Positions 1-64,000 of a DNA stretch of 64,000 nucleotides are shown here, piece by piece (the stretch's first letter is position 1; each line of letters begins with the position of its first letter). The DNA is from an uncultured Lachnospiraceae bacterium (GTDB taxonomy: Bacteria > Bacillota > Clostridia > Lachnospirales > Lachnospiraceae). Where the stretch lies: contig CATLAK010000003.1 in assembly GCA_949878435.1 (NCBI GenBank), positions 1 through 64,000 on the forward strand, given 5' to 3'. A model generated the notes under the pieces. That model searched no databases. It worked only from the letters and a program-made list of their open reading frames with translations, and was not told the DNA's origin. Made by a program: the position numbers and the translations under genes.

Positions 1-1089
1 GCGAAACACGGTAAAACTGCTGTAATACCGGGCATGGAGCCGACAGGGCATTACTGGTTTGCCCTGGGGAAATTCCTGCAGGACAGCGGGATGAGACCTG
101 TGCATGTGAATCCCCACCACGTGAAAAGATCAAAAGAACTGGATGACAACAACCCCAACAAAAATGACCGTAAAGACCCAAAGACGATCGCTGCGCTTGT
201 CAACGAGGGACGGTTCTCGTACCCTTACATACCAACCGGTATCTATGCAGAGATCAGGAGCCTGTCAAACCTGCGCTTCCAGACGCAGGAGGAGCTCACG
301 AGGATCAAGAACCGCCTGGCCAGATGGTTCGCCATCTACTTTCCTGAATATAAAGACGTTTATGGGGATTTGAAGGCGGTCAGCGGGAGAATGGTGCTGA
401 AGGAGGCGCCGCTGCCGGAGGACATCAGAAAACTGGGAGTGGAAGGTGTGAACCGGATATGGAGGGACGCAAAGCTCAGAGGCGCCGGAATGAAGAGGGC
501 AAGGACCCTGGTATCGGCAGCGGGACACAGCGTAGGAAGTAAGGAAGCACCGGGAGCGGCAAGGATGGAACTGAAGCACCTGCTGAACGACATGGATGTA
601 TATACCTCAAGGCTGGAGGAGCTTCTCCTGAAAACAGAGGAAAAGCTGAAAGAGATCCCATATGTTGATAAACTGATAGGAATTAAGGGGATCGGCCTGG
701 CAACAGTCAGCGGATTCATTGCGGAGGTGGGAGACATTGGACGTTTTGACAACCCAAAGCAGTTACAGAAGCTGGCGGGATATGCGATTGTGGCGAATGA
801 TTCCGGGAAGCATAACGGCGAGAGCCGGATCAGTTACAGGGGAAGGAAACGCCTGAGGTATGTGCTGTATGAAGCAGCGATATCCTTGATTGGGAAGAAT
901 GCGGAGTTCAGGGCAATACATGAGTATTACCGGACACGTAAAGAAAACCCATTAAAGAAGATGCAGTCTGTCGTAGCGGTAGCGTGTAAGGTCCTGAGGA
1001 TATTCTACACGATACTGACAAAAGGTGTAGACTATGATGCCGGAAAACTGATGGGCGACATCAGGAGACCACGGATCCAGGCGGCGTAA
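1..1089 (+). CDS. IS110-family transposase, 5' end cut by window edge
   Basis: The reading frame is open from base 1, so the true start lies upstream and the N-terminal part of the DEDD (RuvC-like) domain is missing. What remains starts just before the METPGHYW-like motif (seen as MEPTGHYW) and includes NKNDRKDPKTIA, the later acidic part of the DEDD domain of IS110 transposases (Pfam DEDD_Tnp_IS110). The C-terminal half carries the Transposase_20 domain: IKGIGLATVSGFIAEVGD, then an NDSGKHNGESRISYRGRKRLR stretch with the serine that is catalytic in this family. IS110 enzymes act on DNA as recombinases guided by a bridge RNA encoded in the element's noncoding end. The long structured region that follows the gene fits that arrangement. 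The family call is firm; the IS110 or IS1111 subgroup cannot be settled without the left end. Confidence 0.9.
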   Translation, partial: AKHGKTAVIPGMEPTGHYWFALGKFLQDSGMRPVHVNPHHVKRSKELDDNNPNKNDRKDPKTIAALVNEGRFSYPYIPTGIYAEIRSLSNLRFQTQEELTRIKNRLARWFAIYFPEYKDVYGDLKAVSGRMVLKEAPLPEDIRKLGVEGVNRIWRDAKLRGAGMKRARTLVSAAGHSVGSKEAPGAARMELKHLLNDMDVYTSRLEELLLKTEEKLKEIPYVDKLIGIKGIGLATVSGFIAEVGDIGRFDNPKQLQKLAGYAIVANDSGKHNGESRISYRGRKRLRYVLYEAAISLIGKNAEFRAIHEYYRTRKENPLKKMQSVVAVACKVLRIFYTILTKGVDYDAGKLMGDIRRPRIQAA

Positions 1090-1500
1090 GAAACGAACAT
1101 AGACCACAAGCGGGCAATGCCCTGTCATAGTTGGGTTGAACTTTCAAAAATTTTGATTGAGGGTTGAATCCAGCTGTGACAGGAAAGCTGGAAAGTATGG
1201 GGAACGATCCGGGAAAACGTCCACCGAAAGGTGCCGGTGAGGGAAGCATATGAGACAGGTCAGTAAGACTTATGACAAAGAATGAGCCGGTAGTCGGCAG
1301 GAATATTATCCATAGGGCATGACCCTGTAAAGGAGCTGAGCTGACACCCTGGTTATGGACAGGCGGGACGAAGGAAGTTAGGACCCCGAAGAGATGAGGG
1401 TGATCCTGGTAGACACGGGAGGTTCGCTGCCGTAGAAGGAGGGGCATACACAAGGCCATGTAGAGCGGAAACGGAAGACGTTCTATTTCGTATACCCCAA
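1090..1500 (+). other. Structured noncoding flank of the IS110 element (candidate bridge RNA region)
   Basis: About 530 bases separate the transposase stop from the next gene, and I see no convincing gene here. The sequence is rich in short complementary pairs; one clear hairpin pairs TAGAGCG (around 1460) with CGTTCTA (around 1482) around an 11-base loop. In the IS1111 group of this family the bridge RNA lies downstream of the transposase, so this flank is the natural candidate. The alternative is the 5' part of a ribozyme such as a group II intron, but no reverse transcriptase or domain V is seen. The exact right end of the element is not visible because IS110 elements usually lack terminal inverted repeats. 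Confidence 0.35.
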
Positions 1501-1623
1501 CACCTCTATTTTCGTACCAGATACAGAGAAATGTCCATCATCGTGGCTCATTCATCTGAGATATGTAACTAAAAATTCCTTGAAAAATAAGGAAAAAAGA
1601 CTTGACTAAATAGGGAGGATAAG

Positions 1624-2217
1624 ATGGAATACATAGCACACAGAGTAAATACCATACAGGAACTTCGTAAACTGCCTGCAGAATATGGCGTGGAGCTGGA
1701 TTTGAGAGATGACTTAAACGGCAGGATTTACATTAGCCATAATCCCTTCGAGGCGGGCGAAGACTTTGAAGAATATTGTAAAGAGTATCATCATGGGACC
1801 ATGATCTTAAATATCAAGAGTGAGCGGATTGAACACCAGGCACTTGAACTGATGCAGCAGTATCATATTGAGAAGTACTTTTTCCTGGATTCTTCCTTTC
1901 CCATGATTAAGCTGCTGACAGATCTGGGAGTCAGGCAGGTGGCGCTGCGTTTCAGTGAGTTGGAGGGGCTTGATACTATCCGCAATATGGCGGGCAGGGC
2001 TGAGTGGGTCTGGGTGGACTGCTTTACGAAGGTGCCCATTGATCAGGAAAGCTTTCAGGAATTAAAGTCACTGGGCTATAAATTGTGTTTTGTGTCCCCG
2101 GAATTGGAGGCGCAGGAGGAAAAGCTGCCCTTATACAAACAGTATCTTAAAGAGCAGGGTATTATCTTTGATGCGATTTGCACCAAGAGCTATCATATTA
2201 AGGATTGGATGGAATGA
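1624..2217 (+). CDS. Glycerophosphodiester phosphodiesterase-like (PI-PLC-like barrel) protein
   Basis: This is a 197-residue soluble protein. It has HR near residue 6, VELDLRDD around 23-30 and ISHNPF around 37-42, the spacing of the HR / E-D / H active-site motifs of the glycerophosphodiester phosphodiesterase and PI-PLC-like TIM-barrel superfamily. It is shorter than typical GDPD enzymes (about 240-300 residues). Small members of this type often sit in polysaccharide gene clusters with no known substrate. GGGAGGA lies 6 bases before the ATG, which makes the start secure. The stop overlaps the start of the following membrane glycosyltransferase gene, so the two are probably translated together. 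The fold assignment is moderately sure; the actual substrate is unknown. Confidence 0.5.
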   Translation: MEYIAHRVNTIQELRKLPAEYGVELDLRDDLNGRIYISHNPFEAGEDFEEYCKEYHHGTMILNIKSERIEHQALELMQQYHIEKYFFLDSSFPMIKLLTDLGVRQVALRFSELEGLDTIRNMAGRAEWVWVDCFTKVPIDQESFQELKSLGYKLCFVSPELEAQEEKLPLYKQYLKEQGIIFDAICTKSYHIKDWME

Positions 2218-3830
2218 TGAGGAAAAAATTTCAGGAAAAAGCCGGCATGGCGGCGGCCGTTGCAGGAACGCTTATTGCAGGCATACTTTTATTTTACAGA
2301 CATTGGCAGTTTGAGCTGCCCCTGTATCCGAATGTAGATGAAATGCTGTCGCTGGAGAATATTTATAATCTGTTGAACCAGCATCTTTATACGGGTGATA
2401 TTTATGTGCTGGACTTTTTCCGTTATCCCCACCTGACCTTCTACTATGCGGCGGCGGGCGCCAGGATTTTAGGAAAGTTTCTGTCTGGTGTGGAGACAGT
2501 GGTGCTTCTTCGGTATGTGATCTGCGGCACGGCCCTTCTGTCTAATTTATGTGTATATTTTACCGTAAAAGTAATGACGGGAAGCCGGAAGTGGAGTTAT
2601 ATAGGATTTTTATTGTCGGTTTTTTCCCTGTATGGTTATGCCTATCTTTATTATACGGGGCCGGATACACTTTTATATGCGGTGGCAAATGTGCTGCTTT
2701 TGCTTGGCTGTGTGATATTCCGGGATCAGAATGAGGAGCGGGTGGTGTATTTGTGGTATCCTCTGATGGCAATCTGTATCGGGCTGGCGATGGCGGCCAA
2801 ATACCATGGGATTGTGTTTGGCATCTTCTGGCTGGCGCTGCATATTCGGAAGAAGTATTGGAAGAGTCACCGGAATAATTATCTGTTTTTTATGAACTGT
2901 ATTGTATTGGCACTTGTATTTTGTCTGTGCAATTACTCACTGTTTTTTTATTTCAGGACTTTTATCGGGGATAACCTGTATAATCTGAATCACTATGCCT
3001 GGGGGCATCCGGGTATTGAGCACAACCTGCCCTTTCTGGGATATCTGGAAGCTTTCGGGTTTACTAATTATGGCGCAGTGGGTGGCATATTCTTGTTGTT
3101 GGGAATTGTACATCTGATTCGGAAAAAGGACTGGGCACAGGTGGCGGTATTTATGCTTATGCCGGTATGTATTCTGCTTTTACTCTCCAAGTATCAGATT
3201 GTGCTTGGCAGAAACATGTCTCTGGTGCTTCCCTTTGCGTTTCTTTTTATGACCTATGGATTGCTGGAAACAGAGAAATTTTTGAATACGTATTTCTTTC
3301 ATAAAGGAAAGGCCGGTCAAAAATTTACGGCAGCAGGTATTGTAACAGGTGCAGTGGTTCTGATGGTGATAGGTAATGTAATGGTTGTCTGTAACAATTA
3401 TCGCTATGGTTTAACCTATACGCAGGCATCGGCGGATATTGCGGATCTGCTTCCGAAGGGGGCGAAAGTCTACTGTACTTCCTATGCACCGCTGATGGAT
3501 GCAGACCAGTATGAAATTGTGGATATTGGAGAGGATATCTCCCTTCTTCCGGATCAGCTTGCCTCCGGAGAGTATTATATTGACGTGCAGTATGCCACGG
3601 GTTATTTTACACAGCGTAAGGACTATCTGATTTGTCAGGGAGAGGACATGTATCCGGATAAAAAGGCGGCTTATGAAGAGAAACTGAGGGGGTATGTGAC
3701 AGTGAAAAATTATCCGGGGATTTCTTACGGCGGCGAGTGGAAATATCGGATTGGGTATCTGGATATCTTCCGGTATGCAAAAGAAGCGTATTATGTGGGA
3801 CCGAGTATTGTGATTTATGCCGGAGAGTAG
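2214..3830 (+). CDS. Integral membrane glycosyltransferase-like protein (GT39/PMT_2 type)
   Basis: A protein of about 538 residues with roughly 10-12 hydrophobic segments. The first extracytoplasmic loop holds the acidic pair in NVDEMLSLENIYN, where lipid-linked-sugar transferases of the GT-C fold carry their catalytic acidic residue, and a short soluble domain follows the last membrane span. GT-C enzymes move sugars from polyprenyl-phosphate donors on the outer face of the membrane. I chose the ATG at 2214, which overlaps the upstream stop as ATGA and has AAGGA 10 bases upstream; an in-frame TTG at 2205 and an ATG at 2217 are also possible. The gene is coupled to the GDPD-like gene. The acceptor cannot be told. 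From 3831 to 4067 I see no gene. Confidence 0.65.
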   Translation: MMRKKFQEKAGMAAAVAGTLIAGILLFYRHWQFELPLYPNVDEMLSLENIYNLLNQHLYTGDIYVLDFFRYPHLTFYYAAAGARILGKFLSGVETVVLLRYVICGTALLSNLCVYFTVKVMTGSRKWSYIGFLLSVFSLYGYAYLYYTGPDTLLYAVANVLLLLGCVIFRDQNEERVVYLWYPLMAICIGLAMAAKYHGIVFGIFWLALHIRKKYWKSHRNNYLFFMNCIVLALVFCLCNYSLFFYFRTFIGDNLYNLNHYAWGHPGIEHNLPFLGYLEAFGFTNYGAVGGIFLLLGIVHLIRKKDWAQVAVFMLMPVCILLLLSKYQIVLGRNMSLVLPFAFLFMTYGLLETEKFLNTYFFHKGKAGQKFTAAGIVTGAVVLMVIGNVMVVCNNYRYGLTYTQASADIADLLPKGAKVYCTSYAPLMDADQYEIVDIGEDISLLPDQLASGEYYIDVQYATGYFTQRKDYLICQGEDMYPDKKAAYEEKLRGYVTVKNYPGISYGGEWKYRIGYLDIFRYAKEAYYVGPSIVIYAGE

Positions 3831-4067
3831 AGTTTCCGGTATAAATCACAAATTCCAGTTAAGGCAATAATCTACGGAAAGTCCCATAACTTGTCAAGCA
3901 TCTTATCGTTTCACGTATTGAATCAGTTTGGCCTGAGCAGCTTTCTTTATCTTTAATAACTGTCCTGCCATTTTAGACATAGTATAAAAATTCTGCTTAC
4001 GAAAATCCTACGACAATGGTAAACTAGTACAAGAAGAATGATTGTTTGAAACGGGTGGAAAATTGCC

Positions 4068-4280
4068 ATGCGTTGGATACCTTTGCAGAATAGTAATACC
4101 AGAAGATGGGTATTATGTATAATCTATAATGACTGTACGACGTATGACGTAACAACAATAGAATCAGAACATATTGAAAAAATCCTTGCTTATGCAGCCT
4201 ATATGAATGACGGCATTACAGATGGCATTGATTCTGTCATGCTTGCACGGTTGGCGGAATTAAAAAATAAGTATGTATAA
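4068..4280 (+). CDS. Hypothetical small ORF, 70 residues
   Basis: I do not recognise this short frame. It begins after an in-frame TGA and lacks a good ribosome binding site (only GGGTGG about 10 bases before the ATG). The C-terminal half looks protein-like (EHIEKILAYAAYMNDGITDG, then a charged helical end), while the N-terminus looks random. It could be a degraded remnant in the otherwise gene-free 3831-4295 interval, or a real small protein. It has no obvious partner and runs toward a convergent membrane gene. Confidence 0.25.
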   Translation: MRWIPLQNSNTRRWVLCIIYNDCTTYDVTTIESEHIEKILAYAAYMNDGITDGIDSVMLARLAELKNKYV

Positions 4281-4295
4281 AGGATCTGACATTTC

Positions 4296-4997
4296 TCATG
4301 TCAGAAATTCTTTCAATAATAGTTCCAGTTCCTCGGCTTCCGATGGCGTGAAAGCCGGGGAATTTTCTGTGCTCTTTTCTGAAGGTGCACAGAAGGAAGC
4401 ATCAGAAAAGTCTGCAGGCTTGTCTTTTTGTATTTGTTCTTCAGGGGCATCAGGCTGGATTATGCGCATGTCCAGCTGTGTCTGTTCCAGGCGGCTTGCC
4501 AGATGGTTTTCCAGGTAATCTATCAGATTGGTGCGCAGAACTTTAACTTTCCCGGGGATGTCTACCAGAGAGGAAACCGCGAAGTAACAATACAGTCCTA
4601 GAAAGCTGATCAGATAAAAAGGCGCAATCTGGAAGAAATCTTCGTTATGAATAATGCCCAGACAGGCCCCGATACCTGCCACAAGCACGGACAGGAGCAT
4701 GAGCTGCCCGGATATGTGTTTCAGGAAAGACAAGGGCAGACGGCCTATTTTAATCTGGTTGATAAACTTGTCCACAAAGACAGGCACATTGGGTACACAC
4801 TCATGAAGCTGACGACAGCTTGTGAATTTTAATTTAAGTTTCTGTAAAGTCCTGTTTGTGGTGGTGGACATATTTTCAGTTTCCCAGATCAGTTTATGAT
4901 ATATCACTCCCATTACGATCTGGCATATGATACTAAGTAAGAGCAGTATCAGAATGGCAAGCATGAAGTTTTTGTGTTTGAAAAAGAGTGCGAGCAT
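4296..4997 (-). CDS. Hypothetical membrane protein, three transmembrane segments
   Basis: A 233-residue protein with a first hydrophobic segment at about residues 10-32, a basic cytoplasmic loop, two more spans at about 92-112 and 118-142, and a long hydrophilic C-terminus rich in E, S and P that ends in a leucine-rich acidic helix. GAGGAAAGG lies about 12 bases before the ATG. I do not recognise a named family. It is divergent from the TSCPD/murG pair, with about 230 bases between the starts. The two-span hairpin plus acidic tail looks structural or regulatory rather than catalytic. Confidence 0.7.
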   Translation of the reverse strand: MLALFFKHKNFMLAILILLLLSIICQIVMGVIYHKLIWETENMSTTTNRTLQKLKLKFTSCRQLHECVPNVPVFVDKFINQIKIGRLPLSFLKHISGQLMLLSVLVAGIGACLGIIHNEDFFQIAPFYLISFLGLYCYFAVSSLVDIPGKVKVLRTNLIDYLENHLASRLEQTQLDMRIIQPDAPEEQIQKDKPADFSDASFCAPSEKSTENSPAFTPSEAEELELLLKEFLT

Positions 4998-5134
4998 GAT
5001 TTTGCGATACCTTTCCTCATCAGAGAAATTATAGTGTATACTTATATTATATTGGAATCTGTTCAGGGAAAAAGATGTAAGGCATCGACAGATTCTGCAA
5101 GATTGTTATTTTAGGACAGCATAAATAAGGGTAC

Positions 5135-5163
5135 TGGAAAGTGGTATTAAACTGTGGTATAGT
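5135..5163 (+). promoter_or_regulatory. Candidate sigma-A promoter for the TSCPD-murG operon
   Basis: A -35-like TGGAAA is followed by a 17-base spacer and TATAGT at 5158-5163. It lies 65 bases before the TSCPD start codon. The -35 is weak; the -10 is good. Confidence 0.45.
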
Positions 5164-5227
5164 AAAAACGTCAGATAAAAAGAATTTATCTTGGAAATTT
5201 GGAAAGCATGAATAGGAGGGAGCAGCT

Positions 5228-5470
5228 ATGATTTATCAACCTAAAGGAGTCTGTTCTAACACGATAGATGTGCAGGTGGAAGACGGCGTGATCAAGTCTG
5301 TTAAATTTACAGGGGGATGCAACGGCAACCTGCAGGGAATTTCAAGGCTGGTTGCAGGAATGAAAGTAGAGGATGCGATAGACAGGCTTAAGGGAATCAA
5401 GTGTGGATTTAAAAGTACTTCCTGTCCGGATCAGCTGGCTTGTGCTTTGCAGGAAATTATAGGTGACTAG
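5228..5470 (+). CDS. TSCPD domain-containing protein (TIGR03905 type)
   Basis: An 80-residue protein with the pattern of the short four-cysteine TSCPD family: GVCSNTIDV near the start, FTGGCNGNLQGIS in the middle, IKCGFKSTSCPDQLACAL at the end. In larger proteins (adenosylcobalamin-dependent ribonucleotide reductases) TSCPD domains bind metal and nucleic acid. The role of the stand-alone form is not established. AGGAGGGAGC precedes the ATG. The gene is 14 bases upstream of murG and transcribed with it, an arrangement that suggests nothing more specific than co-expression. The family call rests on cysteine spacing and length and is quite safe. Confidence 0.85.
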   Translation: MIYQPKGVCSNTIDVQVEDGVIKSVKFTGGCNGNLQGISRLVAGMKVEDAIDRLKGIKCGFKSTSCPDQLACALQEIIGD

Positions 5471-5484
5471 GAGGGTTCTTTCTT

Positions 5485-6561
5485 ATGGGCAGTAAGAAGA
5501 TTGTACTTACCGGCGGCGGCACAGCAGGGCATGTAACCCCGAATATGGCACTGATACCCAGACTTAAGGAATTGGATTACGAGATTGTCTATATAGGATC
5601 GTATGATGGGATTGAAAAAAAGCTGATTGAAGATTTTGATATCCCCTATTATGGAATTGCCACGGGTAAGTTCAGAAGATATTTTGATCCGAAAAATTTT
5701 TCAGATCCGTTCCGTGTGATTAAAGGAATGGGAGAAGCCAGAAAATATTTAAAAGAAATCAGGCCGAATGTACTCTTTTCCAAGGGGGGATTTGTCAGTG
5801 TGCCTGTGGTGCGGGCGGCGTATTCCCTGGGGATTCCCTGTATCATTCATGAATCGGATATGACGCCTGGGCTTGCCAATAAGCTGTGTATTCCGGTGGC
5901 GAAAAAAGTATGCTGCAATTTTCCGGAGACATTTAAGCTTCTGCCTGCCACCAAGGCAGTGCTGACAGGTTCGCCAATCCGTAAAGAACTGGCTACGGGA
6001 AATAAGGAGGCGGCATATAAGCTGTGTGGCTTCGACGCTTCCAAGCCGGTCATTATGGTAGTGGGAGGCAGTCTTGGCTCGGCTGCGATCAATCAGGCGG
6101 TCAGGGATGTATTGCCGGAGCTATTGAAAGATTTTCAGGTGGTGCATCTGTGCGGTAAGGAAAAGGTAGATAATCTGCTTCTCACGACACAGGGATATAA
6201 GCAGTTTGAGTATGTAAAATCCGAGATGAAAGATATCTTTGCCATGGCGGATATTGTCATTTCCCGTGCCGGCGCCAATGCAATCAGTGAAATTCTGGCC
6301 CTTAAGAAGCCGAATATTCTGATTCCGCTTCCTTCGGGCAGCAGCAGAGGCGATCAGATATTGAATGCCAATTCTTTTGAATCGCAGGGATTCAGCATTG
6401 TGATTGATGAAGATGATCTGACCAATAAGCTGCTTCTTGAGAAGATACAGGAACTTTATTTTAACAGATTTACTTATATTGATGCCATGAGCAAGAGCAG
6501 TCAGAGAGATGCTATTGGGACGATTATCGGATTGATTGAAAATGAAGTAAATGCAAAATAG
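5485..6561 (+). CDS. murG: UDP-GlcNAc:undecaprenyl-PP-MurNAc-pentapeptide N-acetylglucosaminyltransferase MurG
   Basis: A 358-residue GT28 enzyme that adds GlcNAc to lipid I to give lipid II on the cytoplasmic face of the membrane, the last intracellular step of peptidoglycan precursor synthesis. It shows the N-terminal glycine-rich loop GGGTAGHVTPN (residues 10-20), the HESDMTPGLANK motif of the acceptor side, VVGGSLGSAAIN at the start of the donor domain, and SRAGANAISEIL, the UDP-GlcNAc binding region. The length is normal. GGAGGG lies about 9 bases before the ATG. It follows the TSCPD gene and is closed by a strong terminator. It sits apart from the classical dcw cluster, as is common for this alternative low-GC form. 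Confidence 0.92.
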   Translation: MGSKKIVLTGGGTAGHVTPNMALIPRLKELDYEIVYIGSYDGIEKKLIEDFDIPYYGIATGKFRRYFDPKNFSDPFRVIKGMGEARKYLKEIRPNVLFSKGGFVSVPVVRAAYSLGIPCIIHESDMTPGLANKLCIPVAKKVCCNFPETFKLLPATKAVLTGSPIRKELATGNKEAAYKLCGFDASKPVIMVVGGSLGSAAINQAVRDVLPELLKDFQVVHLCGKEKVDNLLLTTQGYKQFEYVKSEMKDIFAMADIVISRAGANAISEILALKKPNILIPLPSGSSRGDQILNANSFESQGFSIVIDEDDLTNKLLLEKIQELYFNRFTYIDAMSKSSQRDAIGTIIGLIENEVNAK

Positions 6562-6570
6562 TTTTGGAAA

Positions 6571-6593
6571 GCCAGGCTGCGGCCTGGCTTTTT
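6571..6593 (+). terminator. Intrinsic terminator after murG
   Basis: A perfect 7-bp stem, GCCAGGC (6571-6577) with GCCTGGC (6582-6588), four-base loop, then five T. It ends the TSCPD-murG transcript. Confidence 0.9.
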
Positions 6594-6624
6594 GAGACAT
6601 TAAGAAAGGTACACGGATGGAAAG

Positions 6625-7176
6625 ATGAAACAATATAAGATTATAACGGCATTTTTTATTTTCAGTATAATGTTGATGATATTTTGCAAAAGGACTGAGG
6701 CGATGGAGGAAACTGCTTATGGGTATACAGAGATATCTTTTTCTGATATTCGTCAGGAATTTGCAGAAAAATACCAGCAGAAAAAGGAAATTATGAAATA
6801 CCGGGATATTGGAACAGGAGACTGGCCCTTGGTGGATTCCGTACAGCTAATCTATGAGAAACATTATCAGGACATCCCTGGAAGTCTGTCTGGTCCTTAC
6901 TGTACTTACAATGCAAAGGGTAATTTTTATGCGGAAGTAGCGGACAAGAGTCAATCCCGGATTGTGTTGGTTTATAACGGCATGTCGGAGAATGGGAAGT
7001 GTTACCTGTTTGTGGCGCAGGAAGAGCATTTTGACACAGAGGGATCTATGCTGAATAATACCAGTCTGTTGGAATTTTATGCAGTGAATCTGGAAGAAGT
7101 CAAGGTGTATGAGGCGCATAAGACCACCTGGGGCGGTGTAGAGGCAGAGGAATATCGGGCGGCAACCATGGAGTAG
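6625..7176 (+). CDS. Hypothetical secreted protein
   Basis: A 183-residue protein with a signal peptide: basic MKQYK, a hydrophobic core to about residue 22, and a likely cleavage after residue 26 (KRTEA). The mature part is mixed alpha/beta with no motif I recognise and one cysteine. The ribosome binding site is poor: the nearest purine run is AAAGG some 17 bases upstream, with GGAAAG directly at the ATG. The gene is alone between the murG terminator and the AAA-ATPase gene. It could be a lipoprotein-like surface factor, but no lipobox is seen. Confidence 0.6.
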   Translation: MKQYKIITAFFIFSIMLMIFCKRTEAMEETAYGYTEISFSDIRQEFAEKYQQKKEIMKYRDIGTGDWPLVDSVQLIYEKHYQDIPGSLSGPYCTYNAKGNFYAEVADKSQSRIVLVYNGMSENGKCYLFVAQEEHFDTEGSMLNNTSLLEFYAVNLEEVKVYEAHKTTWGGVEAEEYRAATME

Positions 7177-7279
7177 GAAGAAAGATTTTCCCGTAAACCG
7201 GTTGTGTGTATGGAGTGTCGTAGCTTATAATAAAATGAACCGGTTCTGAAATGAGAGATAGATAAAAAGAGGAAAAATC

Positions 7280-8962
7280 ATGGCAAGAGTGATTGGTATT
7301 GGGAAACAGGATTTTGAGAAGATAATTGTGAATCATAATTTTTATGTGGATAAAACGAATTTTATTCGGGAGTGGTGGGAATCAGATGATGAAGTAACGC
7401 TGATTACGCGTCCGAGGCGCTTTGGAAAAACATTGAATATGAGTATGCTGGAGCAGTTTTTTTCTATCAAATATGCGGGAAGGGGTGACCTTTTTGCGGG
7501 GCTTTCTGTCTGGGAATACGAAAAGTACCGCAGTTTACAGGGAACTTATCCGGTTATAAGTTTGTCCTTTGCCAATGTAAAGGAGTCGGACTTTAGAGGA
7601 ACGAAGCAGTCCATGAATCGGATTATAGAGGATATCTATAATAAAAATGCATTTTTGCTTACGGGGGAGATTCTTACGGACAATGAGAAAGATTATTTCC
7701 GCAGCGTAACCTGTAACATGGAAGATACTACGGCAACATGGGCGCTCCATAAGATGTCAGATTTTCTTTCCAGATATTATGGAAAGAAGGTAATTATTCT
7801 TTTGGATGAGTATGACACACCCATGCAGGAAGCGTATGTAAATGGTTATTGGAATGAGCTGGTGGCCTTTACCAGAAGCCTGTTCAATTCTACTTTCAAG
7901 ACAAATCCCTATCTGGAACGTGCCATGATGACAGGAATTACAAGGGTCAGTAAAGAATCTATATTTTCTGATTTAAATAATTTGAAGGTGGTAACGGCAA
8001 CATCGGACAAATATGCAGATTGTTTTGGTTTTACGGAAGAGGAAGTATTTGCTGCACTGGAAGAATATGATAAATCTGACCAGAAACAGCAGATTAAAGA
8101 TTGGTATGATGGATTTTCATTTGGAAAAGTAACAGATATCTATAATCCATGGTCTATTATCAGTTTTCTTGATGAAGGAAGAATTGGAATTTATTGGGCA
8201 AATACAAGTTCTAACAGTCTTGTAAATAAATTGATACGGGAAGGCAGTCCGGAAGTTAAAAAGATTTTTGAGCAATTGATTCAGGGTGAAACCATACAGA
8301 TGGAGATAGATGAACAGATTGTGTATAATCAGCTTTTTGCTAAAAAGAACGCTATTTGGAGTCTGCTTCTCGCCAGCGGATATTTAAAAGTGGTTGAGAC
8401 TGTTTTTGTGGAAAAAACGGGACGCACATACTATGATCTGGCATTGACGAATAAAGAAGTCCGTATTATGTTTGAAAATATGATTCAGGATTGGTTTGCC
8501 GGAAATGATGATTATAATGATTTTATACGTGCTTTGTTATTAGATGATGTAAAAGCGATGAATAACTATATGAATAGAGTGACAACTGAGATGTTTAGCA
8601 GCTTCGATACAGGAAAAAGGCCATCTGATAAGCAGCCGGAGCGGTTTTATCATGGATTTGTACTGGGACTTATGGCGGAATTTGCTGATCAATATGTGAT
8701 TACATCTAATCGTGAGAGCGGGTTTGGAAGGTATGATATCATGCTGGAACCAAGAAATGCAGAATATGATGCGATGCTAATAGAATTTAAAGTATAGAGT
8801 GAAGAAGAGAAAGAATTGTCTGACACAGTACAGGCAGCATTACAGCAGATAGATCAAAAGGACTATCAGGTGAATTTGATTGCTAAAGGGTTTTTGGAGG
8901 AACGGATTCGGAAATACGGCTTTGCCTTTAGCGGCAAGAAAGTACTGATTGGCCGAAACTAG
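7280..8962 (+). pseudogene. AAA-ATPase-like / PD-(D/E)XK (PDDEXK_9) protein interrupted by an in-frame TAG
   Basis: The first 505 codons encode an AAA-ATPase_like domain (Pfam PF09820) with the family's unusual P-loop RPRRFGKT at residues 45-51 and a LLDEYDTPMQ Walker B-type motif near 174. The C-terminal PDDEXK_9 nuclease domain begins with YDIMLEP and reaches LIEFKV, the E-x-K of the active site. A TAG at 8795-8797 then stops the frame. The same frame continues for 54 codons with exactly what the family expects (DTVQAALQQI, then ERIRKYGFAFSGKKVLIG) and ends at 8960-8962. CAG to TAG, one C-to-T change, would explain it. The gene is therefore full length apart from one nonsense codon. Members are multi-copy, fast-turnover genes in Clostridia and Bacteroidetes with suspected defence or selfish roles. 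The start has AGAGGAAAAATC before the ATG. Confidence 0.85.
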
Positions 8963-9798
8963 TCCCGATTCCGCTTTTTCCATTCCCTGGGAGCAATCCC
9001 GGTAATCTTTTTAAAAGCTCTGGAGAAGTGCAGCTGGTTTTCATACCCCACCTGTGCAGAGATATCTCCGATGGAAAGATCCGTGTTTTTCAGAAGATCA
9101 CAGGCTGTATTGATGCGGTAGCGCAGAATATATTCATGGGGCGTTACCAGAACCGTATTTTTGAATATTTTTCCAAAATAGCTGCGATCCAGATTGCACC
9201 AGTTTGCAAGCTGGGTCACAGTTATGTCCTGATTATAGTGGCGTTCAATATACATCATGGCCTCATGGACATAAAATTCCTGCAGATTGTCTATTTTTGG
9301 CGGTTTACGTGTGGTGGAAGTCCGCATCAGTACTTCCAGGATCCAATACATGGTTCCCAAGAGCCGCAGGGGCGAATCGTGGTATTCCAGCATAGAAAGC
9401 ATCAGCTCCTTAAGTTCGGCGGTATCTGGTTCTGTCTGGGGAATATAGATGGGATGCTTCACTCCGAGACCGGCATCTGACAAAAAGGACGGTACTTTCA
9501 GACCGTCAAACTCTATCCAGATATAAGTCCAGGGAGCCGCTTTATCTGCAGTATAGGTGGTAATATATTTGGGACAGATTAAGAAAGCCTGCCCGGCCTC
9601 CAACTGATAATAGCGGTCAGCCCCTACCGTAAACAATCCTTTGCCCTCGAGAATATAGTGCAGAAGATAATGGTTATGAGTGGCTGGCCCGCAGGAAAGC
9701 ATCGGCGCGCATTTTTCCCGTCCATATTGGTAGATGTTAAGATCTGTATAGTTTGCTCTCTGGAAAATATAAGTGTTGTTCTCGTTCATATCTTTCAT
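8959..9798 (-). CDS. AraC-family transcriptional regulator
   Basis: A 279-residue regulator with an N-terminal cupin sugar-sensing domain (about residues 15-150: HYILEGKGLFTVG, then QAFLICP) and a C-terminal double helix-turn-helix (about 175-275: ITVTQLANWCNLDRSYFGKIFK and LSIGDISAQVGYENQLHFSRAFKK, then ITGIAPREW). Such proteins activate carbohydrate genes when the ligand binds. It is divergent from the sugar ABC importer and GH30 glycosidase, about 500 bases away, so it probably controls them. Its stop overlaps the end of the broken ATPase frame. The start is uncertain by three codons: a second ATG lies at 9789. Confidence 0.9.
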   Translation of the reverse strand: MKDMNENNTYIFQRANYTDLNIYQYGREKCAPMLSCGPATHNHYLLHYILEGKGLFTVGADRYYQLEAGQAFLICPKYITTYTADKAAPWTYIWIEFDGLKVPSFLSDAGLGVKHPIYIPQTEPDTAELKELMLSMLEYHDSPLRLLGTMYWILEVLMRTSTTRKPPKIDNLQEFYVHEAMMYIERHYNQDITVTQLANWCNLDRSYFGKIFKNTVLVTPHEYILRYRINTACDLLKNTDLSIGDISAQVGYENQLHFSRAFKKITGIAPREWKKRNRD

Positions 9799-9810
9799 AA
9801 TAGAATCCTG

Positions 9811-9928
9811 TCCGCAGTGTAAACCCTGCGTGAATCTGTCCGCAGTGCGAACCCTGCGTGAATCTGCCCGCAGTGCGAACTCTGCGTCAACCTATCCGCA
9901 GTGCGAACTCAAAAACCTGCGGTTTTTT
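9811..9928. repeat. 28-bp tandem repeat (about 3.5 units) ending in a hairpin
   Basis: Units begin at 9811, 9839, 9867 and 9895, each with TCCGCAGTGYRAACYCTGCG as the core, the last one truncated and merging into a hairpin in which CCGCAG (9896-9901) pairs with CTGCGG (9917-9922) before TTTTTT. A second foldback, GGGC-TTC-GCCC, lies just beyond. The array occupies the upstream region of the AraC gene; I see no gene in 9799-10298. The units are contiguous, with no spacers, so this is not a CRISPR. Confidence 0.8.
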
Positions 9929-10237
9929 CGTTCACGGGCTTCGCCCTATACATCCATAATCTGAAAAAATTGTCAGCAAGCTGCCATTTTTTCATCTTAC
10001 GTCTGTGCACTGCTCATTGCCTTCGTGGACATTATACCACAATGCGTTATAGATGCAAGAAAATAGTATTTTTATCGCAGTTGGGTATGTTTTGAAATTC
10101 TTCTGCTATTTATATCGGATTTAGGGAATGATAAGATAAAGGGCAGAAACAGGCGTTATTTAAAGTCCTCTGCAGAAGGATAAGGCAAACAGAGCAGAAA
10201 ATACTGGCGCTCTGTAAATCAAATCAAAAAGAGATAT

Positions 10238-10265
10238 TTGCCCAAATGCGTTGTCGGATTATGCT
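10238..10265 (+). promoter_or_regulatory. Weak candidate promoter for the sugar ABC operon
   Basis: TTGCCC, 16-base spacer, TATGCT, 34 bases before the start codon of the binding protein. It is a poor match, as expected for a promoter that needs an activator such as the divergent AraC protein. Confidence 0.3.
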
Positions 10266-10298
10266 TATAAAGCGTTTTGGGTGAGGAAAGGAAGGGTT

Positions 10299-11711
10299 AT
10301 GAAAAGAAAATCTGTAAGTGTAGTGTTGGCTACGGCGATGCTTACGTCTGTCCTGTTTGGATGCGGCGATGGCAGCAATAATCAGAAGGTGGAAAATTCT
10401 ACTGAGCAGGTCAGTCAGGAGAATACAGAGAGTGAAACGTCAGATGCATCAGTGGCAGGTGAGGCAGCAGATACAACAGGAACAGAAACTGCGGCAAATC
10501 CTGAAGACCTTACCGGGACAGTGGTAATCTGGGACTGGGACGGCGGAACACAGCAAAAGTATGTGGATAAATTTAATGAAGTTTATCCGAATGTAACGAT
10601 TGAAGTACAGGATGTGGCCTGGGATGATTATATGACAAAGTTACAGACCAGCTATGTCTCAGGAATGGATCTGCCGGATATTATTCTGGGTGAGATGGCA
10701 TGGAGAGGGACGCTTTATGAGATGGGCATCTGTGATGACTTAGAGGAAGCGCCTTACAATTTGGACAGAAGTAACATGGTAGCTTCCTCCGTACCCTTGG
10801 TATCGGATCAGAATGGAAATATTCTCGGTTTGGAAATGCAGGTGACTCCGGCAGGATTTGCTTATAAGAGAGATCTGGCCAAGGAATATTTGGGAACAGA
10901 TGACCCCGCAGAGGTAGGCGCCATGATCAGCGATTGGGATGCTTTCCTTGAGGTAGGTAAGCAGGTTAGTGAAAAGAGTAATGGTAAGGTTAAGATGATG
11001 GTTTCCTTAGGAGACGTGCTTCTTTCAACCATTGGACAGAATGTGGTGGATTATGTGGACGGTGATACGGTTGATATCACGAAAAAGATGACAAAGCCTC
11101 TGGAAACGACCATTAAAATGAGGGATGCAGGAATTATCGGAAATGTGGAGATGTATTCAGCTTCCTGGTATTCCGCATATGCAGCTGATGAATATATTTT
11201 CTATGAAGCAGGCTCCTGGTGTCCGCCGCTTGTGATTGCCAAAAACGATACGGAAGGAGAAGGAAACTGGGCAGTTACAACGCCTCCTGAGGGTTCCTTT
11301 AATCTTGGCGGAACGACTTTGAGCGTTTATAAGGACAGTGAAAATAAGGAAGCGGCATGGGCTTATCTGGAGTTTATTTACTTCTCAGAACTGGGCGGCT
11401 CTTATATGTATGATCTGACCGGAAACTACAGCTGCTATCAGCCGTATTATGAGAGTGAATATTCTCCTATGGACAAGGAAGGCCCGGTAGATAAGTTCTT
11501 TGGCGGCCAGAGTCTGGTGAAGTACTATATCGAGGAGGCAGCGCCCAATGCAAAGACAGCGCCTCAGACCAAATATGATGCGATCATCAATGATGTGTTC
11601 CAGGCACTGACACCGAAATACATGACGGATATGTCCATTGATACACAAAAGGCACTGGAACTGTTTAAAGAGGAAGTACAGATTAAAGCACCGGAAGCAA
11701 AGATACAATAA
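10299..11711 (+). CDS. Sugar ABC transporter substrate-binding lipoprotein
   Basis: A 470-residue family 1 extracellular solute-binding protein (MalE-like). The signal peptide MKRKSVSVVLATAMLTSVLFGCG ends in the lipobox LFGC, so the protein is anchored in the membrane by a lipidated cysteine at residue 22; an acidic, S/T-rich linker (about 25-70) follows, then the binding domain with GTVVIWDWDGGTQQKYVDKF. I chose the ATG at 10299 because GAGGAAAGGAAGG sits just upstream and the signal peptide starts there; an in-frame TTG further upstream would hide it. It delivers sugar to the two permeases that follow. No ATPase gene is in the cluster, so a shared MsmK-type ATPase encoded elsewhere is likely. 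The adjacent GH30 enzyme hints at a beta-linked oligosaccharide substrate. Confidence 0.92.
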   Translation: MKRKSVSVVLATAMLTSVLFGCGDGSNNQKVENSTEQVSQENTESETSDASVAGEAADTTGTETAANPEDLTGTVVIWDWDGGTQQKYVDKFNEVYPNVTIEVQDVAWDDYMTKLQTSYVSGMDLPDIILGEMAWRGTLYEMGICDDLEEAPYNLDRSNMVASSVPLVSDQNGNILGLEMQVTPAGFAYKRDLAKEYLGTDDPAEVGAMISDWDAFLEVGKQVSEKSNGKVKMMVSLGDVLLSTIGQNVVDYVDGDTVDITKKMTKPLETTIKMRDAGIIGNVEMYSASWYSAYAADEYIFYEAGSWCPPLVIAKNDTEGEGNWAVTTPPEGSFNLGGTTLSVYKDSENKEAAWAYLEFIYFSELGGSYMYDLTGNYSCYQPYYESEYSPMDKEGPVDKFFGGQSLVKYYIEEAAPNAKTAPQTKYDAIINDVFQALTPKYMTDMSIDTQKALELFKEEVQIKAPEAKIQ

Positions 11712-11746
11712 GAAAGATTTATAGAAGAAAAGGCGGATGAGAGAGA

Positions 11747-12643
11747 ATGAAACGTAATAAATGGCCTGTTATTTTTGCAACACCATTTCTGACGGCGTAC
11801 GGATTGTTTATGCTGTTCCCCATGCTGTACTCTTTTTACTTGAGTCTGTTTGAATATAACGGCATTGTGGAGAAGCATTTCGTAGGGTTTTCGAACTATA
11901 TCAATCTGTTTACAAAGGACAGATTATTCTTAAAATCGCTATATAATACGGTTTTGATCATGTTGATGTCCCTGCCGGTGAATCTGATTCTGGGACTGGT
12001 GGTTGCATACCTGCTTTTCAGCCTTGCAAGAGGCAGAAGAGTGTTTCAGGTGGTAAATTTCCTTCCCTATATTACGACACCTGTGGCCATTGGTTTCATT
12101 TTCTCATATATCTTTGACTGGAACAGCGGCATTTTGAACGGGTTGCTGACGTACTTCGGTATTCTGGATGAAAATTATTTCTGGCTGCAGCAACCCTGGT
12201 CCGCCCGCCTGATCGTGGCCATTATGATTGTGTGGAGAAATTTTGGATATTGTATGATGATCTATCTTTCCGGCATGACAGCCATTGATCAGGATATCTA
12301 TGAGGCTGCGGCTATTGATGGAGCCGGAAAGTTTAAAACTTTCTTTGCCATAGTGGTTCCGTTATTGAAAAATGTCTCCGTCTTTTTATTGATCACAGCG
12401 ATGATCGGCGGATTTCAGATGTTTGATGAGCCGGTTCAGCTCTATTCCGGCTGGTCAGCGGCTTCACGCAGTGTGGGCGGCCCGGAATATTCGGTACTGA
12501 CGGTGATCTGGAAGTTTTATGATGACTCTTTTGGGAGCAATACCCGGTTGGGATATGGGGCAGCCATTGCCTACACATTGTTTTTGATTATCGGCGCCTG
12601 TTCTCTGTTCAGCTTCTTCTGGAGCAACAGGAAAGATTCCTAA
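11747..12643 (+). CDS. Sugar ABC transporter permease (MalF/UgpA type)
   Basis: A 298-residue inner membrane permease with six predicted spans. The cytoplasmic EAA loop, which contacts the ATPase, reads EAAAIDGAGKFKTFFAIVVPLL near residues 186-207. The N-terminus PFLTAYGLFMLFPMLYSFYLS is typical of the MalF/UgpA class. Spacing to the binding protein is 35 bases and to the second permease 13 bases, so this is one operon. GAGAGA precedes the ATG. Confidence 0.93.
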   Translation: MKRNKWPVIFATPFLTAYGLFMLFPMLYSFYLSLFEYNGIVEKHFVGFSNYINLFTKDRLFLKSLYNTVLIMLMSLPVNLILGLVVAYLLFSLARGRRVFQVVNFLPYITTPVAIGFIFSYIFDWNSGILNGLLTYFGILDENYFWLQQPWSARLIVAIMIVWRNFGYCMMIYLSGMTAIDQDIYEAAAIDGAGKFKTFFAIVVPLLKNVSVFLLITAMIGGFQMFDEPVQLYSGWSAASRSVGGPEYSVLTVIWKFYDDSFGSNTRLGYGAAIAYTLFLIIGACSLFSFFWSNRKDS

Positions 12644-12656
12644 GGAGGGCAGGAGA

Positions 12657-13478
12657 ATGAGGAAAAAAGGATTAAAGGACTGGTGGATTTATCTGGTGCT
12701 GGGAGTGATTTCCCTGATTGCATTGATTCCCTTTTACATGATGTTTGTAATGGGCACTTATTATAGCGAGGACCTGTTTAAAGGGATGCCGCTTTTTGTC
12801 AGTGATTATTTCTGGGAAAATTTAAAGACAACTTTAAGTCATGGACTTCTTGCCACATATGGGAACAGTATTTTCGTGTCGGTGACAGCAGTGGCTGCCT
12901 GTCTCTTTACCAGTATTACCATGGGATATGCTCTGGCTAAGTTTGAATTCAGGGCTAAGAAATTCTTCTTTATCCTGGTGCTGACGGGTATGATGCTGCC
13001 TACGCAGATTTCTATCATAGGCTATATTATGGAAATGCGGGTGGCGCACCTGACCAATACGCTTTGGTCGGTGATATGTGTCTGGATTGCAAATCCTTTC
13101 AGCGCCTTTTTCATGATGCAGTTTATGAAAGATTCCATACCGGAAGAAATGATGGAAAGCGCAAGAATCGATGGATGTTCCGAACCCGGAATCCTCTTTA
13201 AGATAGTGGTGCCTTGTATGAAGCCGGCGATTACCACTGTTTCAACGCTTGTGTTCTTATGGTCATGGAATAATTACCTGCTGCCGCTCATCACATTGAA
13301 TAAACAGAAAGTATATACACTGCCGCTTATGATCTCCAATATTTCGGTGTCTTACCGACAGGATTATGGTGCGCAGATGCTGGCATTGGCCTTGTCCACT
13401 TTCCCTGTACTGATCATTTTCATCTGTGGTTCCAGACATTTTGTAAAAGGGATTACAGCAGGGGCAGTCAAGGGATAG
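12657..13478 (+). CDS. Sugar ABC transporter permease (MalG/UgpE type)
   Basis: A 273-residue permease with six spans and the EAA loop ESARIDGCSEPGILFKIVVP near residues 166-185. It forms the channel with the preceding permease. AGGAGGGCAGGAG precedes the ATG. The C-terminus ends in VKGITAGAVKG, the usual ending of MalG-like proteins. It is followed 34 bases later by the GH30 gene with its own AAGGAG site. Confidence 0.93.
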   Translation: MRKKGLKDWWIYLVLGVISLIALIPFYMMFVMGTYYSEDLFKGMPLFVSDYFWENLKTTLSHGLLATYGNSIFVSVTAVAACLFTSITMGYALAKFEFRAKKFFFILVLTGMMLPTQISIIGYIMEMRVAHLTNTLWSVICVWIANPFSAFFMMQFMKDSIPEEMMESARIDGCSEPGILFKIVVPCMKPAITTVSTLVFLWSWNNYLLPLITLNKQKVYTLPLMISNISVSYRQDYGAQMLALALSTFPVLIIFICGSRHFVKGITAGAVKG

Positions 13479-13512
13479 TGAGAACAGATTACGAAAGGAG
13501 TACAGTGGTATA

Positions 13513-14871
13513 ATGAAGGGGAGAATGGTTTATACAGCACGGGATACTGGCGAAAGATTTTCCGAAAAGGAACTTTCACAGTGCCAGAAGGAAAAGGTGC
13601 TTTTGAAAATTTACCCGGAAGAAGTTCGGCAGGAAATATTGGGTTTTGGGGGTGCATTCACAGATACGGCGGCCATGGCTCTGCTTCATATGAATAAAGA
13701 GATACAAAAGAAGGCGCTGGATGCCTACTTTGACCCGGAAACGGGTCTGTCTTATAACATGGGGAGAGTGCCTATCGGATGCTGCGACTTTTCAACGGTA
13801 GAGTATTCCCATGCGGAAGCGCCCGAAGATGAAGAACTTTCTTCCTTTTCCATAGAACAGGACAGGCGGGGAATCATACCGCTGATCAAAGGAGCGGAAG
13901 GCGTGATGGAAAAAAGCTGCGAAAAAGGGGAGTTACTGCTTTATGCACTGCCCTGGAGTCCGCCCGGATGGATGAAAACAAACGGCCAGATGAGTTGGGG
14001 AGGCAGGCTTTGTCCGGAATATTATGAGACCATGGCTGCCTATCTGATCAAATTTATCAAAGCCTATGAGGAGGAAGGAATCCTGCTGTGGGGGATTGCA
14101 CCACAGAATGAGCCCATAGAGATACAACGCTGGGCTTCCTGTGAGTATTCAGGGGAGGAGGAGAGAATCTTCCTTAAGGATTATCTGGTTCCTGCTCTGG
14201 AAAAGGCCGGGTATCAGGATAAAAAAATTTTATGCTGGGAGTGTAATAAAGATTTTATACGGGAAAGGGCGGAGGAAATCCTTTCTGATCGGGAGCTTGC
14301 CCAGAAGATATTTGGTGTGGCATTTCACTGGTATTCGGGTGATTACTTTGAAGAGTTGGAAAGAACACACCAGAAATTCCCGCAAGTTCAGCTGATTGCA
14401 ACAGAATGCTGTGTGGTGATGCCGAAAGATTTGCTGGAATGGTCGGTGGGGGAACAGTATGCCCACGATATGATAGGGGATTTTAATAACTGGACCTGTG
14501 CCTGGATGGACTGGAATCTTTTCCTTGACAGGAACAGCGGACCTCAGATTGCAGGGAATCCCTGTGCTGCGCCGATCATACTGGATGAGGAAAAGCAGGA
14601 AATGATTCTCATGTCCTCTTATTACTATATTGGACACTTCAGCCGGTATGTAAAACGTGGAGCCAAAAATATCAGAATTGAGGCAGATAAGGAAGCGGCC
14701 CAAAAGGGATTGGAGTGTTGTGCATTCCTGAATCCGGATGGAGAACTGGCAGTTGTGATGATGAATGTTTCGGACGAAAATATGGAAGGATGTATACAGG
14801 CAGGGGAAGGAACATTTCATGTGAAGCTGGATGCCCACAGCATCGCAACGGTCTTGGTATCATCTACATAG
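13513..14871 (+). CDS. GH30 family glycoside hydrolase (glucosylceramidase-like)
   Basis: A 452-residue cytoplasmic enzyme without a signal peptide. GH30 features are the N-terminal EILGFGGAFTDTAA, then RVPIGCCDFS, LPWSPPGWMKTNG, the acid/base glutamate at E200 in APQNEP, and the nucleophile E298 in IATECC. A C-terminal beta domain (about 380-452) completes the fold. GH30 enzymes are retaining beta-glycosidases (beta-glucosidase, beta-1,6-glucanase, beta-xylosidase). Being intracellular and in one operon with an importer, it most likely splits the imported beta-linked disaccharide or glycoside. Exact specificity cannot be read. The stop overlaps the end of a convergent AraC remnant. Confidence 0.92.
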   Translation: MKGRMVYTARDTGERFSEKELSQCQKEKVLLKIYPEEVRQEILGFGGAFTDTAAMALLHMNKEIQKKALDAYFDPETGLSYNMGRVPIGCCDFSTVEYSHAEAPEDEELSSFSIEQDRRGIIPLIKGAEGVMEKSCEKGELLLYALPWSPPGWMKTNGQMSWGGRLCPEYYETMAAYLIKFIKAYEEEGILLWGIAPQNEPIEIQRWASCEYSGEEERIFLKDYLVPALEKAGYQDKKILCWECNKDFIRERAEEILSDRELAQKIFGVAFHWYSGDYFEELERTHQKFPQVQLIATECCVVMPKDLLEWSVGEQYAHDMIGDFNNWTCAWMDWNLFLDRNSGPQIAGNPCAAPIILDEEKQEMILMSSYYYIGHFSRYVKRGAKNIRIEADKEAAQKGLECCAFLNPDGELAVVMMNVSDENMEGCIQAGEGTFHVKLDAHSIATVLVSST

Positions 14872-15172
14872 GTCTTGTGTTTATCATGTGTTTTCTATAT
14901 TCCCGGGGACTCATTTCATAATATTTATGAAAAGCGGAGGAAAAATGTTCAGCAGAGGAATACCCAAGTTCCTCTGCGATGGACGTAATACTCTTGTTTT
15001 TATTGGAAAGAAGAATAACAGCAGCCGACATTCTGGCTTCTGTTTTTTTCTGTTGGAAAATTATATTGATAAAGGGAATCCTGTATTTGGAGTATGTAAA
15101 AAATTCATTATCATATCGGATTTTCATGCGTTCCAGATACTTTATAGTATGGGTGACAAAAGGCCAGACTGA
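14864..15172 (-). pseudogene. AraC-family regulator remnant (second helix-turn-helix only)
   Basis: The frame encodes the last part of an AraC DNA-binding domain: ITSIAEELGYSSAEHFSSAFHKYYEMSPREYRK. The preceding helix-turn-helix is scrambled and the sensor domain is gone; an in-frame TAA lies directly upstream of 15172. No ribosome binding site supports the internal ATG at 15127. It probably was the regulator of a neighbouring carbohydrate operon, broken before or when the adjacent insertion sequence arrived. The 160 bases from here to the transposase hold no gene. Confidence 0.75.
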
Positions 15173-15276
15173 TTATCGGATAGGGGAACTGGAATATCAG
15201 ATTGTTGGGGATCAGAGATGAACACCCTCAGCTTTGAAAGGAAAAAATAATTCGCACTAATATAGCTGAAAATAGC

Positions 15277-16691
15277 CTTCCTTTGCAAAAAATATAGTAA
15301 AATGAAAGAAAAAGTTTTTCGCAGAGGAGGTTTTATATGGGCAGGGCACAGGAGAGAATCCGCAGAAAGCTGGAAAATAACCCCGTCATGGAGTGTAATA
15401 AGGTCAGGAACAGGTACTGTCCGGACCTGTTCCGTGATTTTGCGGATACAAAAGATCCGAGAAACCAGAGCTATACGGAGTATTCCAACGATGAACTGCT
15501 GGGGACCATGTTCTACAAAGGGATCGCCGGGATTGTAAGCATGCAGTCAATGACCTATGAGTTCAACCGGGAAGGCATAGTGGCAAATTTATTCCGGTTT
15601 ATGGGGAAAAAAGAGAAAGAATACCTCCCGCACGCTGTCACGGTCAATGAATATCTGGAGAGGCTGGCTCCGGAAGAACTGCAGAAAGTGCAGCAGAAGC
15701 AGGTTTATGGGCTGATCCGCGGCAAAGCCTTTTATGATGCCAGATTCCGGAAGAAATGGCTGGTCATCGTAGACGGGACACAGATTTATTCCGGGAGCCG
15801 GAAACTTAATGAGGGGTGTCTGGAGCGTCATTATAATAAAGGGACAGAAGAAGAAAAAGTGAATTACCACTGTGATGTACTGGAAGCAAAGCTAGTATTA
15901 GGGGAGAGCCTGATCGTGAGCATAGCCAGTGAATTCATAGAAAATAATGGGGAAGATGCTGAAAGGCAGGGGCACATGAGTGAGGAGGCACGGAAGCAGG
16001 ACTGTGAGACAAAAGCCTTTAAGAGGCTGTCCGGGAAGATAAAAAAGGCATTTCCAAGGCTGCCGGTCATACTGCTGGCAGACAGCCTGTATGCATCAGA
16101 ACCGGTAATGGGCATCTGCCGGGACAACGGGTGGGAATTCATTATCCGTTATAAAACAGGAAGCATACCGGGTATTGCGGAGGAATATGAAAGAATACCA
16201 GAAAAAGAAATGTCAGGGCATGCAGAATTCATTAACGGGATTGATTATAATGGACAGCCGGTAAATATGCTGCGTTTCTGGGAAGAGAGGATCGTAAAAG
16301 GCGTGAGGGTGCGGACGGAGTTCCAGTGGCTGACAAGCATCCAGATAACAAAAAGGAATGCGGAGAAAATAGCCGGAGCCGGAAGAAAACGATGGAAGAT
16401 AGAGAATGAAGGATTCAACCGTCAGAAGAACTGGCAGGGGGACATTGCCCATGCCTGCAGCTGGGATGCCAGGGCGATGAAGAACCATTATCTGATGGCA
16501 CAGATATCAGATATGGTAAAGCAGCTGTACGAATGGTTCTTCCTGAAGGCAGGGGGGATAAAAAAGAAGCAAAAAAATATATCTTCCGAACTGTTAGAAA
16601 GCTTTGCCCAGCAGATAACAGAAAGAGAAGATATATTTGGGGACGATATGCCTTGCATATCAACAACCTGAGTCAAGTATAGCAAAGGAAG
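15277..16691 (+). mobile_element. IS4-like insertion sequence with short inverted repeats
   Basis: A 10-bp perfect inverted repeat, CTTCCTTTGC at 15277-15286 and GCAAAGGAAG at 16682-16691, brackets the transposase gene. No target duplication is visible and the match does not extend, so these ends are tentative. The element separates the carbohydrate operon from the defence-like island. Confidence 0.5.
15337..16671 (+). CDS. DDE transposase, IS4-like
   Basis: A 444-residue transposase with a DDE_Tnp_1-type catalytic domain: first aspartate D146 in LVIVDGTQ, second D249 in ILLADSLYAS, and glutamate E356 in RWKIENEGFN, the last followed by QKNW. Helical N-terminal DNA-binding region about 1-130. 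The frame is intact with a strong GAGGAGG site 8 bases before the ATG, so the enzyme may be active. A second, IS110-type transposase at the left window edge is unrelated. The subgroup within the IS4 superfamily is not certain. Confidence 0.85.
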   Translation: MGRAQERIRRKLENNPVMECNKVRNRYCPDLFRDFADTKDPRNQSYTEYSNDELLGTMFYKGIAGIVSMQSMTYEFNREGIVANLFRFMGKKEKEYLPHAVTVNEYLERLAPEELQKVQQKQVYGLIRGKAFYDARFRKKWLVIVDGTQIYSGSRKLNEGCLERHYNKGTEEEKVNYHCDVLEAKLVLGESLIVSIASEFIENNGEDAERQGHMSEEARKQDCETKAFKRLSGKIKKAFPRLPVILLADSLYASEPVMGICRDNGWEFIIRYKTGSIPGIAEEYERIPEKEMSGHAEFINGIDYNGQPVNMLRFWEERIVKGVRVRTEFQWLTSIQITKRNAEKIAGAGRKRWKIENEGFNRQKNWQGDIAHACSWDARAMKNHYLMAQISDMVKQLYEWFFLKAGGIKKKQKNISSELLESFAQQITEREDIFGDDMPCISTT

Positions 16692-16720
16692 TGATGCCTG
16701 CCAAGAGGGAAACGAAAATT

Positions 16721-16773
16721 TTATCCACAAAAAAGAGAGTAGTTATAGTAATGAGGTCAATGGATGTGGATAA
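16721..16773. promoter_or_regulatory. Inverted pair of perfect DnaA boxes
   Basis: TTATCCACA at 16721-16729 and its reverse complement TGTGGATAA at 16765-16773, 35 bases apart, in the gene-free interval after the insertion sequence. A perfect 9-mer is expected about once or less in 64 kb by chance, so a pair this close is notable. Confidence 0.5.
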
Positions 16774-16873
16774 CATTCCCAATTCTACGGAAAACTTTAA
16801 ATTGAAAAATTTGAGGTGCCCGGGCAGGCTATAAAAGAATTTACCTTTCAAAGCTGTTTTTTACAATAGCCTG

Positions 16874-16902
16874 TTGACAAGAGTGTTGGAAAAGAGTAAA
16901 AT
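16874..16902 (+). promoter_or_regulatory. Strong sigma-A promoter without a following gene
   Basis: Consensus TTGACA at 16874-16879, a 17-base spacer, and TAAAAT at 16897-16902. It reads into about 120 bases with no open frame that end in a terminator. Confidence 0.65.
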
Positions 16903-16908
16903 GCCATC

Positions 16909-17027
16909 TATAGAACAAAAATCCTAGAGATTTTTACTAGGGCGGTGCGTGCACTAAACTAGATTTGAGCTTGTTGAATAAAAAGGTTCACTAGAGAATA
17001 TTATGTGTTTTCTAGTGAGCCTTTTTA
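16909..17027 (+). ncRNA. Candidate small RNA, about 118 nt
   Basis: The region is defined by a near-consensus promoter upstream and a 16-bp terminator stem downstream, with no coding frame between. Near its 5' end AAAAATC pairs with GATTTTT around a CTAGA loop; a GC-rich middle segment (GGGCGGTGCGTGCAC) is the most distinctive unpaired part. It lies between an insertion sequence and the convergent PD-(D/E)XK-recombinase fusion gene. It matches no RNA family that I recognise. It could instead be an integration-site region in which promoter and terminator are coincidental. Confidence 0.4.
16980..17026 (+). terminator. Strong, probably bidirectional terminator
   Basis: A 16-bp stem with one G-U pair joins AAAAAGGTTCACTAGA (16980-16995) and TCTAGTGAGCCTTTTT (17011-17026) around a 15-base loop. 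The A-tract and T-tract allow termination of the small RNA on the plus strand and of the fusion gene on the minus strand. Confidence 0.85.
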
Positions 17028-17146
17028 TGGATATGCTTGATAATATCTACAGAAATGTGCCCTTGAACAATAATATATTACTTTCACAACGAAAGATACC
17101 ATACCTTATATAGTCAAGATACAGTATCTTCAAAATCACAAGGCAA

Positions 17147-18589
17147 TTATTTACTTTCACATAAAATGCCATCATATAGTTGTTTCCAGCTTACCCTATT
17201 ATTTTTTCTTTCAAATATTTCATCCCTATCAATAAGATTAGCCAGATTCTTCATGTCAATCCCTGTAATATATATAATATCTTCTATCGAATAGCCCGTA
17301 GCAAATAAGGTTTTAATAAGGCAGCACCTTAAATACTTAGGGGAATAGTTTTTCCACTTTTCGTCGTTTGTGATCTTTGCACAATTATTAAAAACATCAT
17401 TTATATTCCATTCTTTCATTGGTTTATACTGCTTATTATAATGTAACTGAAAAACATAAGGTGTTTTCACTCTATTTTTCTTCTTTTCTTTATATAATTG
17501 TGTTAAATATTTTTGTAAAACGTCACACAATTCTATTTTTCTTTCTTGTACAACTATATACTTAAAGCTGTTATCAAAATTATTCCATGTCAATTCCAAA
17601 AGCTGTGACCGTTCTAGTCCTAAAGTAACTGTCAACAGAAATAACACTATATCTCTCATTGAATTTCTTCCATGTTTCAAAAAATCTATGACTTCTTGTA
17701 TATCTTCTGTTTTTATAATATCATAGGTTTTCTTCTGCTCCGTTCCTTCATATTCCGCAAGGTTTTGTTTCCGGCTATCATACAAACTTATATAGCCTAT
17801 TTCCCCATGTTGTTTTAATTCATATAACATATTATAAATATGTGTATAATTATTATTGATTGTATCCTTTGAAGCATTTATCGAATTTCTTTTTCTTTCC
17901 TTAATAAATTCTTTTATTGAATCCATCCCCAAGGTTTCATAAGCTCTTTTGCCCTTTGATTCAAACTTATCCTTGTATAATAATTTTGAGGAATAAAAAT
18001 CAAAGAACTGATATAATGTACAACGGTAAGCATTCCAAGATACCTGCTTCATTCCCTGTTCTAACTTCCATTCCCTATATTGTGCAATGTCACAATAAAA
18101 GAAAGTAGACTGTCTTGTACATAAATTCTCAAAGTTTAGATACTTAAAATATTTTAACTCCGTCAGTTTCTTTCCTCTTGCCTGAAATATATTGAACCAA
18201 AATACTACATAAGATTCCAACGTATCTCCCTCTATTACAGGAACTAACGTAATATCAAAATCCAGTAAAACATACTCATATCCATTTGAGAGAATCCCAA
18301 ACCTTTGTCCTTTAGTAGTTGCATATCTTTTGATCTGGTCAATATCTTTCACACTTAAAGGTCTTTTCCCTGTTTTTACTTCTATTACAATGGCATTCTC
18401 GCCCACCGTTGGCACAAGCATGTCACAATATCCCTTTCCTGTTGGTGCTTCATAAATACACTTTTGTGTATCATATCCATAATACTCCAAAAAAGTATTC
18501 GCAATAATATGAATCCTTATATTATCTTCTTGTAAATTGTCTTTCCTTTTATTGAACTCGCTTCTAAGCTCCTTAATAATTTCTTCCAT
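17147..18589 (-). CDS. PD-(D/E)XK nuclease (HsdR N-terminal type) fused to a catalytically altered tyrosine-recombinase domain
   Basis: The 480-residue protein has two parts. Residues 1-140 form a restriction-type nuclease domain like the N-terminus of type I R subunits: YEAPTGKGYCDMLVP with D56, IVIEVKTGKR with E70 and K72, and a QIKRYA helix, a complete PD-(D/E)XK site. Residues 155-270 look like a core-binding SAM-like domain and 295-455 like a tyrosine-recombinase catalytic domain: GLERSQLLELTWNNF carries the first arginine (R327) and SPKYLRCCLIKTLFATGYS the second (R421). The two histidines are replaced (K418, C422), the GH motif is TG and no tyrosine follows near NLANLID, so strand transfer should be lost. 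An AGGAGG site fixes the start. It is visibly AT-rich against its neighbours, a sign of transfer. Next to Wadjet, a defence role is plausible but inferred. Confidence 0.7.
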   Translation of the reverse strand: MEEIIKELRSEFNKRKDNLQEDNIRIHIIANTFLEYYGYDTQKCIYEAPTGKGYCDMLVPTVGENAIVIEVKTGKRPLSVKDIDQIKRYATTKGQRFGILSNGYEYVLLDFDITLVPVIEGDTLESYVVFWFNIFQARGKKLTELKYFKYLNFENLCTRQSTFFYCDIAQYREWKLEQGMKQVSWNAYRCTLYQFFDFYSSKLLYKDKFESKGKRAYETLGMDSIKEFIKERKRNSINASKDTINNNYTHIYNMLYELKQHGEIGYISLYDSRKQNLAEYEGTEQKKTYDIIKTEDIQEVIDFLKHGRNSMRDIVLFLLTVTLGLERSQLLELTWNNFDNSFKYIVVQERKIELCDVLQKYLTQLYKEKKKNRVKTPYVFQLHYNKQYKPMKEWNINDVFNNCAKITNDEKWKNYSPKYLRCCLIKTLFATGYSIEDIIYITGIDMKNLANLIDRDEIFERKNNRVSWKQLYDGILCESK

Positions 18590-18609
18590 TAGAAACCTCC
18601 TGTACTTTT

Positions 18610-18638
18610 TATATATTTAATCATTTCCAGATTAGCAA
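18610..18638 (-). promoter_or_regulatory. Candidate promoter of the nuclease-recombinase fusion gene
   Basis: On the minus strand TTGCTA, 17-base spacer, TATATA. The predicted start of transcription falls just before the AGGAGG site, which gives a very short leader. Confidence 0.4.
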
Positions 18639-18791
18639 AAGTTATTCAAACTATTTTATTTTCTTATGCTTTGTTCCAATGAAATCATTGTTTTAGGACA
18701 CTTGCAAATTATAAGTAACACATGAATACATCAGCTATACCCTTTTCAGAAAATACAGTTGCTCTCTAAAATGTAAACTACCCTGACATAC

Positions 18792-18832
18792 AAAAAGACA
18801 TCACTACCTATATCACTATAAGTAATGATGCC
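18792..18832 (-). terminator. Intrinsic terminator on the minus strand
   Basis: On the minus strand an 11-bp stem with two G-U pairs (GGCATCATTAC with GTAGTGATGTC) and a 14-base loop is followed by TTTTTG. It can end transcripts coming from the GIY-YIG gene or the jet operon. Confidence 0.7.
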
Positions 18833-19068
18833 TAACCGTTTTGCGTACCCAGTTTTTACCCAAAATATTCCGATATTTTACGATACTTTATAATAGGTTG
18901 CGATACTTTGAAATTCCTTCTATAATCGTCTGCAAGGCTTGAAAATGCTGTGTTTTGAGTCTTCGTTCCTCCTAAGAAATCTATCTTAATTCCCAGCCAT
19001 GCGGATAGCAATTTATTCGGTGAATAATACAAGATAATTTTACTAATATTTATTATTCTAAACTCTTA
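18833..19068. other. Gene-free stretch after the GIY-YIG gene
   Basis: No gene is seen. The minus strand holds repeated AAAGTATCG / TAAAATATCGG-like words and TGGGTAAAAACTGGGTACGC, a composition that resembles sequence flanking site-specific integrase genes, so this may be a leftover integration site. The resemblance is from memory only. Confidence 0.3.
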
Positions 19069-19650
19069 TTATTTGTTGTTTGAAAACTCAATTATCTCTA
19101 CATCACTCCATTCTTTATTGCATTGAGTATTATCATATTCTCCAACATAACCAATTTTACAGCATTCTATTGAAAAATTGTGTTTGATTTTTGGGGGATT
19201 CAAAAATTCTAATTTAAATAAACAATCCGTAATTTCTTTATCAATCTCATTTAGATTATTTTTTAGAGTATCACCTTGAATCTCAGTGATATAAGTATCT
19301 TCTTTTTCTTCCGTATCAACAAATTTACCGTTTCCTACATATATTTCCTTATTCAATTTTTTTATTTCTTCAACAAGCAGTTTGGCTAAACAATTTTCGC
19401 AATGTTCTGCCTCTCCTTGCTTAATGCCTTCATTTTCAATTTTAAACCAATAAAATTTGAAGCCTTTTGTTGATTTATTTTCTTCTGACCATATTGGCAA
19501 CTCACTTTTTGATGATGTTTGCCTCCAATGTTCTTTCATTCTTCTTTCAAAGTCTATTGTTGTTCCAACATAATAATTACCAGAGTAATTATATCTCAAT
19601 ACATACAAGTTCCAATTCTCTTTATTTTTTTCGCCATTCAATTCAATCAC
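19069..19650 (-). CDS. GIY-YIG nuclease domain protein
   Basis: A 193-residue protein. The N-terminal domain shows the two short motifs of the GIY-YIG fold, LYVLRYN (residues 15-21) and YYVGTT (26-31), followed by FERRMKEH with the catalytic-type arginine and a helix with E40 and H41. A later CENCLAKLLVEEIKKLN segment carries a CxxC pair and the glutamate expected to bind metal. The C-terminal third is unassigned. The open frame begins with GTG only one base after GGGAG; a TTG three codons later (19641) has better spacing, so the start is uncertain. It is AT-rich, lies 80 bases downstream of jetD on the same strand, and could be transcribed with the Wadjet operon. Function beyond DNA cleavage is unknown. 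Confidence 0.7.
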   Translation of the reverse strand: MIELNGEKNKENWNLYVLRYNYSGNYYVGTTIDFERRMKEHWRQTSSKSELPIWSEENKSTKGFKFYWFKIENEGIKQGEAEHCENCLAKLLVEEIKKLNKEIYVGNGKFVDTEEKEDTYITEIQGDTLKNNLNEIDKEITDCLFKLEFLNPPKIKHNFSIECCKIGYVGEYDNTQCNKEWSDVEIIEFSNNK

Positions 19651-19730
19651 TCTCCCTTTAAACTAGAAGTATCCTGATCCAAGTTTTCCAGCCAGACACC
19701 TAACCCGAACAGTTCTGCTGCCGGTTTTAG

Positions 19731-21071
19731 TCAAACCTGGATACCGTCATCCGGTTTTTCCAGCAAATATTCCCGAAGCATAGCCTCCTGATATGCCGCT
19801 TTCTTCTCTTTCAGTAAAGCCGACTTCATTTCCTGCAGCTCCTCCAAGTAAATCTTATCCAGTTTTTTCAGGCTTCTTTCCGTAATTTCTACCTCTGACT
19901 TATACTTTTCATAGTATTCCTTACGATAGTTCCACAATTGCAGGCGATTTTGATATCGCTCCTTCAAGCGCTGCGCAATTTGTAAGCCCTCCGGATCAAA
20001 ATCTCCGGCATAATAAAAGATTGTCTCATCGTCAAATAGATCGAGCAGCGTAAGTGTTGCAAGGCGGATCTGACCATTTCCGCATAAGATCGTCTCATTC
20101 CCCCACTGCCTGATAAGGGTAGAAAAGACGGCAGGATTTTCAACGATATAAACATTTTTCTTTCCCACTGTCCCTACGCTGCCAAGGCTTCCCAGGTTCA
20201 TTAAGGTCAGCAGAACCGGTTCTCTCCTCATCCAAAAACCTTCCACCCCCTCGTGTACTTTCCCATCCCTTGCCCATGCATGAATCCCATATGCAAGCGT
20301 ATAATTTGACAGTTCATCAATTAAAAGCCCCGCCTCATAAAAAAGAGAAGCCTTATCCTCCGCGCAAAGTCTCTTCCTTTTATCACCCCCAGGCAATGCT
20401 GACTTTAAAAAGGCAATCAGCAATTGCTCTGCCAAAGTACCTGCGTCAAAGAAATGGGGATCTCCTGTGGTTCCTGCCGCAAAAACAGCAAGCAATATCT
20501 TTTCCGGCTGCCTGAATGCAGTCTGCTTCTCCTCCCTGAAAAGCGGGAGCTGCAAAACCGCCTTAAGAACCTGCTTCAAAACCCGGCGGAGAAAGTCCGG
20601 ATTTTCCTTATAGTTTTTCATCAGTAAAAGATTCCCCTCTCCCTGTGTTCGGAGAATCATTTCAAGCCACACCTTCCCCGGTCCTGGCGCAGTCGTCTCT
20701 AAAATGGCATTAAAATATCTTTCCTTCTCTTGCTGCTGCGAAAGCTTCCTCTCCTTTTGAGAAATAAGCGGTTCTCCAAAATATGCCTGTAAGATTTCCT
20801 CCCACTCAAGCCCTGCAAAGCGGCTGCTTCCCAATGCTTTTTCCATGGATGCCGCTGAAACAGTAACAGCCTTTCTCCCTGCGAAATCCTTCTGAAAGAA
20901 TCCTCCAAGCTGCCGCCAGTCCTCTGTTTCCAATCCCTTCAACGTCACCGTCCCGCCAAAACGTCCCAGGCTGACATACTTTTCCCTTATTTTTAAGAAC
21001 AGCTTGTCATAGCTTTTCCGTTCCTTAAAGTAACTGATACATTCCTCTAATAATTCCTCATGTTTGTCCAT
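19731..21071 (-). CDS. jetD: Wadjet protein JetD (TIGR02679 type, TOPRIM nuclease subunit)
   Basis: A 446-residue protein, last gene of the jetABCD operon. JetD is the nuclease that cuts circular plasmid DNA after the JetABC SMC complex has extruded it. Family features: N-terminal LGRFGGTVTLKGL region (about 36-48), then a C-terminal TOPRIM domain with the conserved glutamate E311 in VENPAVF and the acidic pair D357/D359 in AGDFDPEG. All TOPRIM acidic residues are present, so the enzyme looks active. It overlaps jetC by 14 bases, consistent with coupled translation; GGAAAAGAG precedes the ATG. The set matches the TIGR02677-02680 families, which I recall as Wadjet type III. Confidence 0.88.
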   Translation of the reverse strand: MDKHEELLEECISYFKERKSYDKLFLKIREKYVSLGRFGGTVTLKGLETEDWRQLGGFFQKDFAGRKAVTVSAASMEKALGSSRFAGLEWEEILQAYFGEPLISQKERKLSQQQEKERYFNAILETTAPGPGKVWLEMILRTQGEGNLLLMKNYKENPDFLRRVLKQVLKAVLQLPLFREEKQTAFRQPEKILLAVFAAGTTGDPHFFDAGTLAEQLLIAFLKSALPGGDKRKRLCAEDKASLFYEAGLLIDELSNYTLAYGIHAWARDGKVHEGVEGFWMRREPVLLTLMNLGSLGSVGTVGKKNVYIVENPAVFSTLIRQWGNETILCGNGQIRLATLTLLDLFDDETIFYYAGDFDPEGLQIAQRLKERYQNRLQLWNYRKEYYEKYKSEVEITERSLKKLDKIYLEELQEMKSALLKEKKAAYQEAMLREYLLEKPDDGIQV

Positions 21072-24000
21072 CGCTCTTTTCCCTGTCCGCCTCTTCCACT
21101 AAAATACGTTCTTTTCCATTCCAGATGTAGGGCGTAACTGCCACGAACTTTGCGTTCTCCGGTCTCTGGAGATAGTAGATTGCCAATCCGGGAACCGTGT
21201 CATAATCACCCCACAATACCTGAGAATTAATCATAAAGTTGAACCTGCATCCCACCATCAGCCTGAACATGTCCCGTATGTTAGTCTCATCCACGCCTGC
21301 AAATGCCTCATCCAAAGAGATAAGGCGCGGTGCATCCTCACTTGCTCCCGCATATTTTGCGACCACTGCTGAAAAAAGAGGTACATACATCGCCATTGCC
21401 TTTTCACCGCCGCTAAAGGTAAAGAATACCCTGTCCGTTAATTCTTTCTTCTTTTCTCCCGTCTTCTGGCATTCCAGCGTAAATTCAAACCATTTACGAT
21501 AATCCAGCACTTCCCGGATAACCGCATGGAAGGACTGTACAGAATTGCTGTCCTCAGAGACCTTTCTCGCCTCTGCTATCTTCGAGCGGAAATGGAGGGA
21601 CAGCTTCTCCACCTCTTCCTGACGCATGATTTCCACATCCTTTGACAGCAGTTCCACAAGTTCTCTGGTATCTAACTGTTCTTCCTTCTGCGCATGCTTC
21701 TTTTTCCAATTCAAACTTAATTTCAACCCGCTGGAGGTATGCATAGTATCCATCAGCTGATTCATTTTCGTCACCCATCGGTTGCTTGCCTGAATCCTGA
21801 TCCGGATTTTTTTGCTGACCGTATTCGCAAGAATATCTTCAAATAATTCCCGATCTCTGTCGCTGAGCAGCCTTTGAAGCTCTTCCGCGTCTTCCCTCAA
21901 TTTGGAAAGGAGCTCTTTGAAGCGGACATTCACGCCCCTGTATTTTCCCGTAATGTCAATCCGCCTTACCGATTCCTCAAGTGCGGCAAACTCCTCATTT
22001 TCCTCCCCGAACAGGCTCTGCATCGTGAGCTGATAATCTAAGAGATACCCTCGGTTCTGATGATAAGATGCCTGCAGATTTTCCAAAAGGTCTGTCTGCT
22101 TCCTGTTTCCATATTTACCTTCCAGCGCCGCATAAATCTTTTCTGCCTGATCTTGCGGGTCATCGCTGATGACAAAGGTCCGTTCCACGTAGCCGAGCCG
22201 ATATTCCGCCTCAAAAGCTTTTTTCAACAGTTCCGCCTTTATCCTGACTTTCTGAAAATCGATTTCCTGCTGCTCCAGTTCACGGCAAAGGCGGTCCCCC
22301 TCATCTTTCCAATGGGTCATCCATTTCGCTGCATTTTCTCTCTCATCCGGCAGGACCTTAAGACGCTCTAAACATGTATCCAATCGTTCCCTAATCTGTT
22401 CATAATCCGTCAGCTTTAGCTGCTCTCTGACCGATTGTAAGGATGCTTTCTTTTCGCCTGCCTTGCGGGAGGCTTTCACCAATTCATAGCGTATCCCATC
22501 CAAATCATAATCTATAGCCTCTAAATTATCCTTTAAAGTCTGTAAATATTGTATTCCGCTAAGGAAACTCCCATGCTTTACCTGAAGCTCAGACAAAAAC
22601 CCTCTGTATTTGGAAAGTGCCTCCAGTGTGCTCTTAAACACATCCATGCGGGGCGGAAGATAGCACTTGCTGCAAAGATCACGGACTTGTATCTCCATTC
22701 TGTCCAGTTCATCCTTAAGCTGCTGCAAGTTTACCCTTAGTTCTTCCATCTGACTCTCTAACCGCGTCAGTTCATAGCTCCTGTCCGCATATTCCTTTGC
22801 CGCAGTCTTTAAATCCGCATCAGAAGGAAAGGCTCTCCATTCTTTCTGAAGGACTTCTATTTTTTCTTCAAGCTGCTTTTTCTCTTCGGCGTATCTTTCC
22901 ATCTGCTCCTTCAATCGTGCAGCGTTTTCCTCAAGTTCAGCAATTTTTTCAGCCCGGAACTTTTCCCGCGCTCTGACGCCGATATATCTCGCCTTATAAT
23001 CATGGGTAATCGTCCCCTCAAGAACGCCGATACGGTAATTTCCCCTATCGTCCACCCAGGTGCTGTTTCCTTCTTCCGAAGCCCCATCGGTCTGCGCGCC
23101 GATGGCAGACAAAATATTGGCAACACTTTGATACTTTAAAATATCCCCCTCTTCGTTATCTACATCCAAAATATCCAACATATTCTGCTTCACATGCGCC
23201 ACATCACTGAAAATGTAACGATCACATACGCCGGGATCCATCTCCCTGACCTTTTCCCTGTATTGTGCCGGCACGATCAAGGCGTCCAGAATCCCCATGG
23301 TATACAATGCCTCTTCCACGCAAGCTGCCTGTTCCTCGCTCAACCCAGCTCCAAAATCAATTACTTTATAAAATTGCAAAAAAGGAATGCCTTTTTCCTG
23401 CAAAAGCCGCCTGTTCCTTGCCACTGCTTCGCTGCACTCCGGCTCGGGATCCTTTTTATTCTGCCATTCGGCAAGTTCCCCGCAGGCTTCCTCATACTTT
23501 ACCGCCTGCTCTTTCTCGTGCTGCTGTGCGGCGTACAGCTTTTGCACCAGTTCCCTCTCTTTTGCAGAAAAAACTTCTTTTCCAAGATCCCTGATTTCCG
23601 AATAATCCGTTCCGAACTGATACTGCTCCAGCCGCCGTGCCACCTTCTGCTTTACTTCATCCGGGAGGCGGAGCTGCTCATTTTCCTTCTCCCACAAATA
23701 AAACCGCTCGATTGCCTCATCTATGGTTTCTGAAAGCAGCTTTTCACACTGCCGGCATTCCCGTTCCTTTTTCTCCTGTCTGTCACGGCATTCGTCCACT
23801 TCCTGCAGCTTTTTATCATAACGCTCCTTAAAGTTCTCCGCCTTTTGAATCGCCTCTCTGCCGCTTTCCACCCTTTTTGTATATTCTGTAAGCAGTTGAA
23901 TATGCCCCTGAAACGCATACTCTTCTTCCATTTTTTCTGTCAGCTCCGCCTTCATAAAAGAAAACTCATCAAAAGGAACATCCTCCAGCGTTTCTTCCAT

Positions 24001-25176
24001 TTCCGCCAGTTTCTCTTCCATCTCTTCCTTTATCTGCTCATTCCGGTTTTGCTGCTCTGTATGCTTTTTTTCAATTTCCCGGTACTTGTCTTTCTTCTCC
24101 TGCTCCTGTGCGGATTTCGCCAAAACCTCTTTTTCCGTCTCTTCCAGCTCCTGCTGCAGAACAATTTCCTGATCTTTTAAACGTGCCGCATCACTGTCTC
24201 TTAAGGAATCTCTTTCTTTTGAAAGAACGCTCTCTTCCTGTTTTAAGTTTTCGTAGCGTCTCGTCTCCTCCTCCAATAATCTGCCGCATTCTTCCTTCTG
24301 TTTATGAATTACCTCTGCTTTCTTCTGAAGCTCCCGCTGATCCCGCATTGCCTCACAAAGACGCTTTGCCTTATTATACAGCACGATTTCATTGTAATTA
24401 TCATAGGTCCGTTCAATCTGCTCCGCCGCACGGACGCTCTCCTTTAGTGCATCCAGATTGATTTTCAGATTATCCATGTTTTCTATTGCTTCCGACATTG
24501 GACGGAGATCATCCTCTGACAAAGTCTGCAAAGACCGGCTCAAAATTTCATTAATGACCGTAGGCTTGAAATCCTTGGATAACTTAGGGGTGCGCAGCTG
24601 TATCAGAAGTTCAATCATCTCCTGATACTCTTCCATCGTCTCAAATCCAAATAACAGCCGATTGACGCATTGGGCATACTCGCTCTGGGTTTCCATAACC
24701 CGTCCGCCCTCGCCAATCCTGTTTCTAAGTTCCTGCCTGGTCAGGGTGAGCCTGTTCTGCACATCTTTATATAGAAACAAATCTTTCCCGATTCTTCTCC
24801 CGTCAGTCACACAAAAATACCATGTGTCCAGTTTTTTATTTTTCCTGGCACGAATCCCAATACCGATTGTCAGACAGGCATCGCTCTCAAGTTTTCTCAA
24901 CTCCATATAAAGATAGCCTGTCCTCTCTTCCCGCTCGTCTCCTTCTTCCAAAAGATAATTTTCCATCTTTCTTGCCCGGGAGCCAAAGGGATCGAGCCGC
25001 TCCGGTCTCATATTTCCATCCAGAAGAAGCGGTATAAAACTCTGCATGGTTACAGATTTTCCTGAACCGTTGGCGCCTCTAAGCAGCATCCTTCCGTCCA
25101 GGAAATCAAATTCCTGTTCATCATAATACCAAAAATCCAATAGCCCTATCTTATTCAACTGCCATTCTCTATTCAT
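21058..25176 (-). CDS. jetC: Wadjet protein JetC (TIGR02680 type SMC-like ATPase)
   Basis: A 1372-residue SMC-like ATPase, the loop-extruding motor of the Wadjet complex. The N-terminal head carries the Walker A loop GANGSGKS (residues 34-41), the C-terminal head the ABC signature FSGGEKAM (1254-1261) and Walker B LISLDEAF (about 1283-1290). Between them are long charged heptad coiled-coil arms (about 240-480 and 700-1050) around a hinge-like segment with FLQFYKVIDFGAGLSEEQ. It binds kleisin JetA and KITE protein JetB, as MukB binds MukF and MukE. Length is normal for the family and no frameshift is seen. It follows jetB by 9 bases, with GAGGTTTAGG before the ATG. Confidence 0.92.
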   Translation of the reverse strand: MNREWQLNKIGLLDFWYYDEQEFDFLDGRMLLRGANGSGKSVTMQSFIPLLLDGNMRPERLDPFGSRARKMENYLLEEGDEREERTGYLYMELRKLESDACLTIGIGIRARKNKKLDTWYFCVTDGRRIGKDLFLYKDVQNRLTLTRQELRNRIGEGGRVMETQSEYAQCVNRLLFGFETMEEYQEMIELLIQLRTPKLSKDFKPTVINEILSRSLQTLSEDDLRPMSEAIENMDNLKINLDALKESVRAAEQIERTYDNYNEIVLYNKAKRLCEAMRDQRELQKKAEVIHKQKEECGRLLEEETRRYENLKQEESVLSKERDSLRDSDAARLKDQEIVLQQELEETEKEVLAKSAQEQEKKDKYREIEKKHTEQQNRNEQIKEEMEEKLAEMEETLEDVPFDEFSFMKAELTEKMEEEYAFQGHIQLLTEYTKRVESGREAIQKAENFKERYDKKLQEVDECRDRQEKKERECRQCEKLLSETIDEAIERFYLWEKENEQLRLPDEVKQKVARRLEQYQFGTDYSEIRDLGKEVFSAKERELVQKLYAAQQHEKEQAVKYEEACGELAEWQNKKDPEPECSEAVARNRRLLQEKGIPFLQFYKVIDFGAGLSEEQAACVEEALYTMGILDALIVPAQYREKVREMDPGVCDRYIFSDVAHVKQNMLDILDVDNEEGDILKYQSVANILSAIGAQTDGASEEGNSTWVDDRGNYRIGVLEGTITHDYKARYIGVRAREKFRAEKIAELEENAARLKEQMERYAEEKKQLEEKIEVLQKEWRAFPSDADLKTAAKEYADRSYELTRLESQMEELRVNLQQLKDELDRMEIQVRDLCSKCYLPPRMDVFKSTLEALSKYRGFLSELQVKHGSFLSGIQYLQTLKDNLEAIDYDLDGIRYELVKASRKAGEKKASLQSVREQLKLTDYEQIRERLDTCLERLKVLPDERENAAKWMTHWKDEGDRLCRELEQQEIDFQKVRIKAELLKKAFEAEYRLGYVERTFVISDDPQDQAEKIYAALEGKYGNRKQTDLLENLQASYHQNRGYLLDYQLTMQSLFGEENEEFAALEESVRRIDITGKYRGVNVRFKELLSKLREDAEELQRLLSDRDRELFEDILANTVSKKIRIRIQASNRWVTKMNQLMDTMHTSSGLKLSLNWKKKHAQKEEQLDTRELVELLSKDVEIMRQEEVEKLSLHFRSKIAEARKVSEDSNSVQSFHAVIREVLDYRKWFEFTLECQKTGEKKKELTDRVFFTFSGGEKAMAMYVPLFSAVVAKYAGASEDAPRLISLDEAFAGVDETNIRDMFRLMVGCRFNFMINSQVLWGDYDTVPGLAIYYLQRPENAKFVAVTPYIWNGKERILVEEADREKSDGQT

Positions 25177-25185
25177 CCTAAACCT

Positions 25186-26325
25186 CTATTCCTTCTGTAC
25201 GTCATTTCCATTAAAATCAACCGGATATCTCCCGATTGCTCTGCCTAGGGCAGGTCGTATCAGCACATCCTCCCGCTGGTTTTCCACCAGTTCCAGATTA
25301 ATCAGACTGGCGGAGATTTCACGGTAAAACTCTTCCGTCACCATTTCTCTGTATGTTTTTGTAAATCCGCCGCCAAACCGCTTTTTACACTCTTCAATCA
25401 GACTGCGGAACTCCTCTCCTGAAATTTTAATATTCTCCCCGTCCTTCAAGTCATATCGCCCTGTCTCCACCTTCTCCCGGATTAATTGCCCAAGCAGAAG
25501 CACAATATCCGATAATGTATTTTCCTCTGGCAGAAAACGCCCTAATCTGCATTCTTCTCCCAGGATCAAAAAAGCACAGCTCCGGTACACCTGCAATTCA
25601 CAGGGAAATAGTTCTTCCAGTTCCCCTTGTATCGTGTTCCGGTAATTCCTCACATAAGCAAAGTCCTCCGCATTTTCTTCCGACACATACATTCCTAAGG
25701 ACATTAAAAGGCTTCTGTAAACACGCTGCCTTCTCACGATTCCGCGGTCCTCGTCCACACCGATCCATTCTGCCTTCTGAAAATCAGAGTAGTCTGTATA
25801 ATCCATAATATCCTGTGTGAAATTCCTCATGAAATAACGGGAAGCTCCGGTATTTTCATATAAGACTTCACTGCTGTCATTCTTTGCAAATCCCTCTTCG
25901 CTGCCGTCGTTCACATCTAAAATACCTTCCGCCACACAGAACTTCAGCACCTTGATCAGATGTCTTCTATAATGATATATAGTCCAATCAATCTGCTCGC
26001 TTTTATACTGTCCCTGAACATACTCCGTAAGGCTGGACAACACGAATTGCTCCTGTGCCTCCTTATCCTCCAGAAACATGAGGATAAGGCAAAAGAACGC
26101 ATATTCAATAGGCGAGGTGAATTCCTGGATTCCCATCCATCGCTCCGCTCGCGCCGGCAGCTTTTCCGCTTTCACCAAATAAGCGTTCACAATGATCTGA
26201 TACCCCAGTTTTTCTGTGAGGAACTTTTTCCATCTGCCCACCTCGTCTCTCATTTGATAGTACAGCTCCCGATCCCGGGATTTCAAAATCCACCGCTTGC
26301 TCAGCAATATTTCCAGTGCATTCAT
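25186..26325 (-). CDS. jetB: Wadjet protein JetB (TIGR02678 / DUF2398 type, KITE-like)
   Basis: A 379-residue protein of the TIGR02678 family, the KITE-like (MukE-like) partner that bridges kleisin JetA and the motor JetC. Winged-helix-type segments are predicted near the N-terminus (LLSKRWILKSRDRELYYQMRDEV) and middle; a later GIVRRQRVYRSLLMSLGMYVSEE region is typical. No catalytic motif is expected or seen. The ribosome binding site GGAAAGGGGAAAGTAAGG is purine-rich. Gaps of 36 bases to jetA and 9 to jetC show one operon. Confidence 0.85.
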   Translation of the reverse strand: MNALEILLSKRWILKSRDRELYYQMRDEVGRWKKFLTEKLGYQIIVNAYLVKAEKLPARAERWMGIQEFTSPIEYAFFCLILMFLEDKEAQEQFVLSSLTEYVQGQYKSEQIDWTIYHYRRHLIKVLKFCVAEGILDVNDGSEEGFAKNDSSEVLYENTGASRYFMRNFTQDIMDYTDYSDFQKAEWIGVDEDRGIVRRQRVYRSLLMSLGMYVSEENAEDFAYVRNYRNTIQGELEELFPCELQVYRSCAFLILGEECRLGRFLPEENTLSDIVLLLGQLIREKVETGRYDLKDGENIKISGEEFRSLIEECKKRFGGGFTKTYREMVTEEFYREISASLINLELVENQREDVLIRPALGRAIGRYPVDFNGNDVQKE

Positions 26326-26361
26326 CCTTACTTTCCCCTTTCCTTTCTGAAAACCGGTATT

Positions 26362-27837
26362 CTACTCAAAAATAATACTGTATGCCGGCATACGGAACGT
26401 CCCGTCCGTGCAGTCCAGGGTGCAGGTTTTTTCCGAATGTTCCAATTCAATACGATATACCTTTCCATCTTCCGTCTTCGCCCGCTGGGACTTACTTTCC
26501 AATCCTTTAGAGAGCCAGCCAAGGAATACGTCCCGTACCTGAGGCGTAATTACCGGAAGCTCCGAAAATTCTAATCGTCCGTCTTTGATATAGCTTTCCA
26601 ACAGTTCCCGTTCCCTTGCCAGTCTTTCCACCATGGCACGCCTTACTGCATCTTTCTCCGCAGTCCTGTCTATCACACCGCTGCGTTTGGTCTTTTCCCT
26701 GTAATTCCGGATACGCGGCGTAACCGTAACCTCCTGCGGTTTTTCATCGTAAACTCCGCTGTTGATACTTTCCGTTTCCCTTACAAAATCGCCTTTGAAA
26801 TGAATCGGTTTCTCTATTCCGAAGACAACAGATGACAGCTTATGCGCCTCCTCAATATCCTTGCAACGTGCAAACATCTCCGCCAGCTTTCTATACTCTT
26901 CCCTGCGGTTCGCCCCGCTATTGACCTGCTCGCTGAGCCGCGTCGCATAGCGGGTAATCTTGCGGATGATTTCATTGGTCGTATCGAACACTTTAATTGC
27001 CTCTGAATCTATCCCATTTATTCCCACAAACCAATTGTGTATATTTTCAAGCCGCCCCGCCATCCGTTCATAAATCTGCTGCTCATCCCTTTCCATCTCG
27101 ATTCTCGGAATCGACATCTCATACGCCGTCACCTCTTCTAAGATGTATTTTTCCGTTTCCGGCTTCACCTTCTTTAGCGACTGTTCAATCGCAGTAACAT
27201 TCATCTGCAGGCTTTTAACAAAAGACCGGAGATACTCAATTAATCTATCCTTAAAAATCAAAAACTCCTTAGTCTTCATCATTTCTTCCGCCTTCACGCT
27301 GTTCAGCTCTCTCATGTAATCCTGATAATTCTGATTTAGACGAATAAAATCATTGTTGAGGTCATTCCACCATCCATAAATCTTTTCCGTATCTTCCTCC
27401 GCCATGTCTTCCATTTTCGTCAAGGCAATCCGAAGCCGTTCAAGCAGCGTCGGCTCAAGCGAGGAACCTTCAATAAATAAATTCTCCAGCCGTATCACCA
27501 TTCGCTCAATCTCAACAGCTGTCTCTGTAAGCTGATAACGGAATTTCTTGTTCTTAAACTCTTCAATGGAAGTAACTCTTCTCGTGTCCTGAATGGTTGC
27601 AAGATTTCCCCACTCTTTCAAGGCTGCCAAGTCCTGCTGACACTGCTCCATGGTATAGGAAGCAAAATAGGGATCTTGGACTAATTCATCATACACCTCT
27701 TCCTGATACATCCAGTATTTTAATTTTTCATAATTAATATAAAATAACCGGATAATGGAGCGATATCTGCCTGTATTTTCTACATTGAGATATTTTGCCT
27801 CCATAACCGGTTTTACCAGCTTTTCGTGTATTTTCAT
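26362..27837 (-). CDS. jetA: Wadjet protein JetA (TIGR02677 / DUF2397 type, kleisin-like)
   Basis: A 491-residue protein, first gene of the operon. It is the kleisin-like (MukF-like) subunit joining the two heads of JetC. The N-terminus AKYLNVENTGRYRSIIRLFYINYEKLKYWMYQEEVYDEL and the LAALKEWGNLATIQDTRRVTSIEEFKNKKFRYQLT block (about 70-105) are the signature of TIGR02677 proteins. A helical middle (about 110-330) and a winged-helix-like C-terminus follow. GGAGG lies 11 bases before the ATG and a promoter about 75 bases upstream. The whole jet set is intact, so the system should be able to exclude plasmids. Confidence 0.88.
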   Translation of the reverse strand: MKIHEKLVKPVMEAKYLNVENTGRYRSIIRLFYINYEKLKYWMYQEEVYDELVQDPYFASYTMEQCQQDLAALKEWGNLATIQDTRRVTSIEEFKNKKFRYQLTETAVEIERMVIRLENLFIEGSSLEPTLLERLRIALTKMEDMAEEDTEKIYGWWNDLNNDFIRLNQNYQDYMRELNSVKAEEMMKTKEFLIFKDRLIEYLRSFVKSLQMNVTAIEQSLKKVKPETEKYILEEVTAYEMSIPRIEMERDEQQIYERMAGRLENIHNWFVGINGIDSEAIKVFDTTNEIIRKITRYATRLSEQVNSGANRREEYRKLAEMFARCKDIEEAHKLSSVVFGIEKPIHFKGDFVRETESINSGVYDEKPQEVTVTPRIRNYREKTKRSGVIDRTAEKDAVRRAMVERLARERELLESYIKDGRLEFSELPVITPQVRDVFLGWLSKGLESKSQRAKTEDGKVYRIELEHSEKTCTLDCTDGTFRMPAYSIIFE

Positions 27838-27911
27838 TTATTGTCAGTCCTCCGGATATGCCTGTTCATATTGTATGAATCTGCTTTTCTGCGCTGCATC
27901 CACTGTCTTTG

Positions 27912-27940
27912 ATTATAAGTAATATAGAATTTAAAAGCAA
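27912..27940 (-). promoter_or_regulatory. Promoter of the jetABCD operon
   Basis: On the minus strand TTGCTT, 17-base spacer, consensus TATAAT. It is 75 bases upstream of jetA and is a strong, apparently constitutive sigma-A type site. Confidence 0.65.
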
Positions 27941-28154
27941 TCCTTTATCGATGTATTTTTTAGTTTCAGCCTCTTTATCCTTAATCTCTAAATTTTTTTA
28001 AACTTGCTAATAACAGCATGGGACAGCGGGTGCGGGTGGTCACAGTGGTCACAAATCTGTCCCCGCCCCTTGAGGACAAGCCTATTCCTCATACATACAA
28101 AATAGCAAATAAGCACCTTGCCGTATGTCTGCCTGAGGTATCGTATATAGCAGG

Positions 28155-28425
28155 GCGGAAAAAGAATATAAGACCAAGATTGAATACAGGGATTTATCTA
28201 TAAGAAATCTTGCCACAATTTACGAGGATTTATTGGGATATCAGCTTTTTATTGCCGATGAGGCAATGGTACTGAGGAAATCAAAGGATAAAGCAGCTTA
28301 TTTTAGGGCTTTAGAGGTTCAACTTACGAATGCCGATGAAAAATCGTAAAAAGGTTTCTTTTGATTCCGGGACAGAATACCGTAAGAAACTTGTGGCTTA
28401 TTATGCGCCAAAGAACCCGGCTTAG
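28155..28425 (+). pseudogene. Gene remnant with a frameshift, family not recognised
   Basis: Between jetA and the next gene (27838-28752) there is no intact gene. Positions 28155-28349 encode 64 well-formed residues (YRDLSIRNLATIYEDLLGYQ, then RALEVQLTNADEKS) without a start codon. A second frame from 28336 continues with SFDSGTEYRKKLVAYYAPKNPA. The two look like the C-terminal part of one protein broken by a frameshift. The IRNLATIYEDLLGYQ pattern is faintly like DUF2357/McrC-type proteins, but this is weak. The rest of the interval, 28430-28740, shows nothing I can name. Confidence 0.4.
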
Positions 28426-28752
28426 GGGATGTTTGAAGAAATCAAAATTTACTTATCGGTGATGACGTGAGTATGGAGTTCAGGGCGCTGAAGATTTTAA
28501 TTTCAAATCCACAAGCATTAGTAATATCAGTATCCGTATTCGTACTATACGCATTAGAAGGACGTTGGGTATCTCACAGGGAAAATCTACAGAAAAGAAA
28601 GAAGAGGCAATTGCTGCAGGAAGAATAGTTTTGGGAACGCGGGTAAAATCGCGATATCGGGATTTTGGAAAGCAGTCATCAATCTTCCCAAATCAAACTT
28701 CACACCAACAAAAAAATATGATACAATCTGATACAATAACAGGAGGCACAGC

Positions 28753-29055
28753 ATGATCGATACATTCAAACCCTTTTTAATCTATTGGACCGTCCTTATA
28801 CTAGGATGCCTATTCTTTTTCCTATGCCCTTTTATCCTTTTCCTCCTATTCCCGCTGCTAATTATCATCATCCCCACCTGGGCTGTCATCGTTTACCTCA
28901 TAGGCAGTTCCATCCAACAAAGAAGCGCCCTAAAAGGAATCGGCAAAAGAATCGCCACATCCTGCCTATGCTCCCTTCTAACCATCCTGGTTCTCCCCAC
29001 CGCCTTCCTCCTAGAAGACGCCATAAGCTGGGGAACCATCTCATCCCCCCGCTAG
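28753..29055 (+). CDS. Small hypothetical membrane protein
   Basis: A 100-residue, very hydrophobic protein with about three membrane spans (roughly residues 9-31, 33-52 and 66-86) and a short basic loop (QQRSALKGIGKRIA) between the second and third. AGGAGG lies 6 bases before the ATG, so translation is likely. I do not recognise the family. It is followed directly by a large palindromic element. Confidence 0.6.
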   Translation: MIDTFKPFLIYWTVLILGCLFFFLCPFILFLLFPLLIIIIPTWAVIVYLIGSSIQQRSALKGIGKRIATSCLCSLLTILVLPTAFLLEDAISWGTISSPR

Positions 29056-29081
29056 CCAACTTAATTGCAATAACCTTCGCA

Positions 29082-29452
29082 GCAATGTCAGTCAGTTAAG
29101 CCGGAGCGCCGGCAGGACGGCAGTGGCTCGGAGTAGGAAGCGGACCGGGCACAGGGGGACAGCTTATCCTATCGTTTCAAGTCTCCGCGAAAAATCGGTA
29201 ATTTCACTTACAGAATGTTGAATCCGCAGGGCAAAATCGCCATGGATGGCGATTTTAGGAGTCAAGCGGCACGGATGCCGCCCTGACTCCGACCCGACCT
29301 CATTGAAACACCTGTATACATTCTGTTAGTGAAATCCGATTTTGAGAAGAGACTTGAAACAATAGGATAAGCTGTCCCCCTGTGCCCGGTCCGCTTCCTA
29401 CTCCGAGCCACTGCCGTCCTGCCGGCGCTCCGGCTTAACTGACTGACATTGC
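29082..29452. repeat. Palindromic structured element, copy 1 (103-bp arms)
   Basis: The left arm 29082-29184 and right arm 29350-29452 are reverse complements with one difference in 103 bases (a C/T that would still pair as G-U in RNA). Inside are two further hairpins: AAAATCGCCA-TGGA-TGGCGATTTT (29233-29256) and GGAGTCA...TGACTCC (29258-29290) with an inner GCGGCA-CGGA-TGCCGC. Inner flanks (GAAAAATCGGTAATTTCACT and its partner near 29330-29345) pair imperfectly. The element fills the space between two convergent genes. A related copy lies at 43958-44282. Confidence 0.95.
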
Positions 29453-29457
29453 CACCA

Positions 29458-31308
29458 CTACTCCTCTTCCAGCACCTCCCAAAGCAAAAGCGGCGCCAGC
29501 GCCCACAAGAACACCACATATCGCACCAGATAAGTAGGTCCCAAAACCACCGTAAGCCACACAAGCCCCGGCAGCATAAACGGCACTGCCTTCGCCCAGC
29601 ATTTGCAATAACACATAAACCCTAAGCCAAACGCCGTCACCCAGAACAAGAACCCCGGCGAGAACAGCATCGACACCACCGGAATCTTCTGCTGTGCAAT
29701 CTCCAGCGACATCCTTCGGTAACACTCGTCAAGCCATGGTATCTTGCTCTCCCTCGTCCCCGGCTGTTCCACCTCATAGCCAAAGTAAGAACTGTCCCCG
29801 TAAGTAAAGGTAAATACAGAATTTCCGCGGTACACATCGATCACCGTATCCGGATACCAGAAACCATAAGAAGTCATGAACCACGCATTTAAATAAGTAA
29901 ACGGATGCTCCGTCCCCCACTTAAACCATAGTTTGAAAAAACCAGAAGGATCCTCTGCAAAAGCTTCATTATGAAAGCTGATCTTCACCCCGTCAGACAC
30001 CTTGGGCGTATACCTTACAAGAGCTTCCTCAGGCAGATATCTGTAAAGAATCTCCTTTTCTTCCTCAGTAAGCGTCTCCTTCTCATCCGCATACACCCTT
30101 GCCATCTGAGAAATGGGCACCGTGAGCATTTCCTGATTCTCCGAATCATCCGCCTGCAGCAGCGCGGCAAAACCTGCATTGACCGCCAGATACGCCGCTA
30201 TGATTACGCCGAAGCAGACTGCCGTCTTTCTCCGAAAGCCTTTTAAATAAAATAAAATTACCACAGTAAAGACCAGAAAAGCATAAAATCCGTTGTGCCG
30301 AAGCAGCATCATGCACAGGGAGGCAATTGCAAACAGGCAAACCGCTCCCTGTCTTTCAAAAAACCGTCCCGGCTCCTTACATAATTCTTTGAGGAGGACC
30401 ACCATAATCAGCAGCATCCCCGTAAAAAGCCCATCCTTCGCTGAACACAGGGCGAACATGACCAGCACCGGACAAAGCCCAAAATACAGGGTAAGAATCA
30501 CCCGGTACCACTTTGCTGCTCCCCAGCTTTTCAGTTTCTCGATAAACCATGCAAAAATACCTGCCATCAAAGTCATTTGAATCACCGTGTAGCAGGCGAT
30601 TCCCAGATTATAGGAACCAGTCAGTTTATAAACTGCATGTAGAATACCTCCCAGCAAAAGCACATGCATCAGCGGATGATGGGTGGAAAAATTCCTTGTC
30701 ACCACCTGCAGATACTCATCCTGGGCATCATATACGAAGAATCCCGGATAAACCGCCAGAAAAACCGGAAGATACATAAGCAGAATCGCCCCTGCCGTAA
30801 GAAAGAAACTGCGGCGGTCCTTAGAACCGGTTTCCTGCCCCTTGGGACGTTTCAAGTTGGATGCCCCGCTGCTTATTGGACCTGGGTATTTGACTTTCCA
30901 CTCCAAAAGCCTGTCCCAGAAATACCGCACAGTCAATGTAACGAAAACCGTCAGCGCCAGTATTCCAATCCACATTTTCCCCTGCGTAAAAGGAACCCAC
31001 CCTGTGAGATTAAGCTGTGCGCCGAAAGCCATGCAGATGCTGAAAAAAAGACCGAACAAAAGCGGAAAGAACCACTTAGCGCCTTTCCCCTCAAAGCCGG
31101 TCTTCAAAATCCTATATGCCAAAGTCCAAAGTGCCAGAAAGAAAAACACGGGCACAATGCTGTTGGTATACCAAAGCCTGTCCCCGGTAACAGGAAGCAT
31201 CCAGCCAAACCCACAGACTACCGCAAAGGACAAAAACGCCGACACTGCCATCCGCCCGGCAGTGGATGCTTTCAAATATGCACTTATGCTCTTGTCAGTT
31301 TTCCTCAT
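29458..31308 (-). CDS. Multi-spanning membrane protein, DUF6020-like, likely glycan-related
   Basis: A 616-residue protein with about 12 membrane spans, a short acidic loop after the first third (YPGFFVYDAQDEYLQVVTRNFSTHHPLMH) and a long extracytoplasmic loop about residues 375-520. The loop placement and the YDAQDE acidic motif are like GT-C-fold glycosyltransferases, and I recognise the protein as DUF6020-like. The substrate is unknown. It overlaps the upstream GT2 gene by 14 bases and is the last gene of the leftward glycan block. Confidence 0.65.
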   Translation of the reverse strand: MRKTDKSISAYLKASTAGRMAVSAFLSFAVVCGFGWMLPVTGDRLWYTNSIVPVFFFLALWTLAYRILKTGFEGKGAKWFFPLLFGLFFSICMAFGAQLNLTGWVPFTQGKMWIGILALTVFVTLTVRYFWDRLLEWKVKYPGPISSGASNLKRPKGQETGSKDRRSFFLTAGAILLMYLPVFLAVYPGFFVYDAQDEYLQVVTRNFSTHHPLMHVLLLGGILHAVYKLTGSYNLGIACYTVIQMTLMAGIFAWFIEKLKSWGAAKWYRVILTLYFGLCPVLVMFALCSAKDGLFTGMLLIMVVLLKELCKEPGRFFERQGAVCLFAIASLCMMLLRHNGFYAFLVFTVVILFYLKGFRRKTAVCFGVIIAAYLAVNAGFAALLQADDSENQEMLTVPISQMARVYADEKETLTEEEKEILYRYLPEEALVRYTPKVSDGVKISFHNEAFAEDPSGFFKLWFKWGTEHPFTYLNAWFMTSYGFWYPDTVIDVYRGNSVFTFTYGDSSYFGYEVEQPGTRESKIPWLDECYRRMSLEIAQQKIPVVSMLFSPGFLFWVTAFGLGFMCYCKCWAKAVPFMLPGLVWLTVVLGPTYLVRYVVFLWALAPLLLWEVLEEE

Positions 31309-32254
31309 CCTCTTTTTTTCTCTCCCCTGTCATCTCCCGTATCACATACTGAGGAGAATTATTCATAGAAATATACATCCTGCCCATATATTCGCCTACC
31401 AGCCCCATCATGAGCATCAGCATGCCGCCCATAAAAACCAGCACAGACATCAGTGCGCTGAAACCGGTCACCAGCCCGGGAGGATTGATAAAGATTTTCT
31501 TGATGATGGTATAGATTCCGTACAAAAAGCCCACGAACGCACAGCCTGCACCGCTCACAGTGGCAATCCGCAGGGGCTTTACGCTAAAAGCAGTAAATCC
31601 ATTGAACCAAAGGCTTAAAAGTTTTCCCAACGTATAGCCAGAGGTTCCCGCCTGCCTATCCCTGTGCTCCACCTCCACATTGATAATGTTTTTGGTAGTG
31701 CGCAGCACCAGACCGATGACATAAGGATAGGCATATTCATAACGGATCATCTCCTCCACCACGAAACGCCGCGCCGCAAAGTAACTGGACAAAAACAAGT
31801 CTTTCGGTTTTCCCAGCATAACACGTGTCATCAATTCATTTACACGACTGCCCCAGTTGCGGAAGCCGGAATGATGCTTGTGCTGATACTTTGCATACAC
31901 CACATCCGCCCCATCCTCTATCCCTTTCAGCAGCTTATCCACTTCGTCTGCCGGCGTCTGCCCGTCATCGTCCAGGCATACGATAATCTCTCCCTTGACA
32001 TAGTGAAATCCCGCCATAAGCGCGCTGTGCTGACCAAAATTCTTTGCCAGATCAATGCCGGTGATATTGTCATATTCCCTGCAGAGCCTTCTAATACATG
32101 CAAAAGTGTCATCCGGGGAACAGTCATTCACCAACACCACTTCATACGCATAATCCTGCAATTTTTCCATTGTTTCCCTGATTTCCTCTATCACACCGGG
32201 CAGCGTCGCCTCGGAGCGGTAACAGGGAATCACGAAGCTGACCATCTTTTTCAT
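31295..32254 (-). CDS. GT2 glycosyltransferase with two C-terminal spans (GtrB/DPM1-like)
   Basis: A 319-residue enzyme. The catalytic domain has FVIPCYRSEATL (about 6-17), VVLVNDCSPDDTF, and the metal-binding DDD of IIVCLDDDGQTP (about 91-102). Two C-terminal hydrophobic segments (about 228-250 and 262-285) anchor it in the membrane. Proteins of this class make polyprenyl-phosphate-linked sugars that feed GT-C transferases, which fits the membrane proteins on either side. AGGAGG lies 7 bases before the ATG; start and upstream stop overlap as ATGA. Confidence 0.9.
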   Translation of the reverse strand: MKKMVSFVIPCYRSEATLPGVIEEIRETMEKLQDYAYEVVLVNDCSPDDTFACIRRLCREYDNITGIDLAKNFGQHSALMAGFHYVKGEIIVCLDDDGQTPADEVDKLLKGIEDGADVVYAKYQHKHHSGFRNWGSRVNELMTRVMLGKPKDLFLSSYFAARRFVVEEMIRYEYAYPYVIGLVLRTTKNIINVEVEHRDRQAGTSGYTLGKLLSLWFNGFTAFSVKPLRIATVSGAGCAFVGFLYGIYTIIKKIFINPPGLVTGFSALMSVLVFMGGMLMLMMGLVGEYMGRMYISMNNSPQYVIREMTGERKKEDEEN

Positions 32255-32826
32255 GCAAAAGCCTCCTGCCCCTTATGATTTATGGCTGCCATATAGATTA
32301 CATCCTGATAACGTCCATCCAGAAAGACCTCGTCCTTCAGATAGGCTTCCTTCACAAATCCTGCCTTTTCATAGCTTCTCTGCGCCCGCACATTCTCCGC
32401 CAGCACCCGCAGCATCAATTTGTGAAGCCCTTCCTCACGGAAAGCATAGGCGATCATCAGTTTCGCCGCCTCCGTGCCGTATCCTTTTCCAAGCGCCTCT
32501 TCTTCTCCGATAAAAATCCCGTATTCCGCCTTGTTGTGGGTCCGGTCGATATCCCTCAGATAAACGCTTCCAACGGGTCTTTGGTCTGTTTTCCTTAAGA
32601 TTATAAACTGAATCACCTTTCCGGTATCCACCATGGTCCTGATCCAGTTTTCATGCCCCTGTCTGGTGAAAAGCCTCCGATAGATAAAATTCCGGCGGAC
32701 GAACTCCCTATTGCGCCACTTGACGATTCGGTCTGTGTCTTCCTCCTTCATAAGGCGCAGAATAATTGCGTCCCCTTCGATAACATGTGCTTTTTTATTT
32801 TCATCTCTATCTTCCATCTCCGCCAT
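32251..32826 (-). CDS. GNAT N-acetyltransferase (RimJ/RimL or WecD/PseH-like)
   Basis: A 191-residue GNAT enzyme: N-terminal IILRLMKEEDTDRIVKWRN, central YGIFIGEE, the acetyl-CoA loop EALGKGYGTEAAKLMI and the NVRAQRSYEKAGF motif. I chose the ATG at 32826 because GGAAGG lies 8 bases upstream and it directly follows the upstream stop; a longer open frame (to 32862) would overlap the previous gene and lacks a site. In this cluster, with a sugar aminotransferase four genes' span upstream, it probably N-acetylates an amino sugar nucleotide, as WecD or PseH does. A role on a protein or antibiotic cannot be ruled out. Confidence 0.75.
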   Translation of the reverse strand: MAEMEDRDENKKAHVIEGDAIILRLMKEEDTDRIVKWRNREFVRRNFIYRRLFTRQGHENWIRTMVDTGKVIQFIILRKTDQRPVGSVYLRDIDRTHNKAEYGIFIGEEEALGKGYGTEAAKLMIAYAFREEGLHKLMLRVLAENVRAQRSYEKAGFVKEAYLKDEVFLDGRYQDVIYMAAINHKGQEAFA

Positions 32827-32827
32827 C

Positions 32828-34660
32828 TTACCTTCCAGCCGCAAACACTGCGTATATTTCAAACGTATCTGCTATCGTTTCTACAAGTTCCGCCTGTATG
32901 GGCGTCCCATGCCCTTCATAATAGTCAAACAGCCACTGCATGTCCTCGCTCTTCATGCGGACGAAATACACATCCTCCCGCTCCCGCAGAGCCTCCTCCA
33001 TGTTCTCAATCCCAAAGTTTGCAAACTTCTTTGTCTGAAGAGGGCTCTTACACGCCCATCCTCCCATGATATCATAATTATCCAAGGAATTGTCCACATC
33101 GACAAACATTTTTTCACTGTAAGGTTCACCGCCGTAGGAAACGGAAGAATACACATCGATCAGATAAAAATTTCTTTCCTTTTCTTCGCTGGAAAGATAA
33201 TCATAAAGTTCCCGGTAAAGCCCATTCACCTCTTCCCTGCGCACCTGCCTGTCTGAAACCGCTTCGATGCTGCCCGGCAGGATTCCTATTGCCAGAACCG
33301 AAAAGCCTGCCGCCAGAACCGCTCCCCAAAGCTTCCTCGTCCTGACATAACAGATTCCCTTATACTGGATAAAGACAAAGGCTGCAAGAATACAAAATTC
33401 CATCAGATACAAAGAATGGGTGATCCTCTCCGGCGCCCGCTCCCGCATGAGAATGAACATCCATAAAGCGGTGCGCACCGCAAACAGGAAAAGCAGCTTC
33501 CAGGAAACTCCCAGAAGATTCTTTACATAGGTCATCCTGCCCTCCTGCTGAATCCGCTCCTTCGTATATTTTCTTGGAATGGCAGACACAAATGCCGCCC
33601 CATATCCAAGCAGCACCATAAAGTTCCACGGGTAATCGCTTCCTGCCTTTCCCCTGCCGCTTAAAAAGCGGTACAAATAATCTTTCAGCTTTTCAGGCAG
33701 CTTTTCCAAAAACGGCTTCTCCGCCTTCCTGTTCTCCCCCGCATACCGGGCGATCTGCCCCACCATGGACTCGTCAATCTCTTCATCCAAGCCGAAATTG
33801 TAATTATCAAACAGAATCTTTTCGCTTTCCGTCAGTCCGATGCTTTCATAAAAGGCACGGTTTTCCTCATAAGAAGGAATCTCCTGAAAATCATATAACT
33901 CCGTCCTGTTATTGAAAAATTCCGTAAAAGACTTCCACTCCGGGGAACTGTACGCCGCCATATGAGTCAGCTGCCCCAAGGCAATCCCTGCCAGAATCAT
34001 TCCAATCACTGCCAAGTACTTGACGGCATGTTCCTTCGTAAAAATCTTTGCTTCGCTTCCCCATTTTGCAGCTCCCGCCACACAGATCATGGGAAGCACC
34101 AAGAGCAGCATCTCCGACCGGATCAGATAAGCGGTAAAAACAAAAAATGCCACCGGAATATTTTTCTTAATGAATGCCGCCGCGGTAAGTTCTATATCCG
34201 TAGTGTAGAACAAAAAGGCTGCCGCCGCCGCAAGAAAGGTACAGGTCACCGTATACTGGGCAAAAACCAAATGCTCTAAAAACAGCGCCCCAAATAAAAG
34301 AGCCTCCGTAAGCGCCACCGCCAGCTTTCCCCAAAAGGTCCTGCTAAAAGCAAGGCTTCTTTTCAAAATCAGGAAAAAGCATCCCAAATGGCAGGCACAG
34401 AGAAAAATCCCATACCAGGGAAGACTGCCCGCCATCCGGTAGAACAGGCTGATAAAGGCGCTGACAAGCCACAGCATCTGTATATTATGCCCCTCCGGCG
34501 TTCCCGTGTAGACTCCTGCAAGAATATCCTTCATCAGCACATCATCATTCAGATCATAAAAAAAGTCAAACCGAAGTCCTGCCAGAAGACAAAGAACCGC
34601 TGTGGCAGCAAAGGCGATGATCCAGTTTTCTTTTTGCCTTAGCCTAACTTTAATATCCAT
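32828..34660 (-). CDS. Large hypothetical membrane protein of the glycan cluster
   Basis: A 610-residue protein with about 10-11 membrane spans in the first 470 residues and a soluble C-terminal part (about 480-610) that includes SVSYGGEPYSEKMFVDVDNSLDN. The first loop, RFDFFYDLNDDVLMKDILAG, holds a DDV acidic pair at the place where GT-C enzymes have their catalytic residue. I do not recognise a named family. It overlaps the aminotransferase gene by 11 bases. A lipid-linked-sugar transferase or polymerase role is inferred from topology and context only. Confidence 0.6.
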   Translation of the reverse strand: MDIKVRLRQKENWIIAFAATAVLCLLAGLRFDFFYDLNDDVLMKDILAGVYTGTPEGHNIQMLWLVSAFISLFYRMAGSLPWYGIFLCACHLGCFFLILKRSLAFSRTFWGKLAVALTEALLFGALFLEHLVFAQYTVTCTFLAAAAAFLFYTTDIELTAAAFIKKNIPVAFFVFTAYLIRSEMLLLVLPMICVAGAAKWGSEAKIFTKEHAVKYLAVIGMILAGIALGQLTHMAAYSSPEWKSFTEFFNNRTELYDFQEIPSYEENRAFYESIGLTESEKILFDNYNFGLDEEIDESMVGQIARYAGENRKAEKPFLEKLPEKLKDYLYRFLSGRGKAGSDYPWNFMVLLGYGAAFVSAIPRKYTKERIQQEGRMTYVKNLLGVSWKLLFLFAVRTALWMFILMRERAPERITHSLYLMEFCILAAFVFIQYKGICYVRTRKLWGAVLAAGFSVLAIGILPGSIEAVSDRQVRREEVNGLYRELYDYLSSEEKERNFYLIDVYSSVSYGGEPYSEKMFVDVDNSLDNYDIMGGWACKSPLQTKKFANFGIENMEEALREREDVYFVRMKSEDMQWLFDYYEGHGTPIQAELVETIADTFEIYAVFAAGR

Positions 34661-35780
34661 AAAATTCCTTTACTTTTCCTGCAATGTAATCCGTCTGCTC
34701 CGGGGTCAGCTGATAGAACATAGGGAGCCGTAAAATCCGCTCGCTCTCTTTCGTGGTAAATCTGTCCTGTCCGTGAAATCTGCCGAATTTAAGCCCGGCA
34801 GGCGCCGAATGCAAAGGCACATAATGAAAGACCGCAAGGATATCATTTTCCTTAAGGAACTGAATCAGCCCCGCCCGCTCTTCCATGTCCTTCGTCTTGA
34901 TGTAGAACATATGCCCATTGTGCACACAGCCTTCCGGTATCACCGGAAGGTCTATCTTCCCCGCCTCGGCAAGGGGCTCCAAAAGCTCATAATATTGATT
35001 CCATCTTGCAAGACGGGCATCATTGATTTCCTCCGCCACCTCCAGCTGGGTATAAAGATATGCCGCATTGATTTCACTTGGAAGATAAGAAGACCCAAAA
35101 TTCTGCCACCGGTACTTGTCCACCTGCCCCCTAAAGTACTGGCTTCTGTCCGTTCCCTTTTCCCTCAGAATCTCAGCACTGTCAATATATTTGGCGTCAC
35201 GGATCAGAATCGCTCCTCCCTCGCCCATGCTGAAATTCTTCGTCTCGTGGAAACTGTAACAGCCAAAATCTCCGATGGTGCCGAGCGGCTTTCCCTTATA
35301 GGAGCACATCATTGCCTGTGCCGCATCCTCCACCACCATAAGGTGATGCCTTGCGGCAATATCCATGATCGTGTCCATCTCACAGGCGACTCCCGCGTAG
35401 TGAACCAGCGCAATCGCCCTGGTCTTATCTGTAATCGCATCCTCAATCAATGTCTCATCGATATTCATGGTATCCGGCCTGATATCCACGAACACCACCT
35501 TTGCCCCCCGCAGCACAAAAGCATCCGCCGTGGAAACAAAGGTATAAGAAGGAAGGATGACCTCATCCCCTTCCTTGATATCACACAAAAGCGCCGCCAT
35601 CTCGAGCGCATGGGTACAGGAAGTGGTCAAAAGGCACCTTGCCGTGCCGGTGGTCTCTTCCAGATAGGCACTGCATTTTTTTGTAAATTCTCCGTCACCG
35701 CAGATGTGCATGCTTTCTATTGCCTTCTGCATGTTTTCCATTTCTCTCCCTGTATAAGGGGGTACATTAAAGCGAATCAT
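34650..35780 (-). CDS. DegT/DnrJ/EryC1 sugar aminotransferase (WecE/RffA-like)
   Basis: A 376-residue PLP enzyme that converts a 4-keto sugar nucleotide to a 4-amino sugar. It has TTSCTHALEMAA, the VEDAAQA motif that stacks on PLP, and the PLP-lysine region CYSFHETKNFSMGEGGA, plus the WecE-type opening MIRFNVPPYTG. WecE makes dTDP-4-amino-4,6-dideoxygalactose; the match is closer to this group than to PseC, though specificity is inferred. I chose the ATG at 35780 because GGAG lies 6 bases upstream and WecE proteins start this way; another start at 35810 would overlap the previous gene. Confidence 0.85.
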   Translation of the reverse strand: MIRFNVPPYTGREMENMQKAIESMHICGDGEFTKKCSAYLEETTGTARCLLTTSCTHALEMAALLCDIKEGDEVILPSYTFVSTADAFVLRGAKVVFVDIRPDTMNIDETLIEDAITDKTRAIALVHYAGVACEMDTIMDIAARHHLMVVEDAAQAMMCSYKGKPLGTIGDFGCYSFHETKNFSMGEGGAILIRDAKYIDSAEILREKGTDRSQYFRGQVDKYRWQNFGSSYLPSEINAAYLYTQLEVAEEINDARLARWNQYYELLEPLAEAGKIDLPVIPEGCVHNGHMFYIKTKDMEERAGLIQFLKENDILAVFHYVPLHSAPAGLKFGRFHGQDRFTTKESERILRLPMFYQLTPEQTDYIAGKVKEFYGY

Positions 35781-35802
35781 CTTTTTCTCCATTCCCACGT
35801 TC

Positions 35803-37620
35803 TTATTCATATACCACAAATGCCTCGTTGGCAAAAGTTTGTCTGTATGCATTCTCCTCCATAAAATCCCAAATCGCATGGAGTTTTTGGTCCTGATCAT
35901 AGCTTTCCCTATCTGTGCCCCAAAACGCCATAGCATCATCATTACCTGAGAAATAAGCGTCAATTGCCGGCGTCATAATCACCAGCGGTCTTTCCATATC
36001 ACCTGTTTTTATTTCCTGCGAAACCGACCCAAGTTCTTCAGCGAGCTGAGCCAGAGAACTGGTATTTAAATCTGGCCAAGTAGTATACACTGCCGGCTCC
36101 TTGTCAAGGTAATACGCAAGCCCGGGAATATTTCCATAAAGGATTAATTTCTTATTATTAAATCCAGATTTATTTTCTATCATAAAGGCATTGATTTCTT
36201 CCAAAGTCTCCGCATGCATCTCACTTGTGCGCATTCCCCGAAGCACAGGATTATCGGACACCCTGTACATCCTCTTCTCTCCCCCTTCGCCGTCAAGAAA
36301 GACATAGGCACAGCCAATCCCGATGCTTTGTACCAAAAAGGCAATCAGGATTCCCGCCGTCATGGCTTTCACCGGGAAAAGAGGCACCTTTCCGGAAGCA
36401 TCCAGATACGTCCTTCCCCATCTCACAAAGCGGTAAACCATCCAAAAGACCACCGGCACGATAAAGAACAGATTATTCAGTACAGGCCAGATATGATTGT
36501 TGCTTCCCAAGGGCGTGACAAGGAGCATCAAAAATGCAATGCAGGCAATCAGCCGCCACTGGGCATCCGCCCCTTTAGTAAAGAGCATCCAGAGAAGAAC
36601 CGTAAACGCCACCAGCAAAAAGACCGCTCCCCACTGCAGCGCCGCTTCTTTCTGATAATATTTAAAGTTGAACATCCCCCACTTCCCCAAAACAAAGAAT
36701 AAAAGAGGAATGCAGATGCAGTAAAGCACCTTTCTGATTATAAGGAACTTCTCTTCTTTGATTACAAGAAAGGGAATCCCCGGAAGGATACACAAAATCA
36801 TATAGAGCATCCACTTAAAGCCATGCAGATAGGCATCCAGAATCGCCAACAGCATTTCACCCAAGGTATAATCAGAAGCGCTTCCCGCCATGCCAAAAAC
36901 ACCCGTTATCATATCTCCCAGGGCTCCTGATCCGTAAAGCGCCGAAATCACGGCAAGCCCGCCTGCAAAGGAAACCAGATACCCGGCTGCGCACAGCCCT
37001 GTCTCCTTCAAAATCTGCTGAAAAGATTTCTTTTTCAGGGCGCCGTAATACCACACGCCTATAATGAGGGAAGCCTCCAGAATATTATTCGGAAACCGCA
37101 CCCACACATTACATCCCAGAACGATACCCGCCAGCACCAGGCAGACCGGTCTATTCCCCGCCAGACCCCGGAACAGCAAAATAGCACCCAAAAGGAACAA
37201 AAAGTAGGTAAGATAATTGTACAAAATCACGGTAGGGCACCAGCAAAAACCAATCGCCGCCAGCTCTCCTGCAAAGGCAAGGTGCGCCGGCATCTTCGTC
37301 TTAAAGAACCGATACCCCAATAGCGCCATAAGACTGACAATCAAAGAAGTATACAGCTTCATCCCCAGCATTGTCTGTCCCAAAGGCAGTTTAGTCAAAA
37401 ATGCCCCCGCCGTGTTGGCAAGAAAGGTGAGCAGCATCCAGACGCCGTCCATCTGCCCAAAAAACCGATAGTTCCCAAGACTATATCCTGTATCGGTCAA
37501 ATCAATTCCCTGATTGATTTTCATCAATGGAAACAAGAATAAAATCAAAGGGAAGACCACAGCCTGCAAAATACGCTGCACCCGCTGAATATTTTTTTCA
37601 CTTGCTCTTTTATTTTCCAT
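35803..37620 (-). CDS. Large hypothetical membrane protein of the glycan cluster
   Basis: A 605-residue protein with about 11-12 spans and a soluble C-terminal domain (about 470-605). The first loop contains NQGIDLTDTGYSLGNYRFF, an acidic loop in the GT-C position. The protein resembles in size and layout the 610-residue protein two genes downstream, without obvious sequence identity. AAGGAGAGCGCAG gives a clear start. Its end meets the aminotransferase start region. A GT-C glycosyltransferase role is inferred, not shown. Confidence 0.6.
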   Translation of the reverse strand: MENKRASEKNIQRVQRILQAVVFPLILFLFPLMKINQGIDLTDTGYSLGNYRFFGQMDGVWMLLTFLANTAGAFLTKLPLGQTMLGMKLYTSLIVSLMALLGYRFFKTKMPAHLAFAGELAAIGFCWCPTVILYNYLTYFLFLLGAILLFRGLAGNRPVCLVLAGIVLGCNVWVRFPNNILEASLIIGVWYYGALKKKSFQQILKETGLCAAGYLVSFAGGLAVISALYGSGALGDMITGVFGMAGSASDYTLGEMLLAILDAYLHGFKWMLYMILCILPGIPFLVIKEEKFLIIRKVLYCICIPLLFFVLGKWGMFNFKYYQKEAALQWGAVFLLVAFTVLLWMLFTKGADAQWRLIACIAFLMLLVTPLGSNNHIWPVLNNLFFIVPVVFWMVYRFVRWGRTYLDASGKVPLFPVKAMTAGILIAFLVQSIGIGCAYVFLDGEGGEKRMYRVSDNPVLRGMRTSEMHAETLEEINAFMIENKSGFNNKKLILYGNIPGLAYYLDKEPAVYTTWPDLNTSSLAQLAEELGSVSQEIKTGDMERPLVIMTPAIDAYFSGNDDAMAFWGTDRESYDQDQKLHAIWDFMEENAYRQTFANEAFVVYE

Positions 37621-37645
37621 CTGCGCTCTCCTTTCTGCTGCTGAC

Positions 37646-38758
37646 CTAAAATGCCTGATCCAGCTCTTTTATCTTTTGATAAATCTTCGCCCTTGCAATT
37701 ACCTTCCTTATCGCAAAGGAAAACAACATGCTTCTTAACCAGTCTATGACGATACCTGCTGCAAAAAGAAGCACAACGCAAGCTATAAGCTCCTTCAAAA
37801 AGATTCCGACTCCATATCCTCCCCCCGGGTTCAGGATACCTGCAAGCCATCCATACCAAAGAGACCGCACATCGATATGCTCATGAAGCAGATAGACTCC
37901 AAAGCACAGGCTCCCCATCTTCCGTATGGCATCCGCCAGACGCCCTTCCTTTATGGAAACACGGGAGAATCCATAAAAAAGTCCGATTGCCCCTGTCAGG
38001 CAGAAAATGAAGTTATAGTGAAAAGGAACCGTAAAGTAATAGCCGAAGCCTTCCCATCTCTGGCTCAAGAACCACATGCCAAGGTTAATCAAAAATCCCG
38101 CCAGGCAGCTTCCTATATAGACAGACCATCCTTTTTTTTCAAAAAATCCGCCCCCATACAGGCCAAAATACGCCGCCGTCAGATACACGCAGATAAACCA
38201 AGGAAGATCATAACCGTATCTGTCAAAAGCAAACACAATGGGGCTGATACTTTTGATTCCACAAAACAAAATCAATAGACCGCCTATGGCAATCCGCAGC
38301 TGTTTTTCAGACAGATTCCTCGCTGCTTCATTAAGCACCGGTGAAAGCAGATAAAGCATAAAGTAAGAAGTTGCGAACCAGTAATGTTCCGTCTCTATGG
38401 GAAAGACATATTGCACAAGTCCATAGATTCCCTGCGCCTGCACCACCGTAGGTACACCTAGGAGAATCAAAACCGTCGGAACAAGCAGCGCATAAAACCA
38501 AATCTGACACAAAAGTCCCACCGCTTTGCCGGGTTTAAAACTGCTTTTGACGCCGAAATATCCGCTGATAAACACATAGGTATTCACCGCCACCAGGCAA
38601 AAGGCTTCCAAAAGTCCTCCCAGAATCCTTATCCCGTCAAGAGGGGCATCAAGTGCCGGAAGATAATCCCCATGTGCCAGAAAATGCATGATGATTACCA
38701 TGACCATCGCCAGAATCCTTAATAATTCAAAGTTCACCATGCGCCTGCCTGCTGCCAC
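37646..38758 (-). CDS. Acyltransferase family membrane protein (OafA/Acyl_transf_3 type)
   Basis: A 370-residue protein with about 10 spans. It opens with RRMVNFELLRILAMVMVIIMHF, the conserved start of Acyl_transf_3 proteins with the catalytic-type histidine at the end of the first span. These enzymes O-acetylate or succinylate surface sugars. The frame starts at GTG (38758); the ATG at 38740 is equally possible because neither has a strong site. The gene lies between the flippase and the membrane glycosyltransferases. Confidence 0.85.
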   Translation of the reverse strand: MAAGRRMVNFELLRILAMVMVIIMHFLAHGDYLPALDAPLDGIRILGGLLEAFCLVAVNTYVFISGYFGVKSSFKPGKAVGLLCQIWFYALLVPTVLILLGVPTVVQAQGIYGLVQYVFPIETEHYWFATSYFMLYLLSPVLNEAARNLSEKQLRIAIGGLLILFCGIKSISPIVFAFDRYGYDLPWFICVYLTAAYFGLYGGGFFEKKGWSVYIGSCLAGFLINLGMWFLSQRWEGFGYYFTVPFHYNFIFCLTGAIGLFYGFSRVSIKEGRLADAIRKMGSLCFGVYLLHEHIDVRSLWYGWLAGILNPGGGYGVGIFLKELIACVVLLFAAGIVIDWLRSMLFSFAIRKVIARAKIYQKIKELDQAF

Positions 38759-38827
38759 TTTCCCGTCTCCCTTTCTTTTTCTATCTGCCTTACATCCTCT
38801 CCGTCTGCCAGCTTTCAGGATTATCTC

Positions 38828-40585
38828 CTAACGCTCTCTGGACACCTTCCCGTTTTCTACCCGGTAGACCATATCGCACTTCTCAATGGTCTGAAGACGA
38901 TGGGCAATGATAATCAGCGTCTTCTTCCCGTGGAGCCGGTTGATGGAATCCATAATCGCCGCTTCCGTCTCATTATCCAGGGCTGAGGTGGCTTCATCCA
39001 AAACCAGAACCTCGGGGTCTTCAAACAGCGCCCGCGCAATGCCGATTCTCTGTCTTTGACCGCCGGAAATACGGATGCCCCTCTCTCCTATGCTGGTGTC
39101 AAGCCCCTCCGGCAGCCCCTTCACAAATTCATCTAGCTGGGCTTCCTTAAGCGCCCTCCACACCTTATCATCATCAATATCTTCATCCGCAAAGCCAAAG
39201 GCAACATTTTTGCGGATGGTAGAATCAATCATAAAAATCGTCTGTGGAATATATCCGATATTCTTAAGCCAAGACTGATAATGCTCTCGCACCTCCACGC
39301 CGTCAGCCAAGATTTCCCCTTCCTGCACATGCAAAAGCCCCAGCAGGATATCCACCACCGTAGTCTTTCCCGCGCCGGAAGTCCCCACGATTCCCACTGC
39401 CTGTCCTATAGGAATTTCCATATAAGCATGGTCAAAAATAAGCGTCTCCGTATTGGGGTATTTAAATACAATGTCCTTAAGCTCAATCTTATCCTCAATA
39501 TTTAATTTTTCTACTTCTGCCTTCTTCTGATAAGCGCTTTCATCGTAATTGATCGACTCATCCCTGATTTCTTCCTGAAGATTATCGCTCACCCCCATGA
39601 AGAAGGGCTCAAAGTAAGAAATCGATGTGAGATGGTTGTTGATTCTGTTGGCACAGGGAATCAGCCGCATTGCCGCAACCCCCAGCGCCACCACCTGAGG
39701 CATGATATCCTTCACCTCGGTCCCGCTGACTAACTGAAACATCATATAAAAAATCATGCCGGCTATAGCAAGGGTTTCAATCAAAAGCCTGGGCGTCGCA
39801 TTGTAAAGGTTATACCTCTGCACCGCATTCACATACCCAGCTCCGCACTTGGCATATTCATTGATAAAATAGCTCTCCTTATTGGCTATCTTGATTTCCT
39901 TGATGCCCATCACAGACTGATCGATCCATTTGTATAGTCCGCTGTAATAATCCTGATTTTCCTCCCCCGCCCTTTTCATAATGGGCTTCAAAACACACTT
40001 AATGACCCCCAGCGCCGCAACCAGCACCACCGTCACTGTGATGGTCATCCAGATATCCGTCACAAAGCTGACTCCCACCAAGCAGATAAAAACAATCCCC
40101 TCGCTGAATAGCTGCAAAAGTGACAGAATCAGTCCATACATATTATTGACGTCAGAGGTAATGCTTCTCTGGATGACAGACGTGTCCGCATTGAGATAAT
40201 ACTCGTACGGGCGCTGCATGAAATTGATCATCATCCTTCTGGAAGTCGCAAACTGATTGGTATAGACAAACTTAAGCTGCGCCTTCTGCTGGAAAAACAA
40301 AAAGATATTTTTAAGTACAAAAATCATGATCAGCGCCAGCATGGTAACGATGATCAAAGTCCTGCTGTCGTCATAGGCAATGTGCAAAATATCGCAGAAC
40401 GTCTGAAGACGCTCGCTTTTCTCCACCGCATGCTCGTCTAACACCATCTGCATCACAGGTATGACCATCCCCACGCCTGCAGTTTCCAGAACTGCCCCTA
40501 TGAGCATCATGATCACCAGAACTATCATTATTCTTTTCTGCCGCCCATCAAGCAGCACCATGAGTTTTTTGAAAATTTTATTCAT
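38828..40585 (-). CDS. ABC transporter, fused permease and ATPase (PglK/MsbA-like flippase)
   Basis: A 585-residue half-transporter. The N-terminal six-span domain starts with LLDGRQKRIMIVLVIMMLIGAVLETAGVG, as in PglK-type lipid-linked oligosaccharide flippases. The ATPase has Walker A GTSGAGKTT (about 396-404), the signature ISGGQRQRIGIARAL and Walker B VLVLDEATSALD, followed by the H-loop IIAHRL. It probably flips the lipid-linked glycan made by this cluster to the outside. A promoter-like sequence lies directly upstream. Confidence 0.9.
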   Translation of the reverse strand: MNKIFKKLMVLLDGRQKRIMIVLVIMMLIGAVLETAGVGMVIPVMQMVLDEHAVEKSERLQTFCDILHIAYDDSRTLIIVTMLALIMIFVLKNIFLFFQQKAQLKFVYTNQFATSRRMMINFMQRPYEYYLNADTSVIQRSITSDVNNMYGLILSLLQLFSEGIVFICLVGVSFVTDIWMTITVTVVLVAALGVIKCVLKPIMKRAGEENQDYYSGLYKWIDQSVMGIKEIKIANKESYFINEYAKCGAGYVNAVQRYNLYNATPRLLIETLAIAGMIFYMMFQLVSGTEVKDIMPQVVALGVAAMRLIPCANRINNHLTSISYFEPFFMGVSDNLQEEIRDESINYDESAYQKKAEVEKLNIEDKIELKDIVFKYPNTETLIFDHAYMEIPIGQAVGIVGTSGAGKTTVVDILLGLLHVQEGEILADGVEVREHYQSWLKNIGYIPQTIFMIDSTIRKNVAFGFADEDIDDDKVWRALKEAQLDEFVKGLPEGLDTSIGERGIRISGGQRQRIGIARALFEDPEVLVLDEATSALDNETEAAIMDSINRLHGKKTLIIIAHRLQTIEKCDMVYRVENGKVSRER

Positions 40586-40624
40586 TATACTTCTTCCAGA
40601 TTTTGTATGATTTATAAAAATATC

Positions 40625-40653
40625 ATTCTATTTTACCATAGGTGGCGGTACAA
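40625..40653 (-). promoter_or_regulatory. Candidate promoter for the flippase and leftward glycan genes
   Basis: On the minus strand TTGTAC, 17-base spacer, TAGAAT, about 40 bases before the flippase start. Confidence 0.45.
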
Positions 40654-40670
40654 AGCAAATTTGACACCTC

Positions 40671-41789
40671 TCAAATTTGTTCGTTCTGGCGGTGAATCTC
40701 CGGGGCTTCATACTTATCCATGAAATCTTCCCCTAAGAAAACCTTTTCCTTTACAAAGGTAATCGCATCCGGCACGGTAAAAACAGTAACCACCCGGTCT
40801 AAGGCAAGCCCCTTTACTTCGTTTAAAACTTCCATCGGGAACTTCCCGTCCAGAACGATATGTTCCGGGAACAATTCCTTGTAATCAAGCACATCCCTTG
40901 GGTGGGGTTTAATCAAAATCTGCGCCCTTTGCCCGTCGATTTTGCCGTACTCCTCAATAATATCCCTAAAAATCCGCTTCCTTGTCTCCAAATCGCAGAG
41001 CGGTTCCGAGAGAATCAAGACCTGATGCCCGCATCCCGCACCAAAAGCAAGGGTCTTCTCCAGCTCCTGTCTGTTCTCTATAAAAATGGATACCAGAATC
41101 TCCCTTTCCCCATCTCCCAGACCGCTCACCAGGTCCTTTCGGGGTCTCTCGATGTATTTGGGGCAAGGGTACTGCAAAACGGAAACATCATTGACTTCCA
41201 TATCCAGACAATATTTAGAATACCCATTTTGGATAAAAATAAGATTCTTAGATGCCATCCACGCTTTCAGCTTAAAATGCCCTCGGTTGTCATACCGCGC
41301 CGTATCATAATAGCGGATGCAGTCAAGCCCGTCCTCAAGGGCATGGTAATGAATCTTATGCGTGCTCAGGTAATAGCCTATAGGGTCGGAATCACAGAAC
41401 ACATAGATATCCTCATATTCCCGCAGATCTACCGGCACAAAAGACGCCTGCAGCTTTCCCATAAGCCTGGTGTACTTGATTCTGGCAAGCATATTGACCA
41501 CAATATTCCCTCTGTCCTTGTGATACTTTGCAAGCTCCGGGAAAAAGCTCTCTTCCTTTTCGTCATAAGGAATCACCTTCTCGAACAAGCCGGACCGCTC
41601 CGCCCGCTCTTTCAGATTCCCAAAATCGGTAGACATGGAGCTGAGCATAAGATGCGCCTGCCCCCTTATGGGACCGTCTCCGCCTGTGGGAAGATTTAAC
41701 TCCTTCAGGCAGGAAATATATACGTGATAAAAGGTGTGGCAGATATAAATGCGCCTTTCCGGCTTTCTCTCTTCTTTCACTTTCGCCAA
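40671..41789 (-). CDS. Sialyltransferase-like glycosyltransferase (GT52 type)
   Basis: A 372-residue soluble protein. The N-terminal RIYICHTFYHVYISCLKEL, the YHALEDGLD motif near 147 and the late ILIKPHPRD motif near 296 fit the GT52/polysialyltransferase group, in which HALEDG-like and KPHPRD-like motifs bind the CMP-sugar. With pseF, pseI and pseG encoded 3-7 kb away, a CMP-nonulosonate donor is the natural guess. The frame starts with TTG, only two bases after AAGGAG; a GTG three codons later has better spacing, so the start is uncertain. It heads the leftward glycan block. Confidence 0.55.
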   Translation of the reverse strand: MAKVKEERKPERRIYICHTFYHVYISCLKELNLPTGGDGPIRGQAHLMLSSMSTDFGNLKERAERSGLFEKVIPYDEKEESFFPELAKYHKDRGNIVVNMLARIKYTRLMGKLQASFVPVDLREYEDIYVFCDSDPIGYYLSTHKIHYHALEDGLDCIRYYDTARYDNRGHFKLKAWMASKNLIFIQNGYSKYCLDMEVNDVSVLQYPCPKYIERPRKDLVSGLGDGEREILVSIFIENRQELEKTLAFGAGCGHQVLILSEPLCDLETRKRIFRDIIEEYGKIDGQRAQILIKPHPRDVLDYKELFPEHIVLDGKFPMEVLNEVKGLALDRVVTVFTVPDAITFVKEKVFLGEDFMDKYEAPEIHRQNEQI

Positions 41790-41916
41790 AACTCCTTATG
41801 CTTTATCAATACATGAATCTGCAATCTGTCTTTAACAATATTAGCATAGATTTTTGCCGGATTGCAAGTCAAATACCCCGCTACAGGCAGCAGGAAAATC
41901 AGCTTATAAATATGCA

Positions 41917-41945
41917 TTGTGTGTAACAGGCAAATATTTTATAAT
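41917..41945 (+). promoter_or_regulatory. Promoter upstream of the broken CPBP gene
   Basis: TTGTGT, 17-base spacer, consensus TATAAT, then AAGGAGG at 41968-41974 and the TTG start codon at 41983. Confidence 0.6.
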
Positions 41946-41982
41946 CAAATATATAAGCCGGTGTTTAAGGAGGAATTTAAAT

Positions 41983-42660
41983 TTGAAAAAAGAGTTTACC
42001 CCAAGGGGAGTTGTGATATCGCTTCTTGGCTTTATCCTTTTGTGGACGGTTATAACGGATGCGTGGAGATATTCTTCGTACCTGTTCCCGTCAGATAACG
42101 GAACCTTCTTCTATGGATATATCAGCCGTTTTGCCTAGGTTCTGCCAGCAATTTTTTTGATTGTTACAAAAGATAAGTGCCTGATGCTGCATAGAAAAGA
42201 ATTGTTTTCTCGTCCTCGGTTCAACCGTCAATTCATGTTTGTCTTGTCGGCTGTTCTGTTGTATTGTCTTATATCTATGCTTGTAGTACACAAAGGACTC
42301 TGGATAAACCGGGAAGTCCCCTTCGGGCTGACGGTTATAAAATATTTCATTGTTGGCTGTGTGGAGGAAATCGTTTTCAGAGGATGGGGATATAACGCTC
42401 TTGCGAAAGCTATGCCAAACAGAACTGCAGTAGCAATTTCAACGTTGTTATTCGCACTGCTTCACTGGCCTGCATTCTTTATCAAATTATTCCGGTTTAG
42501 GACGTTTGACTGTGCGGGGCTTCTTGTACAGAGCTTCTCGGCATCATTGTGGGGAATAGTGCTCTGCTGGCAGCTGAAAAAGTCCAGAACTCTCTGGAAT
42601 CCTATTCTTGCGCATTTCATTTATGATTTTCTTACCACAATTCTGATAGGCGGAAACTAA
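41983..42660 (+). pseudogene. CPBP intramembrane metalloprotease gene interrupted by an in-frame TAG
   Basis: The frame starts at TTG with AAGGAGG 8 bases upstream (LKKEFTPRGVVISLLGF). After 51 codons a TAG at 42136-42138 stops it, and the same frame goes on to 42660 without another stop. The second part carries all CPBP (Rce1-like) motifs: EEIVFRGWGYNAL, LLFALLHWP and LAHFIYDF, the glutamates and histidines that bind the catalytic water or metal. A single C-to-T change in CAG would give the TAG. CPBP proteins process prenylated or signal-type peptides and often act as bacteriocin immunity proteins. The end overlaps a second, convergent CPBP gene by four bases. Confidence 0.8.
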
Positions 42661-43352
42661 CCGGCAGGAACACTTTTTCGAAAAAGAAGGAAAAAACAAT
42701 ATATTGCACAAGCAATACACACTATCGTTCCTATGGCTTCTATAATCAATATCGGCTCCGCTGCATACGATCCTAAAAAATCAACCATTGCGTGTATAAC
42801 CATACATGGCAGAATGCTTTTGGTCTTATAAAATACGACAGCAAATACAATCCCCATTGAAAATGCATACACCACTTGCAGCAGAACATAAATCAATGGA
42901 TAATTTCCGATATTTATTAAATGAAAACATCCAAATATCAAACTGGAAATTATAATTGCCTTATTCCTGTCCAGTCTTTGCTCAACAGCCCGGCATAAGA
43001 AACTCCTAAAAATCAGTTCCTCCATCACCCCTATAAAAATGCTGTCCAAAATAGCCGGCATTACATCTATCCCTGCACCTAAAAATACATACGGCAGATT
43101 GACAAGCGGCACAAAAAAAAGAAAGAAATTAGCTTTCAAAAAACCATCCCCTTCCCACCCGCATATACCAAAATACGTCAGCCTTTCTTTTCCTCTTATC
43201 ATAAAGAAAATTACTGCCAGCACTACAAATATGCTAAGCCCCTCAGCCAAAACCTCATTTACATGCATAGTTCCTATCAAAAGCCCGCAAATCAATGATC
43301 GAAACAAGTATAATATCAATGAAACTATCGTCAAAATTCCAGTTCTCTTCAT
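42657..43352 (-). CDS. CPBP family intramembrane metalloprotease
   Basis: A 231-residue protein with about seven spans and the complete motif set: EELIFRSFLCRAVEQR, SLIFGCFHLIN, and CMVIHAMVDFLG. This is the Rce1/CAAX-protease fold used in bacteria for peptide processing and for immunity to self-made bacteriocins. GAGGGAAATC precedes the ATG. It is convergent with a broken CPBP gene and divergent from an SdpI-family gene, a grouping that looks like an immunity locus; no bacteriocin gene is seen. Confidence 0.9.
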   Translation of the reverse strand: MKRTGILTIVSLILYLFRSLICGLLIGTMHVNEVLAEGLSIFVVLAVIFFMIRGKERLTYFGICGWEGDGFLKANFFLFFVPLVNLPYVFLGAGIDVMPAILDSIFIGVMEELIFRSFLCRAVEQRLDRNKAIIISSLIFGCFHLINIGNYPLIYVLLQVVYAFSMGIVFAVVFYKTKSILPCMVIHAMVDFLGSYAAEPILIIEAIGTIVCIACAIYCFFLLFRKSVPAG

Positions 43353-43477
43353 AAGATTTCCCTCACTTATAGTTTTCCTTGCTTTTTCTTTCCTTACATT
43401 TATAATAAAGCCAAAAGCAATATTTTCCGAAAAATAACTCTTCTAATTTTATTACATAAACAAGGAGGATAAGTCCT

Positions 43478-43855
43478 ATGTGGTTTTGGTGGTTTATGTT
43501 TGTTTGCGACCTGCTCATTCCAATACTGATGATCATTTCCGGCAGAATAATGTGGAAACATCCTCCGCAAAAAATCAACGGAATACTCGGTTATAGAACA
43601 ACGCGGTCTATGAAAAATAAAGATACCTGGGAATTTGCCCATAACTATTGCGGAAAACTATGGTGGAAAACGGGCTTCATGCTCCTAATACCATCTGTTC
43701 TCATACATTTTCCGTTTTATAATCGTACAGAAACAGAAATAGGGATAATAGGCAGTATTTTATGCCCCATCCAGTGTGTGGTTATGATAATCCCGATTTT
43801 TCTAACAGAACAAGCGCTAAAAAGAACCTTCACCAATGAAGGTATCCGAAAATAA
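43478..43855 (+). CDS. SdpI family membrane protein
   Basis: A 125-residue protein with three spans (about 3-22, 64-83 and 91-113). Between the first two is the conserved cytoplasmic loop INGILGYRTTRSMKNKDTWEFAHNYCGKLWW, diagnostic of the SdpI/YhfL domain. In Bacillus subtilis SdpI gives immunity to the SDP cannibalism toxin and also traps the SdpR repressor at the membrane. Here only the short SdpI domain is present. AAGGAGGATAAGTCCT gives a good start. No SdpC toxin or SdpR-like gene is next to it. Confidence 0.85.
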   Translation: MWFWWFMFVCDLLIPILMIISGRIMWKHPPQKINGILGYRTTRSMKNKDTWEFAHNYCGKLWWKTGFMLLIPSVLIHFPFYNRTETEIGIIGSILCPIQCVVMIIPIFLTEQALKRTFTNEGIRK

Positions 43856-43957
43856 TTCCCCCAATCAGCACCACACACAATCCCATAATCACTTGTTTAT
43901 CCCACAAGAAGCACACTAAACTCCCACGTATCTGCAATAGCCTTCAAGCAAGAGACA

Positions 43958-44282
43958 GCATCGGCAGGACAGCTGTGACGTGGGGCAGGCGTGGATCAAT
44001 CAGGCACAGGGGGCAGCGTATCCTATCGTTTCAAGTCTTTGCGAAAAATCGGCAATTTCACTTGCAGAATGTTGAATCCCTAGGGTGAAATCGCCATGGA
44101 TGGCGATTTCAGGAACCGCGCGGCATGGATGCCGCTGGTTCCGACCCGACCGCCCTGAAACACCTACACACATTCTGTTAGTGAAATCCGATTTTGAGAA
44201 GAGACTTGAAACGATAGGATACGCTGCCCCCTGTGCCTGATTGATCCACGCCTGCCCCACGTCACAGCTGTCCTGCCGATGC
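43958..44282. repeat. Palindromic structured element, copy 2 (81-bp perfect arms)
   Basis: Arms 43958-44038 and 44202-44282 are perfect reverse complements over 81 bases. The 163-base centre holds AAATCGCCA-TGGA-TGGCGATTT and a hairpin GGAACC...GGTTCC (44112-44142) with inner GCGGCA-TGGA-TGCCGC. The centre is clearly homologous to that of the element at 29082-29452; the outer arms differ between copies although each pairs with itself. It lies between SdpI and pseF; the rest of 43856-44309 holds no gene. Confidence 0.95.
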
Positions 44283-44309
44283 CCCCCTGCTTCACCATAT
44301 AATTACCGT

Positions 44310-44339
44310 TTGCGAAATCCCAATATATGGGTGTATAAT
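44310..44339 (+). promoter_or_regulatory. Promoter of the pseF operon
   Basis: TTGCGA, 18-base spacer, consensus TATAAT, 42 bases before the pseF start codon. Confidence 0.6.
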
Positions 44340-44381
44340 CGATAATATCAAAATTGTAACTTCAAGGAGCAAAGAGGAACT

Positions 44382-45086
44382 ATGAAAGGCAAAAAACTGG
44401 CTATCATCACTGCCCGTGGAGGCAGCAAGCGGATCCCTCGGAAGAACATCAAGGATTTCTGCGGCAGACCCATCCTGTCCTATTCCATAGAGGCTGCCAA
44501 AGAAGCGGCTGTCTTTGACGAGATCATGGTTTCCACGGACGATAAAGAAATTGCCGAAATCGCAAGCACTTTCGGCGCCAAAGTCCCCTTTTTCCGCTCT
44601 AAAGAGACGGCAGGGGACTATGCTTCCACCGACGATGTAATCATGGAAGTGCTGAAATCCTACGCGGAAATCGGGCAGGATTTTGACGCCTTCTGCTGCA
44701 TTTACCCCACAGCTCCCTTTTTAACCGGTGCACGGCTTAAGGGCGCCATGACGCTTTTGGACGCTGCCGACTCCGTTATGCCCGTAGTACCTTTTTCTTA
44801 TCCGCCCCAGAGAGGTCTTATCATCAACGGACACGGTCTTTTGGAAAGACAGTTTCCCGAATATGCCGAGGCACGCAGCCAGGATCTACCAAAAATCTAT
44901 CACGACTGCGGACAGTTTTACGCCTGCCGGACGAAGGCATTTTTAGAGGCGGGCACCACAGACGTAGAAAACCTTCTCCCCCTTGTCCTCTCCGAACTGG
45001 AAGTACAGGATATTGATACCCCGGAAGATTGGGCATTGGCGGAGATAAAATACAACCTGCTGAAAATGGAGCACTCGCAGGAATGA
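44382..45086 (+). CDS. pseF: Pseudaminic acid cytidylyltransferase PseF (NeuA-like)
   Basis: A 234-residue enzyme that activates a nonulosonic acid with CTP to the CMP-sugar. The N-terminus IITARGGSKRIPRKNIKDF is the CTP-binding signature of the NeuA/PseF/KdsB group; MVSTDDKEIAEIA and CCIYPTAPFLTG follow, and SQDLPKIYHDCGQFY is the PseF-type late motif. I favour pseudaminic over sialic acid because of these motifs and because pseI and pseG follow. AAGGAGCAAAGAGG precedes the ATG. First gene of a four-gene operon. Confidence 0.88.
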   Translation: MKGKKLAIITARGGSKRIPRKNIKDFCGRPILSYSIEAAKEAAVFDEIMVSTDDKEIAEIASTFGAKVPFFRSKETAGDYASTDDVIMEVLKSYAEIGQDFDAFCCIYPTAPFLTGARLKGAMTLLDAADSVMPVVPFSYPPQRGLIINGHGLLERQFPEYAEARSQDLPKIYHDCGQFYACRTKAFLEAGTTDVENLLPLVLSELEVQDIDTPEDWALAEIKYNLLKMEHSQE

Positions 45087-45100
45087 ACATGGAGGAACTT

Positions 45101-46300
45101 ATGAAACAGCTTCAAACACCCTTTTACAGAATAAAAGAAAAAGACCTGTCTTACGATGTCACTCTTTTGAAGGAATCCCTTTCCCAAAACTGGGGAAATT
45201 ACATTGTAGGATATTCCGTAAAAACAAATTCCCTTCCCTGGCTGCTCACCTATATGAAAAACCAGGGATTTTATGCGGAAGTGGTGTCGAAAACGGAATA
45301 CGATCTGGCAAGCCGGCTTGGCTTTTCAGGGAAGCAGATCATCTATAACGGACCCATCAAGGATAAGAAGGTTTTTGAGACCGTCCTGCTTGCAGGAGGA
45401 TATATCAATTTAGATTCCAACTATGAGCTGGATTGGATGGACGAGCTGAGCACCCTTTATCCCAACCGGCATTTCAGAATCGGTCTGCGCGTCAACTGTG
45501 ACCTTGCCGCTCTCTGCCCGGAGGAGACGCTTGCGGAAGAAGAGGGGGGACGATTCGGCTACTGTTATGAAAATGGGGTGCTGAAAGCCGCCATCGACAG
45601 GCTGTGCGCCCTGCCCAATGTGTGGGTATCGGGTCTTCATCTGCATTCCTCCACCAAGTCCCGCACCGTGCATGTATTCGGCGCTCTTGCAAAAATGGCT
45701 GTGAAGATTGCAAAGGAATATGACCTTGCTCTGGATTACGTGGATATGGGCGGCGGGTATTTCGGCGGGAGAGACGACATGCCGGATTACCGGGATTACT
45801 TCAAGGAAATCTGCAAAGAGCTCTCCGCGCACTTTGATCCGCAAAAGACCGTTTTAATTGCCGAACCCGGTGTTTCCCTGATTTCAAGGGCTACCACCTT
45901 TGAGACCTCGGTGATCGACATAAAGGATATCCGCGGGCGGAAGTTCGTGGTGACAGACGGCAGCCGCACCAACTTAAATCCGCTGGTGACCAGGCATGTA
46001 TATCCACACCACATAGAATACGCTTCCGACCCATCCTCACGCAAGACAGAACCGGTGCAGTGGGTTTGCGGCGCCACCTGCATGGAATATGATCGCTTGT
46101 TTGAATTAACGAAAAGAACCGCACTTACACCCGGCGATAAAGTTATTTACGATACCGCCGGCGGATATACCATGTGCCTTAATCCTCTGTTCATCAATTA
46201 TTTCCCCGCTGTTTATGTGGCGCATGAGGATGGCTCTGTTTTTACCGCAAGAGACGCCTGGACAAATGACGAATACCTTCAAAAAAATCATCTGGAATAA
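45101..46300 (+). CDS. PLP-dependent decarboxylase (ornithine/diaminopimelate decarboxylase type)
   Basis: A 399-residue fold-type III enzyme. YSVKTNSLPW carries the PLP lysine, GLHLHSSTKS the histidine that stacks on PLP, DMGGGYFGG the phosphate-binding glycine loop, and LIAEPGVSLI and VCGATCMEYDRLF follow, the latter with the cysteine of the second active site. I chose ATG 45101 because GGAGG lies 5 bases before it; upstream ATGs at 45083 and 45089 overlap the pseF end. A decarboxylase between pseF and pseI is not part of the known Pse pathway. It may make an amine used to decorate the glycan. Confidence 0.85.
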   Translation: MKQLQTPFYRIKEKDLSYDVTLLKESLSQNWGNYIVGYSVKTNSLPWLLTYMKNQGFYAEVVSKTEYDLASRLGFSGKQIIYNGPIKDKKVFETVLLAGGYINLDSNYELDWMDELSTLYPNRHFRIGLRVNCDLAALCPEETLAEEEGGRFGYCYENGVLKAAIDRLCALPNVWVSGLHLHSSTKSRTVHVFGALAKMAVKIAKEYDLALDYVDMGGGYFGGRDDMPDYRDYFKEICKELSAHFDPQKTVLIAEPGVSLISRATTFETSVIDIKDIRGRKFVVTDGSRTNLNPLVTRHVYPHHIEYASDPSSRKTEPVQWVCGATCMEYDRLFELTKRTALTPGDKVIYDTAGGYTMCLNPLFINYFPAVYVAHEDGSVFTARDAWTNDEYLQKNHLE

Positions 46301-46313
46301 CAGGAGACACAGT

Positions 46314-47366
46314 ATGAACAAAGAAATCAAAATCGGCTCCCATGTGATCAGCGAACACTCGCCTGTTTTCATCGTTGCCGAATTATCCGCCAATCATAAT
46401 CAGGACTACGGACGCGCCGTGGAGATTCTTCACGCGGCAAAGGAAGCCGGCGCAGACGCTGTAAAACTGCAGACTTACACTGCGGACACAATCACCATCG
46501 ACTGTGACGATCCTTGCTTTCAGATCAATGAAGGAACCATCTGGGACGGGACCACCCTCTACAAACTCTACCAACAGGCATACACGCCATGGGAATGGCA
46601 GCCGAAGCTGATGGAAGAAGCTGCCCGGCTGGGGCTTGTATGCTTTTCCTCCCCCTTTGACTTTACCTCCGTGGACTTTTTAGAGCAGATGCAGGTGCCT
46701 GCCTACAAGATTGCTTCCTATGAAATCAACGATATTCCTCTGATCAGGAAAATTGCCAGACTGCACAAGCCTGTCATCTTTGCCACAGGCATTGCCTACC
46801 CCGAGGATATCGAACGGGCGCTCTCCGTCTGCAGGGAAGAGGGAAACAGGGACGTAATCCTCCTAAAATGCGTGTCCTCCTACCCCACTCCCTACGAGGA
46901 TGTCAACTTAAATGTGATTCCTACCTTAGCCCAAACCTACGACTGTCTGGTGGGAATCTCCGATCATACCATGGGCAGCATCGTTTCTGCCGGATCCATC
47001 GCTCTGGGCGTTAAGATGGTGGAGAAACACTTTACCCTGCGCCGGGCAGACGGCGGACCGGACGGCGCTTTTTCCATGGAACCGGAAGAATTTTCCCGGA
47101 TGGTGAAAGATATCCGTATTATGGAAAAGGCTCTGGGAAGCAGCGAATACAAGCTTACCCCCACACAGGAGTTGGAGCACGGCGGTTCCCGTTCCTTGTT
47201 TGTGGTAAAAGATATCGCCAAAGGAGAAGTATTGACTTCCGAAAACATACGCTCCATCCGCCCGGGCAACGGTCTCCACACCATGTACTACGAGGAGGTG
47301 CTGGGCAAAAAGGCAAACACATTTTTACGGAAAGGAACGCCGCTTCAATGGGAACTCATCGACTGA
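46314..47366 (+). CDS. pseI: Pseudaminic acid synthase PseI (NeuB family)
   Basis: A 350-residue enzyme that condenses 2,4-diacetamido-2,4,6-trideoxy-L-altrose with phosphoenolpyruvate to give pseudaminic acid. NeuB-type TIM barrel: FIVAELSANHNQDYGRA, AGADAVKLQTYTADT, CFSSPFDFTSVDFLE, YKIASYEINDIPLI, VGISDHTMG, and the C-terminal SAF (antifreeze-like) domain SRSLFVVKDIAKGEVLTSENIRSIRPGNGL. The DTITIDCDDP block is typical of PseI rather than NeuB. CAGGAGACACAGT precedes the chosen ATG; a longer frame upstream overlaps the decarboxylase. It overlaps pseG by 19 bases. Confidence 0.92.
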   Translation: MNKEIKIGSHVISEHSPVFIVAELSANHNQDYGRAVEILHAAKEAGADAVKLQTYTADTITIDCDDPCFQINEGTIWDGTTLYKLYQQAYTPWEWQPKLMEEAARLGLVCFSSPFDFTSVDFLEQMQVPAYKIASYEINDIPLIRKIARLHKPVIFATGIAYPEDIERALSVCREEGNRDVILLKCVSSYPTPYEDVNLNVIPTLAQTYDCLVGISDHTMGSIVSAGSIALGVKMVEKHFTLRRADGGPDGAFSMEPEEFSRMVKDIRIMEKALGSSEYKLTPTQELEHGGSRSLFVVKDIAKGEVLTSENIRSIRPGNGLHTMYYEEVLGKKANTFLRKGTPLQWELID

Positions 47367-48526
47367 TCTACATCCGAACAGACGGCAATGCCAAAATAGC
47401 GTCCGGACATCTGGTGCGCTGTTTTTCTGTCGCCCTTGCCTGCCGGAAGCTGGGTATGGAGGTGCATTTCCTTGTCTCCGACTCAGAAAGCCGTCTCCTT
47501 CTTGCGCAGCTTATGGGTTCAGATACAGATTTTTCGATTACCCAGCTGGAAACTGCTTCTTATGATTCCCTTGAGCAAGAGCTCCCGGAAGTGCTTTCCA
47601 TCCTTTCTTCCCATAACTTTGATTCTTCCCTTCCGTCCGGCAGAACGTCCTCCGGCGCCAGAAAACCCGTTTTTCTTCTTGATTCCTATTATGTCACCGA
47701 ACACTATTTATTGTCCTTGTGGTCTTACGCACAAACCGCCTATCTGGACGATCTGCGCCTTTTTGATTACCCTGCTGACCTTGTAATCAACTATGATGTG
47801 ATTCCCGAAGATCAAATGGCTTCTTATAAAACTTCCTACGCAAACGCAGGACAGCTTCTTTTAGGTGCTTCCTACGCCCCTCTTCGGAGCCAGTTTCAGA
47901 ACCGGCAGACCCATCTGCGGGAAAAAGCATCCGATATCCTGGTGACCACCGGAGGCAGCGATCCCCTGCACTTTTGCCTTCGCCTGGTTTCCCAAATTGC
48001 CGATCTCTTGCAAACTTCCGATTCCTCCTGCGCACAAAACCACATGCTCTGCGCCGGTAAAAACTTTCATATTGTAATTGGAAAGATGAATGAAGATAAA
48101 GAAAATCTATACAGACTTGCGAAGGAACTGCCTTTTTTAACCCTGCACGAAAACGTGCAGGATATGGCTGACCTTATGAGCAAATGCGATCTGGCAGTCT
48201 CCGCCGCCGGAACCACCTTATACGAGCTCTGCGCCCTCGGCATTCCCACAATCAGCTTTATCATTTCCGACAACCAGTTGGATTGCGCCGGCGCATTTGA
48301 TAGGGCAAACGCAATCCCCTGTGCCGGAGATCTGCGCGTATCCGCCGATGAAGTATTTCAAAAGATTTTTCAATTCATAGAAGATACCGCCGCTTTGTCC
48401 GGCGATTCCTGTGCTAAGAGAAAAGCCATGCACCACAGGATGACCGGGCTTGTTGACGGAAACGGCGCCGCACGCATCGCCCATGCCCTGTTTTGTCTGT
48501 GTTCATCAGAAAAACAGACGCTTTAA
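47348..48526 (+). CDS. pseG: UDP-2,4-diacetamido-2,4,6-trideoxy-altrose hydrolase PseG
   Basis: A 392-residue GT-B-fold hydrolase that removes UDP from the altrose precursor before PseI. The N-terminus LIYIRTDGNAKIASGHLVRCFSVA carries the GxGHxxR-type catalytic histidine; ILVTTGGSDP and the late CDLAVSAAGTTLYELCALGIPTI bind UDP. It is longer than Campylobacter PseG (about 275) by a low-complexity, serine-rich insertion near residues 75-105 and another near 215-235. Translation is coupled to pseI by overlap. The 3' end overlaps the convergent ATP-grasp gene by 21 bases. Confidence 0.85.
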   Translation: MGTHRLIYIRTDGNAKIASGHLVRCFSVALACRKLGMEVHFLVSDSESRLLLAQLMGSDTDFSITQLETASYDSLEQELPEVLSILSSHNFDSSLPSGRTSSGARKPVFLLDSYYVTEHYLLSLWSYAQTAYLDDLRLFDYPADLVINYDVIPEDQMASYKTSYANAGQLLLGASYAPLRSQFQNRQTHLREKASDILVTTGGSDPLHFCLRLVSQIADLLQTSDSSCAQNHMLCAGKNFHIVIGKMNEDKENLYRLAKELPFLTLHENVQDMADLMSKCDLAVSAAGTTLYELCALGIPTISFIISDNQLDCAGAFDRANAIPCAGDLRVSADEVFQKIFQFIEDTAALSGDSCAKRKAMHHRMTGLVDGNGAARIAHALFCLCSSEKQTL

Positions 48527-49708
48527 TTTTTCTGCCTGCCCATGCAAAAATACGTCGCCTGTGCCTTCCAGCACAAAATAGCCGCGCCCCATCACCGAAT
48601 GACCGTCTGATACGGGGACTAATTCTTCCCCTTCCTTTATATGGCAATTCCACGCAGCCAGACGGACGTCCAGCGCAGCCTCCGCCTGCTTTACGTCCGG
48701 AACATTCTTTACCTTTCCCTGCATATCAAAATAATGGATCAACATGGATTTCGTCCGCTTCGGCACAAAGCTATAGGCACGACCCAGCCGATATCTGATA
48801 TATTCCTCCGCCATATCCACCCCTGTGCACAGGGGGGTAAACAGATTATGCAGGTTATGACCGGAAGGTCTGGCGGAAAGTTCTATAATAAAGGGTCCCT
48901 TTTGCCCCCGTATGAGATCTGCGTGCAAAAGGCACTCTTTCAGGTTCAGGCATGCAATCACCTGCTGCATATATGCCTCCGCCTGCTGCCAGAATGCATC
49001 CGTGGGGGGAACAGAATAATAGCCCACTGCCTGCCTTGCAGGAGGCGGGGTGTTTTCTTTCCTGCGAAGCAGGACCATAGCAAACCCCTCTTTGGTCACG
49101 GCTCCGTCCACACCGTACTCTTCCCCTGCGACACATTCCTCCAGCACATAAGGTTCCCCCTCTGTTTTCAGAAGCGCTTCCTTCAGCTCCCCCGCATTGG
49201 CGGGCATAAATAACCCTCTGCTCCCGGAGCCGTACCTTGGTTTCAGGATTGCAGGAAATGAAATCTGAATCTGAATCTGATTCAAATTCATTTCAAAATC
49301 CTGCCCTGTACTTTTCTCCTCCGCTACAAGCTTCCCTTCTTCAACCAGATAACACCGACAGTCCCGCAGCCCCCGGCTGCTCAGTCTTTGGTGGAATTTC
49401 CATTTATCCGTGCACAGCGCTGCTTCCTGCCTGCCGATTCCGGGCAGCCCCAGCGCGTCATTGACTGCACCTATGGTGGTGAGATATCTGCCGATGGGCA
49501 CCGTCAATATAAAGTCCGGCTTCTCTTTCCGCAGGGCTTCTATGGTGCTTTCCTCGTCCGAGATATCTACAACAAGCGGATAATCCGCATACTTTAGCCC
49601 TTCTGCCTCCGGATTTCCATCCAATGCCGCTATTTCAATTCCATATTCATGTGCCTTCTTTATGGTGTGAATGGCTTCCCCGCTTGCACCTATGATTGCT
49701 GCTTTCAT
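48506..49708 (-). CDS. ATP-grasp domain protein
   Basis: A 400-residue carboxylate-amine ligase-type enzyme. It has an N-terminal Rossmann-like part (MKAAIIGASGEAIHTIKKAHEYGIEIAALDGNPEAEG), the ATP-grasp core with FPAILKPRYGSGSRGL and YVLEECVAGEEYGVDGAV, and the metal site FIIELSARPSGHNLHNL. Such enzymes form amide-type bonds or N5-carboxyaminoimidazole-like products. In glycan clusters they may attach amino acids to sugars. I chose the ATG at 49708 because GGGGAAAAG lies directly upstream and the fold starts there. It is convergent with pseG, and the pse decarboxylase is a possible pathway partner. Confidence 0.82.
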   Translation of the reverse strand: MKAAIIGASGEAIHTIKKAHEYGIEIAALDGNPEAEGLKYADYPLVVDISDEESTIEALRKEKPDFILTVPIGRYLTTIGAVNDALGLPGIGRQEAALCTDKWKFHQRLSSRGLRDCRCYLVEEGKLVAEEKSTGQDFEMNLNQIQIQISFPAILKPRYGSGSRGLFMPANAGELKEALLKTEGEPYVLEECVAGEEYGVDGAVTKEGFAMVLLRRKENTPPPARQAVGYYSVPPTDAFWQQAEAYMQQVIACLNLKECLLHADLIRGQKGPFIIELSARPSGHNLHNLFTPLCTGVDMAEEYIRYRLGRAYSFVPKRTKSMLIHYFDMQGKVKNVPDVKQAEAALDVRLAAWNCHIKEGEELVPVSDGHSVMGRGYFVLEGTGDVFLHGQAEKLKRLFF

Positions 49709-49816
49709 CTTTTCCCCATTCTGCCGCGCTGTTCCCACGCCTCCCGCAGCGGAACCTTTCCTGCCTTATCGTATCCTATTTTTTCGCAGCAGCCTCACTT
49801 ACGCTTGACCGCTGCC

Positions 49817-50845
49817 TTACTTCTTAAGCCGCTTTCTAAAATTTCGGTATGCCCACAATATTTTATAATAAATCATGAAATACAGAGTGGACTTCATATG
49901 CATTTCAATCAGCTTCCGCTCCTCCGCGTGAACCCGCTCCTGATAATAAGGATTCTCCCTAAAATTCGGAAAGGTTTCCCGCATTTCCCTGCCAAGAGCT
50001 TTTACAAACCCATACTCCTTTTTCTTTACGCCCACCATATAGGAAAACAGGGTATTGACATAAAACAGCGTGGTAAAGCTGCTTTCGATCTCGGGATAAT
50101 ATTCCTCAAAAAAGCCGAACTGCTTCGCTTCCCTGACCATCACCCTTGCCGCCTCCATGCGGTCCTCGCAGCGCTTTCTGGTGATGGTATGGACGGTGGA
50201 AGTATCATGCTGATAATAATAGTAAAGGGGCTCCTCCAGATATTCAAAACGTTTTGCCCTGAGCATCCATGAATTGCTGATGGCATTGTCCTCATAAAAA
50301 ATGTGTTCCGGGAAACGGTTGGGATAATCATAAATGATATGACGCCTGTAGATTTTTACCACCAGGCTTCCGCTGTCTAAGATCAGCGACCTGTATTTTT
50401 CTTTGGTGAGGATGCCCGCTTGCGACGGAGTATTATTGTGCACAATCTGCCCAATCTCCATGCTGTGTTCATGGGTTAGATGATAATCGCAGCCTACCAT
50501 GTCCGCCCCTGTCTCTTCTCCCCGCGCAAGAAGTCTTTCGTAGAAGTCCGGCGCCACCCAGTCGTCGCTGTCTATGAATCCGATCCAATCGCCTTTTGCC
50601 GACTCTAAACCTAAATTTTTAGCGCCTCCCTGCTTTTTGTTCACCGGAGACGCAATTACATGGAACTTATCGCTGTATTTCTGCTCATATCTACGCAGAA
50701 TGGACAGGGAATCATCGGTGGAGCAGTCGTCCACCGCTATGATCTCATAATCCGTTATGGTCTGATTCACAAGTGAATCAAGGCACCAGATGAGCTTGTC
50801 CTGGGCTGCCATATTATAAACAGGTACAATCACACTCAGTTTCAT
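49817..50845 (-). CDS. GT2 glycosyltransferase
   Basis: A 342-residue GT-A enzyme: LSVIVPVYNMAAQDKL, YEIIAVDDCSTDDSL, GGAKNLGLESAKGDWIGFIDSDDWVAPDFYERL with the metal-binding DSDD, then a helical C-terminus with basic residues (YRNFRKRLKK). No membrane span. Such enzymes add single sugars to a growing surface glycan from a nucleotide donor. It lies 35 bases after the Spo0A-like gene and upstream of the ATP-grasp gene on the same strand, so the three may be co-transcribed. Confidence 0.9.
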   Translation of the reverse strand: MKLSVIVPVYNMAAQDKLIWCLDSLVNQTITDYEIIAVDDCSTDDSLSILRRYEQKYSDKFHVIASPVNKKQGGAKNLGLESAKGDWIGFIDSDDWVAPDFYERLLARGEETGADMVGCDYHLTHEHSMEIGQIVHNNTPSQAGILTKEKYRSLILDSGSLVVKIYRRHIIYDYPNRFPEHIFYEDNAISNSWMLRAKRFEYLEEPLYYYYQHDTSTVHTITRKRCEDRMEAARVMVREAKQFGFFEEYYPEIESSFTTLFYVNTLFSYMVGVKKKEYGFVKALGREMRETFPNFRENPYYQERVHAEERKLIEMHMKSTLYFMIYYKILWAYRNFRKRLKK

Positions 50846-50880
50846 TTAACGTTTTTCCCTTCACAGCTACGGAACCTATA

Positions 50881-51267
50881 TTAATTACGTTCCGCACATC
50901 CTGTATTCATCTGTATTCTAATCGTATCGGCGATTGCCGCTATGTATTCGCTGTTGGTGGGTCTTCCCTGTCCGCTTTCAGAGCAGTAACCAAACAGTCC
51001 TTCAAAAGTCTCCTTATTGCCTCTCTCCCATGATATCTCGATTGCATTGCGGATTGCCCTTTCCACCTTGCCGTCAGTGGTATTATACTGCTTTGCGATT
51101 TCCGGGTAAAGCAGTTTCGTGACGCTTCCCACTACCTTCATGTCTTCTTCCGCCATGAGAACCGCCGTCCTCACGTAGCGATAACCTTTTAAGTGTGCCG
51201 GGACGCCCATATCCAGCATCATGTGCGAAATCATTTGCTCTATCTTTTTATCTTCAACTCTCTGCAT
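50881..51267 (-). CDS. Stand-alone Spo0A C-terminal DNA-binding domain protein
   Basis: A 128-residue protein that matches the effector (Spo0A_C) domain of the sporulation master regulator over its whole length: MGVPAHLKGYRYVRTAVLMAEED, TKLLYPEIAKQYNTTDGKVERAIRNAIEISWERG with the recognition helix, and FGYCSESGQGRPTNSEYIAAIAD. The receiver domain is absent, so it cannot be switched by phosphorylation. It could bind 0A-box-like sites constitutively or compete with Spo0A. Full Spo0A is about 260 residues. It is first in an operon with a GT2 gene, so surface glycan control is a possible role. A palindrome covers its promoter. Confidence 0.9.
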   Translation of the reverse strand: MQRVEDKKIEQMISHMMLDMGVPAHLKGYRYVRTAVLMAEEDMKVVGSVTKLLYPEIAKQYNTTDGKVERAIRNAIEISWERGNKETFEGLFGYCSESGQGRPTNSEYIAAIADTIRIQMNTGCAERN

Positions 51268-51307
51268 AACAGATCACTCCCACTCAACATATTTTACTGC
51301 TAGTTCC

Positions 51308-51345
51308 AGTATAAATTACAACCACATATGTGAAAAGTTGTAATT
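51308..51345 (-). promoter_or_regulatory. Promoter with overlapping palindromic operator, Spo0A_C gene
   Basis: On the minus strand TTTTCA, 17-base spacer, TATACT (51308-51313). A 9-bp inverted repeat AATTACAAC (51314-51322) / GTTGTAATT (51337-51345), with CACATATGTG inside, covers the spacer and -35, the layout of a repressor operator, possibly autoregulatory. Confidence 0.55.
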
Positions 51346-51368
51346 CATCGCGCAGCGGACATTTTCTG

Positions 51369-52046
51369 TCATATAATCTTATTTTTTCGCATAAAATTCC
51401 TGAAAAAAGAGACAAACCCATCTTGGGAAACCAGACTGTCCTGAGAATTTCCTCCTAAATCATAAAAATATTTTCCTGTCTCAAAATCCAGTGAAATACG
51501 GTCCAGCGGAAATCCCTCTACTTTCTTTGGATGGGGCGTATCTGTCATTAGGAACGGCTTCCCCCACAAATCCTCCGCCATGCTTTCCTCCCGGGTCTTT
51601 TCATCCCATATCAGGCAGATTGCATTTTGGTATCTTGCCCCTATGGGTCCGCGGTGTTTTTTCACAAGGCTGATATGATGTGCCAGAAGCTGTTCGTCGG
51701 TAAGCCGCCCCTCCTCCTGTTCCTGCATGCCGCCTTCCGGCTGCCTTCTCACATGGATTCCCGGCTGCTCCTCTTTAGGCAGCGGCAGCCCGCTGTCTAA
51801 ATCCCACAAATAAAGACCGCTGTCGCAGGAAAAGACCGGTCTTTGAAATAAACGGAAGTAACACTCTGCCTTAAGACGCGCATTTTCTAGGACCGTGGTC
51901 CCCGTCTCTGCTATCTGAGGCAGAAGGATTCCCTCCTTTTCTGCCGCCTCGGATAGCCCTGTAATCAAAAGCGGGATATCCTTAAGCGCCCTTTTCATAT
52001 AAGCAATCTTCGCACTGTTTCCCGTTCCGTAAATAATCTCCTGCAC
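51369..52046 (-). CDS. Divergent RdgB/HAM1-like non-canonical purine NTP pyrophosphatase
   Basis: A 225-residue member of the Ham1 fold: EIIYGTGNSAKIAYMKRAL at the start, TVLENARLKAECYF with the conserved E-N-A, FSCDSGLYL in place of the usual ADDSGL, and FPLDRISLDFETGKYFYD near the end. These enzymes hydrolyse dITP, XTP and similar nucleotides so they are not built into DNA. I chose a GTG start because GGAGGAGG lies 5 bases before it; the ATG eleven codons upstream has no site. It is longer than RdgB (about 195) by an inserted acidic, glutamine-rich loop, so the exact substrate may differ. Confidence 0.75.
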   Translation of the reverse strand: MQEIIYGTGNSAKIAYMKRALKDIPLLITGLSEAAEKEGILLPQIAETGTTVLENARLKAECYFRLFQRPVFSCDSGLYLWDLDSGLPLPKEEQPGIHVRRQPEGGMQEQEEGRLTDEQLLAHHISLVKKHRGPIGARYQNAICLIWDEKTREESMAEDLWGKPFLMTDTPHPKKVEGFPLDRISLDFETGKYFYDLGGNSQDSLVSQDGFVSFFRNFMRKNKII

Positions 52047-52101
52047 CGCTTCCTCCTCCCCTGCCTCCGACACCTTCATCTAGTGCCTGGGGCGGGCTGT
52101 C

Positions 52102-52635
52102 CTACTTCGCCGGCTTATATATACCGTCCTCTACTATAAAACGCCACAAGATATCCCTATACTCTTCCGTAGCATAATTGATACCGACTCTCTTCGCCGT
52201 TATATATTCCGGTCTGCATCCGTCGTCCTCCAGCCAGAGCCGATCTGATGTCACCATATCCTCACCGTTTAAGTCCCTGCCGATTTCCATGGCGCGGGTG
52301 AGCTTCCCCGGTCCGTTATAGCCTGTCACCCCGCGTATCAACACTGCCTCAGGATGTCCTTCCCTGCCGCTGACCACGTTAAACAGGGAGTGGATGCCAT
52401 AACACAGGTAGATATAAGCGGTTCCTCCCTTTTCATACAGAACCTTTGTCCTGTCGGTCTTGCCCTTGCTGGCATGGCAGGCAGTGTCCTCCTCGCCAAA
52501 GTAACACTCTGTCTCCATAATCCTGTATTTCAATATTCCCTGCTCTGTTTTCCTGCATAAAAGCCTGCCAAGCAGTTCCGGTGCAAGCTGCGTTGCCGGC
52601 TGCTCAAGGACCTCCCTCATAAGCCGCATGGTCAT
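52102..52635 (-). CDS. 3-methyladenine DNA glycosylase (AAG/MPG family)
   Basis: A 177-residue base-excision repair enzyme: LAPELLGRLLCR, the catalytic-type RIMETECYFGEEDTACHA, TAYIYLCYGIHSLFNVVSG and EAVLIRGVTGYNGPGKLTRAMEIG are the AAG family blocks. It removes alkylated purines from DNA. I chose the ATG at 52635: GGGAGG lies 8 bases upstream and the family begins there, whereas the open frame runs on upstream through unrelated residues. It follows a 33-codon gene by about 68 bases. Confidence 0.88.
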   Translation of the reverse strand: MTMRLMREVLEQPATQLAPELLGRLLCRKTEQGILKYRIMETECYFGEEDTACHASKGKTDRTKVLYEKGGTAYIYLCYGIHSLFNVVSGREGHPEAVLIRGVTGYNGPGKLTRAMEIGRDLNGEDMVTSDRLWLEDDGCRPEYITAKRVGINYATEEYRDILWRFIVEDGIYKPAK

Positions 52636-52702
52636 TTCAAATTCCTCCCATATCCCGCTTGGCACACTGACACGTTCCTCGCCGCCAAATACCTCGCATA
52701 AA

Positions 52703-52804
52703 CTAATCTTCCATATAATCCATGTAATCATCCTCGCTGGCAAACAGCATATAGTTTCCGTCTACCAGTCCCATATAACCATTGTTTACTACATATCCTT
52801 TCAT
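52703..52804 (-). CDS. 33-residue small protein
   Basis: The short frame encodes a tyrosine- and aspartate-rich peptide that opens MKGYVVNNGYMGLVDGNYML and ends FASEDDYMDYMED. AGGAGG lies 7 bases before the ATG, an ideal site. I recall closely similar 30-35 residue proteins in Lachnospiraceae, but cannot check this. The pattern of alternating hydrophobic and polar residues with GY/G turns suggests a small beta hairpin. No function is known. It lies just upstream of the DNA glycosylase gene, same strand. Confidence 0.6.
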   Translation of the reverse strand: MKGYVVNNGYMGLVDGNYMLFASEDDYMDYMED

Positions 52805-52912
52805 TATTCTGCCTCCTGTCATTCCAAATATTTTCTTTGTCATATTTAGAATAACATTACAGCAGTCCAATAAACCGGACTTTAATGCCTGATTTAAATT
52901 TTTTACAAATTT

Positions 52913-54685
52913 TTATGGCAGTGCATACTGTTCCCGCATGCGTTTTACTTCGTCCGCAAATGTAGCATTATTCTTGCTGGAAAGATTAATCTGATACTCA
53001 TGGGTATCAAAACTCTCTTCATTTAGCTGAAGCAGGCAGAGCGCTATATTGGAACAGTGGTCCGACACTCTCTCATAGTTCGTTGTAATATCCGAGAGGA
53101 TAAAGCCCATCTCAATCGTGCACTTCCCTTTGCGGAGCCGTTTGATATGGCGCTTTTTAATCTCGGCATTCAGATAGTCGATAACCTCCTCCATGGGTTC
53201 CACCGTGCGCGCCAGATTCAGGTCTTCTTCTTTAAATACCATAATGGAGGTGTTGATGATATCTTCAATGGCAGATGTAAAGACTGCCAGCTCTTCTTCC
53301 GCTTTTCTCGAGAAATACAGTTCCTTTTCGTGCATCTCCTTTGCAGATTCCATAATGTTGATTGCATGGTCTGAAATCCTCTCAAAATCGCCGATGCAAT
53401 GGAGCAGGATAGAAAGTTCCTGACTGTCCTTTGCTGTAAGATGCTTGCTGCTTAATTTTACAAGATAAGACCCCAGTTCATCCTCATAATAATCCACCAG
53501 TTCCTCAAGCTCGATTACCTGTTCGGACGCCTTCTTATCAAACTTATCCATCAAATGGATTGCCAGAAAGAGCGCATCCTTGGCATAATTCGCCATATCC
53601 ACCGCCGCATTCTTACACTGCTCTAAAGCGATCCTTGGCGTATCTAAAAATCTGGGATCCAAAATCTGAATCTCTTTCCTTGCAGACGCATAATCCATCG
53701 TCTCTTCCGCTGTCTCGGGAATCGTCAGATAGGCAAGCTTTTCAAGTACCCATGTAAAAGGATACATTAAAATAACGGACACCACATTAAATGCGGTATG
53801 TATCACAGCAACGCCCAGCGCGCTTGCCGGACGGCTCAGAAATGCAAAATGAACCACTGCATCCAGTGTATAGAAAATCGCCATAAAAGCCACCGCTTTT
53901 ATGAGTTTATAATACAGACCGATAAACGCCGCGCGCTTCGCCTGTTTACCTGCCCCTGCACTTGAGACCAGAGCAGCCACACAGTCCCCCACATTCTGCC
54001 CCATGATAATGGGAATCGCCGTGGAATAACTGACCGCACCGGTAACACACAGCGCCTGCAGGATACCGATGGACGCGGAGGAAGACTGCATCACGGCAGT
54101 AAGCACAAGACCGATCAACATCCCCAGCACCGGATTTGAAAACATGAGGAGCATCTTGGTAAATTCCGCATTTTCCGCCAGCGGCTTTACCGCATTGGAC
54201 ATGGTATCCATCCCGATCATCAGCACACCGAAGCCAATCAGGATGGTAGCCGCTGCCTTATGCCGTTCCTTTTTACCCATACTCAGCATGACTACGCCTG
54301 CAAATGCCAGAATCGGAGAAAACGAAGAAGGTTTCAGAAGCTGGAGGACAAAACCCGATCCCTCCACTCCTGTCAGACTAAGGAGCCAGGCGGTCACTGT
54401 GGTGCCCACATTGGCGCCTAAAATGACGCCTATCGCCTGAGAAAGCTTCATGATTCCAGAATTTACGAAACCTACCACCATGACGGTCGTTGCCGAGGAC
54501 GACTGGATGATTGCCGTCACGCCGGCTCCCAAAAGAATCGCCATCATCTTATTGGAAGTAAGCTTTTCAAGAATGATTTCCAGCTTACCGCCGGATGCCT
54601 TCTTAAGCCCCTCCCCCAATACCTTCATACCATACAGGAACAACGCCAGACCGCCGATCATCGTCAGTATACTAAATATATCCAT
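52913..54685 (-). CDS. Na/Pi cotransporter family protein with PhoU-like C-terminus
   Basis: A 590-residue protein. Two homologous membrane repeats (about 1-140 and 170-310) each carry the QSSSATT / QSSSASI motif that lines the sodium-phosphate site (IQSSSATTVMVVGFVNSG; MQSSSASIGILQALC). Residues 340-560 form a PhoU-like helical bundle (DFERISDHAINIMESAKE and YERVSDHCSNIALCL, metal-binding ExxxD motifs). The family, typified by E. coli YjbB, moves phosphate with sodium, often as export. GGAGGAATAGGAT precedes the ATG. It is a single-gene unit between repair genes and mfd. Confidence 0.93.
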   Translation of the reverse strand: MDIFSILTMIGGLALFLYGMKVLGEGLKKASGGKLEIILEKLTSNKMMAILLGAGVTAIIQSSSATTVMVVGFVNSGIMKLSQAIGVILGANVGTTVTAWLLSLTGVEGSGFVLQLLKPSSFSPILAFAGVVMLSMGKKERHKAAATILIGFGVLMIGMDTMSNAVKPLAENAEFTKMLLMFSNPVLGMLIGLVLTAVMQSSSASIGILQALCVTGAVSYSTAIPIIMGQNVGDCVAALVSSAGAGKQAKRAAFIGLYYKLIKAVAFMAIFYTLDAVVHFAFLSRPASALGVAVIHTAFNVVSVILMYPFTWVLEKLAYLTIPETAEETMDYASARKEIQILDPRFLDTPRIALEQCKNAAVDMANYAKDALFLAIHLMDKFDKKASEQVIELEELVDYYEDELGSYLVKLSSKHLTAKDSQELSILLHCIGDFERISDHAINIMESAKEMHEKELYFSRKAEEELAVFTSAIEDIINTSIMVFKEEDLNLARTVEPMEEVIDYLNAEIKKRHIKRLRKGKCTIEMGFILSDITTNYERVSDHCSNIALCLLQLNEESFDTHEYQINLSSKNNATFADEVKRMREQYALP

Positions 54686-54798
54686 ATCCTATTCCTCCGG
54701 ATGTATGTAAGAAAATGCTACGTTTCTTATTTTACACTATTTCATCCATTTTGGATATAGGTATTTTTGATGGATTTAGGATTTACGCATACTGCCGG

Positions 54799-57700
54799 CT
54801 ATCGGCAGAGCAGTTTCATGTCATCGAGCAGGGTTTCCGTCAGTTCCAACAAAATCTGGGCATCTTTTTCAACCATACCGCATTTTTTGTAGCGGTACAA
54901 AAAGCTTGCCATTTTGTAGTTGAAGGATATTTTTTCGTGCATTTCAAGAAGTTTCGGTATTCTCTCCGCGTGTATTTTCGCATCCTGTTTGAAGGTAAAC
55001 CGGAGCTCTCCGTTTTTTCCTTTGATTTCGGTAATATAAAGTTTGTGGGCAGCAACACGAATCATGGAGATACGGAACAGATTTTCCACTGCAACCGGAA
55101 TATCTCCAAAGCGGTCCAAAAGCTCTTCTTTCATGTCATCGCTTTCCACTTGGTTTTCAATCCCTGCGATGCGCTTGTAGATATCCAGTTTCTGTATCTC
55201 ATTGACAATATAGGCAGGCGGAATGAATGCATCCACGTCCAAATCCACGGAGGTATTAAAGTCTTCTTCCGTGCCGATCCCCTTCAGATTCTTCACTGCC
55301 TCATTGAGCATCTTACAGTACAAGTCATACCCTACCGCCTGCATATGCCCATGTTGTTTTGCCCCTAATAGGTTGCCGGCGCCGCGAATTTCAAGATCCC
55401 GCATAGCAATCTTGAAGCCGCTTCCCAAATCGGTAAATTCTTTGATCGCGGCAAGTCTTTTTTCCGCCACTTCTTTTAACATTTTATCCCGCTTATACAT
55501 CAAAAAGGCATAGGCAGTCCGGTTGCTCCTCCCTACCCTTCCGCGCAGCTGGTATAGCTGGGAAAGACCCATATTGTCGGAATCATGGATGATCATCGTA
55601 TTTACATTGGAGATATCCAGACCGGTCTCAATGATGGTAGTAGAGACCAGCACATCAATCTCTCCATTAATAAATTCGTACATAATACGTTCCAATTCCC
55701 GTTCCTGCATCTGTCCGTGGGCAAACGCAACAGATGCTTCCGGCACCAGATTCTGAATGACTGCAGCAACATCTGCAATATTGTTTACCCTGTTGTAGAC
55801 ATAATACACCTGACCGTTTCTGGACAATTCCCGGACGATTGCCTCTCTCACCATCTCTTCATTATATTCCAATACATAGGTCTGAATCGGCATTCTATCG
55901 TTAGGCGCTTCCTCCAGCACACTCATATCCCGGATTCCCACTAGGCTCATATGAAGCGTTCTGGGAATAGGGGTTGCCGTCAAAGTCAGCACATCCACAT
56001 TTTCTTTCATCTTTTTAATCTTCTCTTTGTGGGAAACGCCGAATCTCTGCTCTTCATCGATAATCAAAAGCCCCAGATCCTTATAAACCACATCTGAGGA
56101 CAAAACTCTGTGGGTGCCGATTACAATATCTACAAATCCCTTTTTTAAATCCTCCACCGTCTTTTTCTGTTCCCCATTCGTTCTAAATCTGGACAGCATA
56201 TCCACACGCACCGGAAAGTCCTTCATCCGCTGGACAAAGGTGTTATAGTGCTGCTGCGCCAAAATGGTAGTGGGAACCAGATAAACCACCTGCTTGCCCT
56301 CCTGAACAGCTTTAAATGCTGCACGGATTGCAATTTCCGTCTTGCCGTAACCGACATCCCCGCAGATCAGGCGATCCATAATCTTACTGCTCTCCATATC
56401 TTCCTTAGTCGCCTGAATGGCTGTAATCTGGTCTTCCGTCTCCTCAAAAGGAAACATCTCCTCAAACTCTCTCTGCCAGACGGTGTCTTTCCCGTATTGA
56501 AAACCATTCTTCTGCTGGCGTGCAGCATACAATTCCACAAGATCCTTTGCCACCTCTCCGGCAGCTTCCTTGACCTTGCTCTTGGTTCGGGTCCACTCCT
56601 GTGTTCCCAGCTTATTTAATTTCGGGCGCCTGGCATCAGCCGATGCATACTTCTGAATCACATCCAGTCCCGTCGCCAGCACATAAAGATTGCCGCCGTC
56701 CCGATATTCAATCTTAATGTAATCCTTTATGACCTTCTCGATTTCAACCTTTTCAATTCCCTTATAAATACCCAGACCATGGTTCTCATGGACTACATAG
56801 TCTCCCACCTTCAGCTCATTAAAATCATTGATCTTACGTCCTTCATAGGTCTTCTTTTTCTTCTTTTTCTTTTTGTCGACACCAAAAATATCGCTTTCCG
56901 AAATAATCACGAACTTAAGCAGTGGATACTCAAACCCCTTCATCACTCTGCCGTAAAATGTCATGATTTCTCCCGGCTGCACTTCCCTGTCCGGATCTTC
57001 TGTATAAAATGCAGTCAGTTCTTCCTCCCGCAAATCCTGTGCCAGCCTCGCCGCTCTGGTTCTGGAACCAGACAAAAGCAATATGCGGTATCCGTTCTTT
57101 TTGTAACGCTTCAAATCCTGTACCAGCGCTTCAAAACTATTGTTATAGGAGGAAATACTCTTGACGGAGATATCCGCTTTCTTCTCCGTCTTAAACAACG
57201 CATTTTTTAATTCCAGTGACGCCAGTGTCACGATTCTTCCCTGCTGTATCCTGGCGGCTGTCTCTTCTGCTGAATATAAAAGGTTCATCTGTCCCGGAAG
57301 GATATATCCCTTTTCCACACGGTGCATCATGCTCTCTCGAAATTCCAGTTCCACCGCCTCTGCGTGTTCCCTTACTCTGGCAGGTTCGTCCACGAAAACG
57401 CAAGTGTTCTTCTTGTCGAATAGTTCCAAAAAAGAAACTGTATCCTCATAAAAATAATGAACATAAGCATCCAGATTGACCAGATTCCGAAATTCATAAA
57501 CCTGTTCCTTAAGCTCCCTGAGCTGTGTCTCTACCCTGTGCGCCTCCTCCGTATGAAATTCTTTCCGCAATTTTTCGCAAAAGGCTTTTCCTTCTTTTTC
57601 AATCTTATCCATGCCTCTTTGCAGGCGTTCAGGAGAAAGCAACATTTCTCCCGCCGGATAAATCGTAATGCCAGAAAGCTTCTCTATAGAGCGCTGGCTT

Positions 57701-58320
57701 AGGACGTCAAAACTGCGGATCGATTCAATCTCATCCCCCCATAATTCAATGCGGTAAGGATTTTCTTCCGTCAGGTCAAAAATATCCACAATGCCGCCCC
57801 GGATGCTGAACTGCCCCGGCGCCTCCACCTGATAATTCTTTTCATAACCCATTTCTACCAGGCGCTCTGCCAGCTTCTTTTCATCCACCTGACTTTTTCC
57901 ATCAATGGTAAGAAGATGTTCCTTCCACACGGAAAGGGGAATCTGAGGCGCCATCAGACTGCTGAAGGTGGTGACCACCGTAACCGGTTTTCCCTCCAGC
58001 ATGCGCCTAAGGCACTTAATCCGCTCTGTCACCAGCTGGTTTCCATGAATGTCTGCCTGATAAAAGATCAGATCCTTTGCCGGATATGAGGTTACATTCC
58101 TGTCATAGAGGCGATAATCCTCCATCAGCTCCTTCACTTTAAGGTCACTAAAAGTAAGGATGAGTTTATGCTTGATGCCCTCACCGAGACCATAAATCAT
58201 ATGCAGCTTCTGAGAGTCCACGCAGCCTGTGAATGCCGCCGAAGCACTCTCCCCGCGTAATTTCTCCTTTATTTCCAAAAATGCTCCCAGTTCTTCTAAG
58301 GGGGCTGTCAACGCTCTCAT
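54799..58320 (-). CDS. mfd: Transcription-repair coupling factor Mfd
   Basis: A 1173-residue DNA translocase that removes RNA polymerase stalled at lesions and recruits UvrA. Order of domains: UvrB-like N-terminal part (about 1-350), CarD-like RNA polymerase-interacting domain (VGDYVVHENHGLGIYKGIEKVE, about 505-570), helicase domain 1 with Walker A ICGDVGYGKTEIA (about 661-673) and Walker B LIIDEEQRF, domain 2 with SQLYQLRGRVGRSNRTAYA, the TRG motif and the C-terminal D7 domain. Length is normal. A run of eight lysines just before the CarD-like domain is unusual. Downstream of pth by 17 bases, a common firmicute order. Confidence 0.97.
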   Translation of the reverse strand: MRALTAPLEELGAFLEIKEKLRGESASAAFTGCVDSQKLHMIYGLGEGIKHKLILTFSDLKVKELMEDYRLYDRNVTSYPAKDLIFYQADIHGNQLVTERIKCLRRMLEGKPVTVVTTFSSLMAPQIPLSVWKEHLLTIDGKSQVDEKKLAERLVEMGYEKNYQVEAPGQFSIRGGIVDIFDLTEENPYRIELWGDEIESIRSFDVLSQRSIEKLSGITIYPAGEMLLSPERLQRGMDKIEKEGKAFCEKLRKEFHTEEAHRVETQLRELKEQVYEFRNLVNLDAYVHYFYEDTVSFLELFDKKNTCVFVDEPARVREHAEAVELEFRESMMHRVEKGYILPGQMNLLYSAEETAARIQQGRIVTLASLELKNALFKTEKKADISVKSISSYNNSFEALVQDLKRYKKNGYRILLLSGSRTRAARLAQDLREEELTAFYTEDPDREVQPGEIMTFYGRVMKGFEYPLLKFVIISESDIFGVDKKKKKKKKTYEGRKINDFNELKVGDYVVHENHGLGIYKGIEKVEIEKVIKDYIKIEYRDGGNLYVLATGLDVIQKYASADARRPKLNKLGTQEWTRTKSKVKEAAGEVAKDLVELYAARQQKNGFQYGKDTVWQREFEEMFPFEETEDQITAIQATKEDMESSKIMDRLICGDVGYGKTEIAIRAAFKAVQEGKQVVYLVPTTILAQQHYNTFVQRMKDFPVRVDMLSRFRTNGEQKKTVEDLKKGFVDIVIGTHRVLSSDVVYKDLGLLIIDEEQRFGVSHKEKIKKMKENVDVLTLTATPIPRTLHMSLVGIRDMSVLEEAPNDRMPIQTYVLEYNEEMVREAIVRELSRNGQVYYVYNRVNNIADVAAVIQNLVPEASVAFAHGQMQERELERIMYEFINGEIDVLVSTTIIETGLDISNVNTMIIHDSDNMGLSQLYQLRGRVGRSNRTAYAFLMYKRDKMLKEVAEKRLAAIKEFTDLGSGFKIAMRDLEIRGAGNLLGAKQHGHMQAVGYDLYCKMLNEAVKNLKGIGTEEDFNTSVDLDVDAFIPPAYIVNEIQKLDIYKRIAGIENQVESDDMKEELLDRFGDIPVAVENLFRISMIRVAAHKLYITEIKGKNGELRFTFKQDAKIHAERIPKLLEMHEKISFNYKMASFLYRYKKCGMVEKDAQILLELTETLLDDMKLLCR

Positions 58321-58337
58321 GAAATCTTTTCCTTTCT

Positions 58338-58913
58338 CTAACTTGACACCTTACGGTTAAACTCATTCATCGCCTGATCCACGTCGCCTGTAAGCATAAT
58401 TTCCGCCGCTTTTACTGCCTTTTCCACGCCCTCCTCCATAAGAGGTCTTTCCTCTTTAGAAAAATGCCCCAGCACATAGTCCGCAAGGTCATACCCTTTA
58501 GGCTTTTCCCCGACCCCTATGCGGATCCGCTGAAATTCCTCGCTTCCAAGATTGCGGATAATATTTTTAAGCCCGTTATGCCCGCCAGCACTGCCTTTTT
58601 TCCTCACCCTGATCTGCCCCGGCGGCAGGCTGATATCATCCGAAATCACGATCAACTGCGTCTCCACATCGATTTTATAATAATCCGCAATTGGGCGGAT
58701 GCTTTCACCGCTCAGATTCATATAGGTGAGGGGTTTGACCAAAATTACTTTTTGCCCATTTATGATTCCCTTTCCGGTAAGCGCTTTATTCTTAACATCC
58801 ATAACGGAAATTCTATACTTATCCGCCAACGCATCAATAGCCTCAAAGCCAATATTGTGTCTTGTATTATCATATTCCTTTGTAGGGTTTCCAAGTCCTG
58901 CTATAATGAACAT
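58338..58913 (-). CDS. pth: Peptidyl-tRNA hydrolase
   Basis: A 191-residue enzyme that frees tRNA from prematurely released peptidyl-tRNA. Motifs: IAGLGNPTKEYDNTRHNIGFEAID with the catalytic histidine (H20), LVKPLTYMNLSGESI, VISDDISLPPGQIRVRKKGSAGGHNGLKNI with the active-site aspartate, and FQRIRIGVG. The length is normal. It lies between spoVG and mfd; the conserved spoVG-pth-mfd neighbourhood supports all three calls. A terminator upstream separates it from spoVG. Confidence 0.97.
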   Translation of the reverse strand: MFIIAGLGNPTKEYDNTRHNIGFEAIDALADKYRISVMDVKNKALTGKGIINGQKVILVKPLTYMNLSGESIRPIADYYKIDVETQLIVISDDISLPPGQIRVRKKGSAGGHNGLKNIIRNLGSEEFQRIRIGVGEKPKGYDLADYVLGHFSKEERPLMEEGVEKAVKAAEIMLTGDVDQAMNEFNRKVSS

Positions 58914-59008
58914 TGCATAATCCTTTCGCTCTCATTTCTATTAAAATGTCATTTTAAATCTTTCCATTTGACGGTGTAATTATAATCTATTTTGAAAAAG
59001 AAAACAAT

Positions 59009-59043
59009 TAAAAAAAGAGGTCACCTCACGATGACCTCTCTTT
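59009..59043 (-). terminator. Intrinsic terminator after spoVG
   Basis: On the minus strand an 8-bp stem AGAGGTCA / TGACCTCT (59032-59039 with 59016-59023) with an 8-base loop is followed by TTTTTT. Confidence 0.9.
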
Positions 59044-59053
59044 GTTGATTTTC

Positions 59054-59326
59054 TTATTCTTCATCCGGCTCCGTCAGCGCCTTCTGATATCTATCCAGAA
59101 TAATTGTCTGTATCTTTTCTCTGGTAGATGAATTGATGGGATGGGCAATATCCCTATATTCACCATCTGTGGCTTTCTTGCTGGGCATTGCTATAAACAG
59201 CCCCTTATCCCCTTCTATTACCTTGATATCATGAATTACAAATTCTTCATCAATGGTAATCGAAACGATGGCACGCATCTTGCCCTCCTTTGTAATTTTT
59301 CTCACTCTTACATCCGTAATTTGCAT
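59054..59326 (-). CDS. spoVG: Septation and gene regulator SpoVG
   Basis: A 90-residue protein: [68 protein letters not shown] are the whole SpoVG family signature. It is a small site-specific DNA/RNA-binding regulator that affects asymmetric septation, capsule and virulence genes in Firmicutes. AAGGGGGACAAGAAA precedes the ATG. A sequence TTCGACA (0A-box-like) lies about 65 bases upstream together with an AGGAGGC / GGGGAAAG pair loosely like a sigma-H promoter; both may be chance. Closed by its own terminator. Confidence 0.97.
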
Positions 59327-59427
59327 TTTCTTGTCCCCCTTGGTCAGTCACTTCATATCTGAACTTTCCCCATGATCAACGTTGGCCTCCTGTCGAATGC
59401 GAAACATGTGCTTACTGTCTGAGTGTA

Positions 59428-60546
59428 TTACATAACGTATCTGTCGTTTCTTTCCAGCACAATCTTAATACCGTCATTGCCTGTGTGATAAGAGTTTGCT
59501 CTAATCGTATCGCGGCTTTCCACGATACAGTTCTCAATATGTGTATTGTCTCCGATGTAAACATCGTTCAAAATTATGGAGTTTTTAATGTAACAGTTAT
59601 TTCCAATGTAAGCCTGTTTAAAGATAACAGAATCTTCTACCGTACCATTAATGATACATCCGCTGGAAATAAGACTGTTTCTGACCTGTGATCCCACATT
59701 ATATTTGGCAGGCGGCAGGTCATCTACCTTGGAATAAATATCCGGGTACTGCTTGAAGAAGTAATCTCTTATTTCAGCCTTGAGGAAATCCATGTTCGTG
59801 CTGAAATAGTCATCCACGGTCGCAATGTTTCTCCAGTAATCCTGAAGTTTATAACCATAGATTCTCTTCATATTCTTGTACCGGATCAAAATATCTTTTA
59901 CGAAGTCATATCTGTCTTCTTCCGCGCACTTTTCAATCATTTCTATGAGCTGACGCCTTCTGACTACATAGATACCGCAGGAAATCGTATTGGACTTAGC
60001 CACTACAGGCTTCTCTTCAAATTCTTCAATGCGGCTTTCTTCGTTCATCTTGATTGTGCCGAATCTGTCAACATTCACTTTGGAAGGCATGTCTTTACAT
60101 ACTACCGTGATATCGGCTTTCTTTGCTATGTGATATTCCAGCACCTTGTTGTAATCCAGTTTATAGACACAGTCGCCGGAAGCAATCACCACATAGGGTT
60201 CATGGCTGCTCTTCAAAAATGATAAATTCTGTGCTATCGCATCCGCCGTTCCTCTGTACCAGAAATTACTCTCTGCGGTCACTGCCGGCGTAAATACATA
60301 TAAGCCGCCTTGTTTACGTCCAAAGTCCCACCACTTGGATGAATTCAGATGTTCATTCAGGCTTCTTGCATTGTACTGGGTAAATACAGCCACCTTCTGG
60401 ATATGGGAGTTCGTCATATTGCTCAGTGCAAAGTCAATGCTTCTGTAACTGCCTGCAATAGGCATTGCACATACCGCTCTCTTCTGTGAGAGTTCCTTCA
60501 TTCTATAACTGTTTCCGCCTGCTAATACTATACCAATTGCTCTCAC
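59428..60546 (-). CDS. glgD: Glucose-1-phosphate adenylyltransferase-like subunit GlgD
   Basis: A 372-residue nucleotidyltransferase-like protein, the regulatory partner of GlgC in Firmicutes. The N-terminus GIVLAGGNSYRMKELSQKRAVCAMPIAGSYRSIDFALSNM lacks the full GGxGxRLxxLT catalytic loop of GlgC, as is typical for GlgD. SGDCVYKLDYNKVLEYH and a left-handed beta-helix C-terminus (about 290-360) follow. It raises GlgC activity in an ADP-glucose-forming hetero-oligomer for glycogen. The start shares one base with the glgC stop (TAATG type). Confidence 0.93.
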   Translation of the reverse strand: MRAIGIVLAGGNSYRMKELSQKRAVCAMPIAGSYRSIDFALSNMTNSHIQKVAVFTQYNARSLNEHLNSSKWWDFGRKQGGLYVFTPAVTAESNFWYRGTADAIAQNLSFLKSSHEPYVVIASGDCVYKLDYNKVLEYHIAKKADITVVCKDMPSKVNVDRFGTIKMNEESRIEEFEEKPVVAKSNTISCGIYVVRRRQLIEMIEKCAEEDRYDFVKDILIRYKNMKRIYGYKLQDYWRNIATVDDYFSTNMDFLKAEIRDYFFKQYPDIYSKVDDLPPAKYNVGSQVRNSLISSGCIINGTVEDSVIFKQAYIGNNCYIKNSIILNDVYIGDNTHIENCIVESRDTIRANSYHTGNDGIKIVLERNDRYVM

Positions 60547-61817
60547 TATTCCTCACCCGCCTTAATCAATGTTTTTCCGCTTGCAAGACAATTATCCGGA
60601 TAGTCTTCCTTGGAAGTTATGCCGAAGATGCAGGAGTTCTTGCCTACCGTAATTCCAGATGGTATTACGCTCTTTTCTCCTATGGTAACAATTCCGCTGT
60701 TGTAAATATGAGGATCCGTCTCATTGGAAACTTCATCGCCATATCCAAGCTTGACACCATCTTTAATCTCCGCGCCCTCCGCCACAATTGCCTTATAAAG
60801 CTCGCATCCAGCTCCAATCACTGTGTTATTCATGATGATGGAATCCCGGACGATTGTATCCTTGCCAATCGTAACGCCACATCCAATAACAGAATTGTAA
60901 ACCTTTCCGTAAATATCTGTTCCTTCCCCCACAATGCTTCTCTCCACAACAGAATCATTTGCGATATATTGAGGAGGAAGTGTATCGCTCTTTGTATAAA
61001 TCTTCCAATATTCCTCATAAAGATTAAATTCAGGAACCAAATCAATCAATTCCATATTCGCTTCCCAATAAGAGTTAAGGGTTCCTACGTCTTTCCAATA
61101 GCCGTTAAATTCATAAGCATAAAGGGGATCACCCTTGCCATGGCAATAGGGAATTACATGTTTACCAAAATCCAGCCCCGGCTGTTCAGCATTGGCAAGC
61201 AACGCTTCTTTTAATGTTTTCCAGTTGAAGATATAGATTCCCATGGATGCCAGATTGCTTCTGGGATTTTCCGGTTTTTCCTCGAAATCAGTAATTCTTC
61301 TGTTCTCATCTGTAATCATGATTCCGAACCGCTTTGCCTCTTCCATGGGAACCGGCATAACTGCAATCGTCACATCAGCTTCTTTCTCCTTGTGGAAATC
61401 CAGCATTACCTCATAATCCATCTTGTATATGTGATCTCCGGAAAGAATCAGAACATATTCCGGATTAAAACTGTCCATATAATCCAAATTCTGATAAATT
61501 GCATTCGCGGTACCGGTATACCACTCACTATTTGCACTCTTCTCATAGGGTGGGAGGACTGTTACACCTCCTATATTTCTGTCCAAGTCCCAGGGAATAC
61601 CGATTCCGATATGGGTATTCAATCGTAAGGGCTGGTACTGTGTCAGAACACCAACTGTATCTACTCCAGAATTAATACAGTTGCTCAATGGGAAGTCTAT
61701 GATGCGGTATTTCCCCCCAAATGATACCGCCGGCTTGGCCACCTTAGAGGTAAGCACCCCCAGTCTGCTTCCCTGACCACCTGCTAACAACATGGCAATC
61801 ATCTCTTTTTTAATCAT
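60546..61817 (-). CDS. glgC: Glucose-1-phosphate adenylyltransferase GlgC
   Basis: A 423-residue enzyme that makes ADP-glucose from ATP and glucose-1-phosphate, the first committed step of glycogen synthesis. Motifs: [74 protein letters not shown] with the catalytic aspartate, [10 protein letters not shown], and a C-terminal beta-helix. The length is normal. Only glgC and glgD are here; synthase and branching genes are not in the window. AGAGGTGATGAC precedes the ATG. Confidence 0.97.
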
Positions 61818-61887
61818 GTCATCACCTCTTACCAGTAATTTTTTTACTACATATTTGATACAAGTAGCAATCGTGGAATTTATGAAT

Positions 61888-61916
61888 AGTATATCATATG
61901 TTTCGTTAAAAGTGAA
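61888..61916 (-). promoter_or_regulatory. Promoter of glgCD
   Basis: On the minus strand TTCACT, 17-base spacer, TATACT, in the AT-rich 302-base divergent region between glgC and murC. Confidence 0.6.
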
Positions 61917-62054
61917 TATTTTTTACAAATTTATTCCATCTACCTGCGGTTTTTATGTCAATTTTTTACATACAAAACAACAGGATTTTCCATTTTTCTC
62001 ACAATATTTTGTATATCAAAATTATCGTCATCGCACATTTTGTCAAAAATGCCA

Positions 62055-62083
62055 TTGGTTTTTTTTGTGTAATTATATATAAT
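62055..62083 (+). promoter_or_regulatory. Promoter of murC
   Basis: TTGGTT, 17-base spacer, consensus TATAAT, 37 bases before the murC start codon. Confidence 0.55.
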
Positions 62084-62119
62084 TATGTTAAAACTAATAT
62101 ATTATACGGAGGGTTCATC

Positions 62120-63499
62120 ATGTATCAGTTAGATTTTAATCACCCTATTCACATACATTTTATAGGAATTGGAGGCATCAGCATGAGCGGTCTAGCCGAG
62201 ATTCTTATCGACAAGGGCTTTATCGTCTCCGGTTCCGACACAAAGGCTTCCTCCCTGACAGAACTCCTTGTCAGAAAAGGCGCCAAAATTTATTATGGGC
62301 AGAAGGCAGAAAATTTAAGCGGCGATATCGATCTTGTCGTATATACCAGCGCCATTCATCCCGATAATCCCGAATATGCTGCCATGCAGGATATGGGCAT
62401 TCCTTCTCTGACCAGAGCCCAGCTCTTAGGACAGTTGATGAAAAATTATGAAATCCCCATTGCCATCAGCGGCACCCACGGAAAGACCACTACCACCTCC
62501 ATGATCTCAGAAATCCTTTTAGAGGCAGGCGTCGACCCTACTCTTTCCATCGGCGGCATCCTTAAGACCATAGACGGAAATATCCGCATCGGTCACGGCA
62601 AGTGTTTTGTCACAGAAGCATGCGAGTATACCAACAGCTTCTTAAGCTTTTTCCCCCAAATAAGCATTATCCTCAATGTGGAAGAAGACCACCTGGACTT
62701 TTTCAGGGATATCGACCAGATTCGGCGCTCCTTCCACCAGTTTGCCGCACTTCTTCCTTCAGACGGCACCCTGATCATCAACGGCGAAATTCCTGAAATA
62801 GACGCCATTCTTGAAGGGCTTAATTGTAATATCATTACTTACGGCAGTCTAGATTCCTATGATTATCATCCTGAAGATATCCATTATAACGAGACGGGAT
62901 GCGCCAGTTTCACTTTAATAAGGAAAGACGGTTCTAAGGAATCCATCTGCCTGAATGTCCCCGGTGCGCATAATGTCTATAACGCCATGGCTGCCATTGC
63001 CCTCGCCGACCTGCTCTCCATCGATTATGCCGCTGTCAAAAAGGCGTTGTCCCATTTCCACGGAACCGATCGCCGCTTTGAGTATAAGGGAACCATGGGC
63101 GGAACGGTTATAATAGATGATTATGCACATCACCCTACAGAAATTACTGCAACTTTAAGTGCAGCACAAAATTATCCCCATAAGACCCTCTGGTGCGTGT
63201 TCCAGCCCCACACATTTACCCGCACAAAAGCTTTTATGAAGGAATTTGCAACGGCACTTTCTCTGGCAGACCGTATCGTACTCGCCGATATCTATCCTGC
63301 ACGGGAGACAGACGATTTAGGCATCAGCTCTAAGACACTTCAAAAAGAAATTGAAGCGCTTGGGAAAACCTGCTTTTATTTTCCCTCCTTTGCCGAGATT
63401 GAAAATTTTCTTTCAAAAAATTGTTCTTCCGGGGACCTGTTGATAACTATGGGCGCCGGAGACGTTGTAAACATTGGAGAAAATTTATTAAGACGTTGA
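62120..63499 (+). CDS. murC: UDP-N-acetylmuramate-L-alanine ligase MurC
   Basis: A 459-residue cytoplasmic Mur ligase that adds L-alanine to UDP-MurNAc in peptidoglycan synthesis. HFIGIGGISMSGLAEIL is the N-terminal UDP-binding loop, AISGTHGKTTTTSMISEIL the ATP P-loop (about 110-128), EACEYTNSFLSFFP and NVEEDHLDFF the metal and substrate sites, and DDYAHHPTEI marks the third domain. ACGGAGGG lies 6 bases before the ATG at 62120; an open frame reaches upstream but has no site. It precedes a dnaD-type gene. Confidence 0.97.
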   Translation: MYQLDFNHPIHIHFIGIGGISMSGLAEILIDKGFIVSGSDTKASSLTELLVRKGAKIYYGQKAENLSGDIDLVVYTSAIHPDNPEYAAMQDMGIPSLTRAQLLGQLMKNYEIPIAISGTHGKTTTTSMISEILLEAGVDPTLSIGGILKTIDGNIRIGHGKCFVTEACEYTNSFLSFFPQISIILNVEEDHLDFFRDIDQIRRSFHQFAALLPSDGTLIINGEIPEIDAILEGLNCNIITYGSLDSYDYHPEDIHYNETGCASFTLIRKDGSKESICLNVPGAHNVYNAMAAIALADLLSIDYAAVKKALSHFHGTDRRFEYKGTMGGTVIIDDYAHHPTEITATLSAAQNYPHKTLWCVFQPHTFTRTKAFMKEFATALSLADRIVLADIYPARETDDLGISSKTLQKEIEALGKTCFYFPSFAEIENFLSKNCSSGDLLITMGAGDVVNIGENLLRR

Positions 63500-63613
63500 T
63501 TATCCACATTATCCACATATTAGAATGCAAAAACGCATATCAGATATGTGGATATTTTTCTCCGCCCCTATGCCGGATTTCCCCTTATATCCACATTTTC
63601 CACACTTTCCACA
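63500..63613. promoter_or_regulatory. DnaA-box cluster: tandem 9-mer arrays
   Basis: Two perfect TTATCCACA boxes stand back to back (63500-63508, 63509-63517). After an inverted ATATCCACA (63547-63555) come three more contiguous 9-mers with exact 9-base phasing: ATATCCACA (63587-63595), TTTTCCACA (63596-63604), CTTTCCACA (63605-63613). The cluster ends 48 bases before the -35 of the following gene. Confidence 0.75.
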
Positions 63614-63660
63614 GTATTTGCAAGCCCTTGAAAATACTGGTTTTTCATCATTTTTTCCTA

Positions 63661-63689
63661 TTTCAATTTCAGAATGCTTGTGCTATAAT
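63661..63689 (+). promoter_or_regulatory. Promoter of the dnaD-type gene
   Basis: TTTCAA, 17-base spacer, consensus TATAAT, 48 bases before the ATG and directly downstream of the DnaA-box cluster. Confidence 0.6.
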
Positions 63690-63737
63690 TCAATTTGCTT
63701 TCATTCGTGTAAATAAAATAAGGTCAGGTGATGATCC

Positions 63738-64000
63738 ATGAGTCGCTTTAAAATTTATCAGGAAAACAGTTCTGATGTGACCGTTGTGTCTAATTTATTC
63801 ATCGATGAATATATGAAGGATGCCAACGATGCCCAACTTAAAATTTATCTGTATCTGCTCCGCGTCATGAGCGCCGGTCGTTCTACCAGCGTCTCCGACA
63901 TAGCAGATCAGTTTAATCATACGGAAAAGGACGTCATAAGAGCACTCCGCTACTGGGAAAAAAAGAATCTCCTTACGCTGGAATACGACAACGCCAAAAG
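63738..64000 (+). CDS. DnaD-domain replication protein, 3' end cut by window edge
   Basis: The first 87 codons are in the window. They show MSRFKIYQENSSDVTVVSNLFIDEYMKDANDAQLKIYLYLLR and a winged helix with VSDIADQFNHTEKDVIRALRYWEKKNLL, the N-terminal domain of clostridial DnaD/DnaB-like primosome proteins. These load the replicative helicase at oriC or at stalled forks, usually with a DnaC/DnaI loader encoded next. The upstream DnaA-box cluster supports a link to replication control. Start by frame and family; the ribosome binding site (AGGTCAGGTG) is moderate. Confidence 0.85.
   Translation, partial: MSRFKIYQENSSDVTVVSNLFIDEYMKDANDAQLKIYLYLLRVMSAGRSTSVSDIADQFNHTEKDVIRALRYWEKKNLLTLEYDNAK

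Follow-up and report, generated by a model that had tools for sequence, protein, structure and literature searches.

A long palindrome around an RNA motif

The window analysed here is a stretch of 64,000 nucleotides from an uncultured Lachnospiraceae bacterium (contig CATLAK010000003.1, positions 1 to 64,000). It contains two palindromic elements of one family, and the first of them lies between two convergent reading frames (Table 1). The window also holds three copies of a repeat at a spacing of 28 bp (9808-9908; CTGTCCGCAGTG...) and, at 15337-16671, a transposase-like ORF matching Pfam DDE_Tnp_1 and DDE_Tnp_1_assoc.

Table 1. Palindromic elements of the window, their parts and the neighbouring reading frames
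Feature	Position	Strand	Remarks
Whole palindromic element, copy 1	29082..29452	+	Old type I (IS4-end) MITE-like element with TwoAYGGAY
5' arm, 103 nt	29082..29184	+	Outside the RF01731 match; 102/103 paired with 3' arm
3' arm, 103 nt	29350..29452	+	Pairs with 5' arm
Left terminal repeat CAATGTCAGTCAGTTAAG	29083..29100	+	Diverged form of IS4-type end CAATGTCATTAAGTTAAG
Right terminal repeat, inverted	29434..29451	-	Sequence comparison
TwoAYGGAY RNA core (RF01731)	29185..29349	+	83.4 bits; gathering score 43
Hairpin 1, stem AAAATCGCC/GGCGATTTT	29233..29256	+	Loop ATGGAT at 29242-29247
Hairpin 2, outer stem GGAGTCA/TGACTCC, inner stem GCGGC/GCCGC	29258..29290	+	Loop ACGGAT at 29271-29276
Left neighbour, 100-aa ORF	28753..29055	+	No Pfam match; stop 26 bp 5' of the element
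Right neighbour, 616 aa, Pfam DUF6020	29458..31308	-	Stop codon 5 bp past the element
Second palindromic element of the family, copy 2	43958..44282	+	No recognisable transposon ends
TwoAYGGAY core of copy 2	44039..44201	+	79.5 bits

The first-pass annotation had described copy 1 as a nearly perfect palindrome with two further hairpins in its centre, and this is what we find. The arms pair at all positions except one, and the inverted repeat continues into the outer core, reaching 117 nt at 96% complementarity. The predicted RNA fold has a free energy of -302.8 kcal/mol (z -31.5) and none of 100 shuffled sequences folded as well; for copy 2 the corresponding values are -259.4 and -26.6. The centre and inner arms are conserved between the two copies (87-89% match), and the exchange of the stem GGAGTCA/TGACTCC in copy 1 for GGAACC/GGTTCC in copy 2 is confirmed. 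The single difference between the arms had been thought to keep pairing in RNA. This was mistaken: on the plus strand, which is the strand of the RNA motif, it places a C opposite an A and is unpaired in the fold, and a G-U pair could form only in a minus-strand RNA.

Both centres match the Rfam family TwoAYGGAY (RF01731) above its gathering score, with both loops present. TwoAYGGAY is known but poorly understood. A table of the 2010 discovery paper classes it as a probable RNA that is probably not cis-regulatory (PMC2864571), and a passage of a 2014 paper predicts, from motif matches, that it binds CsrA (PMC4333381). It has a clan in common with CsrB (CL00106), as seen by scanning E. coli csrB. 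The passages naming TwoAYGGAY in a limited literature search do not mention mobility or mobile elements, and no paper found in that search, in the parts consulted of PMC4383904 and others, ties the motif to them. The mobile palindromes described below give the motif a physical setting. The suggestion that the element is a structured RNA stands insofar as its centre belongs to a recognised RNA family; a role as RNA finds no support in this genome (see below).

Could such a palindrome be a chimeric inverted duplication made during assembly? In the close relative G008, whose flanks are 99.3% (left) and 96.2% (right) identical to those of the window site over 1200 bp, the two contigs bearing the flanks both terminate inside the palindrome, which is where an artefact might be suspected, with sequences that match the element. 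The assembly of G013, which is independent, has an element of different sequence at this site, and other copies with long arms have arm sequences of their own, unlike one another. Given the G013 element and the G008 contig ends, an assembly artefact is very unlikely, and we regard this reading, which the earlier description had named as fatal to its claim, as refuted for practical purposes.

Copies, transposon ends and insertion sites

The element is one of many. We found at least 57 copies in its own genome (G000; 3.4 Mb, 86.2% complete) and analysed 48 A-type copies, like those of the window, and 9 divergent B-type copies; these counts are a lower bound, since C2:29717, C3:145341, C5:53235 and C3:238127 were found later and stand outside them. 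Copies with arms of at least 33 nt span 232-565 bp, most of those analysed span about 270-565 bp, and across the family arms are mostly of 50-200 nt. A search of 98 genomes (own genome included) showed that the motif recurs, in 22 of them at E <= 0.001, 20 of these above the cut-off; it occurs in none of 14 control genomes. Phage and plasmid collections gave no match to a young copy, and viral contigs gave 0 matches. The exact pattern of one core type matched 23 stretches of genome contigs, all from Lachnospiraceae. Pairs of copies lie head to head a few hundred bp apart on G000 contigs C14, C15, C17, C32, C38 and C42 (L013, L065, L078, L008, L014, L079). Two head-to-head elements also flank the same gene beside rnpB in G000 (L010, C2:220474-223788) and in G019 (L032), and these pairs are A-type in one species and B-type in the other.

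How did these copies spread? Young, mutually similar copies of about 370 bp have CAATGTCATTAAGTT or a close variant at their ends, and the terminal 18 nt of C6:32183 (CAATGTCATTAAGTTAAG) are exactly the left ends of insertion sequences in G019 and G035. Insertion sequences with such ends carry an IS4-family transposase (three proteins, L151, L155 and L149, above the NCBIfam NF033592 cut-off). They are flanked by exact 10-bp duplications in G019, G035 and G008, and also in the own genome, where the duplication is read across two contig ends. This last copy is split between the end of C13 and the start of C33 (L148 and L154), with the transposase matched in two frames. C6:32183 itself is flanked by an exact 10-bp target duplication, and the corresponding site in G008 is empty, with the 10 bp present once. 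At C38:10151 the duplication is 9/10, and at C2:29717, where we read a decayed 8/10, the site is empty in both G013 and G008. These three are the only copies, among those looked at, that combine such ends (type I) with a duplication of at least 8/10. Only C6:32183 and C38:10151 were accepted from the scan that scored target duplications in 55 of the 57 copies. Several of the higher scores were rejected as palindromic words inside the arms.

The ends of the window copy (CAATGTCAGTCAGTTAAG) are a diverged form of these IS4-family ends. It has no target duplication at its ends and no empty site in the relatives searched. Many copies lack recognisable ends, and there are derivatives without a core (C5:84423-84594, C2:13636-13710). 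A second type of end (type II, GTAACAGTTCAGCC) carries the same kind of core at C5:53235-53564, C3:238127-238456 and other loci (L288, L285), with an exact 8-bp duplication at C5:53235. In our reading, both types also occur in other genomes, type I around a core in G018 and type II around one in G001. As a source of the second type we considered IS66 and rejected it, the ends being absent from 15 IS66 stretches, which may miss some ends of the insertion sequences.

The idea of a non-autonomous mobile hairpin is therefore borne out for the family by the IS4-type ends, the 10-bp duplication and the empty site, but it reaches the window copy without a duplication or a known empty site of its own. 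The comparison of empty and filled sites proposed earlier gave the same picture, with empty sites for C6:32183 and C2:29717 and none for the window copy. We consider it probable that the palindrome belongs, as an old copy, to a multi-copy family of non-autonomous MITEs of gut bacteria with unusually long arms and a TwoAYGGAY core, and that its arms are copied onto each other over time. An IS4 transposase would move the element in trans.

Shared sites, matched arms and flipped cores

Some copies occupy orthologous spots in other species despite differing in arms or core type. By their flanks, 34 of 119 elements of other genomes map into stretches around G000 copies, where two elements of a relative can match one G000 element (C6:85193 does so twice in G019 and twice in G035). 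Among these 34, 29 lie within 250 bp of the G000 element, 20 of them within 60 bp, and 5 lie at 500 bp or more. Uniform random positions would place 1.4 within 60 bp, an expectation that is too favourable to us because it treats intergenic and other positions of the same pieces alike. Cores have the same orientation in 22 of the 29 near elements and the opposite one in 7. At 5 of 9 shared spots G019 has a B-type element where G000 has an A-type one, and simple decay does not account for orthologous spots with different core families. We do not claim strict orthology for every shared spot, several of which have unlike arms.

Shared positions could also arise by repeated, independent insertion into hot spots, without inheritance. 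The five A-type copies facing B-type ones in G019 fit this explanation, and in four of them the similarity of the arms does not stand out from that of other copies (ranks 5, 10, 15 and 38 of 54). A further pair with an inverted core, at C15:18995, ranks only 4 of 54. However, in 4 of the 10 pairs examined both borders coincide to within 7 nt, and rank 1 of 54 is reached by one inverted pair (C11:45188), by both B/B pairs and by the arm tips of C2:222051, where the similarity to G019 is limited to the outer 38 nt or so. Hot spots are thus a tenable explanation of the shared positions, though on balance a somewhat improbable one.

Within a copy, the arms resemble each other more than they resemble anything else. 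Among 47 copies whose arms reach 70 nt or more, the own partner was strictly the nearest sequence for 93 of 94 arms, with a mean identity of 0.95 against 0.80 to the best other. The first-pass annotation had concluded that the fold is kept, not the sequence. As a pattern this is correct: among 36 aligned cores, 20 of 24 core pairs carry changes on both sides. As evidence of selection on RNA it is poor, since there is no clear G-U excess and each arm behaves like a copy of its partner. Selection on the RNA of one strand should favour G-U pairs, and the arm mismatches give no such sign (G-T 81, A-C 82, transversions 52, against 5281 paired cells), with the caveat that core flips, if they occur, blur the strand signal of this test. 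The count covers 53 of 57 copies, leaving out three with short or no arms and one at a locus end. By our count, the core hairpins of the 36 aligned cores give 9 G-U and 7 A-C cells. The proposed count of compensatory changes thus yields many both-side changes without a clear wobble excess in arms or core, and we do not favour RNA compensation as the main cause of the matched arms. In the same 53 copies, 5' arms are rich in G (43% G, 20% C), with 3' arms mirroring them, and the first unpaired arm position is A...C in 21 and G...T in 5.

Comparisons at single sites bear on how the arms change. Across the full 5' arm the window copy and that of G008 differ at one position, and so they do across the 55 nt of the 3' arm that are visible; these two differences fall at the paired positions 29134 and 29400. 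Compared with G013, 21 columns are co-changed (12 transitions and 9 transversions), 8 are changed in one arm and 73 are the same, and two one-base indels are, in the alignment, common to both arms. Yet the arms at the G013 site rank the window copy only third among 54 G000 copies, two others fitting slightly better, and what looks like co-change at this site could have come from replacement by another copy. Three near pairs with G008 (C5:41214, C13:19144 and C5:116679) have no co-changed column and have 7, 15 and 3 columns with arm mismatches. Hence, arm correction is not instant. At three sites (C11:45188, C15:18995 and C5:82146) the core of G013 is inverted while its flanks are not. Of the first two, whose arms were ranked, only C11:45188 has arms that are clearly the same.

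An exchange within the palindrome, either by template switching at the hairpin or by recombination of one arm with the other, could produce both near-identical arms within a copy and flipped cores between conserved flanks. A precedent exists: in the part consulted, PMC8604942 reports that template switching yields both homogenised arms and inverted spacers, and PMC8794818, likewise in part, reports that it maintains RNA hairpins. If arms and flips both stem from such exchange, pairing is maintained at the level of DNA and need not reflect selection on RNA. DNA-level template switching or conversion accounts for the pattern of arms and cores better than RNA compensation does.

Still, something beyond self-copying holds the core, since its loops keep GGA on one strand and, in our reading of the aligned A-type cores, the outer core retains an unpaired T-T. 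In hairpin 2, CA.GGA.G is nearly invariant among the 36 aligned cores while the stems vary. The first 8 pairs of hairpin 1 have no G-U and 2 A-C among 632 in 79 distinct A-type cores, a set chosen by loop and stem, so that loop invariance and part of the stem pairing are built in.

Possible functions and related systems

What could retain the core? One explanation is that the element is a CsrA-binding regulatory RNA, with the long stem kept by selection on RNA pairing and mobility incidental. In a core-sense transcript, the two C-AYGGAY-G loops on the same strand could perhaps bind CsrA, which would make the element a portable decoy or a local regulator. The near-invariant loop of hairpin 2 amid varying stems, the clan common with CsrB and the CsrA binding predicted in the passage of PMC4333381 argue for it. 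Against it stand the lack of a clear wobble excess and the surroundings of the copies. Searches with PF02599 and PF02623 found neither CsrA nor FliW in G000 (86.2% complete) or in G034 (incomplete), although both of these incomplete genomes carry many TwoAYGGAY copies. CsrA is present in 20 of the 22 motif-bearing genomes but also in 56 of the 76 without the motif, which is not specific enough for co-occurrence to prove a link. A sigma-70 consensus scan over 150 bp at 56 copies showed no excess of promoter-like sites directed at the element (2 left flanks reach a score of 10 or more, where shuffling predicts 2.0), and no promoter of its own was seen. Of the 25 A copies with an antisense right neighbour, our count places 22 no more than 57 bp from its stop codon, and read-through from there would give the wrong strand. 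Without CsrA, FliW or a promoter in view, an RNA role has no support here. We judge this explanation unlikely, even if a decoy role may be possible in relatives.

A hairpin at transcript ends is an equal rival to the decoy. The element could be retained as a 3'-end or insulator hairpin that stops transcription or shields the ends of mRNAs, a role also ascribed to REP/BIME elements. In the 25 A copies whose right neighbour is antisense, the median distance to its stop is 20 bp by our count. To the right of the element, 15 of 56 copies have promoter-like sites directed away from it (score at least 10), which could serve the downstream genes, and positions are conserved between species. However, other MITEs also accumulate near gene ends, because insertion elsewhere is harmful. 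By our count, copies close after a stop are less frequent with sense left neighbours (5 of 16), and all these contexts come from crude, mechanical ORF calls. We hold a 3'-end role to be rather doubtful.

A bolder view, which we put forward tentatively and think improbable as a whole, is that the palindromic loci are long-lived sockets: the site would be inherited across species, while arms and core are rewritten time and again, and it would be kept for a CsrA-binding or transcript-end function. Self-templating would rewrite the arms, whereas the core would change by inversion and by swaps, both among TwoAYGGAY families and across the two types of transposon ends. If this were true, the covariation in the TwoAYGGAY family would be produced largely by DNA copying. 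In any case, both-side changes in families of this kind may stem from DNA self-copying and not from selection on RNA, and should be read with this in mind. With tens of copies per genome and with related species available, arm correction and spacer inversion lend themselves to measurement in nature, and one can begin to test whether transposons spread CsrA-binding sites.

These elements resemble several known systems and differ from each. REP/BIME palindromes are likewise intergenic and near gene ends, but their unit is a short palindrome of 20-40 nt. The elements here are far longer, with IS4 DDE ends, and copies with arms of at least 33 nt fall outside that size range. The young type I copies have the same ends and 10-bp duplication, in the same genus, as IS4-family insertion sequences (NF033592) and their MITEs. 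Unlike these, they have arms of about 100 nt in place of short terminal repeats, an RNA motif as cargo and no transposase gene. With CsrB/RsmY-type decoy RNAs of clan CL00106 they have in common paired GGA hairpin loops closed by C-G, but they show no promoter of their own, occur as tens of dispersed copies and reside in a genome where CsrA was not found. The Rfam family RF01731 has the same two AYGGAY loops and models 168 positions, whereas in these elements the motif occupies the middle of a mobile palindrome. Finally, inverted repeats corrected by template switching show homogenised arms and inverted spacers as well, but, in the parts consulted, PMC8794818 and PMC8604942 deal with genes for RNAs and with short repeats of yeast coding sequence, whereas here the process would act on a family of scattered copies, most with arms of 50-200 nt.
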